Positions 1 through 39,822 of a stretch of 39,822 nt of DNA are shown piece by piece. Location: contig NZ_CAIWNH010000054.1 of the NCBI RefSeq assembly GCF_903913935.1, positions 1-39,822 of the forward strand. Direction: 5' to 3'. Both the position numbers and the translations under genes were made by a program. Every line of letters begins with the position of its first letter. Within the stretch, counting starts at the first letter, position 1. Source of the DNA: an uncultured Mucilaginibacter sp. (GTDB taxonomy: Bacteria; Bacteroidota; Bacteroidia; Sphingobacteriales; Sphingobacteriaceae). The notes under the pieces were generated by a model. That model saw only the letters and a program-made list of their open reading frames with translations, had not been told where the DNA came from and did no database searches.

Positions 1-61
1 GGGGTGATGAATAGTTATGAATTTTTACCTTTCCAACCCTTACAACCTTTACAACCTTTTA

Positions 62-535
62 TTAACTAAGGTGCGCCCTCAGCATCCAGGCCATTTTTTC
101 GTGGTCTTCCATAAGTCCGGTAATGTAATCGCTGGTGCCAGAGTCGTGATATTTTGAAGCAAAAGGTTCAATATTACCCCTTATAAACTCAATAATGCTT
201 TGATGATCTTCCAGCAACTCTTTGATAAAAGACAGGCTGTCGTTTTTATCCTGCGTTTTTTCGGTAAGGTGGGTCAGCTGCAAAAAGCTCTTTAAAGTTG
301 CCGGTGCGAAATGGCCTATAGTGCGGATGCGTTCGGCAACGCCGTCCATAATGTCGTCCAGTTGTTCGTACTGGCTTTCAAAAAACAAGTGCATTGCATG
401 GAAATCCTTTCCCTCTATATTCCAGTGCGCGTTTCGGGTTTTGGTGTATAAGGTAAATTCGTCGGCAAGTAATTTCGACAGTTCAAAAGCCACAGCTTTC
501 CTGTTTTCTTCGGTTATTCCTATAAGAGTTGACAT
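62..535 (-). CDS. dps: Dps-family ferritin-like DNA protection protein
   Basis: 157 aa, the usual Dps length. Dps proteins form dodecamers that oxidise Fe2+ with peroxide, store iron and shield DNA in starved or stressed cells. The inter-subunit ferroxidase ligands are visible with family spacing: H37 (in NAHWN), H49, E53, D64 and E68, all in the segment TRNAHWNIEG to DDIMDGVAERIR. The ATG at 533-535 is the only sensible start because the family begins just before this point. It is a single gene read leftward, with a strong AT-rich palindrome (545-574) directly upstream that could be a redox or iron regulator site. The stop lies 62 bases from the window edge, so the downstream neighbour is not visible. 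Function is confident; regulation is inferred. Confidence 0.95.
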   Translation of the reverse strand: MSTLIGITEENRKAVAFELSKLLADEFTLYTKTRNAHWNIEGKDFHAMHLFFESQYEQLDDIMDGVAERIRTIGHFAPATLKSFLQLTHLTEKTQDKNDSLSFIKELLEDHQSIIEFIRGNIEPFASKYHDSGTSDYITGLMEDHEKMAWMLRAHLS

Positions 536-544
536 GGTATATGT

Positions 545-574
545 TTATATACAAAATTCATAATTTGTATATAA
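545..574. promoter_or_regulatory. palindromic candidate operator upstream of dps
   Basis: Two perfect 11-base arms, TTATATACAAA (545-555) and TTTGTATATAA (564-574), are separated by 8 bases. The element begins 10 bases before the dps start codon, where a repressor or activator would act. dps genes are commonly under OxyR, PerR or Fur-type control, but the sequence does not show which protein binds here. Confidence 0.45.
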
Positions 575-617
575 TACTAACCATCGAAATCGTATTTTGA
601 TTTTGAGATGATGAATT

Positions 618-833
618 AGTCAGAAAGTCGGAAAGTCCGGAAGTCCGGAAGACGCTGCGATTAGTTTTTTAGTCGGAAAGTCCGGCCGCGTGCCGCCTTA
701 GCTTTAGCGGTGGCGCAAAGACGCCGCAGCAAGTTTTATTAATGGACATTACGAGAATTTACCTAAATAAGTCTTTCGGACTTTACCGACCCTGCCTGTC
801 GGCAGGCAGGTTTCCGGACTTTTGGACTCTCCT
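618..833. repeat. inverted word-repeat spacer (AGTCCGGAAAGTC type)
   Basis: Most of this gene-free stretch is made of repeats of one word. It reads AGTCGGAAAGTCCGG-like on the left (618-651 and 671-684) and appears in reverse complement on the right (770-790 and 811-833), so the spacer can fold into a long imperfect hairpin. Nested inside is an exact palindrome, CCTGCCTG-TCGG-CAGGCAGG (791-810). No coding signal is visible. The element ends at the stop codon of the ybjQ-like gene and may serve as its terminator. Confidence 0.6.
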
Positions 834-1153
834 TAAATCTTCTCCACCACCACAGCGGTACCGTAGGCCAAAACTTCGGTTACGCCCTGAATCACTTCAT
901 TTGCATCATACCGCATATTGATTACGGCGTTGGCGCCATGCTGCTGTGCATGTTGCATCATTAGATCGTAAGCTTCTTCGCGGGCTGTTTCGCAAAGCTC
1001 GGTATAAATGCTATTACGTCCGCCAAAAACAGTTTGAAGGCCGCCAACAAAGCTGCCGCCGATGCCTCTTGAGCGAACGGTTATTCCTCTTATGATCCCC
1101 AAATGCTGGGTGATCTTGTATCCTTCCAAATGAGTGCTTGTTGTTACTAACAT
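833..1153 (-). CDS. YbjQ/UPF0145 family protein
   Basis: 106 aa, matching the YbjQ (UPF0145) family, which is a small pentamer-forming cytoplasmic protein sometimes labelled heavy-metal-binding. The sequence shows the typical N-terminus (LVTTSTHLEGY), the glycine-rich centre (GGSFVGGLQTVFGGR), the helix EEAYDLMMQHAQQHGANAVI and the end VTEVLAYGTAVVVE. The biochemical role of the family is not settled. The start is the ATG at 1153. Upstream lies a run of the direct word TTAGTGAATTAGTGA (about 1154-1197), so it is probably a separate transcription unit from the GMC gene further right. Confidence 0.85.
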   Translation of the reverse strand: MLVTTSTHLEGYKITQHLGIIRGITVRSRGIGGSFVGGLQTVFGGRNSIYTELCETAREEAYDLMMQHAQQHGANAVINMRYDANEVIQGVTEVLAYGTAVVVEKI

Positions 1154-1290
1154 GATTAATTAGTGAATTAGTGAGTTATTGATTTAGTGAATTATTAAAT
1201 GGGTAATTCTGCGTTTAAATATAGGATTTTAATGTGTACTTAATTGTTACAGGGATAATTGCAATTAAATTTTCCTCCTCACTCCCGGCG

Positions 1291-3012
1291 CTATAAATTT
1301 CCCTTCTTAAACTCGTCAATCGCATGGGCGGCTGCTCTTGCGGTTAACGCCATAAAAGTTAGCGACGGATTCTGCACGCCGGTTGAAGTCATGCATGCGC
1401 CATCGGTTACAAACACATTGGGGCAGTTATGGAACTGGTTCCATTGGTTCAATAACGATGTTTTTGGATCTTTGCCCATTCTTACACCGCCGACTTCATG
1501 GATATCAAGTCCGGGATTCCAGTGATTATCGCCAGGGCTGATGTTTTTACAGCCAGCTTTTTCAAGCATCTCTACGCCTTGTTTTAAAAAGTCGTCTTTT
1601 AGTTTTTCGTCGTTCTCGTCGTAATCAACAGACACGGTAAGAAGTGGCACGCCCCAGTCATCCTTTTGGTCTTTACTTAAAAAAACGTGGTTGGTTTCCT
1701 TCGGGATGGTCTCTCCCTGCATCATCATATATATATCCCAACCTCCGGGTTCTGATACGGCATCCTTATACGCAGCCCCTATTTGTGGACCGTCGGTCTC
1801 GTGTCCCCAGCCAGCGCGCGTCGCGGTATAAAAAACCATATAACCACGTTTAAAATCAGTTTCCTGTTGGTGCACATTGCGAAAATTAGGCATCATTACC
1901 GCAGTGGGTCTTCTTCCGTAATAGTATTTATCTTCAGGGCCATCAAAGGTGGCATTAATATAGCCCCTGTAATTCTGAAAGGCGATAAACTTGCCCAGCA
2001 GGCCGTTATCATTACCAAGCCCGTTTGGAAAGCGTGCCGATTTTGAATTGAGGAGGATCAAATTGGTATTTAATGCCGCAGCATTAACAAAAATGATCCG
2101 GGCATAATACTCAGTCACTTGTTTTGTTTCTGCATCAATCACTTTAACGCCGGTTGCTTTTCCTTTTTTATCGTCATAAATAATTGAATGGACAACTGAA
2201 TTGGGTATGATGGTTAGGTTACCCGTTTTATTTGCGGTTGGCAGTGTAGAGGAGTTGGAACTGAAATACCCCCCGAACGGACAGCCGCGCTGGCATAAAT
2301 TACGAGCCTGACACTGGCCCCTGCCCTGCTCTAAATGGATCTCTTTTGGTTGGGTAAGATGTGCGCAGCGGCCAATAATCACATTACGGTCTTTATAATT
2401 GGTCATGATGCGTTCTTTGATGGTTTTTTCAACTGCATTCATTTCCCATGGTGGTAAAAACTCACCGTCGGGCAGTGTTTCAAGGCCATCGTGGTTGCCG
2501 GATATACCCGCAAAAGTCTCAACGTGGCTGTACCACGGCGCCAGGTCGTCATAACGGATGGGCCAGTCAACTGCGTAGTTGTCGCGTGCCGGTCCTTCAA
2601 AATCATACTTGCTCCAGCGCTGGGTTTGCCTTGCCCAAAGCAGCGATTTACCACCCACCTGGTACCCGCGGATCCAGTCGAACGGTTTTTCCTGGATGTA
2701 AGGATGTTGTTTGTCCTTTACAAAGAAATGGTGGGTGCTTTCGTCGAAAGCATAGCATTTGCTCACTACAGGATTTTCCTCTTCAATTTTTAAAGTATTG
2801 TAGCCATGGTGTTCAAACTCCCAGGGGTTTTTGGTGGCGGTTGGATAATCTTTTAAATGCACTACATTTTTCCCGCGTTCCAATACAAGGGTTTTCAGAC
2901 CGCCTTCACAAAGTTCTTTAGCAGCCCATCCGCCACTGATACCCGAGCCGATGACAATTGCATCGTAGGTATGATTGGCATTGACTTTATAATTGAAATC
3001 GACTGATGACAT
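1291..3012 (-). CDS. GMC family FAD-dependent oxidoreductase
   Basis: 573 aa. The N-terminal FAD-binding Rossmann motif is clear (AIVIGSGISGGWAAKEL, about residues 19-35). A Cys-rich stretch (CQARNLCQRGCPFGG, about 234-248) and the C-terminal HEVGGVRMG plus VTDGACMTSTGVQNPS mark the Bacteroidota subgroup related to gluconate/glucoside dehydrogenases. Members oxidise sugar hydroxyls and often work with a small gluconate-dehydrogenase subunit 3 partner and a cytochrome c. Neither partner is next to this gene. A paralogue of nearly equal length lies at 33537-35261. No classical signal peptide is seen; family members may be exported as folded complexes. The substrate is not predictable from sequence; C3 oxidation of glycosides is an inference from the DUF1080 and ThuA genes nearby. 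Confidence 0.88.
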   Translation of the reverse strand: MSSVDFNYKVNANHTYDAIVIGSGISGGWAAKELCEGGLKTLVLERGKNVVHLKDYPTATKNPWEFEHHGYNTLKIEEENPVVSKCYAFDESTHHFFVKDKQHPYIQEKPFDWIRGYQVGGKSLLWARQTQRWSKYDFEGPARDNYAVDWPIRYDDLAPWYSHVETFAGISGNHDGLETLPDGEFLPPWEMNAVEKTIKERIMTNYKDRNVIIGRCAHLTQPKEIHLEQGRGQCQARNLCQRGCPFGGYFSSNSSTLPTANKTGNLTIIPNSVVHSIIYDDKKGKATGVKVIDAETKQVTEYYARIIFVNAAALNTNLILLNSKSARFPNGLGNDNGLLGKFIAFQNYRGYINATFDGPEDKYYYGRRPTAVMMPNFRNVHQQETDFKRGYMVFYTATRAGWGHETDGPQIGAAYKDAVSEPGGWDIYMMMQGETIPKETNHVFLSKDQKDDWGVPLLTVSVDYDENDEKLKDDFLKQGVEMLEKAGCKNISPGDNHWNPGLDIHEVGGVRMGKDPKTSLLNQWNQFHNCPNVFVTDGACMTSTGVQNPSLTFMALTARAAAHAIDEFKKGNL

Positions 3013-3086
3013 AATTTAGAAAGTTTAATAATTGGATAGCTAATATAGGAAAATTGTTTTAAGTTGATTAAGTTGGACTGGGTTGG

Positions 3087-3188
3087 TTAAGTTGTTTTAT
3101 TCGGGTTGGTATCACCGGGACCCCAGAATATCGGTAAACTGTATTGACTAAAGATCCCAAAGACGATCATACCAAGCGATAGCCGCAT
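3087..3188 (-). CDS. possible 33-aa hydrophobic small ORF or gene remnant
   Basis: A short open frame upstream of the GMC gene and in the same direction encodes one hydrophobic segment (SLGMIVFGIFSQYSLPIFWG) followed by a polar tail. It could be a tiny membrane protein or the tail of a decayed transporter gene. The frame upstream is closed by a stop four codons before the last Val. I do not recognise it, and it may be chance. Confidence 0.15.
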   Translation of the reverse strand: MRLSLGMIVFGIFSQYSLPIFWGPGDTNPNKTT

Positions 3189-3552
3189 AACGCTATTAAT
3201 GGCGCATTACTTTGGTGTACCTGGCCCGGCATCAGTATCCAAATTCAAAGCTGCTCGAATAGCAATTCTGCCAGCCAAAACACTTTTCACCTATCAGAAT
3301 TCTTTTGTTTTGCCAACCTAAATGTGTTTAGCCCGTCAGAAAAGTTCAATCTAAATATTAGGTAAGTGACTTTATATCAATCAAATATACAAAACACCAA
3401 CAAAAAGAGCGATTTTTTCAACCTGAAATATCCTGAAAATACATTTGCGGGGGGGCATGGTCCGCATACTGGGTTGATATCAATCCCGAAAAAATATTCT
3501 TATAAAAAAATACGAAATTTACGACCCTTTATCAACAAAAGCACACCCGTTC
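3189..3552. other. gene-free stretch, no clear feature
   Basis: About 360 bases between the GMC gene region and the convergent-side secreted protein. I see no convincing coding frame. A 68-codon rightward frame at 3366-3572 has biased composition and runs into the opposite gene's end. No strong hairpin is seen. The sequence could hold remains of a lost gene. Confidence 0.3.
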
Positions 3553-4077
3553 CTATTTTCTATCAAGCATAAAACCCAGCATAACAACATCGGTTGTATC
3601 TGTTGAAACGGTTATCTTGCCGGGATAACCTGCCGGGACAGTTTTTGTCCCGTCTTTAGGAAAAAAGGAATAGTAATCCTGCTTAGACAATGCATCGTAC
3701 TCCTCGGTATATACATAATTCGCGGGCAGCGAGGCGTTCAGATTTTTTAAAAAATTATTAAAACCAACCCCGCTCAAATTAAATTGTATGCCTAATGTAA
3801 CATACTGTTTTGCACAGGTTAATGTTGCTGTGTTTTTTTCCTTAAATTTAAAACTCGTAGTGTAAACAGTGTCAATAATACTGCGCATGCCGCTATCGTT
3901 TTGCAAACTCTTGAAATAATGCCGGCTTGATGCTACAATTTCCTTAAGCGCATTGTCGAAAACAACATTTTTTAACCCTCGTTTTACAGGGGTTTGTTTT
4001 AAATTTTCCTGGTCCTGTGCTTTTGCGGCAATTACAAAAAGCAACAGTCCGGCTAACAGAATAAGTGATCTTCGCAT
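3553..4077 (-). CDS. secreted hypothetical protein
   Basis: 174 aa of unknown function. The N-terminus is a clear Sec signal peptide (MRRSLILLAGLLLFVIAAKAQ, cleavage probably after about residue 20), so the mature protein should be periplasmic or surface-associated. The remainder is a small mixed domain with Lys- and Tyr-rich segments (KQDYYSFFPKDGTK) and an end MLGFMLDRK. No catalytic motif, lipobox or repeat is visible. It is divergent from the MOSC gene, with fewer than 100 bases between the two starts, so the intergenic stretch must hold both promoters. I do not recognise the family. Confidence 0.6.
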   Translation of the reverse strand: MRRSLILLAGLLLFVIAAKAQDQENLKQTPVKRGLKNVVFDNALKEIVASSRHYFKSLQNDSGMRSIIDTVYTTSFKFKEKNTATLTCAKQYVTLGIQFNLSGVGFNNFLKNLNASLPANYVYTEEYDALSKQDYYSFFPKDGTKTVPAGYPGKITVSTDTTDVVMLGFMLDRK

Positions 4078-4164
4078 GGTTTAATTTTTTATTTGATTAG
4101 TCGGGGGATGTGTAAAGTTCGTAAATAAAAATTATTTTCGGAAGGAAAATAATTTTGTCTTTTA

Positions 4165-4172
4165 TAAATTTG
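4165..4172 (+). promoter_or_regulatory. candidate -7 element TAAATTTG
   Basis: An exact match to the Bacteroidota -7 consensus TAnnTTTG, three bases before the MOSC ATG. No good -33 TTG at normal spacing was found. If real, the transcript would be leaderless. Confidence 0.35.
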
Positions 4173-4175
4173 TGC

Positions 4176-5033
4176 ATGCTGCAAATAAGCGAATTATACA
4201 TCTACCCCATTAAATCACTACCTGGTATTAAGGTTAACAGCGTACTTGTTACGCCAACTGGTTTTGAATACGACAGGCGTTGGATGCTCGTGGATGAAAA
4301 CAACCTCTTCATTTCTCAGCGGGAGGCTCCGCAAATGACCCAATTACTTGTGTCCCTGGAAACTAACGGTTTGAAGGTTACCAATAAAATAAACGGAGAG
4401 TTTTTAATACTGCCTTTCACTGCTTCTCCTTCGAAGGGCCGTAAGGCCCGAACGCACGTTGTTGTTTGGGACGATACCTGCTACGCCGAATTTGTAAGTG
4501 ATGAGGCAGATATTTGGTTCAGCAGCATGCTTGGCTTTAAATGCAGACTGGTTTACATGCCGGATGATGCCAGGCGGATGGTCGATCAAACCTATGCTCC
4601 CGGCGATGTGATTACGTCTTTTTCGGATGGCTATCCTTTTCTCCTAATCGGCCAGGCTTCTTTAGATGACCTTAACAGCCGCCTTGCTGTGCCATTGCCG
4701 ATGGACAGGTTCAGGCCCAATATCGTTTTTGCCACGGGCGAGCCTTATGAAGAGGACCTGCTTGGAAATTTCACCATAGGAAGTATAAGTTTCAAAGGGG
4801 TAAAACTGTGTGCCCGTTGCCCGATACCCACTATCAATCAACAGGACGGTACGCGCGGAAAGGAACCACTGAAAACACTGGCATCCTATCGGCAAAAAAA
4901 CAATAAAGTTTTGTTCGGTCAAAACCTTATACATTATGGTGAAGGCGCTATAAAAGTTGGTGATAAGCTGAAGGTATTAAGTTATAACAACGATGAAAGA
5001 TTTATAGTAAATATTCCTGCGGAAAAGATTTGA
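4176..5033 (+). CDS. MOSC domain-containing protein
   Basis: 285 aa from the ATG at 4176. An upstream in-frame TTG at 4155 is unlikely because the family starts with a strand like ISELYIYPIKSLPG. The N-terminal MOSC beta-barrel domain spans about residues 1-120 (YIYPIKSLPGIKVNS, FEYDRRWMLVDENN, FISQREAPQM). The C-terminal MOSC domain (about 125-275) carries the conserved Cys context LCARCPIPTINQQDG. MOSC proteins transfer sulfur or handle N-hydroxylated compounds with a molybdenum cofactor (as mARC and YcbX do). The conserved Cys is the expected Mo or sulfur ligand. No electron-transfer ferredoxin domain follows, unlike YcbX. It sits just before the sulfur block, but a spacer with inverted repeats separates them, so no operon link is shown. 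Confidence 0.85.
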   Translation: MLQISELYIYPIKSLPGIKVNSVLVTPTGFEYDRRWMLVDENNLFISQREAPQMTQLLVSLETNGLKVTNKINGEFLILPFTASPSKGRKARTHVVVWDDTCYAEFVSDEADIWFSSMLGFKCRLVYMPDDARRMVDQTYAPGDVITSFSDGYPFLLIGQASLDDLNSRLAVPLPMDRFRPNIVFATGEPYEEDLLGNFTIGSISFKGVKLCARCPIPTINQQDGTRGKEPLKTLASYRQKNNKVLFGQNLIHYGEGAIKVGDKLKVLSYNNDERFIVNIPAEKI

Positions 5034-5053
5034 TAAATATTTGGTATAATTGT

Positions 5054-5150
5054 TCTTTAAGTTGATTAAGTGAGTGGTTGATTGAATTAAAAGCGCGTTT
5101 GAGCTAACTTAATCAATTCAATCTAACTTAATGAACTCAATACCAATCAA
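5054..5150. repeat. inverted word-repeat spacer (TTGATTAAGTT type)
   Basis: The left half contains TTTAAGTTGATTAAGTG and GGTTGATTGAATTAA. The right half contains the reverse-complement words AACTTAATCAATTCAATC and TAACTTAATGAAC. The halves can pair into an imperfect hairpin between the MOSC stop and the Rrf2 start. The same word occurs at 3057-3096 and 33403-33540. Confidence 0.55.
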
Positions 5151-5153
5151 AAT

Positions 5154-5591
5154 ATGCTCTCAAAAAAAACAAAGTATGCGATTAAGGCCCTGGTGATATT
5201 GGGGAAGAATGCTGATAAACCACCGATGCAAATTCAAAAAATTGCTGAAGAGGAACGCATACCGAAAAAATTTCTCGAACAGATCTTATTGGATCTCCGC
5301 AATGCTGGGTACCTGTACAGTAAAAAAGGGGCCGGCGGCGGATACAGTTTGAATAAAGACCCTAAAGAAATATTCCTGGTTCATATATTGCGTATTACCG
5401 GCGGGCCGATAGCAATGGTGCCTTGCGCCAGCCTGAACTTTTTCCATAAATGTGAAGAGTGCCAGCAGGAAACTACCTGTGGCATTCGCGATGTGTTTAT
5501 AAAAGTGAGAGATGAAACTTTAAAAATATTATCAGAAACCAGTATTGCTGATATTATTGAAAAAGAAGAAAGCCTGACACTTAATTTGTAA
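5154..5591 (+). CDS. Rrf2 family transcriptional regulator
   Basis: 145 aa. An N-terminal winged helix-turn-helix (MLSKKTKYAIKALVIL, then IPKKFLEQILLDLRNAGYLYSKKGAGGGYSL) is the Rrf2 hallmark. Four cysteines follow in the C-terminal part: C91, C100, C103 and C109 (PCASLNFFHKCEECQQETTC). This resembles but does not equal the IscR cluster pattern, so an Fe-S cluster or thiol sensor is plausible. Rrf2 proteins in this position are known as regulators of sulfur assimilation and cysteine metabolism (for example CymR). It precedes the sulfite reductase operon in the same direction with 386 bases between them, holding a candidate operator, a Cys leader peptide and a terminator. Its control of that operon is inferred from position. 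Confidence 0.9.
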   Translation: MLSKKTKYAIKALVILGKNADKPPMQIQKIAEEERIPKKFLEQILLDLRNAGYLYSKKGAGGGYSLNKDPKEIFLVHILRITGGPIAMVPCASLNFFHKCEECQQETTCGIRDVFIKVRDETLKILSETSIADIIEKEESLTLNL

Positions 5592-5774
5592 ACCTGGGCC
5601 CCGGTTCTATGACCGGGCAATACTTTATTACCGATCATATCTCCTATCGACACCCGGTAAAATAGCCCTGCATTTGTTTACTTTGGTGTTTTACCAGAAA
5701 CTATAAACAGATTTAGCAGTCGTTAAAATGTGCTTTTAAGTGTAATTAAAAGGTAAAAAACAGTTTTTTTTAAT

Positions 5775-5810
5775 AAATTACTACCAATTCCGTATACTAT
5801 GTAGATATTT
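5775..5810. promoter_or_regulatory. candidate operator, AAATnnCTAC inverted repeat
   Basis: AAATTACTAC (5775-5784) and GTAGATATTT (5801-5810) form arms that match at 8 of 10 positions, around a 16-base AT-rich centre. The site lies 12 bases upstream of the leader peptide, where the promoter of the sulfite reductase operon must be. It is a candidate site for the Rrf2 protein encoded upstream. Binding is inferred only from position and symmetry. Confidence 0.4.
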
Positions 5811-5822
5811 GCGATTAAGTAT

Positions 5823-5888
5823 ATGAAAAGAACAGGGAATTATATCAAATCTGCCATGATGTGTTGCTGCCACAATAGCATCAGGTAA
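5823..5888 (+). CDS. cysteine-codon leader peptide (21 aa)
   Basis: A 21-codon frame, ATG at 5823 to TAA at 5886-5888, whose core reads Ala-Met-Met-Cys-Cys-Cys-His-Asn (Cys codons TGT TGC TGC at 5862-5870). Three consecutive Cys codons in so short a peptide are very unlikely by chance. The frame sits 89 bases ahead of sulfite reductase, and its stop codon touches the first strand of an antiterminator/terminator pair. This is the architecture of a translation-attenuation leader. If charged Cys-tRNA is scarce, ribosomes stall at 5862-5870. Otherwise they reach the stop and cover the antiterminator strand. The peptide itself probably has no function after synthesis. It is too short for standard gene callers. 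Confidence 0.75.
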   Translation: MKRTGNYIKSAMMCCCHNSIR

Positions 5889-5925
5889 GGGCTTTATATT
5901 AAACAATAAAAAGAAATGTAAGCCT
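5889..5925 (+). promoter_or_regulatory. candidate antiterminator hairpin
   Basis: GGGCTT (5889-5894), immediately after the leader stop codon, can pair with AAGCCT (5920-5925; six pairs including one G-U). AAGCCT is also the left arm of the terminator, so the two structures exclude each other. A ribosome stalled on the Cys codons leaves 5889-5894 free, while one at the stop codon hides it. This gives read-through under cysteine limitation. Confidence 0.6.
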
Positions 5926-5953
5926 CTTTAGCCACAGCCGAAGGGGCTTTTTT
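5920..5953 (+). terminator. intrinsic terminator of the Cys attenuator
   Basis: Left arm AAGCCTCTT (5920-5928) and right arm AAGGGGCTT (5941-5949) form a nine-pair stem with one G-U, followed by a run of T to 5953. It lies upstream of sulfite reductase and 331 bases past the Rrf2 stop, so its likely role is conditional termination in the leader, not the end of the Rrf2 transcript. Confidence 0.75.
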
Positions 5954-5977
5954 ATAACACAAAACTAAACAACGCTT

Positions 5978-8071
5978 ATGCAAAGCTTCAGAACAGAACT
6001 GGAGAACCCGATAGTTGAACAGGACATTATCGACCTTGAAAAAAAGATCAGGGCTTTCCGCGAAGGAAAGATCCATGATGAAAAATTCAGGAGTCTGCGC
6101 CTGGCCAGGGGGGTTTACGGACAACGCCAGCCAGGTGTACAAATGGTGCGTATCAAACTTCCATTTGGTAAGGTAACCTTTAAGCAATTAATAAAAATTG
6201 CAGATATTGCCGACGAATATGGAAGCGGCAACCTGCACTTAACTACCCGCCAGGATATCCAGATCCATTATGTAAGCCTTGACCGGACCCCGCAATTATG
6301 GGCTGAATTGGAACAGGATGATATTACATTACGTGAAGCCTGCGGCAATACCGTAAGAAATGTTACCTCATCGCCCACTTCGGGCATCGATCCAAAAGAA
6401 CCATTTGATGTATCGCCTTATGCACAGGCAACATTTGAATATTTTTTGCGGAACCCGATTTGCCAGGAAATGGGCAGGAAGTTCAAAATCTCCTTTTCCT
6501 CAGCTGAGGATGATACCGCGTTTTCTTATATCCATGATATCGGTGTTATCCCAAAGATCAACGACAAAGGCGAACGAGGTTTTAAAGTAGGTTTGGCTGG
6601 TGGTCTGGGCGCTCAGCCGTTTATGGCCAGTATTGTTGAAGAATTTTTGCCTGAAGAACAGCTGATCCCTTACATTGAGGCTATTATTCGTGTATTTGAC
6701 CGCCATGGTGAACGGAACAACCGTAACAAAGCCCGATTGAAATACCTGGTTCAAAAAATTGGTTTAGCGGAAGTTTTGCAGTTGGCTGAAAATGAAAGGA
6801 AAGCGCTTAAGGTAAAAACATATCCAATCAACAGGGATACGGTGCCTGCCCCTGCCCTTCCGGCTGAAATACCATATCCTGAAGTTATTATAAACAACCC
6901 CTTACGTTATGAGCAGTGGCTTATCACCAATGTTTTTGAGCAGAAGCAAACCGGTTTTTACGGTGTTTATGTAAAAGTACCTGTCGGCGATATCCCAACA
7001 GCAACAGCCCGCAAACTGGTTGACGCAATAAAACCTTATGTTGCTGATGAGATCAGGATCACACAAACACAAGGTTTGTTGCTTAAATACGTTAAGAAGG
7101 AAGCCTTGCCTGCTTTATATAATGGTTTAACTGAATTGGATCTGTCAGCTCCTGGTTTTGACAGCCCTGCGGATGTAACCACCTGCCCTGGTACAGATAC
7201 CTGTAACCTGGGGATTTCCAACAGCATGACACTTTCCCGTGTGCTGGAAGATTTGATCTATAATGAATACGAAGAATTTATATATAACCGCGAAATTAAA
7301 ATAAAGATCAGCGGGTGCATGAACTCATGCGGGCAGCATGGTTTGGCGCATATCGGCTTCCACGGTAGCTCCTTAAAGTCGGGTACAAGGGTATTACCAT
7401 CGGTGCAGGTATTGCTTGGCGGAGGAACAGTTGGCGATGGCGTTGGCCGCGCTGCTGAAAAAGTAATAAAAGTTCCGGCAAAACGTGCAACACATGTATT
7501 AAGGGCTGTTTTGAACGACTATAAAAACAATTCATTAGCGGAAGAAACCTTCCATAATTACTATGATCGCCTGGGTAAAGATTACTTTTATCAGTTATTA
7601 AAACCCCTTGCTGATTTGACCACCCTTACGGATGACGAATTTATTGACTGGGGCCACCAGGAAACATTTGCTACCGCGATAGGCGTTGGCGAATGTGCCG
7701 GCGTGGTAATTGACCTGGTTGCGACTTTGCTTTACGAATCGGACGAAAAATTTGGCTGGGCAAATGAAGCCTTTGCAGGCGGAAGATGGTCAGATGCTAT
7801 TTATCATTCTTATAATACCTTCATCAGTTCGGCAAAAGCTTTGTTGCTGGATAAAAGCATCAACAGCAGTACCCAATCTGGTATCATCCGCGAATTTGAT
7901 AATCACTACGTAAGCACTGGTGAAATAATTTTACCAACCAGCTTTAACGACCTGGTATTACAGATCAATAAAAACGATCCATCTGAAAATTTCGCTGCAG
8001 CATATATTAAAGAAGCAGCTGAATTTTTAGAAACCGTTAAAGCAAAGAGAGAGGAATTGGTGCAATCATGA
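5978..8071 (+). CDS. siroheme sulfite (nitrite) reductase with C-terminal HEPN-like domain
   Basis: 697 aa. Two ferredoxin-like nitrite/sulfite reductase halves fill about residues 40-560. The 4Fe-4S and siroheme ligands are C403, C409, C447 and C451 (TCPGTDTCNLG and SGCMNSCGQHG). The enzyme reduces sulfite to sulfide with six electrons. Nitrite reduction cannot be excluded, but the flanking cobA, Met8 and cysH genes and the Cys leader argue for sulfite. About 130 residues follow the catalytic core (565-697), which typical enzymes lack. They are all-helical and include GGRWSDAIYHSYNTFISSAKALL, like a HEPN or helical-bundle domain. The ATG at 5978 follows the attenuator by 25 bases. The stop overlaps the cobA start (ATGA), so the two are translationally coupled. 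Confidence 0.9.
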   Translation: MQSFRTELENPIVEQDIIDLEKKIRAFREGKIHDEKFRSLRLARGVYGQRQPGVQMVRIKLPFGKVTFKQLIKIADIADEYGSGNLHLTTRQDIQIHYVSLDRTPQLWAELEQDDITLREACGNTVRNVTSSPTSGIDPKEPFDVSPYAQATFEYFLRNPICQEMGRKFKISFSSAEDDTAFSYIHDIGVIPKINDKGERGFKVGLAGGLGAQPFMASIVEEFLPEEQLIPYIEAIIRVFDRHGERNNRNKARLKYLVQKIGLAEVLQLAENERKALKVKTYPINRDTVPAPALPAEIPYPEVIINNPLRYEQWLITNVFEQKQTGFYGVYVKVPVGDIPTATARKLVDAIKPYVADEIRITQTQGLLLKYVKKEALPALYNGLTELDLSAPGFDSPADVTTCPGTDTCNLGISNSMTLSRVLEDLIYNEYEEFIYNREIKIKISGCMNSCGQHGLAHIGFHGSSLKSGTRVLPSVQVLLGGGTVGDGVGRAAEKVIKVPAKRATHVLRAVLNDYKNNSLAEETFHNYYDRLGKDYFYQLLKPLADLTTLTDDEFIDWGHQETFATAIGVGECAGVVIDLVATLLYESDEKFGWANEAFAGGRWSDAIYHSYNTFISSAKALLLDKSINSSTQSGIIREFDNHYVSTGEIILPTSFNDLVLQINKNDPSENFAAAYIKEAAEFLETVKAKREELVQS

Positions 8072-8856
8072 TCGTAACGACTGAAAAAAATATTAAAGAA
8101 CCACGTATAACCCTTTTAGGTGCCGGCCCGGGCGACCCGGACCTGATTACCTTAAAAGGGGTAAAAGCATTAAAAACGGCTGATGTTGTTTTATATGATG
8201 CACTGGTTAACGAAGAACTGCTGGAATTTGCCACTGAAAGCGCAGTGAAAGTTTATGTGGGCAAACGTTCCGGCGACCATACCCATTCGCAGGATTCGAT
8301 CAATAAACTGATGGTCGATTACGCCCTTAATTACGGCCACGTAGTTCGTTTAAAAGGCGGCGACCCCTTTGTTTTTGGCCGTGGATTTGAAGAATTGGAC
8401 TTTGCCGCTTCCTACAGCATTCCGACAGTAGTAATTCCGGGGATCTCCAGTTCTATTGGTGTGCCGGGAATGCAAAATATCCCGGTAACGCACCGCGGGT
8501 TGAGCGAAAGTTTTTGGGTGATAACTGGCACTACGTCCAGCGGCAAAATTTCCAATGATGTTTATGAAGCTGCCCGTACAAAGGCTACCATCGTTGTACT
8601 GATGGGTGTCCATAAACTGGCTGAAATTACCGAAATATTTAAAAAAGAAGGTAAAAATAAATTGCCGGTGGCCGTTATTCAAAGCGGTACTACCAATAAT
8701 GAAAAAGTAGCAGTGGGTATTGTGGATACGATTGTTGAAATTGTGGAAGAAAATAAGATCACCTCGCCGGCGCTTATCGTTTTTGGCGAAGTGGTTTCAT
8801 TACATCCGAAATTTCAACCCATTAAGGAATTTTATGACATCATTGCCGAAGAATAA
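8068..8856 (+). CDS. cobA: uroporphyrinogen-III C-methyltransferase (SUMT)
   Basis: 262 aa. It adds two SAM-derived methyl groups to uroporphyrinogen III, giving precorrin-2, the first step to siroheme. The tetrapyrrole methyltransferase signatures are present: LLGAGPGDPDLITLKG near residue 14, VRLKGGDPFVFGRG near 92, and GVPGMQNIPVTHRGLS near 131. The start overlaps the sulfite reductase stop by 4 bases, and the 3' end overlaps the next gene by 23 bases, indicating one operon. It is the stand-alone form and is not fused to the dehydrogenase/ferrochelatase as in CysG. The product feeds the siroheme centre of the reductase upstream. Confidence 0.95.
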   Translation: MIVTTEKNIKEPRITLLGAGPGDPDLITLKGVKALKTADVVLYDALVNEELLEFATESAVKVYVGKRSGDHTHSQDSINKLMVDYALNYGHVVRLKGGDPFVFGRGFEELDFAASYSIPTVVIPGISSSIGVPGMQNIPVTHRGLSESFWVITGTTSSGKISNDVYEAARTKATIVVLMGVHKLAEITEIFKKEGKNKLPVAVIQSGTTNNEKVAVGIVDTIVEIVEENKITSPALIVFGEVVSLHPKFQPIKEFYDIIAEE

Positions 8857-9493
8857 TCAATCAAAAACAGGCAAAACAGGCCAGCCGCAAGGCAACCAGT
8901 TATTCCCTGTTTTTTTAAAGCTTAACCAATTGCATACGGTGCTTATTGGTGCAGGTAATATCGGCCTCGAAAAGCTGGCCGCTATACTGCAAAACAGCCC
9001 GGAAGCAAAAGTTACGGTGATAGCTTTAACGATTATTCCTGAAGTATACGCATTGGCAGTTGAATTTGAAGCTGTGAGTATTGTACAAAAGTCATTTACG
9101 GATACCGACCTTGATGAGGCAGACATCGTGGTAGCAGCCACCAATAATCCTGAATTGAATGATTTTATCAGGCAATCGGCGCGCAGCCGCAGGTTGTTGG
9201 TAAATATTGCAGATAAACCCGACTTGTGCGATTTTTATTTAGGGTCGATAGTTCAAAAAGGCGATCTGAAGATTGCCATATCTACCAACGGCAAATCACC
9301 TACCATAGCCAAAAGGCTGAAAGAGGTATTAAAGGAAGCTTTGCCGGATGAACTGGACACCACGTTGCAGCAAATGAGCAGGTTAAGAGATACGCTGGGT
9401 GGTGATTTTGCGGGAAAAGTAAAAACACTTAACGAGATCACATCGGTATTGGTAAGTGATCGGGTAACAAAAGATGATAATAACAGTGATTGA
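8834..9493 (+). CDS. siroheme synthase, precorrin-2 dehydrogenase/ferrochelatase (Met8/CysG-N type)
   Basis: 219 aa from the ATG at 8834. A longer in-frame start at 8720 would add 38 basic residues that only reflect the overlapping cobA frame. The Rossmann NAD-binding motif is VLIGAGNIGLEKLAAIL (about residues 35-51), followed by VVAATNNPELNDFI, VNIADKPDLCDFYLGS and the helix ISTNGKSPTIAKRLKEVL that ends the catalytic region. The enzyme oxidises precorrin-2 to sirohydrochlorin with NAD+ and may insert Fe2+. It overlaps cobA by 23 bases and is clearly cotranscribed. The C-terminal methyltransferase part of CysG is absent, as expected, because cobA is separate. Confidence 0.92.
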   Translation: MTSLPKNNQSKTGKTGQPQGNQLFPVFLKLNQLHTVLIGAGNIGLEKLAAILQNSPEAKVTVIALTIIPEVYALAVEFEAVSIVQKSFTDTDLDEADIVVAATNNPELNDFIRQSARSRRLLVNIADKPDLCDFYLGSIVQKGDLKIAISTNGKSPTIAKRLKEVLKEALPDELDTTLQQMSRLRDTLGGDFAGKVKTLNEITSVLVSDRVTKDDNNSD

Positions 9494-9543
9494 TCCGTTA
9501 AAAGAATGATCACACCTTTTTAATAAGATATTAGTTTTTAAAG

Positions 9544-10278
9544 ATGATTGATATAGCAGAAGAACTGAAACAACAAACTGAAGGGTTAGGGCCAGTTGAA
9601 ACTTTGGCTTACCTTGCGGATGCATTCCAGGGTAAAATCATATTTTCCACCAGCTTTGGTTGGGAAGACCAGGTTGTTACCCATATGATATTTGACAATA
9701 ACCTGCCTATAAAAGTTTTTACCCTCGAAACCGGCAGGCTGTTCCCTGAAACATATTATGTTTGGAACCGTACCATGGAAATTTTTGGACATCCCATACA
9801 CGCCTACTACCCCAGGCAGGATCTGCTCGAACAAATGGTTACCAAAAAAGGCCCGAATAGCTTCTATGAATCCGTAGAAAACCGCAAGGAATGCTGCAAT
9901 ATCAGGAAGGTGGAGCCGTTAAAGCGCGCGCTTTCAGGTAATGATATCTGGATCACCGGGATCCGCGCCGAGCAATCACCTGTACGGGGTTCATTGGAAG
10001 ATATTGAATGGGACGACCAGAACAAGCTGGTAAAGTTCCATCCTATTTACCATTGGTCAATTGACGAAGTAAAAGACTATATAAGATTATATAATATCCC
10101 TTATAACACATTGCACGATAGAGGTTTCCCAAGCATCGGCTGTGCCCCATGTACCCGCGCTGTACAACCCGGCGAAGATTTCCGTGCCGGAAGATGGTGG
10201 TGGGAAGACCAGTCAAAAAAAGAATGCGGCTTGCATGATACGTCGGCCGTTGCGCATGAGGAAGTGTTTAGAGCATAG
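9544..10278 (+). CDS. cysH: phosphoadenylyl-/adenylyl-sulfate reductase
   Basis: 244 aa. It reduces APS or PAPS to sulfite with thioredoxin or a similar donor. The N-terminal nucleotide loop (FSTSFGWEDQVVTHM) is followed by the Fe-S signature C117-C118 (CCNIRKVEPLKRAL) and C200/C203 (GCAPCTR). The catalytic Cys is C228 in KKECGLH. The CC...CxxC pattern marks the 4Fe-4S type, which usually prefers APS, so APS reductase is the more likely activity. It follows the Met8 gene by 50 bases in the same direction and ends the operon before a strong hairpin. cysD and cysN (ATP sulfurylase) and a sulfate transporter do not follow here. Confidence 0.95.
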   Translation: MIDIAEELKQQTEGLGPVETLAYLADAFQGKIIFSTSFGWEDQVVTHMIFDNNLPIKVFTLETGRLFPETYYVWNRTMEIFGHPIHAYYPRQDLLEQMVTKKGPNSFYESVENRKECCNIRKVEPLKRALSGNDIWITGIRAEQSPVRGSLEDIEWDDQNKLVKFHPIYHWSIDEVKDYIRLYNIPYNTLHDRGFPSIGCAPCTRAVQPGEDFRAGRWWWEDQSKKECGLHDTSAVAHEEVFRA

Positions 10279-10295
10279 CATTTGTCCGAATGAAA

Positions 10296-10326
10296 GACTT
10301 ACGAAGTTTAAGAAACTTCGTAAGTC
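10296..10326. terminator. bidirectional hairpin between cysH and rlmB
   Basis: A perfect 14-base-pair stem, GACTTACGAAGTTT (10296-10309) and AAACTTCGTAAGTC (10313-10326), with a 3-base loop, followed by a T-rich stretch. It lies between convergent genes and probably stops both transcripts. The following words CGACTTTTCGGACTTTTCGG belong to the AGTCCGGAAAGTC spacer family. Confidence 0.7.
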
Positions 10327-10346
10327 TCACTTGCTTTTTTTCTTTC

Positions 10347-11141
10347 TTACTTTACCGACTTTTCGGACTTTTCGGACTCCACAATCAACCTTTGTCTTAT
10401 CGCTTCATAAACAATAATCCCCGTCGCAACCGAAACATTCAGCGATTCAATTTCGCCATACATGGGTATTTTGGCCAAATGGTCTGATAGTCGAATGATC
10501 TCATTTCTTACACCGTCTTCTTCTGATCCCATGATGATCGCAGTGGGTGCCGTATAATCAGGTGTATAAATATCCTCTTTCGTTTTTTCGGTACAGCAAA
10601 CCAATTGCAAGCCTGATTCCTGCAAAAATTTTACTGTTTGTACCAGGTTATCATGCCGACAAACCGGGATCTTATACAATGCACCGGCGGAGGTTTTAAT
10701 GGCATCCGGGTTGATCTGTGCCGAGCCTTTGGATGGGATAACGATAGCGTGTACTCCCGCGCATTCGGCCGTGCGGGCGATGGCTCCCATATTGCGCACA
10801 TCTGTAATGGAATCTAAAACCAGGATCAAAGGCACCTGGCCGTTTTCAAATATTTGAGGAATGATGTTTTCGATTTTCTCATAAACTATCGGCGAAATAA
10901 AAGCCACCGCGCCCTGGTGGTTTTTCTGCGTAAGCCGGTTAAGCTTCTCAACGGGCACCTGCTGAGCGGTGATGCCGTATTGGTGCAATAGCTCCTTCAA
11001 TTCATGGATCAATTCGCCCCCGGCCCCTCTTTGCAGGTATAAGGCCTCAATTTCTTTCCCCGACCGGATGGCTTCAATAACCGCACGGATCCCAAATACT
11101 AGCTGATTATTTTCGCGAACCGGCCTGGAATTGTAATTCAT
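10347..11141 (-). CDS. rlmB: 23S rRNA (guanosine-2'-O-)-methyltransferase RlmB (TrmH/SpoU family)
   Basis: 264 aa from the ATG at 11141. The N-terminal RNA-binding substrate domain (VFGIRAVIEAIRSGKEIEALYLQRG) is followed by a linker and a SPOUT methyltransferase domain with the knot motifs DVRNMGAIARTAECAGVHAIV, IIMGSEEDGV and IESLNVSVATGIIVYEAIRQR. RlmB methylates G2251 in the peptidyl-transferase loop of 23S rRNA. A longer frame from 11174 adds 11 residues, but a TAnnTTTG promoter element (11169-11162) lies inside that extension, so the shorter start is preferred. The protein ends in a Ser/Glu/Lys-rich tail. Orientation is opposite to both cysH and dnaB, so it is its own unit. A related TrmH-like function is possible, but RlmB is the best fit. 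Confidence 0.88.
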   Translation of the reverse strand: MNYNSRPVRENNQLVFGIRAVIEAIRSGKEIEALYLQRGAGGELIHELKELLHQYGITAQQVPVEKLNRLTQKNHQGAVAFISPIVYEKIENIIPQIFENGQVPLILVLDSITDVRNMGAIARTAECAGVHAIVIPSKGSAQINPDAIKTSAGALYKIPVCRHDNLVQTVKFLQESGLQLVCCTEKTKEDIYTPDYTAPTAIIMGSEEDGVRNEIIRLSDHLAKIPMYGEIESLNVSVATGIIVYEAIRQRLIVESEKSEKSVK

Positions 11142-11161
11142 TTTACTATCTTTTAAAAAGC

Positions 11162-11169
11162 CAAAAGTA
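11162..11169 (-). promoter_or_regulatory. candidate -7 element TACTTTTG of rlmB
   Basis: An exact TAnnTTTG on the minus strand, 20 bases before the preferred rlmB ATG. No matching -33 TTG is seen at normal distance. Confidence 0.35.
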
Positions 11170-11425
11170 GCCATATTAATTGGTTTAGCACTTATTGAAC
11201 CGGAGCAAAGATTCGGTCTGCGTCAATTAATTAACATTTGCAAACTTTATCCACATATAGGTAAATAGCTGGTTTATAATTGTTAAATTTGGATATTAAC
11301 ATCTTACCAACATCTGATGTTAATAAAGTATTTTTCTCAACAATTTTTGTTGATTTCGGATAGTCAAACTTTGGGGTTATCCACCGTGAAAAAACCGCAT
11401 TAAAATCAAGCTTAAAAACAATAAA

Positions 11426-11454
11426 TTGAACCGTTCTTTTTTTGTATATTTTTG
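11426..11454 (+). promoter_or_regulatory. dnaB promoter, TTG-N18-TATTTTTG
   Basis: A -33 TTG (11426-11428) and a perfect -7 TAnnTTTG (11447-11454) are separated by 18 bases, the spacing of Bacteroidota housekeeping promoters. The element ends five bases before the dnaB ATG, so transcription would start at or next to the start codon. Confidence 0.6.
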
Positions 11455-11459
11455 TTGCG

Positions 11460-13022
11460 ATGATTATTGAAAACGAAAACCAATATAATAAGCCTAACGC
11501 CACCGACCGTAAAAGCAGGATCACTAACCCCACACCTTACAGTGGTTTGGGCAAACTTCCTCCCCAGGCAATTGACCTTGAAGAGGCCGTTTTAGGTGCT
11601 TTAATGCTCGAGAAAGATGCTCTTTCTTCCGTAATTGATATTTTAAAACCTGATGTATTTTATAAAGATAACCATCAGAAGATTTTCCAGGCTATCCGGA
11701 CGTTGTTCGAGAAATCATCCCCTGTAGATATCCTTACCGTTACCTCACAATTACGCTCACAGGGCGAGTTGGAGATGATCGGCGGTGCCTATTATATTAC
11801 CGAACTAACCAACCGCGTGGCATCGGCTGCCAATATCGAGTTTCACTCGCGCATCATTATCCAGAAGTTCATCCAGCGTGAACTGATCAGGATCTCGACA
11901 GAGGTGATCCAGAGCGCTTATGAAGACACTACGGATGTGCTTGACTTGTTGGATAAGGCCGAAAAAAACCTCTTCGAGATCGCCCAGAATAACCTGAGGC
12001 GCGATTCGCGTAAGATGGACGACCTGATGCACGAAGCATTAAAAGAAATAGAAGCGCTGAAAGATAAAAAAGACGGTTTAACAGGTGTGGCCTCCGGCTT
12101 TACCGACCTTGACCGCATGACCTCCGGCTGGCAAAAATCCGACCTGGTAATTATCGCGGCCCGCCCGGCGATGGGTAAAACAGCCTTCGTTTTAAGCTGC
12201 GCCCGTAACGCTGCGGTTGATTTTAATAAACCTGTAGTGGTGTTCTCTCTCGAAATGTCCTCTGTTCAGTTGGTTAACCGTTTAATTTCCGGTGAAACCA
12301 TGATAGAACAGGAAAAGATCCGTAAAGGTAACCTGGAAGAATGGGAATGGGCGCAGATCCACTCCAAGATCGGCAGGCTGGAACAGGCACCTCTAATCAT
12401 TGACGACACCCCCGCGCTGAATATTTTTGAATTCAGGGCAAAATGCCGCCGCTTAAAATCGCAGCATGATATCCAGCTAATCGTAATTGACTACCTGCAG
12501 CTGATGCATGGCAAAGGTGCCGACGGTAAAGGCGGTGGTAACCGCGAGCAGGAAATTGGCAGTATCTCACGGGCGTTAAAATCCGTGGCGAAAGAGTTAA
12601 ATGTTCCGGTAATTGCCCTCTCGCAGTTAAGCCGTGCGGTTGAAAGCCGCCCCGGTGGCTCCAAGAGGCCGATGCTATCAGACTTGCGTGAATCCGGTTC
12701 TATCGAGCAGGATGCGGATATGGTATTGTTTCTTTACCGTCCTGAATATTATGGCCTGGAGGTTGATGAGGACAATATGCCTACCGCTGGTGTAGGTGAA
12801 GTGATCATTGCCAAACACCGTAACGGCGAAACTGGCCGCGTACGCCTGAAATTTGTGGGTAAATACGTTAAATTTACTGACCTTGATACAGGTATGGACG
12901 GGTCGTTTACGCCAACAAATGCGTTCTCCGGCCTCGCCCCTTCGCAGGATTTTGAGAAACCGAACAACTTTATTATCCGCCCTTCGCGGATGGATGATAT
13001 AGACGACGAGCAGCCGTTTTAA
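11460..13022 (+). CDS. dnaB: replicative DNA helicase DnaB
   Basis: 520 aa from the ATG at 11460. A TTG at 11442 is in frame but lies within the promoter. The N-terminal helical DnaB domain (PPQAIDLEEAVLGALMLEKDAL) recruits primase. The C-terminal RecA-like ATPase carries Walker A (ARPAMGKTAF, K240), Walker B (LIVIDYLQLM), an arginine-finger region (SDLRESGSIEQDADMVLFLYR) and the Lys-Arg-rich end AKHRNGETGRVRLKFVGKY. DnaB is the hexameric helicase that unwinds DNA ahead of the replication fork. The C-terminal tail (RPSRMDDIDDEQPF) is acidic, as often seen. It is a single gene with its own promoter; the region after it starts an accessory stretch. Confidence 0.97.
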   Translation: MIIENENQYNKPNATDRKSRITNPTPYSGLGKLPPQAIDLEEAVLGALMLEKDALSSVIDILKPDVFYKDNHQKIFQAIRTLFEKSSPVDILTVTSQLRSQGELEMIGGAYYITELTNRVASAANIEFHSRIIIQKFIQRELIRISTEVIQSAYEDTTDVLDLLDKAEKNLFEIAQNNLRRDSRKMDDLMHEALKEIEALKDKKDGLTGVASGFTDLDRMTSGWQKSDLVIIAARPAMGKTAFVLSCARNAAVDFNKPVVVFSLEMSSVQLVNRLISGETMIEQEKIRKGNLEEWEWAQIHSKIGRLEQAPLIIDDTPALNIFEFRAKCRRLKSQHDIQLIVIDYLQLMHGKGADGKGGGNREQEIGSISRALKSVAKELNVPVIALSQLSRAVESRPGGSKRPMLSDLRESGSIEQDADMVLFLYRPEYYGLEVDEDNMPTAGVGEVIIAKHRNGETGRVRLKFVGKYVKFTDLDTGMDGSFTPTNAFSGLAPSQDFEKPNNFIIRPSRMDDIDDEQPF

Positions 13023-13063
13023 GCGTTCTTGGCGCTAAAGGGGGATGCTTTTGAAAAGGGTTT

Positions 13064-13146
13064 AATATCGAATATTGAATAACCAATGTTGAATGATGAA
13101 GTAAAGTTTGGCGTTCGGCATTCAAGATTCATTATTCGATATAAAA
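13064..13146. repeat. inverted word-repeat spacer (ATATCGAATATTGAAT type)
   Basis: AATATCGAATATTGAAT and AATGTTGAATGATGAA on the left face TCAAGATTCATTATTCGATAT on the right (about 13064-13096 and 13120-13142). This gives an imperfect hairpin after dnaB that could end its transcript. Confidence 0.5.
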
Positions 13147-13301
13147 AATTTTTACCGAGGAAACTGCTTCAGCTGAATAAGAATTTACTTAAAAGAGATT
13201 GCTCGTAGCTATTATCCTTTATACTATATTTTTTCATTTGTTTTTCCTCTTAATAAACAATCTGCCAATCAGTACGTTGGCATTAAAACAAATCAGACCT
13301 C

Positions 13302-14087
13302 ATGATCTTCTTAAGCCTTCATACCCGCGACAAAGCGGTAATTGAACCCATTGCCATTAAACTTTCTGCGGTTTATGGAAACGAAAAAGTATTTTATGAT
13401 GGCTGGACTGGGCAGCCTTGCGAAGGATTAACCGGAAAAAACGTACAGGTATTAGCAAAATGCGAATACTTCTTTTTTTTCGTATCAAAAAACAGCCTGG
13501 ATAGCGATCTGGTCAAACTGGAATGGCAAAATGCAATTTACAAAGCAACCGGTAATCACGCCCAACTCATCCCGGTAAAGCTGGACGACTGTTTTATGCC
13601 CCCTATCCTGTTGCAGACTTTATATATCGACCTATTTGGTACGGGCGCGGATTATGCCTTAAGGCAAATGATCGATGTGATCAATAAGAAAAACACGTTG
13701 CAATTGGTTGAAAAGACCTACGAGAATGTGCGCGGGTATAAAATCATGTCGAAATCGGTAAACAATGAGTTATTCCTGGAAGTTAGGGCCGAAACTTATG
13801 TGGAGCCGATTTCGAAATATATTGTGTTATTGAACCATGATGAGCACGAAATTGAAGGAAAATGTATTAATAATGTATTGATTCAGCAGGTGTTTGTGAA
13901 GGATGTTGAGGTAGGCGAAAATTATAAAAGCAACGGCATCTTTTTCGACCTGGTGAGGCCCATAGCCCCCGGTTTCCCTATAAAATTCCTGATAAAAAGT
14001 AAAAACGGGCACCCGATCCGGTTCAACGGGATCATGCGTGAGATTAGCGAAAATAAGATCAGGCATATCCCGATTACGGATGAATAG
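13302..14087 (+). CDS. TIR domain protein with C-terminal beta-rich domain
   Basis: 261 aa. Residues 1 to about 130 form a TIR domain: first strand IFLSLHTRDK, second strand VFYDGWTGQPCEG, then CEYFFFFVSKNSLDSDLVKLEWQNAI, with E74 in the position of the catalytic glutamate of NAD+-cleaving TIRs, and LIPVKLDD. The remaining 130 residues are predicted as beta strands without a family I recognise; this part could sense a trigger. Bacterial TIR proteins of this kind consume NAD+ or make cyclic ADP-ribose signals in anti-phage defence. No partner such as SIR2, ThsA, Argonaute or SAVED lies next to it. The NADAR gene downstream acts on the same kind of nucleotide. NADase activity is inferred. Confidence 0.75.
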   Translation: MIFLSLHTRDKAVIEPIAIKLSAVYGNEKVFYDGWTGQPCEGLTGKNVQVLAKCEYFFFFVSKNSLDSDLVKLEWQNAIYKATGNHAQLIPVKLDDCFMPPILLQTLYIDLFGTGADYALRQMIDVINKKNTLQLVEKTYENVRGYKIMSKSVNNELFLEVRAETYVEPISKYIVLLNHDEHEIEGKCINNVLIQQVFVKDVEVGENYKSNGIFFDLVRPIAPGFPIKFLIKSKNGHPIRFNGIMREISENKIRHIPITDE

Positions 14088-14269
14088 GAATATATTCATA
14101 CAGCAATTGAATTTCTCTTTTCCAGGCGTCAGTAAAGCTAAACCAGAGGGGCATTCAGCGCATTATAAGGCGTGCTTAGATTTTCGACAAACAGGAAATG
14201 ATCGCCGTAAACGGGCGGCAATATCCCCTTGTCAAAATTAAACGACGGTGGCAGCGGGCGAACAAGCAT
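14074..14269 (-). pseudogene. frameshifted small gene fragment
   Basis: Read leftward from an ATG at 14269, a protein-like frame of 43 codons (core LPPSFNFDKGILPPVYGDHF) stops at 14138. Immediately after a run of four G on the plus strand (14148-14151), removing one base lets the frame continue as LWFSFTDAWKREIQLLYEYI to a stop at 14074, just inside the TIR gene's end. The joined product would be about 65 aa. The simplest reading is a short gene broken by a one-base insertion in a homopolymer. A sequencing error is possible. The family is not recognised. Confidence 0.35.
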
Positions 14270-14391
14270 GCTGAATAGGTTTATGGGCTAAGATAAGGTT
14301 TTTGGGTGATTTGGACGTTTTTTTGCGTGATGTTAACCCAATATGGGAATAATGTTTAAGCAATGCCATCAATTAGACACTGTCAAGATAT

Positions 14392-14423
14392 TTTGAATGT
14401 CACCAGGAAAATAATTAGGTTTG
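14392..14423 (+). promoter_or_regulatory. NADAR gene promoter, TTTG-N20-TAGGTTTG
   Basis: A -33 TTTG (14392-14395) and a perfect -7 TAGGTTTG (14416-14423) are 20 bases apart. The in-frame TTG at 14421 is part of the -7 element, so the ATG at 14445 must be the real start. The NADAR gene therefore has its own promoter. Confidence 0.6.
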
Positions 14424-14444
14424 AAAAACATCAAGCCAACGCTA

Positions 14445-15212
14445 ATGACATACAGCTACAGCCTTAAATGGCTAACCGACAAATTTGATCAGGGTGAGAC
14501 GCTTAAGTTTTTGTTTTTTTGGGGGCACTCAAAATCTTCCAAAGAGTTAGTTGGAAAATTTTGCTTCAGTCAATGGTTTGAATTGCCATTTATAGTGGAT
14601 AATATAAGTTATAAAACGGCCGAACATTGGATGATGGGTAATAAAGCCCTTCTCTTTGACGATCTTAAAACTCATCAAAAGATCATCAATGCCAAGAGTC
14701 CAGGTGAGGCAAAAGAATTAGGAAGACAAGTGTTAGGGTTTGACGAGCAAATCTGGCTTGAAAACAGGCTTGAGATCGTTGTAAATGGAAACATCCATAA
14801 GTTTAATCAACATCCTCAATTTGCGAATTTTTTGATAAATACGAACGGCAGGATTTTAGTTGAAGCAAGTCCCGTTGACAAAATATGGGGCATCGGACTA
14901 TCGAAAGATGCTGAACAAATTGAGAACCCATATTTTTGGAATGGCCAAAATTTGTTGGGTTTCGCATTAATGGAGGTGAGAGATTTCTTTATTGAGTTTG
15001 GTAACTTTAATTATCATCAAAGCCAGGTGAGCCTGCCATGGAAAATATATCCTCAAATTGACCCTCATGATCTATTTTGGCGCATGGGAAATGGCGAAGA
15101 TATCATATCTAAATTTTCGGTTTTTTACAGTTCCCTTAGCGATAGTGATAAGAATATCTTTCGCCTAACTAATCCAACACCTTATAATTGGCGCAATTTT
15201 TACGGTATATAA
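14445..15212 (+). CDS. NADAR family protein (YbiA-like)
   Basis: 255 aa. The core from about residue 20 to 185 matches NADAR: FCFSQWFELPFIVDNISYKTAEHWMMGNKALLF, GRQVLGFDEQIW, ILVEASPVDKIWGIGLS, and LLGFALMEVRDFF. NADAR enzymes are N-glycosidases. Known members act on riboflavin-pathway intermediates (YbiA) or remove ADP-ribose from guanosine in nucleic acids, as antitoxins of DarT-type systems. The extra C-terminal 70 residues (to YNWRNFYGI) are not part of the usual domain. The gene is noticeably AT-rich beside dnaB, suggesting transfer. It lies 358 bases after the TIR gene in the same direction, but with its own promoter. A role in reversing or limiting NAD-derived toxicity is a hypothesis. 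Confidence 0.82.
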   Translation: MTYSYSLKWLTDKFDQGETLKFLFFWGHSKSSKELVGKFCFSQWFELPFIVDNISYKTAEHWMMGNKALLFDDLKTHQKIINAKSPGEAKELGRQVLGFDEQIWLENRLEIVVNGNIHKFNQHPQFANFLINTNGRILVEASPVDKIWGIGLSKDAEQIENPYFWNGQNLLGFALMEVRDFFIEFGNFNYHQSQVSLPWKIYPQIDPHDLFWRMGNGEDIISKFSVFYSSLSDSDKNIFRLTNPTPYNWRNFYGI

Positions 15213-15226
15213 GTTCATGTATTTTA

Positions 15227-15306
15227 AACAAAAAACCCAGCCAAACTGACCGGGTTTAAATCGTTGTGCGGAAGAAGGGACTCGCCCCCACGCCTCGCGG
15301 GACCAG
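15227..15306 (-). repeat. partial copy of tRNA-Leu(UAG) 3' half plus terminator
   Basis: This segment is a direct repeat of 15980-16062. It carries the tRNA terminator hairpin (AAACCCGG...CTGGGTTT on the minus strand) and the tRNA 3' half up to the variable arm. TGCGGAAGAAGGGACTCG and CCCCCACGCCTCGCGG are identical to the intact tRNA gene, with 3 bases of the T-loop missing between them. The 5' half of the tRNA is absent, so this is not a functional tRNA. It looks like an attachment-site repeat or the remains of a duplication. Confidence 0.8.
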
Positions 15307-15320
15307 CTACTGAAAGAAAT

Positions 15321-15470
15321 CTAGTTTTGAGGTTTTAATTTAGTCCTGTTCAAATATTCCTTTAATTGTTCAAAAGTCATTCCTTGTATATCGCTTGATA
15401 TTTTTGTTTTTATTTCTCTGAATGTTTTAACGGTATCAAAGTCTTTTGTTATTTTATCTTTCGTTTTCAT
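15321..15470 (-). CDS. small antitoxin-like partner of the PIN toxin (49 aa)
   Basis: A 49-codon frame whose ATG (15470) overlaps the end of the PIN gene by 17 bases. The protein is charged and probably helical (KTKDKITKDFDTVKTFREIK, then SSDIQGMTFEQLKEYLNRTK). The pattern FDxVxxxRxIxxxIxxxIxxMTxEQxxxYL is the style of short antitoxins encoded with PIN-domain toxins. The gene order is toxin first, opposite to most VapBC pairs. Assignment rests on the overlap, size and pattern; no DNA-binding fold is obvious. Confidence 0.6.
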   Translation of the reverse strand: MKTKDKITKDFDTVKTFREIKTKISSDIQGMTFEQLKEYLNRTKLKPQN

Positions 15471-15921
15471 TTCCTACAATGTCTTTTGGTGATCGTATTT
15501 CAAGAGTCGAATATCCCAAACGTAAATTTACGGAATTGTATCCTCTTATCCGATATACATTTACAATATGTTTAAAATTCCAGCTAACCAACAAATCAAC
15601 TTTACTTAACGTGGCCACCGCGATATGGATGCAATCATCCAAGCTCGTTGGGCCAACAACTTTATCGTCAATATATTTCTGTGCTAACCTTAACGCTTCC
15701 GGAGTAACCATAATGAGCTGTTTATGATTTTTATTTAAGTTTATAAAAAACTCCTGCACTCTAATCGGCGCGCTCGCTAATTCACTTTCAGTTAAATCTG
15801 AATACACACAAATTATTTGTCCAAGTTTAACCATCTCGAAGAGCAACGTGGATTCTTCTTCAAATTCAGTGTCAAACATTCCACCAAAAACAGAGGTGTC
15901 AAAATAAAAGCGTTGTATCAT
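15454..15921 (-). CDS. PIN domain protein, probable RNase toxin
   Basis: 155 aa from the ATG at 15921. A longer frame back to 16047 runs through the tRNA terminator and is not credible. PIN features are clear: the first acidic residue in RFYFDTSVFGGMF, a middle Glu-rich helix (LTESELASAPIRVQEFF), then TSLDDCIHIAVATLSKVDLLVSWNFKHIVN with the other metal-binding acids. PIN toxins cut RNA with Mg2+. The partner gene overlaps its 3' end. Both genes sit between two copies of the tRNA-Leu 3' end, which suggests they arrived as a unit. The target RNA is unknown. Confidence 0.82.
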   Translation of the reverse strand: MIQRFYFDTSVFGGMFDTEFEEESTLLFEMVKLGQIICVYSDLTESELASAPIRVQEFFINLNKNHKQLIMVTPEALRLAQKYIDDKVVGPTSLDDCIHIAVATLSKVDLLVSWNFKHIVNVYRIRGYNSVNLRLGYSTLEIRSPKDIVGNENER

Positions 15922-15979
15922 GATTAATGAATTTTGCCCGATATTTAATATTGCTGATAAACTTTGCTGAACTGAAATT

Positions 15980-16062
15980 AACAAAAAAACCCGGCCAATT
16001 TGACCAGGTTTAAAAAATTGTGCGGAAGAAGGGACTCGAACCCCCACGCCTCGCGGCGCCAG
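15980..16062 (-). repeat. right copy of the tRNA-Leu 3'-end/terminator direct repeat
   Basis: The intact copy, overlapping the functional tRNA-Leu gene and its downstream terminator. By eye it differs from 15227-15306 by about seven substitutions, a one-base gap and a three-base gap. The terminator stem differs between copies at positions that keep pairing (G-C against G-U), so both copies can still fold. The two repeats bound the PIN toxin pair. Confidence 0.8.
15986..16012 (-). terminator. intrinsic terminator of tRNA-Leu(UAG)
   Basis: On the minus strand AACCTGG and CCGGGTT pair around a 9-base loop, followed by a T run, directly after the tRNA. It separates the tRNA from the PIN gene. 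Confidence 0.7.
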
Positions 16063-16102
16063 ATCCTAAGTCTGGTGCGGCTACCAATTACGCCACTTCC
16101 GC
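16021..16102 (-). tRNA. tRNA-Leu (anticodon UAG)
   Basis: An 82-base gene on the minus strand. The acceptor stem is GCGGAAG/CTTCCGC with discriminator A. The D arm is GTGGCGTAATTGGTAGCCGC, and the anticodon stem-loop CCAGA-CTTAGGA-TCTGG has TAG at positions 34-36. A long variable arm and the T arm GGGGGTTCGAGTCCC follow. CCA is not encoded. It has a -7 promoter element 22 bases upstream and a terminator directly downstream. Its 3' half is duplicated at 15227-15306, which marks it as a likely integration target. Confidence 0.93.
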
Positions 16103-16124
16103 GTTTTTGATTTTTAAGAGGCTG

Positions 16125-16132
16125 CAAAGATA
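16125..16132 (-). promoter_or_regulatory. candidate -7 element TATCTTTG of tRNA-Leu(UAG)
   Basis: A perfect TAnnTTTG on the minus strand, 22 bases before the mature tRNA 5' end. No clear -33 TTG is seen. Confidence 0.45.
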
Positions 16133-16206
16133 GTTTTTTTTATGATTTTGTTTCTATGATTTCACCGATATTTTTTAAAATTGATTTCACCGATTGATAA
16201 TGAACA

Positions 16207-16995
16207 TTATATACGTACGATCCCGGCTAACAATTCCTCAAAATAAGCCCCTGCATGTAACAACCTGCTCCCGTACCATGAGAACATTTCGCCATCAACC
16301 AGCCTGATGATGGCTTTTGGGACTATCGCTTTTAGTTCCGCCATGTGTTTTTCATTAAATGGGTAAGGTTCGGAGGATAGCAGGATCACATCGGGATTTG
16401 CCTCAATTAGCCTTTCCCTGTTAATTTCAGGGTACCGGTGCTGTTCAAAAACATTGATGAGGCCGCATCTGCGCAGCATATCATCAATAAAAGTGTTTTT
16501 TCCGGCAACCATATAAGGTTTTCGCCAGATAAAATAGGCGGTTTTAAGATTTGATTGTTGAATTGTTATACGGTTGAACTGTTGGGTGATTTGATTTGAA
16601 AGCATTTTAGCTTCTGTTCCCTTTCCGGTGAGCGCTCCTACCCTTTCAATCATATCAAGCGCGTCAGCAAGGTTATAAATATCGCTGATCCAAACCGGGC
16701 AAAAGTTGATGAGTTCTTCAATCTGGCTGCGTTCGTTTTCTTCTTTATTCGCGATGATGAGGTCGGGCTTCAGCGATTTTATCTTTTCGATATTGAGCTG
16801 CTTGGTGCCTCCGACTTTTTCAATGCTTTTTACCTTATCAGCCGGGTAGATACAAAACTTCGTGATGCCCACAATTTCTTCATCCAATCCCAAATAAAAC
16901 AACAATTCAGTTTGTGAGGGTACGATGGAGATGATCCGTTTGGGAGCGGATGGGAAATCAGCTTGTCGGTTCAATTGATCGATGAAAATAGGCAC
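16207..16995 (-). CDS. helical-backbone metal receptor (BtuF/FhuD-like) protein without signal peptide
   Basis: 262 aa, similar to periplasmic binding proteins for cobalamin and Fe-siderophores: KRIISIVPSQTELLFYLGLDEEIVGITKFC, VGGTKQLNIEKIKSLKPDLIIANKEENE, the long backbone helix about residues 110-145, and a second lobe (NPDVILLSSEPYPF). The N-terminus (MPIFIDQLNRQADF) is neither a signal peptide nor a lipoprotein signal, so the protein appears cytoplasmic. No permease or ATPase gene is adjacent. A cytosolic binding or chelatase-like role, or an unannotated upstream start, are the alternatives. The only other nearby ATG would not add a signal peptide. Confidence 0.75.
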   Translation of the reverse strand: MPIFIDQLNRQADFPSAPKRIISIVPSQTELLFYLGLDEEIVGITKFCIYPADKVKSIEKVGGTKQLNIEKIKSLKPDLIIANKEENERSQIEELINFCPVWISDIYNLADALDMIERVGALTGKGTEAKMLSNQITQQFNRITIQQSNLKTAYFIWRKPYMVAGKNTFIDDMLRRCGLINVFEQHRYPEINRERLIEANPDVILLSSEPYPFNEKHMAELKAIVPKAIIRLVDGEMFSWYGSRLLHAGAYFEELLAGIVRI

Positions 16996-17032
16996 CTTAC
17001 TCCCTTCTTTATTTTTTTAAGATTTTAACACC

Positions 17033-17156
17033 GTGTCATTTCGACGAGCCTGTCTGCCGGTAGGCAGGGAACGAGGAGAAATCTATACACTTGTCATTCC
17101 TGCCTGCACAGTTTGGATGCAGAGCACATAAGGTTTCTCCCTATGGTCGAAATGAT
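17033..17156. repeat. dispersed inverted repeat (TCATTTCGAC...GTCGAAATGA)
   Basis: The outer arms TCATTTCGAC (17036-17045) and GTCGAAATGA (17146-17155) are exact inverse copies. Inside are GGAGAAA facing TTTCTCC, and a nested palindrome-like CCTGTCTGCCGGTAGGCAGG near 17049-17068. Elements of this type recur in Sphingobacteriaceae and other Bacteroidota genomes. It fills the gap between the metal-receptor gene and kdsD. Confidence 0.6.
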
Positions 17157-17174
17157 AAGATATTTTACACAATC

Positions 17175-18110
17175 TTACTGGTTATAAATTTGGTAAATAC
17201 CGCTTACACTCCTCGCAGATTCCGATCCCACAAGTACTGCCGTAATCTTCTTGTTAATCATTAACTGCTCGGCGTTATGAATAAACTCATTTTCGTCAAC
17301 AAATACAGGAGTTTTGGTCATAATTTCGCCTATCGTAAGGCAACTAGTATCCGGGTGCCGGATCAGCGCACGGCGCAAGTCGCCGTCTGTAACAATGCCA
17401 CTTACATGGCCCGCATTGCCAACAATTACCATCCCCAGCCTGCCTTCCGACATGCGGAGCAAAAGTTCTGTAAACGTAGCCACTTCACTAATGAAAGGCA
17501 GGTGATCCGTGCGCATCAGGTCTTTTACCTTCACCAACAGTTTACGGCCCAGGCTGCCACCGGGATGAAAGCGGGCAAAATCTTCATGCTGAAATCCACG
17601 TGATTCCATTAATGCCACCGCCAGCGCATCGCCCATAACAAGTGCTGCAGTGGTAGATGATGTGGGCGCCAGGGCCAGCGGGCAGGCTTCCTGCTGAATA
17701 GCAATATTCAAATGGTAATGGCTGTTTTTGGCCACGGTTGAATTTGGGTTGCCGGTGATACCGATGATCACATTTTTATTCCACTGTAAAAAGGGGATCA
17801 GTTTAAGCACCTCATCTGTTTCACCCGAGTAAGAGATCAGAATGACCATATCATGTGGGCCAACCATCCCCAGGTCGCCATGAAAAGCTTCGCCGGGATG
17901 AAGGAAAAAGCTGGGTGTGCCAGTACTTGCAAAAGTGGCCGCTATCTTTTTACTGATGAGGCCAGATTTACCTATACCAATGACGATCACCTTACCGTCG
18001 GTATTTAAGATTGCGTCGACAACTTTGGTAAACTGTTCGTCGATCGCATCAGCTACCAACCGCAGTGAATCAATTTCAATATCAAAAACCCTTTTAGCAA
18101 TTTCTTTCAT
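17175..18110 (-). CDS. kdsD: arabinose-5-phosphate isomerase (KpsF/GutQ family)
   Basis: 311 aa. It converts ribulose-5-phosphate to arabinose-5-phosphate, the first dedicated step to Kdo of LPS. The SIS sugar-isomerase domain covers about residues 30-180 (VIGIGKSGLISKKIAATFASTG, LHPGEAFHGDLGM, ILISYSGETDE, APTSSTTAALVMGDALAVAL). Two CBS domains follow (VKDLMRTDHLPFIS and IGEIMTKTPVFVDEN), as in the full-length enzymes. The catalytic His in FHPGGSLGR is present. It lies just after kdsA on the same strand (128 bases, with an inverted repeat between), so the two may be cotranscribed. Confidence 0.92.
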   Translation of the reverse strand: MKEIAKRVFDIEIDSLRLVADAIDEQFTKVVDAILNTDGKVIVIGIGKSGLISKKIAATFASTGTPSFFLHPGEAFHGDLGMVGPHDMVILISYSGETDEVLKLIPFLQWNKNVIIGITGNPNSTVAKNSHYHLNIAIQQEACPLALAPTSSTTAALVMGDALAVALMESRGFQHEDFARFHPGGSLGRKLLVKVKDLMRTDHLPFISEVATFTELLLRMSEGRLGMVIVGNAGHVSGIVTDGDLRRALIRHPDTSCLTIGEIMTKTPVFVDENEFIHNAEQLMINKKITAVLVGSESARSVSGIYQIYNQ

Positions 18111-18116
18111 AATTGT

Positions 18117-18242
18117 CTGAATCAGAATTTTCAGAATTTAATAATTAACAGAATATTTGTGAGGCAGTGCTTCAATAATAAAACATAATAGTCAGATTTG
18201 ATGAATTCTGAAAATTCAAAAATTCCGAAAATTCTGATTCAG
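18117..18242. repeat. inverted repeat spacer (CAGAATTTTCAGAATTC type)
   Basis: A perfect 16-base inverted pair, CTGAATCAGAATTTTC (18117-18132) and GAAAATTCTGATTCAG (18227-18242), brackets the spacer between kdsA and kdsD. Further copies of the word lie inside. The right arm covers the kdsA stop codon. Confidence 0.6.
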
Positions 18243-19012
18243 ACCAACGGTTCGATCACTTTTTCCAGCTCATGCAACCGCACCATATTCGGGCCGTCAC
18301 TTAAAGCATGGTCAGGATCCGGGTGTGTTTCCATAAAGTAACCGCCAGCGCCAAAAGCTTTTGCGGCCAGGGCCATCATCGGCACAAAAGTACGGTCGCC
18401 GCCGGTTTTGCCCCCTGCTCCGCCCGGCCGTTGTACCGAATGCGTGCAATCCATGCAAATGGGGTGCCCAAACGCTTTCATATCATAAATATTCCTGAAA
18501 TCAACCGCAAGGTTATTATAGCCGTACATATTGCCGCGTTCTGTTAAGATCACCTGTTCATTACCAGCTTCAAGTACCTTTTGCGCAGGGTAAAACATAT
18601 CCTGGCCCGACAGGAACTGTGCTTTTTTAATGTTCACAATTTTACCTGTTTTTGCCGCAGCAACCAGCAGATCGGTTTGCCGGCACAAAAACGCAGGGAT
18701 CTGCAATATATCTACCACCTCGCCAACAAGGGCAGCCTGGTAGCTTTCGTGTATATCAGTGGTCAAAGGCAGTCCGAAACGTTCTTTAACCTTAAGCAGC
18801 ATTTCCATGCCTTTTTCAAGGCCGGGGCCGCGGTAAGAATGGATAGAAGTACGGTTCGCCTTGTCAAAAGAGGCTTTAAAGATCACCGGCACACTAAACT
18901 TATGCCCCAGTTCGGCCACTTTTTCGGCAACGGTATATAGCAGTTCCTGGTTTTCCATTACGCATGGACCCAATATAAAAAACGGCTTCTGCCGCATCTG
19001 TTCAAATAGCAT
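18239..19012 (-). CDS. kdsA: 3-deoxy-8-phosphooctulonate synthase (Kdo-8-P synthase)
   Basis: 257 aa. It condenses arabinose-5-phosphate with phosphoenolpyruvate to Kdo-8-phosphate. The TIM-barrel motifs are all visible: FILGPCVMENQELL, VPVIFKASFDKANRTS, GLPLTTDIHE, LQIPAFLCRQTDLL, VNIKKAQFLSGQDM, ICMDCTHSVQRPGG and METHPDPDHALSDG. The Asn in KANRTS and the Cys near the N-terminus (GPCVM) determine metal dependence in this family. It precedes kdsD on the same strand, so two consecutive Kdo steps are neighbours. A -7 element TATCTTTG lies 17 bases before the start. Confidence 0.96.
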   Translation of the reverse strand: MLFEQMRQKPFFILGPCVMENQELLYTVAEKVAELGHKFSVPVIFKASFDKANRTSIHSYRGPGLEKGMEMLLKVKERFGLPLTTDIHESYQAALVGEVVDILQIPAFLCRQTDLLVAAAKTGKIVNIKKAQFLSGQDMFYPAQKVLEAGNEQVILTERGNMYGYNNLAVDFRNIYDMKAFGHPICMDCTHSVQRPGGAGGKTGGDRTFVPMMALAAKAFGAGGYFMETHPDPDHALSDGPNMVRLHELEKVIEPLV

Positions 19013-19029
19013 AGTATTGAATTAATGGT

Positions 19030-19037
19030 CAAAGATA
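19030..19037 (-). promoter_or_regulatory. candidate -7 element TATCTTTG of kdsA
   Basis: An exact TAnnTTTG on the minus strand, 17 bases before the kdsA ATG. No matching -33 TTG is seen. Confidence 0.4.
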
Positions 19038-19040
19038 ATT

Positions 19041-19193
19041 TAAGTGACACGAATTACACTAATAAAATAAAAGACATGAATTACACGAATGAAGCGAATC
19101 TTCACGAATAAGTAAGATTAAGGGTATTTAAGAACAGAAAACCCAATATCATTAGTGGGAATTCGAAAAAATTCGTGTAATTCGTGTCACTTA
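19041..19193. repeat. inverted word-repeat spacer (CACGAATTACAC type)
   Basis: A perfect 19-base inverted pair: TAAGTGACACGAATTACAC at 19041-19059 and its reverse complement at 19175-19193, with additional CACGAAT words between. It fills the spacer between the divergent kdsA and hscB genes, and the right arm reaches the first base of the hscB ATG. Confidence 0.7.
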
Positions 19194-19717
19194 TGAATTA
19201 TTTTGAATTTTACGGCCTAAAGGAATCATTTACTCCTGATGCTGGTATGCTGAAGAAGAAATTTTACGAGCTCAGTAAACAGTATCACCCCGATTTTTAC
19301 GCCAATGAGGATGATGAAAAACAGCAGGAAATACTGGAATTATCTACCCTCAATAATAAAGCCTGGCAGACACTTTCTGACCCTTTTAAGCGGCTTGAAT
19401 ACATTTTAAAGTGCCATGAATTGCTGCAGGACGGTGCAAAACCACAATTACCGGCAGATTTTTTAATGGAAATGATGGATATTAATGAGCGCCTGATGGA
19501 AGTTGACAATGCCGCCGAGTTAGGCCACATTGCAGCGGAAGTGCTTGCTATTGAGGACGATATTGAACAGGACCTGCAGCAGGCAATGCTGGGTTACGAG
19601 CAGTTGAATCACACTGCGAAAGAAGAAAGATTAAATAAAATTGCAGATTGTTATTATAGACAAAAATATCTGTTGCGGATTAAAGAGAGTTTAAATACAT
19701 TTGCATCCCGATTCTGA
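19193..19717 (+). CDS. hscB: Fe-S cluster assembly co-chaperone HscB
   Basis: 174 aa from the ATG at 19193. An in-frame GTG three codons earlier falls within the repeat arm and is not preferred. The J-domain (about residues 1-70) has the HPD motif at residues 32-34 (KQYHPDFY) for stimulating HscA ATPase. The C-terminal three-helix bundle (PADFLMEMMDINERLMEV, then YEQLNHTAKEERLNKIADCYYRQKYL) binds the IscU scaffold. The protein delivers nascent clusters for maturation. No isc genes or hscA neighbour it here. The last codons contain the promoter of the tRNA-Leu(CAA) gene. Confidence 0.9.
   Translation: MNYFEFYGLKESFTPDAGMLKKKFYELSKQYHPDFYANEDDEKQQEILELSTLNNKAWQTLSDPFKRLEYILKCHELLQDGAKPQLPADFLMEMMDINERLMEVDNAAELGHIAAEVLAIEDDIEQDLQQAMLGYEQLNHTAKEERLNKIADCYYRQKYLLRIKESLNTFASRF
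19673..19703 (+). promoter_or_regulatory. promoter of tRNA-Leu(CAA), TTG-N20-TACATTTG
   Basis: TTG (19673-19675) and a perfect TAnnTTTG (19696-19703), 20 bases apart, inside the end of hscB and 41 bases before the tRNA. Confidence 0.55.
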
Positions 19718-19744
19718 GCGAATTAATCCAACGTTCGAGAAGAG

Positions 19745-19828
19745 GCCCAGATGGCGGAATCGGTAGACGCGCTGGTCTCAAACACCTGTGGTCGCAAGGC
19801 CGTGCCGGTTCGACCCCGGCTCTGGGTA
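19745..19828 (+). tRNA. tRNA-Leu (anticodon CAA)
   Basis: 84 bases including discriminator A. The acceptor arm is GCCCAGA/TCTGGGT (first pair G-U) and the D arm is TGGCGGAATCGGTAGACGCG. The anticodon stem-loop CTGGT-CTCAAAC-ACCTG has CAA at 19779-19781. The long variable arm and the T arm GCCGGTTCGACCCCGGC follow. The anticodon stem has a T-T mismatch at its second pair (19773 and 19787), where T-A would be expected. CCA is not encoded. A strong terminator follows. Confidence 0.93.
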
Positions 19829-19832
19829 CCGA

Positions 19833-19860
19833 AAAGCCCCCTGATACGTCAGGGGGCTTT
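19833..19860 (+). terminator. intrinsic terminator after tRNA-Leu(CAA)
   Basis: A perfect 12-base-pair stem, AAAGCCCCCTGA and TCAGGGGGCTTT, with a TACG loop, followed by a T-rich stretch. The symmetric A and T tracts let it also stop the metallophosphoesterase transcript from the other side. Confidence 0.85.
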
Positions 19861-19882
19861 GTTATTTATTAGGAATTTCTTT

Positions 19883-21061
19883 TTACCCTTTCTTCAAGGT
19901 GATCACTGTAATCTCCGGCCAGATACCCAGCCTGCCTTTAAATCCTAAAAAGCCAAAGCCACGGTTTACATACAGGTATTTGCCATTTTTTTCATAAAGG
20001 CCAGCCCATTGCGGGTAAACGTATTTCACCGGGCTCCATTGAAAACCAAACAGCTCGATACCGAACTGCATGCCGTGCGTATGCCCCGCCAGCGCCAGGT
20101 TGATGTGTTTGTCATGTTCAAGGGTCTTTGCTTCCCAATGCGAAGGATCGTGCGACATCAGGATCTTAAATTCATCATCAGTAACATTTTCGGCTGCTTT
20201 TGTGAGGCTGCCATATTTATGAAAGCCGCCTTTTCCCCAGTTCTCTACGCCGATCAATGCGATGGCTTCTCCGTCCTTTTTAATCTGAACGGCTTCGTTC
20301 AGTAAAAGCCTGAAGCCAATTTCTTTATGCACTTTTTTCAGGCGAACCAGGTTGGCAGCTTGTGCAGCCTCGCTTTCCCAACGGGTATAGTCGCCGTAAT
20401 CGTGGTTGCCTAAAACGGAGTATTTACCAAAAGGCGCTTTCAGTTTGGCGAAGGTATCTATCCATCGGTCCATTTCGCTGGCCATATTATTTACCAGGTC
20501 GCCGGTAAATAATATCAGGTCGCTGTTTTGCTCGTTAACAAGGGATATGCCTTTTTCAACACCCTTTTTGCTCGTAAAGCTGCCTGCATGGATGTCGGAC
20601 AACTGTGTTATTGTAAAGCCATCGAACGCTTTAGGAAGATCATGGAATTTTAGTGTGATCCGGTGAACTTTATAGCGGTGCCGTCCGCCGGTCATGCCAT
20701 ACAGCAAACTCATAAACACGAATGCGGCAATACAAACGGCCAGTTCACTTACCCACATACTATGGGGTGGAAAGTGCCGGAATGCCCTGATAATATCCTC
20801 CAGCAATAATAAAGGCGAGGCGAAAATTTTAGGAACAAAAACCAGTAATGTTAAAGCCATTAGCCAGGCAATTGAATTTCCCGGCGGCCGGTTAGCCCTG
20901 CGCTGCCCGATTACCATAGCGAAACCGACGGCGATCGCCAGGTCAAACAGCCAGTATCCCCATAAAACAAATTCATTACTCGTTAAGGTCGCAATAGCGT
21001 GAAAAAAATAAATATCGGCAAGTATCCATGCCAGTAATACAAAAGGAAGGCGTTGTTTCAT
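19883..21061 (-). CDS. membrane-anchored metallophosphoesterase
   Basis: 392 aa. About four membrane segments occupy residues 1-130 (for example FVLLAWILADIYFFHAIATL and LAVCIAAFVFMSLLYGM). A calcineurin-like phosphoesterase domain follows, with all five metal motifs: SDIHAGS, FTGDLVNN, LGNHDYGD, MSHDPSHW and AGHTHGMQFG. The layout is like YkuE/YaeI-type enzymes, which remove phosphate from lipid or nucleotide substrates at the membrane. The active site probably faces the periplasm or cytoplasm depending on the unseen topology. A candidate -7 element abuts the ATG. The gene is divergent from nothing close and is a single unit. The substrate is not predictable. Confidence 0.88.
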   Translation of the reverse strand: MKQRLPFVLLAWILADIYFFHAIATLTSNEFVLWGYWLFDLAIAVGFAMVIGQRRANRPPGNSIAWLMALTLLVFVPKIFASPLLLLEDIIRAFRHFPPHSMWVSELAVCIAAFVFMSLLYGMTGGRHRYKVHRITLKFHDLPKAFDGFTITQLSDIHAGSFTSKKGVEKGISLVNEQNSDLILFTGDLVNNMASEMDRWIDTFAKLKAPFGKYSVLGNHDYGDYTRWESEAAQAANLVRLKKVHKEIGFRLLLNEAVQIKKDGEAIALIGVENWGKGGFHKYGSLTKAAENVTDDEFKILMSHDPSHWEAKTLEHDKHINLALAGHTHGMQFGIELFGFQWSPVKYVYPQWAGLYEKNGKYLYVNRGFGFLGFKGRLGIWPEITVITLKKG

Positions 21062-21066
21062 TTTTA

Positions 21067-21074
21067 CAAAAGTA
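21067..21074 (-). promoter_or_regulatory. candidate -7 element TACTTTTG, five bases from the start
   Basis: An exact TAnnTTTG on the minus strand, five bases before the metallophosphoesterase ATG, again suggesting a nearly leaderless transcript. No -33 TTG is visible. Confidence 0.35.
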
Positions 21075-21171
21075 CGTTAAGCCGCTAATTGTTTGGTATG
21101 GCTTTTTTAGAGAGACGATTGAATGCCGAAAACATTTTAAACTAATAACCGGCCTTAGTCCTGGTAGCAAA

Positions 21172-21195
21172 AAGCCTCCGAATTTTCGGAGGCTT
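21172..21195 (-). terminator. terminator of the DUF1080 gene
   Basis: An 11-base-pair stem, AAGCCTCCGAA and TTCGGAGGCTT, with a two-base centre, followed on the minus strand by a T run. It lies 30 bases past the DUF1080 stop. Confidence 0.8.
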
Positions 21196-21224
21196 GAGTA
21201 TTATAATAGGGATTCAAGAAATCC

Positions 21225-22220
21225 CTATTTCGCAGGCGTAATCACAATATTCCTGAAATCAATTGGCCCATGGTCTCCCTGGATCAATATCGGCCCAGGT
21301 TCGCCTTCCCTGCTGTTGATGGCTCCGCCGGTAATGCCCGGGATCTCGGCATTACAAATGACGGTTGTGCCATTAGCAACAACGGTTACTAACCTGCCCA
21401 CCAGCGTAATATCATAGCTTTGCCATTGGCCGGGATCTTTCGCCATCATTTTATTTGGCGGCAAAAAACCGTATATCGAACTGAACTGGTTATTGATCGG
21501 TTCAGGATTGCCGCTTTTGGTGTCAATGATCTGGCACTCATACCTGCCACGCAGGTAAACGCCGCTATTGCTGCCCTGCGGATACCTGAATTCGATATGG
21601 AGTTTAAAATCACTAAAAGTTTTATCAGTGATCAGGTTAGCGCCTGAATGCGGGCTTCTTAAAATACCGTTTTGGGCAATCCACTGGTTATCCCCGTCAG
21701 TATGCCAGCCGTTGGTGTTTTTACCGTTAAATAATTTTATAGGTGTTCCCCAAACAGGCGCTTTTTCCCTTACCATTTTGGGGGCCCTCACTCCTGTCCA
21801 GTTATACGAAACGCCATCGGTATAAACCATAGTGCCTTTGATCTGGTCGCCGTTTACTTCAAATTCAAAATCCATATTCCTGTTGCCTTCTTCCCATTGA
21901 ACGGGGATGGAAAAGTTAAATTTATCGCCATTGGATTTTACTTCAGATATAGGCCGTGCGCTTCCAAATGCATAGGTAAAACGGCCGATGAACGTATGGG
22001 TACCCGACCTCTGCACTTCCAGCCACGAAGGGATGCTTTTGCCGCCTTTGTCCATCGTTATATCCCATCGTCCAACTACGGCCGGGTCTTTTGCTAGCCC
22101 CGAAGATATATGGGCTTGTCCCAATGCGCTGAAAGCTGAAAAAACAGCTATTAATAAAATAATTTGTACCCTTAAAAAACGGGGAACCGGCAATAAGCCG
22201 CTTACAGGTGAGTTTTTCAT
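21225..22220 (-). CDS. secreted DUF1080 protein (3-keto-disaccharide hydrolase-like)
   Basis: 331 aa. A signal peptide (RFLRVQIILLIAVFSAFSALGQ, cut near residue 35) leads to an extra N-terminal beta domain (about 45-150, VGRWDITMDKGGKSIPSW). The DUF1080 lectin-like fold follows (about 155-331): IKLFNGKNTNGWHTDG, FKLHIEFRYPQGSNSGVYLRGRYECQI, GQWQSYDITLVGRLVTVVANG and GPILIQGDHGPIDFRNI. Related proteins hydrolyse 3-keto-glycosides made by GMC oxidoreductases, two of which are in this window. The location would be periplasmic or surface. It is divergent from the gluconate kinase. Hydrolase activity is family-level inference. Confidence 0.88.
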   Translation of the reverse strand: MKNSPVSGLLPVPRFLRVQIILLIAVFSAFSALGQAHISSGLAKDPAVVGRWDITMDKGGKSIPSWLEVQRSGTHTFIGRFTYAFGSARPISEVKSNGDKFNFSIPVQWEEGNRNMDFEFEVNGDQIKGTMVYTDGVSYNWTGVRAPKMVREKAPVWGTPIKLFNGKNTNGWHTDGDNQWIAQNGILRSPHSGANLITDKTFSDFKLHIEFRYPQGSNSGVYLRGRYECQIIDTKSGNPEPINNQFSSIYGFLPPNKMMAKDPGQWQSYDITLVGRLVTVVANGTTVICNAEIPGITGGAINSREGEPGPILIQGDHGPIDFRNIVITPAK

Positions 22221-22403
22221 GCTTTTATTGATATTTTAAATTTTGGGTTTACGATCCCAAATTAAGTAAAATTTCAGATCAGCAGGCAATTTAAATGATA
22301 GATAATTCAGTTTGGTATAAATGGATTCGCTGGATTAAGGACATCTAAGATTTGATAGTTTCAATTTTCCCAAAATTCCTACCTTGCAGCCACAATCATT
22401 AGT

Positions 22404-23882
22404 ATGGAGTACGTTTTAGGTATTGATATTGGGACGGGCAGTGTAAAAGCTGTAGCAGTTGATCCGGAAGGTAAATCTTTTGCTGATAGCCAGCAGCATT
22501 ACGGGTTCAGTTCGCCTAAACCCGGCTATCATGAACAAGATCCAGGTGATATCTGGAAGGCTTTTAAAGAGGTCGTTCGCGAGATTATCCTTAAAACCGG
22601 TGCACAACCCCTGGCCGTTGGTTTAAGCAGTGCCATGCACAGTTTGATAGCGGTGGATGAAAACTGCAATGCCCTGGCGCCTATGATCACCTGGGCGGAT
22701 AACCGGAGTTCAGTCATCGCGCAAAGATTAAGGGCAACGCCTGAGGGGATGGCGATTTATAAAGCTACCGGTACCCCTCTGCATGCCATGTCGCCGCTTT
22801 GTAAGCTAATTTGGTTAAGAGAAAATAACCCTGGCCTTTACAGTAAGGCGCATAAATTTATTGGTATTAAAGAATTTATCTGGCACAAACTTTTTAACGA
22901 ATTTGTTATTGACTATTCCATAGCATCAAGTACCGGTTTATTTGATATTGTGAACTTTGAGTGGTACACTGATGCACTTAAAATGGCCGGGATTAACGAA
23001 AATTTGCTTTCACGCCCCGTGCCGGCCAAGCATACCGAAAAATACAATGTCAGTTTGCCCGGTGCGGGTTTGTTTATGCCAGGTACGCCGGTAACCATAG
23101 CGGCAAGCGACGGCTGTTGCGCTAACCTGGGCACTATGGCCGATAAGCCAGGAGTAGCTGCCATCACTATCGGTACCAGCGGTGCGGTAAGGGTGGCCAG
23201 CAATAAGCCCCTGCCCAATGAGGCTGCCATGACCTTCAGTTATATTCTCGACGACCAAACCTATATCTGTGGCGGCCCCATTAATAATGGCGGCATTGCC
23301 TTGCAATGGTGGCTTAAAAACTTTTCAGGCCCTGACCTGTCAGCGGTTGAATACGAGGTGGTTTTTGAACAGGTTGCTGCTATACCCGCCGGAGCCGATG
23401 GATTAATTTTTTTACCATACCTTACCGGAGAACGTGCCCCGATATGGGACAGCGAGAGCTGCGGCGTGTTTTTCGGCGTGAAATTGATGCATACCCAACA
23501 ACACTTTTCCAGAGCAGTGTTGGAGGGTATCTGCTTTGCGCTGAAAGATGTACTGGACGCCGTTCAGCAAAATGCAGAACCGGTATTCCAGGTAAACATC
23601 AGTGGTGGCTTTGTAAAAAGCGAAGTATGGGTGCAATTGCTGGCGGATATTACGGGTAAAAACCTTGCTATTGTGCAATCGGACGATGCCTCGGCCGTTG
23701 GCGCTGCTTTTATTGCCATGAAAGCTTGCAGGTTATCACAAAATTATCCAGTGCCGTTCCTATCTGAGATGCGGCTCGTTAAACCAGATCCTGAAAATTC
23801 GGCGTTATATGAAAAACAATTTAAAATATACCGGCAGCTATACCATGATTTAAAAACGACCATGCGCCGGGTTTTTCAGTAA
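22404..23882 (+). CDS. gluconate kinase, FGGY family
   Basis: 492 aa, full length for FGGY kinases. Motifs: the phosphate-binding start VLGIDIGTGSVKAVAVD, GLSSAMHSLIAVD, APMITWADNRSS, TGTPLHAMSPLCKLIWLRE, the ATP region IGTSGAVRVAS and the C-terminal SGGFVKSEVWVQLLADITGK. The segment TGTPLHAMSP is typical of FGGY gluconate kinases rather than xylulose or glycerol kinases. The enzyme would phosphorylate gluconate to 6-phosphogluconate for the pentose phosphate pathway. It is a single gene without a transporter, divergent from the DUF1080 gene. Xylulokinase is the alternative. Confidence 0.82.
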   Translation: MEYVLGIDIGTGSVKAVAVDPEGKSFADSQQHYGFSSPKPGYHEQDPGDIWKAFKEVVREIILKTGAQPLAVGLSSAMHSLIAVDENCNALAPMITWADNRSSVIAQRLRATPEGMAIYKATGTPLHAMSPLCKLIWLRENNPGLYSKAHKFIGIKEFIWHKLFNEFVIDYSIASSTGLFDIVNFEWYTDALKMAGINENLLSRPVPAKHTEKYNVSLPGAGLFMPGTPVTIAASDGCCANLGTMADKPGVAAITIGTSGAVRVASNKPLPNEAAMTFSYILDDQTYICGGPINNGGIALQWWLKNFSGPDLSAVEYEVVFEQVAAIPAGADGLIFLPYLTGERAPIWDSESCGVFFGVKLMHTQQHFSRAVLEGICFALKDVLDAVQQNAEPVFQVNISGGFVKSEVWVQLLADITGKNLAIVQSDDASAVGAAFIAMKACRLSQNYPVPFLSEMRLVKPDPENSALYEKQFKIYRQLYHDLKTTMRRVFQ

Positions 23883-23929
23883 GTCATCTCATTTAAACCA
23901 CTGCACGTAGCCTGCTTTATGCAATGTGA

Positions 23930-24135
23930 TCAAAAGGTATACGCTACCGAATAATGATCTGACATAATTGCCCTTGTACGGAGCCTACAGCAACAGCCCC
24001 GTTAATTTAAACTGCATAGTCTATCCTTTTGTTGGGGTTATTTACATTATAGTCATCGGCGTCAGGCGGGCAAATTGTAAATGCAGTGGCAACAGTTGCC
24101 GGCTCACGGTTAAAATCGCCTGCAGCTAGAATTAA
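23930..24135 (-). pseudogene. remnant of an endonuclease/exonuclease/phosphatase (EEP) family gene
   Basis: Read leftward, the stretch has the EEP core AAGDFNREPATVA (24126-24088) and NPNKRIDYAV ending in a stop at 24007. After a frame change it continues with the family's catalytic end SDHYSVAYTF and a TGA at 23930-23932. The N-terminal two thirds is missing: an in-frame stop lies just before LILAAGDFN. The remaining pieces contain the Mg-binding Asp/Asn and the SDH motif, so identification is good despite the decay. It was probably a secreted DNase I-like protein. It is not functional as sequenced. Confidence 0.7.
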
Positions 24136-24152
24136 TTATTTTATTTCCCCGC

Positions 24153-24638
24153 TCAATTTATCGGGTGAAACATAATAAAGGCATCTACATAACCAAATTC
24201 ATGGTGATTAAACCCGCCAGGAATTGTGCCGATTATTTTAAAGCCGCATTTCTCCCAAAGTTTTACTGCTTTTACATTAGTGCTTACTACCAGGTTATAT
24301 TGCATCCCTTTGTACCCAAGCATTTTTGCTATCTCCATTGAATGTGCGCACATTTGGCTGGCAATGCCTTTGCCCCTCTCCACCGGATCAACTATATAAC
24401 CGCAGTTAGCAATATGTGAACCCAAACCAGGCTGATTGGGTTTGATAAAATATGATCCGGTTATTTTTCCGTTCTCTTCAGCAACAAAAGTGTTCATGCC
24501 TGGCGCAAACCATATTTTTTGCATCTCTGCAAAATTCGTATCGGGGGCAAACGCAAATGTATCGCCGGATTGAACAACGATTTTAAAAATTCCCCAGATT
24601 GCCTTGATATCCTTTTCAGTGGCTTCCCTTATGTTCAT
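24153..24638 (-). CDS. GNAT family N-acetyltransferase
   Basis: 161 aa. A single GNAT fold: NIREATEKDIKAIWGIFK at the N-terminus, NTFVAEENGKITGSYFI, then the acetyl-CoA loop VDPVERGKGIASQMCAHSMEIAK (R/Q-x-x-G-x-G/A) and the end VVSTNVKAVKLWEKCGFKIIGTIPGGF. The C-terminal GGFNHHEFGYVDAFIM is typical of the PhnO/L-amino acid or antibiotic-type small acetyltransferases, but the substrate cannot be read from sequence. The start is the ATG at 24638. It follows the T9SS cargo gene with a 23-base gap on the same strand and could be cotranscribed with it. Confidence 0.88.
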   Translation of the reverse strand: MNIREATEKDIKAIWGIFKIVVQSGDTFAFAPDTNFAEMQKIWFAPGMNTFVAEENGKITGSYFIKPNQPGLGSHIANCGYIVDPVERGKGIASQMCAHSMEIAKMLGYKGMQYNLVVSTNVKAVKLWEKCGFKIIGTIPGGFNHHEFGYVDAFIMFHPIN

Positions 24639-24661
24639 TTTTTTAGTTAAACAGGGTGCGA

Positions 24662-26374
24662 TTACCTCAATAAGGTTATAAATCCCGATTCGGTTACTTT
24701 GGTATTATAATAGGTGTTTGTTCCTTCAAATATCCAATAATAGGTTCCAGTTGCTGCAGGCACACCTTTAAATTTCCCATCCCATAAAATATCCTGCGAT
24801 TTTGATTCGAAGGTAAGTTGGCCGTAACGGTTATAAATTCTTACTGAACCGAATGAGCCAAAGCCGGTGATCGTTAATGAAAAGTAGTCGTTAATGCCGT
24901 CATTATTTGGTGTAAATGTATTTGCAGCCTTCACCACTGGCGGCGGCGGCGGAAACACAGTAACGTTTACCGGCTTTACAGTAATGCACCCCGATTTGTT
25001 TATCCCTTTAATATAGTAGGTACCGGAATGGGCTATGTGCTGGTAATCTGCAACCATATTCGTTGCGGCCGCATCTTTTAAATATTCGTAAACTGTATTA
25101 TTCTCGTGGGTAAAAGTTGAGGAAAGATCCACGGTAACCGGGTAAGTTACAGACGGCGGATCAACAACAGTTATATCGGGGTTAGCAACCACTACATTAA
25201 CAGGCTGCACGCTGATACAGCCTTCGCGGTTTACTGCTTTGATATAATAGGTGCCGCTGGTTAATATTTTTTGTGGTTTGTACAGATAATTCAAGCCATA
25301 CATATCCGTAAAATAACTTAACTGCAGATCGCTGCTGCTGCCGGCAGTAACAGATGGCAGCGTTAAATCAACGCCGGTCTTTTCACAACCAAATAAAGAG
25401 TCGGCCGTTTTGAATGTAAAAGCCGCCTTGTTTTCGTTTACAATGGTATATAAGGTTTCCCTGCAACCGTAACCCTCAAACGGTTCCATAATAACTGCAT
25501 ATTTTGTGCCATCTTCAGGCGGCGGCGAGATATTATACACCTGCCCGACATGCACAAGTTGCGACAGGTCAGGTGTATACCACTTGTAACTGCCATAGCC
25601 CCCGGGGGCGGTTAAAGCCATGGATGTTTGTGTGCTGCAATAGGAGTTCCCGGTTATTGGCGACGAGCAATCTTCGGCAACATCAAGGTAAGCATAACCA
25701 AAGTGTCCGCCGAGGGTGCAGTCATTTGTTGCAAACTCCAGCTTTACCTGTTTGCCAGCACAGCCCTGGAGGTTTATAGTTGCCGGCGCCCAGTCTTTAT
25801 AATATACCGTTGCCGGTCTGCGTTTGTTTAAAATTGTATCGGAGTGCTTAAAGCCGGATTGCGATAAGGTATCTGAGGCAATAAAATCAAAAGAAGAACA
25901 GGTAATGAAAGTATTATCAGTAAGGTTATATGTTTTTACAGTAAACCTTGGTTGCTGGAAGTTAAGATGCGGTGGGTTTTGTATCACTACGGCATAATAA
26001 AAAGTTATACTATATTTATTGGCACCTTCGGGCACCGTAAATGTATAAGAAATGCTTTCGGCCCGTTTGCTGGTATCCTGGTTACCCAATTTAATAGAAT
26101 GACTGCCGCCGTAAGGGCACAAAGTGGGGAATTTGCCAAACGGATCAATTTGCGGATAATAATTAGCATCAATTATTGTTTGCCTTCCTGGTGCAGGCTG
26201 GCAGGAAATAAGCGATAAATGTCCCAATGAATCAACCCTCCCGGTATCGCAGCTCCACCCATTGAAGGTACCACTTTCAAAACCAATGTTCGGTGGCGGG
26301 CAAAAGGTCCCTTGAGCATGTGTTGTTATGCACGAAAAACAGAAAAAGACAAGCGCGACGAAAAATACTTTCAT
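24662..26374 (-). CDS. secreted T9SS cargo with gliding motility-associated C-terminal domain
   Basis: 570 aa from the ATG at 26374. The longer in-frame start at 26395 only adds seven residues before a clean signal peptide (MKVFFVALVFFCFSC). The N-terminal region (about 25-230) is a beta-sandwich-like part (NIGFESGTFNGWSCDTG, NYYPQIDPFG, VKLEFATNDCTLGG). It is followed by two similar repeats with GTYYIKAVNREGCISVQPVNV and GTYYIKGINKSGCITVKPVNV. The last 80 residues are the type-B T9SS sorting domain (NTFTPNNDGINDYFSLTI, FGSVRIYNRYGQLTFES, DGKFKGVPAATGTYYWIFEG). The protein is predicted to reach the cell surface. Its function is unknown; the repeats suggest adhesion. Confidence 0.9.
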   Translation of the reverse strand: MKVFFVALVFFCFSCITTHAQGTFCPPPNIGFESGTFNGWSCDTGRVDSLGHLSLISCQPAPGRQTIIDANYYPQIDPFGKFPTLCPYGGSHSIKLGNQDTSKRAESISYTFTVPEGANKYSITFYYAVVIQNPPHLNFQQPRFTVKTYNLTDNTFITCSSFDFIASDTLSQSGFKHSDTILNKRRPATVYYKDWAPATINLQGCAGKQVKLEFATNDCTLGGHFGYAYLDVAEDCSSPITGNSYCSTQTSMALTAPGGYGSYKWYTPDLSQLVHVGQVYNISPPPEDGTKYAVIMEPFEGYGCRETLYTIVNENKAAFTFKTADSLFGCEKTGVDLTLPSVTAGSSSDLQLSYFTDMYGLNYLYKPQKILTSGTYYIKAVNREGCISVQPVNVVVANPDITVVDPPSVTYPVTVDLSSTFTHENNTVYEYLKDAAATNMVADYQHIAHSGTYYIKGINKSGCITVKPVNVTVFPPPPPVVKAANTFTPNNDGINDYFSLTITGFGSFGSVRIYNRYGQLTFESKSQDILWDGKFKGVPAATGTYYWIFEGTNTYYNTKVTESGFITLLR

Positions 26375-26572
26375 TAACTGATAAATATAGCACATTTCAA
26401 ATCAATAAATTACCTGTACAAACGGAGGATCGTTTAAGGTAAAAAAAACGACTGCAAACGAAAAATTTATTGCTTATGTTTTAATGGGTATTATTTTAAA
26501 GCTCCCCGGCCCAATTTTTAAAAATTCAGATAGTTTTATTTATTTTTATGCCCGTCATTAAACCTTTATAAA

Positions 26573-27598
26573 GTGCTGCCAGCGGATTTAAATATTACCC
26601 CATCAACCGAAACCGGGAAATTAAATGTAATGCATTTAAAGCGTTACTGGAATAAATCCATCTTAAAAAGAGAAGGCAAACTGCCGCCAGGTTTATTTCA
26701 TGATGAATGGGCAATCGATACAACTTTATTGAAGGTACTTGGGCTTGGGCTTGAGCAAACGATGATGTTTGTTTATCATGAAAGCCCTTCATTTGAACAG
26801 TTTGAGACCTGGATAACTGCCGTCAGCGGCAACCCGGACGCGGGAAAAATAGAGCAGTTTAACCGGCTGGTTATCGGCGGTAAAAACGTTAAAGCCGAAA
26901 ATCAAACTGAAAATGATGTGCTTACGGCCGACGACCTGGCTTTTTGGAAAGAAAATGGCTACGTGATTATTAGGGAGGCGATAAGCAAAGCCGATAGCGA
27001 GGCTGCCGTAAGCGTGATTTGCCAGCATCTTGATATTGACAGATCCGATTCAAGCACATGGTATAAGGTACATCCTTCAAAACAGGGGATCATGATACAG
27101 CTTTTTCAACACCCGTTGCTTGATAAGAATCGCAATTCGCCAAAGATCCGGAGGGCTTATGAACAGTTGTGGAATCGAACCGACCTGTGGGTAAATACCG
27201 ACAGGGTTGGTTTTAATCCGCCCGAGAACAAGCATTACCAGTTCCCCGGGCCACGGCTCCATTGGGATTCGAGTATCAAACAGCCCATGCCATTTGGTAC
27301 TCAGGGGATATTGTACCTGGCTGATACGGCAGCCAACCAGGGGGCATTTACACTGGTGCCGGGTTTTCAGCGCGTAATTGGCGACTGGTTAAATAGGCTG
27401 CCTGAAGGAGCCGATCCGCGTAAGCAGGACCTGTACGCTTTGGGGCCGGTGCCAATAGCTGCTAATGCTGGTGACTTTATCCTATGGCACCATGCGCTGC
27501 CTCATGGCAGCAGCGCCAATACATCGGCATTGCCAAGGTTTGTACAGTATATTAACTATGAGCCTTTCGATTATAAGGAGACCGCTGAATGGGTCTGA
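26573..27598 (+). CDS. phytanoyl-CoA dioxygenase (PhyH) family protein
   Basis: 341 aa from a GTG at 26573. An ATG at residue 20 (26630) is the alternative, and neither is preceded by a clear ribosome site. A nonheme Fe(II)/2-oxoglutarate dioxygenase fold spans about residues 120-335: WKENGYVIIREAISKADSEAAV, the HxD iron ligands in RLHWDSS, the strand GAFTLVPGFQRV and the distal His in LWHHALPHGSSANTS. The N-terminal 100 residues, with no known domain, resemble extensions in Bacteroidota relatives. Substrates of PhyH proteins vary (ectoine, halogenation, lipid chains), so no specific reaction can be given. Confidence 0.82.
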   Translation: MLPADLNITPSTETGKLNVMHLKRYWNKSILKREGKLPPGLFHDEWAIDTTLLKVLGLGLEQTMMFVYHESPSFEQFETWITAVSGNPDAGKIEQFNRLVIGGKNVKAENQTENDVLTADDLAFWKENGYVIIREAISKADSEAAVSVICQHLDIDRSDSSTWYKVHPSKQGIMIQLFQHPLLDKNRNSPKIRRAYEQLWNRTDLWVNTDRVGFNPPENKHYQFPGPRLHWDSSIKQPMPFGTQGILYLADTAANQGAFTLVPGFQRVIGDWLNRLPEGADPRKQDLYALGPVPIAANAGDFILWHHALPHGSSANTSALPRFVQYINYEPFDYKETAEWV

Positions 27599-27753
27599 TT
27601 GAAAATTAGCGACCCTGCAATTATTACGTAAAAACCGTGTCAAAATACCGTTTAACTACGCTTGCCCCCCACGGTATGCTTTACCTACTTTTATATTAAA
27701 AAAACGGCGTTCCCTCAAGCGCTATTTTATTAACCTTATAACCTTATTAAATC

Positions 27754-28506
27754 ATGAAACACAAAAAAGGATGGATAAAAGACAAACCCGATAGCAGGGA
27801 TTTTAAATATGGCGCCGTTAATCAGACGGTAAATGTTTTGCCACCCAAAGTGGACTTACGGCCGCACTGCCCGCCGGTTTATAACCAGGGGCAATATAAT
27901 TCGTGTACAGGTAACGCCATTGGCGGGGCTTTTGAATACGAAATGATTAAACAGGGTATTACCGACTTCACACCGGCAAGGTTGTTCATTTATTATAACG
28001 AACGGGTTGCAGAAGGTGATATTACCGCAGATAGCGGGGCACAAATACGAACCGGGATGAAAATTGTAAACACGCTGGGTGTATGTAATGAAACCCTATG
28101 GCCCTATAATGGTAACGATCTGATAACGAAACCAACCGATGATTGCTACCAGGATGTCTTAAATAATGTCGTTACCCAATATTTGTCATTAAGTAACGAT
28201 TTGGCGCAGTTAAAAACCTGTTTATATAACGGCAGCCCATTTGTGATGGGAATTATTCTGCATTCAAGCTTTGATAATGGAATGGTTGCGCAAACAGGGT
28301 ATGCGTCAGTGCCGGCTCCAGGCGAACTGGTTGTAGGTGGACATGCTGTGCTGGCCGTTGGTTATAATGATAAGGAACAGTATTTTATTGTCCGCAACAG
28401 CTGGGGAACGGATTGGGGTGATGGCGGCTACTTTTATTTGCCTTATGACTATGTAGCAAATAGTAGCCTTGCAAAAGACTTTTGGTCGATACAAGTGGTT
28501 AAATAG
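27754..28506 (+). CDS. C1 family (papain-like) cysteine peptidase
   Basis: 250 aa, containing the papain fold without a long propeptide. The oxyanion Gln (Q45) and the catalytic Cys (C51, in YNQGQYNSCTGNAIGG) are six residues apart, as in papain. The catalytic His is in VVGGHAVLAVGYND and the Asn is in IVRNSWGTDWGDGGYFYLP. The N-terminus (MKHKKGWIKDKPDSRDFKYG) resembles a short pro-segment and is not a signal peptide, so the protein may stay in the cytoplasm or leave by another route. It stands alone between PhyH and the TonB receptor. All catalytic residues are intact. Confidence 0.9.
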   Translation: MKHKKGWIKDKPDSRDFKYGAVNQTVNVLPPKVDLRPHCPPVYNQGQYNSCTGNAIGGAFEYEMIKQGITDFTPARLFIYYNERVAEGDITADSGAQIRTGMKIVNTLGVCNETLWPYNGNDLITKPTDDCYQDVLNNVVTQYLSLSNDLAQLKTCLYNGSPFVMGIILHSSFDNGMVAQTGYASVPAPGELVVGGHAVLAVGYNDKEQYFIVRNSWGTDWGDGGYFYLPYDYVANSSLAKDFWSIQVVK

Positions 28507-28562
28507 CTAAATGATGGCATAAATAACATAAACAAACCAGGGGGATTTGTAACAATTAACGA

Positions 28563-28570
28563 TACTTTTG
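28563..28570 (+). promoter_or_regulatory. candidate -7 element TACTTTTG of the TonB receptor operon
   Basis: An exact TAnnTTTG, 15 bases before the receptor ATG. A TTTG at 28546 is only 13 bases upstream, short for a -33 box. Confidence 0.35.
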
Positions 28571-28585
28571 CGTCAAATTTCTCAA

Positions 28586-30910
28586 ATGGGCAAAAGTTTA
28601 CTTTTTATTTTATTTCTGTTTATTGCGATACCTGTTTTTGCTCAAAAAAAATTCACCCTTAGCGGCACTATTGATGACGCTTCCACCGGCGAAAAACTGA
28701 TAGGTGCTACCGTAAAAATTAAAGAACTGCCGCAGGACGGAACGATCACCAATTCGTATGGTTTTTATTCCATCCCGGTTCCTGCAGGCAATTATACCCT
28801 ATTATATACCTATATTGGTTATAACGCCATCGAGCAGGTGGTAACCCTTAACCAGAGCCGGGTGTATAACATCAGCCTGCATTCAAAAAGCGAACTGAAT
28901 GAAGTAGTGATTAGATCGAACAAGCCTAACAACGACAACGTTACCTCGCCGCAAATGGGCCAGGAAAAGCTGAATATGGCGCAGGTAAATAATGTGCCTG
29001 TATTATTAGGGGAAAAAGATATCTTAAAAACAATATCGCTGCTGCCGGGAATTAAATCAGCAGGTGAAGGAAACACAGGCTTTTATGTGCGCGGCGGGGC
29101 CAGCGACCAAAACCTGATACTACTGGATGAGGCTACCGTATATAACGCATCACACTTTTTTGGTTTTTTTTCAACGTTCAATTCAGATGCTATTAAAGAT
29201 GTCAGCATCTATAAAGGCGGCATGCCTGCGGAATACGGCGGTCGTTTATCATCGGTACTGGATATAAAAATGAATGATGGAAATAATAAGGATTATACCG
29301 TCCAGGGCGGCCTGGGGCTAATATCATCAAGAATAAAGCTGGAAGGGCCGATCGTTAAAAACAAAGGTTCGTTTATGATCAGCGCCCGCCGAACGTATAT
29401 CGACTTCTTTCTGCATGCTTCGTCCGACTCCACGTTAAAAGGGAGTTCCCTATATTTTTATGATCTGAATGCAAAGGCTAATTATCATTTCGATGATAAA
29501 AACGCCATCTATATTTCAGGGTATTTTGGAAAAGATGTACTGCTACTTAAAAATACTTTTGGTACCAACTGGGGCAATTCAACAGGCACTGTCCGTTTTA
29601 ATCATTTATTTAACAATCGCTTGTTTTCAAATACTTCGGTGGTATTCAGCAATTACAACTATACCATCCAGGATTTTCAGAGCAGCAATTACTTTAAAGC
29701 CACTTCGCAAATTACGGATGTGAATTTTAAAGAAGACCTGCAATACTCCATGACATCCGATCATATGCTTAAATTCGGATTGAATATTTTACATCATAAC
29801 ATTGCCCCGGGTAGTATTACCACCAATTCAAACTCAAACTTTAACAATGAAAGTGTAGAGCAAAGATATGGCTATGAGAACGCTGCCTACCTTAGTGATG
29901 AATGGCGTTTAAATAATAAGCTGACGCTGCTTTATGGAGTACGGCTAAGCGGATTATTTTTACTGGGTCCCGGCACCTTTAAAACCTATGATGCGGCAGG
30001 CAATAGTTTAACATCGCAGACTTATGCTTCGGGGAGCACTGTGAAGAACTATTTAAACCTTGAGCCGCGTTTTACCGCAAGTTATTTGTTAAGCGAAAAT
30101 AGCTCGATTAAATTCTCTTATAATCGTAATAGCCAAAATATTCACCTGTTAAGCAATTCAACCAGCAGCACCCCAACCGATCTTTACGTTTTGAGCAGTA
30201 ATAATATCAAGCCCGAAATAGCTGACCAGGCATCAACCGGTTATTTTACCAATTTTGATGATAATAACTACGAGTTTTCTGCAGAGGTTTATTACAAATG
30301 GATGCAAAACCAGATTGATTATAAAGATGGGGCCCAATTGATCGTTAACCCTGATGTAGAATCGCTGTTAACTTATGGCAGCGGTCGGGCATACGGTGTC
30401 GAGCTTTTTTTAAAGAAAAAGTTTGGCCGGTTCAACGGGTGGGTAGGTTATACGTTATCACGTACCGAGCTGAAATTCGCGGCTATCAATAACGGCCGGT
30501 ATTTTCCGGCAAGGCAGGACCGCACGCATGATCTTTCTGTCGTAGGGATCTACCAGTTAAATAAACGATGGACCTTGTCGAGCGATTTTGTATACGGAAC
30601 AGGCAACGCGGTTAGTTTTCCGACGGGCAAATACCAGATCGGTGGTTTAACAACATTTTCCTATTCTTCGCGTAATGGTTACCGTATGCCATCAGCTAAC
30701 AGGCTGGACATAGGCGCCACGCTGGAAGGTAAAGAACATAAAAAATACCATTCGAGCTGGACTTTTGGGGTTTATAATGTTTATGCGCACCGTGATCCTT
30801 ATATCATTACCTTCCGCGATAGCAAAACTAACCCAAACACCACCGAAGCTGTGGAGACCAGTATCTTCGCAACAAGGATACCTTCAATTACCTGGAATTT
30901 TAAATTTTGA
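28586..30910 (+). CDS. TonB-dependent outer membrane receptor with CarboxypepD_reg domain
   Basis: 774 aa from the ATG at 28586. An in-frame TTG at 28568 is not needed. A signal peptide (SLLFILFLFIAIPVFAQ) leads to a carboxypeptidase regulatory-like domain (about 24-105, FTLSGTIDDASTGEKLIGATVKI). The plug domain follows (about 120-235, LLPGIKSAGEGNTGFYVRGGASDQNLILLDEATVYNASHFFGFF). A 22-strand beta barrel ends in SIFATRIPSITWNFKF, with aromatic C-terminal residues. It imports an unknown ligand with TonB energy. It is not SusC-like, because no SusD follows; a DUF4249 lipoprotein follows by 11 bases, the usual partner of this receptor type. Confidence 0.92.
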   Translation: MGKSLLFILFLFIAIPVFAQKKFTLSGTIDDASTGEKLIGATVKIKELPQDGTITNSYGFYSIPVPAGNYTLLYTYIGYNAIEQVVTLNQSRVYNISLHSKSELNEVVIRSNKPNNDNVTSPQMGQEKLNMAQVNNVPVLLGEKDILKTISLLPGIKSAGEGNTGFYVRGGASDQNLILLDEATVYNASHFFGFFSTFNSDAIKDVSIYKGGMPAEYGGRLSSVLDIKMNDGNNKDYTVQGGLGLISSRIKLEGPIVKNKGSFMISARRTYIDFFLHASSDSTLKGSSLYFYDLNAKANYHFDDKNAIYISGYFGKDVLLLKNTFGTNWGNSTGTVRFNHLFNNRLFSNTSVVFSNYNYTIQDFQSSNYFKATSQITDVNFKEDLQYSMTSDHMLKFGLNILHHNIAPGSITTNSNSNFNNESVEQRYGYENAAYLSDEWRLNNKLTLLYGVRLSGLFLLGPGTFKTYDAAGNSLTSQTYASGSTVKNYLNLEPRFTASYLLSENSSIKFSYNRNSQNIHLLSNSTSSTPTDLYVLSSNNIKPEIADQASTGYFTNFDDNNYEFSAEVYYKWMQNQIDYKDGAQLIVNPDVESLLTYGSGRAYGVELFLKKKFGRFNGWVGYTLSRTELKFAAINNGRYFPARQDRTHDLSVVGIYQLNKRWTLSSDFVYGTGNAVSFPTGKYQIGGLTTFSYSSRNGYRMPSANRLDIGATLEGKEHKKYHSSWTFGVYNVYAHRDPYIITFRDSKTNPNTTEAVETSIFATRIPSITWNFKF

Positions 30911-30921
30911 GCGGAATAAGG

Positions 30922-31719
30922 ATGAAGAACATAAAGATATATATAGTTACCCTGGTTATTGCAGCAGCAAGTATTTCGTGTAATAAGGTGATCGATCTGA
31001 AGCTGGCAAACGATAGCGGAAAATTGGTTATTGAGGGCAATATTACCAATGTTGAAGGTCCTCAATATATTACCCTCAGCCGCAATGTGCCTTTTACTTC
31101 TACAAACACTTATCCGCCCGTTTTAGGTGCAATAGTCACTGTTAGTGATGACGAAGGGCATACTTACCCGTTTTCTGAGGATCCGAATGGCACATACACT
31201 ACACCACAAATGGCCGGGATAGCCGGCAGGACGTATAAAATGACCGTGGTGACAGGTGGAGTAACATATACCGCAACTTCGGTAATGCCTGCTGCGGTTC
31301 CAATTGATTCCATCACTTCAAAAAACAATGATTTCGACCCCAAAAAAAATCGGAAGGAAGTTTCTATACACCTGCAGGATCCTTCGGATGTTGCAAACCA
31401 ATACCGGTTTATACTTTGGGTAAACAGCGTACAGGTTGATGCTATTTTTGCATTTGATGACGAATTTACTAACGGCAGATATGTAAACGGCGACCTGGTT
31501 GAAAATGCCACTGATATTTATCCCGGTGATTCCGTAAGGGTTGAAATGCAATGTATTGATAAACCGATGTTCACGTATTGGGTAACCCTGATGAACCAGC
31601 AATTGGGTGGGCCGGGTGGCGGCGTCGCACCTTCAAACCCGCCATCAAATATAAGCCCGGCATGCCTGGGTTATTTTAGCGCGCATACCACGCAAACGGT
31701 AAGTATAGTAGCGAAATAG
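30922..31719 (+). CDS. DUF4249 lipoprotein
   Basis: 265 aa from the ATG at 30922. A TTG earlier at 30907 overlaps the receptor stop. The N-terminus is a lipoprotein signal (YIVTLVIAAASISCNK, with the Cys as the lipid site). The body matches DUF4249 proteins: KLVIEGNITNVEGPQYITLSR, VTVSDDEGHTYPFSE, YTTPQMAGIAGRTYKMTV, and the end LGYFSAHTTQTVSIVAK. Such proteins are encoded directly after TonB-dependent receptors and are thought to sit on the outer membrane, assisting ligand capture. The gap of 11 bases indicates cotranscription with the receptor. Confidence 0.88.
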   Translation: MKNIKIYIVTLVIAAASISCNKVIDLKLANDSGKLVIEGNITNVEGPQYITLSRNVPFTSTNTYPPVLGAIVTVSDDEGHTYPFSEDPNGTYTTPQMAGIAGRTYKMTVVTGGVTYTATSVMPAAVPIDSITSKNNDFDPKKNRKEVSIHLQDPSDVANQYRFILWVNSVQVDAIFAFDDEFTNGRYVNGDLVENATDIYPGDSVRVEMQCIDKPMFTYWVTLMNQQLGGPGGGVAPSNPPSNISPACLGYFSAHTTQTVSIVAK

Positions 31720-31736
31720 GTAAAGTAATTTAATCG

Positions 31737-32174
31737 TCAATAAGTCGCGGGGACAATAATAACCGGTATTTTTGAGTGATGGATGATTGATTCCGATATA
31801 CTCCCCTTAAATAAAAGACTAAGCCCTGTACGTCCATGAGTACCTGCAACGATTAGATCAGCACCCTGTTGAACTGTAATTTTAGTGACCGAAGACAGGA
31901 TGTCTCCTACAGGAGTCAGCAATTCGGTATCAACACCTGCTCCATACTTTTCTTTCATTTCAACCACGAAAGTCTCCACATTAGCCTTTGCTGCCATCAA
32001 TGCATCATCCGGAAATATGCCCGCGTCGGGATTTCCAAGGGAATCGATAGGGTCGATTACACTTAACAGAATGATATTTGCTGAAAGGTCCCTCGCTAAA
32101 TTGAAACCAAATTGTATCGCCTTAACCGAAGGGGCGCTGTCATCCGCAACGATTAATATTTTACCGATTTTCAT
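31737..32174 (-). CDS. universal stress protein (UspA family)
   Basis: 145 aa from the ATG at 32174. A start six codons earlier overlaps the crcB stop and is not preferred. The fold is alpha/beta: IGKILIVADDSAPSVKAIQFGFNLARD, SVIDPIDSLGNP, and the ATP-binding segment VAGTHGRTGLSLLFKGSISESIIHHSKIPVIIV (G-x2-G-x9-G-S). Usp proteins with this motif bind ATP and help survival under stress. The gene starts one base after the crcB stop, so the two are one transcript, an unusual but plausible pairing. Confidence 0.92.
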   Translation of the reverse strand: MKIGKILIVADDSAPSVKAIQFGFNLARDLSANIILLSVIDPIDSLGNPDAGIFPDDALMAAKANVETFVVEMKEKYGAGVDTELLTPVGDILSSVTKITVQQGADLIVAGTHGRTGLSLLFKGSISESIIHHSKIPVIIVPATY

Positions 32175-32175
32175 T

Positions 32176-32556
32176 CTAAAAATTTTTAGCAAGTAAAATA
32201 CCGGAGTAAGTTGCTAAAAAACCGAGCGCTAAACTCCCGAAGGTATAGGACATGAAGGTAAATAGTTGATTATTTGTCAGCAGCAGAATGTTTTCTGAAG
32301 AAAAAGAAGAAAACGTTGTATAACCACCGCAAATGCCGTTGATCAAAAAGACGCGCCAGGGCAATGATGCCGCGCCGAACCGCGTTTCGGAAATATAGAA
32401 TATAAAAAAACCGATCAGGAAACAGCCGGTTACATTAACAATGAAAGTTCCATAAGGGAATGCCGAAACAATGCTTCTGTTCACCAACCTGCTCACCAGG
32501 TAACGCAACAGGCTACCAATACCGCCCCCGATAAATATCAATAGCCAGGTTTTCAT
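32176..32556 (-). CDS. crcB: fluoride ion channel CrcB/Fluc
   Basis: 126 aa from the ATG at 32556. An extra 18 codons upstream in the frame carry no membrane feature. Four membrane helices are seen: WLLIFIGGGIGSLLRYLV, GTFIVNVTGCFLIGFFIF, the third with GICGGYTTFSSFSSE, and LALGFLATYSGIL. The motif GxxGxxxRY, the Asn of FIVNVTG and the FSSFSSE segment are the fluoride channel signature. As a dual-topology dimer it would export fluoride. No fluoride riboswitch is recognisable upstream; instead the spacer holds TTGTAAAGTTGAAAGG words. The usp gene follows directly. Confidence 0.93.
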   Translation of the reverse strand: MKTWLLIFIGGGIGSLLRYLVSRLVNRSIVSAFPYGTFIVNVTGCFLIGFFIFYISETRFGAASLPWRVFLINGICGGYTTFSSFSSENILLLTNNQLFTFMSYTFGSLALGFLATYSGILLAKNF

Positions 32557-32572
32557 GTTAGTTTTTGAAAAG

Positions 32573-32684
32573 TTGTAATGTTGTAAAGTTGAAAGGTTAA
32601 AAATAGACAATTATGGCTGATAGCAGAATATTTCTCAAAATTCAATTGTGCAAAATAAAACTTTACAACCTTTCAACATACTCC
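32573..32684. repeat. word-repeat spacer (AACCTTTACAAC type)
   Basis: TTGTAATGTTGTAAAGTTGA at 32574-32593 and AACTTTACAACCTTTCAAC at 32662-32680 are inverse copies of the same word, flanking the crcB upstream region. The same word, in direct tandem, lies at 35-62 next to dps. Confidence 0.5.
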
Positions 32685-32685
32685 A

Positions 32686-33399
32686 TTACTTTACCCCCAT
32701 AGCATATTTAATGCCACCTAAAAGATGACCCAAATAAAGCGGGTCTGAGTAAGATTCATCTGTATGACCAAGTTCAGTATAAAATGCACGTCCGCCATCA
32801 TAATCATGGTACCAACTCATGGGGTGATTGTCGCCGTTGGCACCGCCCGTATAGCTTTTTTCGTCAATCGTGATCAGCACATGCAGATTGGGCGCTATCC
32901 ATTTATAGTTGTACCATTCATCAAAGCGTTTCCATTCATCAGGTAAGTTTTTGGTGGCCATAAAATTATGGTCGATAATATGAAGTGTAGCCATTTGCTG
33001 GGCAGGATGGCTTTTAAAATATGCCCCCACAAGATTGCCGTACCAGGCCCAATCGTACTCGGTGTCAGTAGCGGCGTGTACGCCAACAAAACCGCCGCCT
33101 GCACGAATGTATTTCTCAAATTCTGCCTGCTGTGCATCATTTAAAACATCGCCGGTAGTACTTAAAAATATGACCGCGGCATACTGTCTCAGATTATCAT
33201 AGGTAAATTTCTTTGAATCGGTTGTAGTATCTACATCAAAGTCATTCTCCTTACCAAGATTCATAATTGCCGGTACACCTACGGCAATTGAAGCATGGTG
33301 AAAACCCATGGTTTTACTGAAAACAAGCACTTTTGGTTTAGCAAAACCACTTAAGCTGATGAGTAATAATATGTTTATTATCAATAATTTATGTTTCAT
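32686..33399 (-). CDS. secreted ThuA domain protein
   Basis: 237 aa. A signal peptide (KLLIINILLLISLSGFAKP) is followed by a ThuA/trehalose-utilisation, glutamine amidotransferase-like fold: KVLVFSKTMGFHHASI, VIFLSTTGDVLNDAQQAEFEKYIRAGGGFVGVHAATDTEYDW, VGAYFKSHP, and the end PMSWYHDYDGGRAFYTELGHTDESYSDPLYLGHLLGGI. ThuA proteins occur with GMC oxidoreductases in 3-keto-sugar catabolism; here a GMC gene lies 138 bases upstream on the same strand. The protein would act in the periplasm. The reaction is not firmly known. Confidence 0.9.
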   Translation of the reverse strand: MKHKLLIINILLLISLSGFAKPKVLVFSKTMGFHHASIAVGVPAIMNLGKENDFDVDTTTDSKKFTYDNLRQYAAVIFLSTTGDVLNDAQQAEFEKYIRAGGGFVGVHAATDTEYDWAWYGNLVGAYFKSHPAQQMATLHIIDHNFMATKNLPDEWKRFDEWYNYKWIAPNLHVLITIDEKSYTGGANGDNHPMSWYHDYDGGRAFYTELGHTDESYSDPLYLGHLLGGIKYAMGVK

Positions 33400-33402
33400 T
33401 TG

Positions 33403-33540
33403 GTTGGTTGATTAAGTTTTTAATGTTGATTGGGTTGATTAAGTTATTTGAGGCAAAGTAGTTTCTGTATTAGTTGATTCAACTCTTGATCTGAAGATTG
33501 TTCCAAAACAATCAACAACTCACCTGTTCAACTTAATCAA
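33403..33540. repeat. inverted word-repeat spacer (TTGATTAAGTT type)
   Basis: The left half has GGTTGGTTGATTAAGTTTTT and GGGTTGATTAAGTTA. The right half has CAATCAACAACTC and GTTCAACTTAATCAACC. It fills the gap between ThuA and the second GMC gene and can fold on itself. Confidence 0.55.
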
Positions 33541-35261
33541 CCTAAATTTCCCTTCTTCAATTCATCTGCCGCAAAATTAGCTGCACGGGCGGTTAAAGCC
33601 ATATAAGTTAATGATGGGTTTTGACAAGCGGATGAAACCATACAGGCGCCATCAGTAACGAATACGTTTTTAGCATCCCAAACCTGGTTATGTTCGTTCA
33701 GTACCGAGGTTTTAGGGTCGCGGCCCATGCGTGCGGTACCCATCTCATGGATGCCATCGCCAACGTTATGCCCGTGATCCCAGGTTTGTACGTTTTTAAC
33801 GCCGGAGATCTCCAGCATTTCTTTAGCCTCTGCAACAATATCTACCCGCATTTTTTTCTCGTTACCCTTAATTTCTGCATCCATGGCTAAAATCGGTAAG
33901 CCCCATTTATCTTTTCGGTTTGGATCAAGCGTAATTTTATTTTCATGATATGGCAGTAATTCGCCAAAGCCACCAATGCCGATTGACCATTGCCCCGGTT
34001 CGGTAATGGCTTCTTTAAAGGCCGCACCAATGTTCAGCTCCGCAACATTCCTGCTCCAGCCCTCGCGGCTGGCACCGCCCTGGTAGCCAAATCCGCGCAT
34101 AAAATCGCGTTTTTTATTATCGCCCGGTAAATTGGCAAACCTCACAACGTATACCCCGTTTGGCCGCCTGCCGAAGTAATATTTATCTTCGAAACCCTCA
34201 ACCGTTCCGGATGCACCTAAATTATAATGATGATCCATAATATTATGCCCCAGTTCGCCGCTGCTACTACCCAGACCACCTTCCCAAACATCTGTTGCTG
34301 AATTCATTAATACCCAGGCGCTATTAAGTGTTGACGCATTTACAAAAACGATTTTTGCATGATATTCATAAGTCTGGTGCGTTTCGGCATCTACGATCTC
34401 CACTCCTGTGGCCTTTTGCGTGTTTTTATCGTAGATGATTTTGGTTACTATAGAAAAAGGCCGAACGGTTAAATTCCCGGTAGCTACTGCGGCGGGCAAA
34501 GTAGATGATTGTGTGCTGAAATATCCCCCAAAAGGACAGCCTTCCCAGCAGCGGTTGCGGAAATGGCAGGCTGTACGCCCGGGGATAGCTTCCGTAAGGT
34601 TAGCACTCCGGCCTATGATCATGTGCCTATTGTTATTGTAGTGCTGTTTAATGCGCGCGGCTACATCCTTTTCCACCACATTCAAATCCATTGGCTTTAA
34701 AAAATGTCCATCGGGCAATTGTGGCAGGCCCTCCAGCGAACCGTTAACCCCGGCAAACTTTTCGACATGATCATACCATGGGGCAAGGTCTTTATACCGG
34801 ATCGGCCAGTCAATCGCCCAGCCGTCTTTTAAATTAGCTTCAAAATCAAAATCGCTCCAGCGATAGCTCTGGCGTCCCCATAAAATAGAACGCCCGCCCA
34901 ATTGGTAAGCACGCCACCAGTTAAAGGGTTTCACTTCGGTATACGGCGCATCCTGCTCGTTGGCCCAGTAATCCATGATGGGTTCTGAAGCGCCCCATCC
35001 GCGTGAGATAACAGGGCGAACTTTGCGTTGTTCCTGCGTAACGCTACCCCTGTGCTCAAATTCCCATGGATCTTTTGCGGCGGTTTTATAATCTTTTAAA
35101 TGTTCAAAATTGCGACCGCGCTCCAACATAATGGTTTTTAAGCCGCGGCGGGTTAACTCTTTTGCGGCCCATCCCCCGCTGATGCCTGAACCGATCACAA
35201 TTGCATCATAAGTATATTGGGCTTTTGCTTTGCCATTAATATTAACAGTATCTGCTGACAT
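33537..35261 (-). CDS. GMC family FAD-dependent oxidoreductase (second copy)
   Basis: 574 aa, a paralogue of the protein at 1291-3012 with the same order of motifs: FAD-binding AIVIGSGISGGWAAKEL (about residues 19-35), YQLGGRSILWGRQSYRWSD, the Cys-rich CHFRNRCWEGCPFGGYFSTQ, the C-terminal HEMGTARMGRDPKTSVLNEH and VFVTDGACMVSSACQNPSLTYMAL. The catalytic His/Asn pair of the GMC fold is in place. It is followed on the same strand by ThuA, so a shared transcript and shared sugar substrate are likely. The usual small subunit 3 gene is not adjacent. Confidence 0.9.
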   Translation of the reverse strand: MSADTVNINGKAKAQYTYDAIVIGSGISGGWAAKELTRRGLKTIMLERGRNFEHLKDYKTAAKDPWEFEHRGSVTQEQRKVRPVISRGWGASEPIMDYWANEQDAPYTEVKPFNWWRAYQLGGRSILWGRQSYRWSDFDFEANLKDGWAIDWPIRYKDLAPWYDHVEKFAGVNGSLEGLPQLPDGHFLKPMDLNVVEKDVAARIKQHYNNNRHMIIGRSANLTEAIPGRTACHFRNRCWEGCPFGGYFSTQSSTLPAAVATGNLTVRPFSIVTKIIYDKNTQKATGVEIVDAETHQTYEYHAKIVFVNASTLNSAWVLMNSATDVWEGGLGSSSGELGHNIMDHHYNLGASGTVEGFEDKYYFGRRPNGVYVVRFANLPGDNKKRDFMRGFGYQGGASREGWSRNVAELNIGAAFKEAITEPGQWSIGIGGFGELLPYHENKITLDPNRKDKWGLPILAMDAEIKGNEKKMRVDIVAEAKEMLEISGVKNVQTWDHGHNVGDGIHEMGTARMGRDPKTSVLNEHNQVWDAKNVFVTDGACMVSSACQNPSLTYMALTARAANFAADELKKGNLG

Positions 35262-35476
35262 CGTTTATTGATTATTTTGAACGTGAAAATTTGACTAATT
35301 GGTTATACAATAATATCGATTAGGATTTAAATATCAAGAATTTTAATTGTGCTGAAAACAATTATATCAATATTGATACTTGTGTAGTACTTATGAAGTA
35401 CCTGCATGCGCATCAGCCTTGATATTTAAGCCCGGATAATTTAAAATTCGTAATTTGCACACCTCTATCATACACA

Positions 35477-36004
35477 ATGAGCATCAGCGATTTTGGCTTA
35501 CAGGATATAAAAAAAGAATTGCAGCATTTGTCGTCCATACAAACAGCTGAATTGATCCTGCGCCTTGCGCGTTATAAAAAAGAGAACAAGGAACTACTGG
35601 CTTACCTGCTATTTGAGGCGAGCAATGAGCAGGCTTTTATCGAAAAAGTTAAAGCTGAAGTTGGTTTTATGTACAGCCAGTTACCTGTGCAAAGCTATTA
35701 TGCAGCCAAATACCTGCGCAAAACATTAAGGCTGATAGGCAAGTACACTAAATTTATAGGTTCCAAACAGGCCGAAATAGACCTGCTTCTAAATTTTTGT
35801 TCTAACTATATTGAATATACCGACAGAAAGACATCCTATAAACCCATGCGCTTGATCCTTTTGAGGCAGTTCATCAAGATACAAGCCTTGACAGGCAAAT
35901 TGCATGAGGACCTGCAGTTTGATTACAACGAAAGTTATAACAGCTTGCTGAATGAGGCTGAAAAGAAATTTCCCTGGTTTTACAAGAACGAACATACGCT
36001 GTAA
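35477..36004 (+). CDS. helical hypothetical protein upstream of an ECF sigma factor
   Basis: 175 aa, predicted to be almost entirely alpha-helical and soluble, with Leu/Lys-rich segments (DIKKELQHLSSIQTAELILRL, ENKELLAYLLFEA, AAKYLRKTLRLIGKY) and the end EAEKKFPWFYKNEHTL. There is no signal peptide, Cys pair or known motif. It begins with ATG at 35477 after a 215-base spacer and precedes the sigma-factor gene by 44 bases in the same direction. Its position suggests cotranscription. I do not recognise a family; relatives probably occur next to the same sigma factor in related bacteria. Confidence 0.65.
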   Translation: MSISDFGLQDIKKELQHLSSIQTAELILRLARYKKENKELLAYLLFEASNEQAFIEKVKAEVGFMYSQLPVQSYYAAKYLRKTLRLIGKYTKFIGSKQAEIDLLLNFCSNYIEYTDRKTSYKPMRLILLRQFIKIQALTGKLHEDLQFDYNESYNSLLNEAEKKFPWFYKNEHTL

Positions 36005-36048
36005 CAATTACACGGTGATAACATCTAACCAATAAAAATTAACTGATA

Positions 36049-36546
36049 GTGGCAGATAAAGAGGCAGCTTTTAAGAAAATTTACGAAGCCAATTCAAAAA
36101 AGATCTACCATTTGTGCTACGGTTATACCGGGGATGATGATGCTGCGAGCGACCTTTTACAGGAAACCTTTTTAAAAGTTTGGCAAAATCTTGAAAAATT
36201 CCGCAACCAGGCGATGATCTCTACCTGGATATACCGCATAGCTGTAAATACCTGCCTTACCTACCTCCGTTCAGAAAAACGGCAGGCAAAAGACGAGTTG
36301 ACACCATTTATTTCGGAAAATAAAAAGGAAGAGTTTTCTGAAAAAAACGAACAGGTAGCACTGCTTTATAAGTGTATATCGAAGCTGGAAGAATCGGAAA
36401 GAATTATCATAACCATGGTGCTTGATGAAGTGCCATACCCTGAAATCGCTGAGGTTTCGGGCATATCAGAAGGGAATTTGAGGGTGAAAATACATCGGAT
36501 AAAACAAAAGTTAACAGAATTGTATAACCACTATGAAAGAGTTTGA
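36049..36546 (+). CDS. ECF RNA polymerase sigma factor
   Basis: 165 aa with a GTG start at 36049; no ATG gives a better N-terminus. Sigma region 2 spans about residues 8-75 (FKKIYEANSKKIYHLCYGYTGDDDAASDLLQETFLKVWQNL, ISTWIYRIAVNTCLTYLR). Region 4 (about 105-160) ends with the helix-turn-helix VPYPEIAEVSGISEGNLRVKIHRIKQKLTEL. Region 3 is absent, as in ECF sigma factors. The 3' end overlaps the membrane protein by 14 bases, the usual arrangement with a cognate anti-sigma factor. The target promoters and inducing signal are unknown. Confidence 0.92.
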   Translation: MADKEAAFKKIYEANSKKIYHLCYGYTGDDDAASDLLQETFLKVWQNLEKFRNQAMISTWIYRIAVNTCLTYLRSEKRQAKDELTPFISENKKEEFSEKNEQVALLYKCISKLEESERIIITMVLDEVPYPEIAEVSGISEGNLRVKIHRIKQKLTELYNHYERV

Positions 36547-37123
36547 GCATTTGATGTCGGTTTGGCAGGGACAGCCAAGACCCGACAAGCTTTCGGTGGA
36601 TGAAGCGCTGAAGCAGGTGAAGAAAGGCATACGCGATATAACCGGTAAATTGTACTGGGGTATTGTGGCCATGGTCGCCCTTGTGGTTTGCGCCTTTATT
36701 ATTACATTCTTTTTCGCGTTCCGCTCGCCGGCAACAACCACCGGGATCCTAATTATTTTGGTCGCTATGCTGATGTATTTGTCCCTTATCGTACGTCATT
36801 ACCATATATTAAATAAACACGACTTCACCCAAAACCCCACCCAATACTTAAACACCCTGAAGGAGTACCAAAAGAACCGCAGTAAAGTTATCGGGTGGTT
36901 TTATTATGTATTTATGCTGCTGATAAGTACAGGTTTGGCTCTTTATTTTATCGAAGTGCTGGAAACGGCCCCGCTGTACGTTAAGCTGGTTACCTATGGC
37001 TCAACCATCATATGGTTCCTGTTCATTACGTTTTATTTAAAACCCAGGATGTTTAAAAACGAAGAGGAAAAGCTGAATTTGATGATTGACAGATTAATCC
37101 GGCTGCAAGAGCAGTTTGATTAA
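36533..37123 (+). CDS. multi-pass membrane protein, probable anti-sigma factor
   Basis: 196 aa. The N-terminal 40 residues are soluble and charged (VWQGQPRPDKLSVDEALKQVKKGIRDITGKLY). Four membrane segments follow: about 41-63 (WGIVAMVALVVCAFIITFFF), 68-88 (TTGILIILVAMLMYLSLIV), 118-140 (VIGWFYYVFMLLISTGLAL) and 150-170 (VTYGSTIIWFLFITFYL). It ends in a charged tail. The start overlaps the sigma gene by 14 bases, so the two are translationally coupled and the soluble N-terminus is the likely sigma-binding part. It lacks a recognised anti-sigma domain (zinc-finger or FecR), so the role is inferred from position. Confidence 0.7.
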   Translation: MKEFEHLMSVWQGQPRPDKLSVDEALKQVKKGIRDITGKLYWGIVAMVALVVCAFIITFFFAFRSPATTTGILIILVAMLMYLSLIVRHYHILNKHDFTQNPTQYLNTLKEYQKNRSKVIGWFYYVFMLLISTGLALYFIEVLETAPLYVKLVTYGSTIIWFLFITFYLKPRMFKNEEEKLNLMIDRLIRLQEQFD

Positions 37124-37124
37124 T

Positions 37125-37210
37125 TTGAAAATGTGTTAATTTGAATATTTGAAAATGAAGTTTGATTTTAATCATCTTCAAATTTTCAAATCGTCAAAAA
37201 TTCAAATTTA
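37125..37210. repeat. inverted word-repeat spacer (TTTGAAAATTTGAA type), left of GNAT
   Basis: AATTTGAAAATGTG and ATATTTGAAAATGAAG (left) face CTTCAAATTTTCAAATCG and AAAATTCAAATTT (right), giving a long AT-rich imperfect hairpin between the anti-sigma gene and the acetyltransferase. Confidence 0.55.
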
Positions 37211-37212
37211 AA

Positions 37213-37725
37213 ATGGTTACAATTCAACGCGTACAACTTTCCGAAGCCGAGGCCCTGCTGGCTTTCAGCAAAAAAACATTTTACGAATTCTTCGACCACC
37301 TGAACGATCCTGCTAATATGGAAGCATATTCGTCGGTCGCATTTACGCCGAAACGGATGGTGGCTGAACTCTCCAATCCCAACTCCGAATTTTATTTTGC
37401 CATAGCAGACAATGAAGTTGCGGGTTATTTAAAGTTGAACTTTAATGATGCGCAAACCGAATTCCAGGATGCCAATGCCATGGAAGTTGAACGCATTTAC
37501 CTGTCTGGCGAACACCATGGCAAACGGATCGGCAAGCAACTGATGGATTTCGCGCTGGATATCGCCCAAAGCAAACAACTGGAATACGTTTGGCTGGGCG
37601 TTTGGGAAAATAACCACAAAGCCATGGGTTTTTATGAGCGCTATGGTTTCGAAGTTTTCAGCAGCCACCCGTTTTTATTGGGCGATGATTTGCAGACAGA
37701 TTTGCTGATGAAGAAGCCTCTTTGA
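37213..37725 (+). CDS. GNAT family N-acetyltransferase
   Basis: 170 aa from the ATG at 37213. A longer frame from 37162 covers only repeat sequence. GNAT features: VTIQRVQLSEAEALLAFSKKTFYEFF, the conserved Asn/Asp strand FYFAIADNEVAGYLKLNF, the acetyl-CoA loop EVERIYLSGEHHGKRIGKQLMDFALDIA, and WLGVWENNHKAMGFYERYGFEVFSSHPFLLG at the C-terminus. The pattern is close to the PaiA/spermidine-type acetyltransferases, but the substrate is not certain. Both flanks are occupied by inverted TTTGAAAATTTGAA spacers, so it is its own transcription unit. Confidence 0.9.
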   Translation: MVTIQRVQLSEAEALLAFSKKTFYEFFDHLNDPANMEAYSSVAFTPKRMVAELSNPNSEFYFAIADNEVAGYLKLNFNDAQTEFQDANAMEVERIYLSGEHHGKRIGKQLMDFALDIAQSKQLEYVWLGVWENNHKAMGFYERYGFEVFSSHPFLLGDDLQTDLLMKKPL

Positions 37726-37727
37726 TT

Positions 37728-37800
37728 TGAAAATTACCGAATTTTGAAATTAAGTCTTGAATTTTCAAATCTTCAAATTGTCACATTTTCAAATTAAATC
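37728..37800. repeat. inverted word-repeat spacer (TTTGAAAATTTGAA type), right of GNAT
   Basis: ATTTGAAAATTACCGAATTT on the left and AATTTTCAAATCTTCAAATTG plus CATTTTCAAATT on the right fold into a hairpin between the convergent GNAT and dinB genes, and the element probably acts as a bidirectional terminator. Confidence 0.55.
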
Positions 37801-38983
37801 AACCCCTCATAAACGGGTTAAAATTCCTTGTCCCTATCTCCATCCCGGCGGCACGGCACACTGTTTTTTCGCCGAACTTAAAGTTGATCTTATCAAGTGC
37901 CTGGTAAAGTTTTATCCGCTCTTCGTTATCCTCAAACAGGTTGATCTGGTAAAGGCCGCTGCACAGGTTGCTTAGCCTAACGCCTATCAGCCTTATCGGC
38001 CGGTTGTTGTTCCATGTGCTGGTTAACAGGTTTTTTACGCCGGGGATCAATATGTGCTCGGCTGCGGTTAAGGCGATCTTTTCCTGCTGGGTATGTGTCT
38101 CAAAATTGGCATAGCGAACTTTAATGGCCAGGCAGGAGGCCAGTTTGTTTTCCCTGCGAAGCTTTGCCGCGAGTTCCTCTGTCATGGATACCAGCACGGT
38201 TTCAATCTTTTGCCGGTCGGCGATATTAGTGTGGAAGGTATGTTCGGTCGAAATAGACTTTCTCTCGCCGGCTGATACCACTTCGCCTTCATCTATTCCA
38301 TTGGCCTTGTCCCACAAAAACCTTCCGTATTTGCCTAAAACTGTTTCTAAAAATTTAATGTTGGTGCGCTGCAGGTCGCCAATCTTTTCGATACCATACA
38401 GGTAAAGTTTGGCGGCTGTATTCTCACCCAGCCCAGGGATCTTATTGATGTTAAGGGGAGCCAAAAACGCTTTTTCCATACCGTGCGGCACATATAGTTG
38501 CCCGTTGGGCTTGGCCTGGTTGGTGGCCATTTTAGCCACCGTTTTGCCCGACGACATGCCAAACGAAATAGGTAGCCCCGTTTCCCTTATCACTTTCTGC
38601 CGCACTTCGCTGGCATGCTGATAGCAGTTATGAAAGCGGTCCATCCCAGTATAATCAATATAAAACTCATCCACTGAGGTTTTTTGATATAGTGGTACCG
38701 ATTGCCGGATGATTTCGGTAACCTCTGCGCTGGCTTCTGAATACCGCCCGTGAGCTCCCCGTACAATAATGGCATGAGGGCAAAGTCGCATGGCCTGTTT
38801 CATGGGCATGGCTGAGTGAATGCCGAACTTACGGGCCTCGTAACTGCATGATGCCACTACGCCCCTGTCGGCCGAACCGCCGATAAGTACAGGCTTACCA
38901 ATGAGCGACGGATCGAACTTTCGCTCCACCGAAACGAAGAAAGAATCCAGGTCGATATGCATGATAATCCGTTTGGCGCTCAT
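37799..38983 (-). CDS. dinB: DNA polymerase IV (Y-family)
   Basis: 394 aa from the ATG at 38983; the nine extra codons upstream overlap the promoter. The palm motif RIIMHIDLDSFFVSVER has catalytic D11. SYEARKFGIHSAMPMKQAMRLCP and TSVDEFYIDYTG (the second catalytic Asp/Glu pair) follow. The helix-hairpin-helix region IPGLGENTAAKLYLYGIEKIGDLQ and the little-finger domain (about 240-350, ISTEHTFHTNIADRQKIETVLVSM) complete the protein. Pol IV bypasses lesions and is often induced by DNA damage. The C-terminus (GTRNFNPFMRG) lacks an obvious beta-clamp motif. A -7 element abuts the start; no LexA-like box was seen. Confidence 0.95.
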   Translation of the reverse strand: MSAKRIIMHIDLDSFFVSVERKFDPSLIGKPVLIGGSADRGVVASCSYEARKFGIHSAMPMKQAMRLCPHAIIVRGAHGRYSEASAEVTEIIRQSVPLYQKTSVDEFYIDYTGMDRFHNCYQHASEVRQKVIRETGLPISFGMSSGKTVAKMATNQAKPNGQLYVPHGMEKAFLAPLNINKIPGLGENTAAKLYLYGIEKIGDLQRTNIKFLETVLGKYGRFLWDKANGIDEGEVVSAGERKSISTEHTFHTNIADRQKIETVLVSMTEELAAKLRRENKLASCLAIKVRYANFETHTQQEKIALTAAEHILIPGVKNLLTSTWNNNRPIRLIGVRLSNLCSGLYQINLFEDNEERIKLYQALDKINFKFGEKTVCRAAGMEIGTRNFNPFMRG

Positions 38984-38987
38984 AGCA

Positions 38988-38995
38988 CAAATATA
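38988..38995 (-). promoter_or_regulatory. candidate -7 element TATATTTG of dinB
   Basis: An exact TAnnTTTG on the minus strand, four bases before the dinB ATG. The nearest TTG is only 12 bases upstream of it, too close for a standard -33 box. Confidence 0.35.
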
Positions 38996-39054
38996 AAAAA
39001 GATTTGACAATTACTAAAAATATTAGCATAATTGTATTGCTAAATTTTAAGCAG

Positions 39055-39681
39055 ATGCAAGGCTATCATGACTATCTAATTATCCTTTCCCCGCCGGAAT
39101 ACATCAGTGATGAAGTGAAGAAATTAAAGGATAAAAGTGAAAAGATTATTGGAAATTTTGACGGGCAAACTGCCAAAGCAAATATCAGCATCCAGCAATG
39201 GCCCCGCAAAAGGCCTGTCTGGGTTGAGCCGCTGCTGCCGAAACTGGAACGGGACCTGCAAACCCTGCCGCCGCTGGTATTGGACATTAATGGTTTTGAT
39301 TTTTTTGATCAGCAGGAATTTCAAACCATCTATGCCAAACTAACAAGCACCGCGGCAACAAAGCTTTGGTTTAAACTGCTGCGCAGGTTTTTTAATGCCC
39401 CGCCGTTTGAGCCACATATTATTATAACCCGCAATATACCGCACGATAATTTTATGCAGCTTTGGCCCCTATTTAAAACCCGACAATGGAACGAACTTTT
39501 CAGCATTGATAAACTTACGATCCTGCGGCGGGAAACCATTGGGTACGATAAAACTTTTAAACCCTATAAAGAGATCTTTTTTAATAAAAAGCTGGATTTT
39601 TTTGATTTTACTAATGTAAAACTTAAACAGCCTGCAATGATGTTAAGTAAAAAGGATGATAGACAATTTAGCCTGTTTTAA
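39055..39681 (+). CDS. 2'-5' RNA ligase (LigT) superfamily-like protein with altered HxT motifs
   Basis: 208 aa from the ATG at 39055; the longer frame from 39004 overlaps the dinB promoter. The two-lobed 2H phosphoesterase fold is suggested by YHDYLIILSPPEYISDEVKKLK, then AKANISIQQW at the first catalytic position and FEPHIIITRNIPHDNF at the second. Active enzymes have H-x-T/S at both sites. Here the first reads N-I-S (His replaced by Asn) and the second H-I-I. The remaining residues follow the family to KTFKPYKEIFF. The protein may have lost phosphodiesterase activity or binds RNA only. It is divergent from dinB. Confidence 0.72.
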   Translation: MQGYHDYLIILSPPEYISDEVKKLKDKSEKIIGNFDGQTAKANISIQQWPRKRPVWVEPLLPKLERDLQTLPPLVLDINGFDFFDQQEFQTIYAKLTSTAATKLWFKLLRRFFNAPPFEPHIIITRNIPHDNFMQLWPLFKTRQWNELFSIDKLTILRRETIGYDKTFKPYKEIFFNKKLDFFDFTNVKLKQPAMMLSKKDDRQFSLF

Positions 39682-39822
39682 CTTAGCCCGAGAGCCAGTG
39701 AAGTCCGAAAGTCCGAATGGATCTGCGACTAACGTTTCGGCAGAAATAACCTAAGTTATACAGAAGAGATTTTACCTTGCACGGATATTTGTTTGCGTTG
39801 AGCATTTAACTTTGCTTTATGA
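39682..39822. other. window end, no gene
   Basis: Contains GTGAAGTCCGAAAGTCCGAA, the AGTCCGGAAAGTC spacer word, near 39700. No coding frame or RNA is visible before the edge. Confidence 0.4.

Follow-up and report, generated by a model that had tools for sequence, protein, structure and literature searches.

A cysteine-codon leader and terminator precede sulfite reductase genes in many families of Bacteroidia and suggest ribosome-mediated attenuation

The sulfite reductase operon of an uncultured Mucilaginibacter sp. is preceded by a short open reading frame (ORF) with a run of cysteine codons and by an intrinsic terminator. On the basis of the sequence comparisons described here we propose, with a probability of roughly 0.86, that this leader works by ribosome-mediated attenuation of transcription in response to charged tRNA-Cys, and probably to Met as well. 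The operon lies in a stretch of 39,822 nucleotides, hereafter the window (RefSeq assembly GCF_903913935.1, contig NZ_CAIWNH010000054.1, positions 1 to 39,822, forward strand). An earlier note on this DNA had suggested attenuation, a reading now supported by conservation of the Cys cluster, the ORF, the pairing strand and the terminator and by covariation of the antiterminator in 23 relatives. Clustered codons for the pathway product (here Cys) in a short ORF, an intrinsic terminator and, in relatives, a covarying antiterminator are features of trp- and his-type attenuators; for the window taken singly the antiterminator is not significant. Sulfur control in Bacteroidota is usually assumed to lie with protein regulators such as Rrf2, and to our knowledge it is poorly known how these bacteria sense cysteine and methionine sufficiency.

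Results

Organization of the leader and its operon

The features of the leader region and the genes around it are listed in Table 1. The predicted promoter is sigma-A-like, with a -7 box at 5804-5811 that differs at one position from the Bacteroidota consensus TAnnTTTG, described as the sigma-A -7 box (PMC9723704, in excerpt). The ORF starts 11 bases past this box. Reading the sequence directly from 5200 to 7000 confirmed, in all its coordinates, the 21-codon Cys ORF with MMCCC that the earlier note had reported; the Met codons lie at 5856-5861 and the Cys codons at 5862-5870. GGGCTT (5889-5894) directly adjoins the stop codon of the leader and, as had also been pointed out, is near-identical to the right arm of the terminator, GGGGCTT. 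The terminator stem joins AAGCCTCTT (5920-5928) to AAGGGGCTT (5941-5949) through 9 bp, one of them G-U, with an additional short inner GC helix, and the T run ends 24 bases 5' of the reductase ATG.

Table 1. Features of the leader region and neighbouring genes, in window positions.
Feature	Position	Strand	Details
Rrf2-family regulator, outside the attenuator	5154..5591	+	PF02082, E 2.4e-37
Promoter (predicted)	5780..5811	+	stretch ACTAC..TTCCnTATAnTAT ending in -7 box GATATTTG; read from sequence
Leader peptide ORF	5823..5888	+	MKRTGNYIKSAMMCCCHNSIR and stop; ATG 5823, TAA 5886-5888, 21 codons
Putative regulatory codons Met-Met-Cys-Cys-Cys	5856..5870	+	codons 12-16, ATG ATG TGT TGC TGC
Putative antiterminator 5' strand (region 2)	5887..5900	+	contains GGGCTT; from stalled-ribosome fold
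Putative antiterminator 3' strand (region 3)	5915..5928	+	5920-5928 doubles as terminator left arm; from fold, and from relatives by analogy
Intrinsic terminator	5920..5953	+	hairpin 5920-5949, T run to 5953; detector score 24
Sulfite/nitrite reductase (siroheme/4Fe-4S), first gene of run	5978..8071	+	PF01077, E 1e-51; PF03460, E 7.6e-39
Uroporphyrinogen-III C-methyltransferase (siroheme synthesis)	8068..8856	+	TIGR01469, 272.8 bits, above cutoff
Siroheme synthase N-terminal domain/precorrin-2 dehydrogenase	8720..9493	+	TIGR01470, 116.7 bits, above cutoff
Adenylylsulfate/PAPS reductase (CysH-type)	9544..10278	+	TIGR02055, 244.4 bits, and NF002537, 265.9 bits, above cutoff

The role of the operon is sulfide production together with supply of the siroheme cofactor, and from the neighbouring genes the substrate of the reductase appears to be sulfite rather than nitrite. 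The methyltransferase gene shares 4 bases with the reductase gene. The third ORF overlaps the preceding gene by 137 bases and its siroheme-synthase domain begins only at residue 62, so its true start is probably 3' of 8720.

In the proposed mechanism, RNA polymerase would start just past the -7 box and a ribosome would enter the ORF near the 5' end of the transcript. With Cys-tRNA plentiful, the ribosome would reach the stop codon and cover 5887-5900; the two arms of the terminator would then pair, and transcription would stop before sulfite reductase. With Cys-tRNA scarce, the ribosome would stall at the Cys codons, and 5887-5900, left free, would pair with 5915-5928, so that no terminator would form and the sulfide and siroheme genes would be transcribed. 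Translation of the ORF is likely because its codons are conserved. The leading edge of a ribosome lies 16 nt from the P site, which in the window places it at about 5875 for a stall at the first Cys codon and at 5899 for a ribosome at the stop codon. A stalled ribosome would by this geometry leave strand 2 (5887-5900) free, and one at the stop codon would cover it.

Conservation of the leader among close relatives

We compared the best 80 of at least 582 loci by reductase protein, mostly from Mucilaginibacter and Pedobacter; the 80 upstream regions judged are those of 79 loci plus the window, L042 being left out since it starts inside the gene. An ORF with at least one Cys codon lies behind the promoter in 57 of the 80, the window included, a split of 57 to 23 that was called by eye. 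A one-genome artefact can accordingly be dismissed. Of these 57 leaders, 43 have a CC pair in frame 0, one has it in frame 1 and one in frame 2, which rejects conservation at the level of DNA instead of codons; Cys is encoded by TGT 82 times and TGC 69 times. Since both codons are used and CC keeps to frame 0, it is the amino acid that is kept and not the DNA. Typical clusters are MMCCC, MYCCM, MCCCCKTQ, HYCCKT and SHCMCV, and some leaders have a single Cys, the number ranging from 1 to 7.

At 46 of the 80 named loci a detector for Cys-rich short ORFs with an intrinsic terminator matched just 5' of the reductase; its matches in other places numbered 40 in 1.55 million base-strands. The combination rarely occurs by chance. 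An 11-bp terminator consensus was found in 17 Pedobacter leaders. The earlier note had made its proposal depend on the Cys run and the two hairpins recurring in related genomes, and they are indeed conserved in Mucilaginibacter, Pedobacter and 16 further families.

The conserved ORF might instead encode a small protein with a function of its own, such as a metal-binding peptide, as its Cys-rich composition and conserved position would allow. This is very improbable: by inspection, families share little outside the Cys/Met cluster, the number of Cys residues varies over the range given above, and the ORF is coupled to a terminator and an antiterminator. The window peptide has no match in Pfam or NCBIfam, so a known peptide family is out. 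Even less probable is a metabolite-binding riboswitch or other known RNA family. A structured leader ahead of a biosynthetic operon would suit one, but what is conserved is codons and not an aptamer, and the window leader matched no Rfam family at its gathering score (weak matches at E >= 0.59, all far under threshold), which excludes the known RNA families.

No proper Cys leader was found in 23 of the 80 close loci, among which we count L013, whose Cys ORF runs through the terminator, and L007 and L011, which have YCC only behind a TTG start. L004 retains the leader ORF and the terminator and has lost all its Cys codons (MKKEDITYYKIYIYGLMQSDRS); L018 has a start-proximal MQICCC ORF behind the promoter and lacks the terminator. 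These two are possible decaying attenuators and natural controls. At L025, L036, L037 and L041 the leader is gone and the same promoter stands straight before the reductase, with a -7 box that starts 67-73 nt 5' of the ATG.

The spacing between promoter and ORF is short. In the Pedobacter part of the set (L043-L080) 27 of the 28 leaders have their ATG 4 nt past the -7 box, a hint that the leader mRNA there may be nearly leaderless; in the Mucilaginibacter part the spacing is 4-14 nt.

Promoter conservation and the Rrf2 regulator

A loose regular expression for the stretch ACTAC..TTCCnTATAnTAT matched 54 of the 57 loci with a leader and 21 of the 23 without one. The conserved part upstream of the promoter is possibly an operator, and its retention with and without a leader would fit a second explanation, in which a Rrf2/CymR-like regulator at the promoter exerts the main control and leader and terminator merely set a basal level. 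A Rrf2 gene lies directly 5' of the operon in the window; its best NCBIfam equivalog is CymR, at 82 bits against a cutoff of 195 and thus below it. Within at most 4 kb upstream, a Rrf2 gene is present at 18 of 22 loci without a leader and at 31 of 55 with one (Fisher p 0.04, uncorrected for relatedness; L031 and L050, with short upstream regions, L042 and the window are omitted), a distribution as if leader and Rrf2 replaced each other. Yet at 24 loci with a leader no Rrf2 gene lies within the upstream sequence examined (up to 4 kb), and neither the in-frame Cys codons nor the covarying antiterminator call for a protein regulator. We regard mainly protein-based control as unlikely, though well ahead of the small-protein and riboswitch readings. 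With a Rrf2 gene 5' of the operon and the promoter kept where the leader is gone, protein control of initiation may coexist with attenuation; judged from these arrangements, control of initiation and of elongation may either coexist or replace each other.

The antiterminator

Attenuation as proposed here needs strand 2 to compete for the left arm of the terminator. The earlier note had paired GGGCTT with that arm; the pairing is foldable, as part of an antiterminator longer than had been described. In the stalled state RNAfold predicts 13 bp between 5887-5900 and 5915-5928 (-7.7 kcal/mol), with single-base bulges at 5895 and 5925, and the terminator left arm (5920-5928) is engaged save for its bulged base. 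This energy is well above that of the terminator (-7.7 against -14.9), so the antiterminator must win kinetically. Within the window by itself, complementarity between regions 2 and 3 is within chance (duplex p = 0.45; fold z = -0.29). The window and its eight nearest leaders (L083 and seven others) have GGCTT by the stop codon and AAGCC in 9 of 9 cases; strand 3 is invariant in this subgroup, and covariation therefore cannot be shown there.

Complementarity between the spacer and the left arm is pronounced in 42 leaders of other families, with a mean z of -2.58, p <= 0.01 in 21 and p <= 0.05 in 28. In the window's own family it is weak, with a mean z of -0.86 and p <= 0.05 in 8 of 54 leaders, a set that holds three genomes twice (L040/L150, L039/L153 and L043/L157). 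Stalled-state folds engage at least 4 left-arm bases in 47 of 58 and 40 of 42 leaders, a count made without a shuffled control.

Covariation was found in an alignment (A1) of 23 same-family leaders, chosen by eye and by strand-2 motif, from which the window and its nearest relatives are absent; it comprises 23 of 24 chosen rows, L068 being omitted as the same as L058. Given no structure, RNAalifold returned a helix between a GGCUG strand and the CAGCC of the terminator, an antiterminator that excludes the terminator. All 115 of 115 cells of this helix are paired, and two pairs are changed on both sides, one in 5 sequences and the other in 3, each time from GC to AU. This makes 8 doubly changed cells, against a shuffled mean of 2.1; none of 500 shuffles, which ignore relatedness, reached 8, though 159 of 500 reached the number of doubly changed pairs (2). 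With the partner slid along, 10-45% of cells are paired, a control that favours a structure taken from those very sequences. For 17 further Pedobacter leaders (A2) RNAalifold returned the terminator and not the antiterminator. Support beyond chance for the predicted antiterminator comes from more distant relatives, and by analogy the weaker antiterminator of the window probably works in the same way.

Several leaders of other families (e.g. L190, L098 and L165) are of a second type, with the antiterminator strand inside the ORF. Strand 2 here lies roughly 11-43 nt before the stop codon, and a different order of events is needed. The peptide tail conserved in this type (MRK.., RKGFVF) may owe its conservation to RNA pairing and not to a role of the protein.

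Spread across the class and tandem leaders

For a wider view we sampled 396 Bacteroidia genomes evenly; 95 have the reductase, and 93 upstream regions of 0.3-3 kb were examined (all except those of G274 and G369). The detector found a leader with a terminator 5' of the reductase in 41 of the 93 genomes, of which about two may be chance matches by the reverse-strand rate, and in 17 of 26 families. As controls, the reverse strand yielded 2 matches in 93 regions, and five shuffled sets yielded 0, 0, 0, 1 and 0. In 52 of the 93 upstream regions the detector had no match; it overlooks leaders that are visible by eye in L085 and L100, as well as a distant leader in L112. The leader is absent from all 11 loci of family f53, 8 of f12, 4 of f15 and 4 of f67, and from five smaller families; the existence of families without it makes the leader widespread and not universal. 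Outside the class, none of 4 genomes (of 7 with a reductase match) had a leader, too few to judge. CysD was considered as another target and rejected: 30 loci, 26 of them above the family cut-off, gave 1 chance-like match, inside the CysD reading; the set serves at the same time as a negative control for the reductase leaders.

At 11 loci of the class sample, two leader-terminator units stand serially before the reductase or its operon (L093, L094, L097, L098, L099, L111, L115, L166, L175, L185 and L190, in families f10, f16, f19, f21, f25, f37 and f43). The first unit often ends in MMCCMMCI or MCCMCI at its stop codon, and the tail of the second is longer, with the antiterminator strand falling within its codons at several loci. 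L100, which was excluded by the ORF filter, is a further tandem locus by eye. The window leader is a single unit.

Methionine codons beside the cysteine cluster

We counted residues in 96 leaders, after L080 -412 and L098 MQTAPCAV (chance-like) had been dropped. No other residue is nearly as enriched next to the Cys cluster as Met. Among non-Cys residues at most 3 positions from the cluster, Met accounts for 184 of 622, against 81 of 1547 elsewhere in the leaders. The enrichment holds outside the window's family (115/286, or 0.40, near the cluster and 51/830, or 6%, elsewhere), inside it (69/336 and 30/717) and with one leader per family (34/108 and 18/317), with a permutation p of 0.0002 for each set. 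ATG triplets near the cluster occur in frames 0, 1 and 2 in the numbers 115, 1 and 1 outside the window's family and 69, 1 and 1 inside it. Met codons stand before, within and after the Cys cluster, and extreme cases are MCMCMCMCCCM (L115) and MMCCMMCCC (L109).

With Met codons conserved beside the Cys codons, the term "cysteine leader" may be too narrow. A sensor of both amino acids is the natural reading because sulfide feeds both Cys and Met: the ribosome would read the two kinds of codon together and the operon would open if either amino acid ran short, which extends the attenuation model. The enrichment and the near-exclusive use of frame 0 both speak for such dual sensing, and so does a difference in Met content among the metY-like leaders described below. 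Against it, ribosomes might use the AUGs of the reading frame to re-initiate, and AUGs in the other frames are almost wholly missing. On balance we lean toward dual sensing, by a modest measure.

A second leader at metY-like genes and the SAM riboswitch

The genome of the window has a second Cys leader, MKSLIYNILQSIFRGQQVTQPVYIYSYAYNCNMCMCCCC, with a Cys run that ends at the stop codon, before a metY-like gene (G000:C24, locus L231, 4325-5590, minus strand). From its length and sequence we take this gene to be metY (O-acetylhomoserine sulfhydrylase). Counting ATGTGYTGY in the same genome was uninformative; one occurrence is the metY leader. Through an enzyme search with PF01053 we reached 10 metY-like loci, and each of the 10 has a comparable ORF directly preceded by a SAM riboswitch (RF00162). 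We also examined 29 metY-like loci from across the class: leader and SAM riboswitch occur together at 10; at 5 (families f3 and f11) there are two leaders and a SAM riboswitch was not detected; the ORFs at 2 look like chance; and 12 are leaderless. Among the leaderless, L243, L245, L246, L249, L252 and L266 have a SAM riboswitch.

The composite order is SAM-I riboswitch (RF00162), Cys-run leader, metY-like gene, with leaders that end, for instance, in CNMCMCCCC or CCCCCC at the stop codon. Besides L231 we saw it at L222, L223, L224, L226, L227, L228, L230, L232 and L235, and further at L239-L242, L244, L247, L250, L254 and L259. The SAM-less loci L248 and L251 (f11) and L253, L257 and L258 (f3) have Met-richer leaders, such as HCMCMCCMCM at the stop codon or MMCMCCCM, as if Met codons there replaced the riboswitch.

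The ratio M/(M+C) is 0.16 behind a SAM riboswitch (18 leaders, 7 families) and 0.46 without one (10 leaders, 5 loci, 2 families). Left out of these figures are L239 (same peptide as L231), L256 (same as L223) and the ORFs of L255 and L262, which look like chance. This contrast depends on the two SAM-less families, and some Met persists in 15 of the 18 leaders behind a SAM riboswitch, which tempers its weight for dual sensing. The detector found a T-run terminator at 0 of the 18 leaders behind a SAM riboswitch and at 5 of the 10 SAM-less leaders. We give even odds to a broader proposal, that Bacteroidota govern sulfur assimilation through ribosomes that read both Cys and Met, often with two attenuators in series, and that a SAM riboswitch and Met codons are modules that can stand in for each other.

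Discussion

The Bacteroid-trp motif, RF01692, has been reported in Bacteroidota (PMC2864571, in excerpt). Like trp- and his-type attenuators, the leader described here has a short ORF with codons for the product of the pathway, a strand 2 near the stop codon, alternative 2:3 and 3:4 hairpins, and a T run before the first gene. It differs from them in its codons, Cys (with Met), in the pathway, sulfite reduction, and in its short 5' UTR; we identified no protective 1:2 hairpin, and Rfam gave no match. RF01692 itself is presumably a trp leader.

Actinobacterial Cys leaders share with ours runs of Cys codons near the stop codon of a short ORF before cys operons (PMC1262725, in excerpt). A start codon near the 5' end, as predicted for our leaders, may be a further common feature; in mycobacteria the Cys leaders are reportedly leaderless (Canestrari 2020). 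The same excerpt gives no conserved terminator hairpin for the Mycobacterium leaders and suggests Rho (PMC1262725). In contrast, the leaders here have an intrinsic terminator, an antiterminator that covaries in relatives, and interspersed Met codons.

Two other systems are comparable. In Rhodobacterales, uORFC-8-2 upstream of cysS has two conserved Cys codons and an intrinsic terminator, and attenuation was proposed (PMC8632094, in excerpt); it differs in belonging to another phylum, in preceding a cysteinyl-tRNA synthetase gene and in having the Cys codons inside a stem, and the excerpt mentions no Met cluster. The Salmonella mgtCBR leader has two short ORFs, with an expected effect on stem-loops and transcription (PMC3641672, in excerpt), whereas at the tandem loci here, which belong to families other than that of the window, Cys/Met codons are present in both units and a separate T-run terminator goes with each.

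Within Bacteroidota, attenuation by leader peptides has been suggested for amino-acid operons of F. psychrophilum, with the leaders 5' of the genes (PMC9723704, in excerpt), and leader-peptide-like sORFs in 5' UTRs of B. thetaiotaomicron (PMC7366714, in excerpt). The earlier note knew of no Cys-leader attenuation in this phylum, and our search of the open-access literature likewise found, among the matches listed, no paper that describes attenuation through Cys or Cys/Met leaders for Bacteroidota. The mechanism is a known one; the taxon, the Cys and Met content and the tandem design look undescribed. What is possibly new here is the pair of amino acids sensed, the tandem design, a possible exchange with the SAM riboswitch, and the spread across the class.

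An attenuator of Cys codons with an intrinsic terminator, beside the Actinobacterial leaders, would probably be a case of convergent evolution. Single and tandem leaders, with or without a SAM riboswitch, form a natural design series, and a leader present in 17 of the 26 sampled families that have this reductase offers a directly testable mechanism. It would also serve as a marker for sulfur-responsive operons in uncultured members. Bacteroidota that carry the leader probably gauge cysteine, and perhaps methionine, through their ribosomes in deciding whether to produce sulfide.
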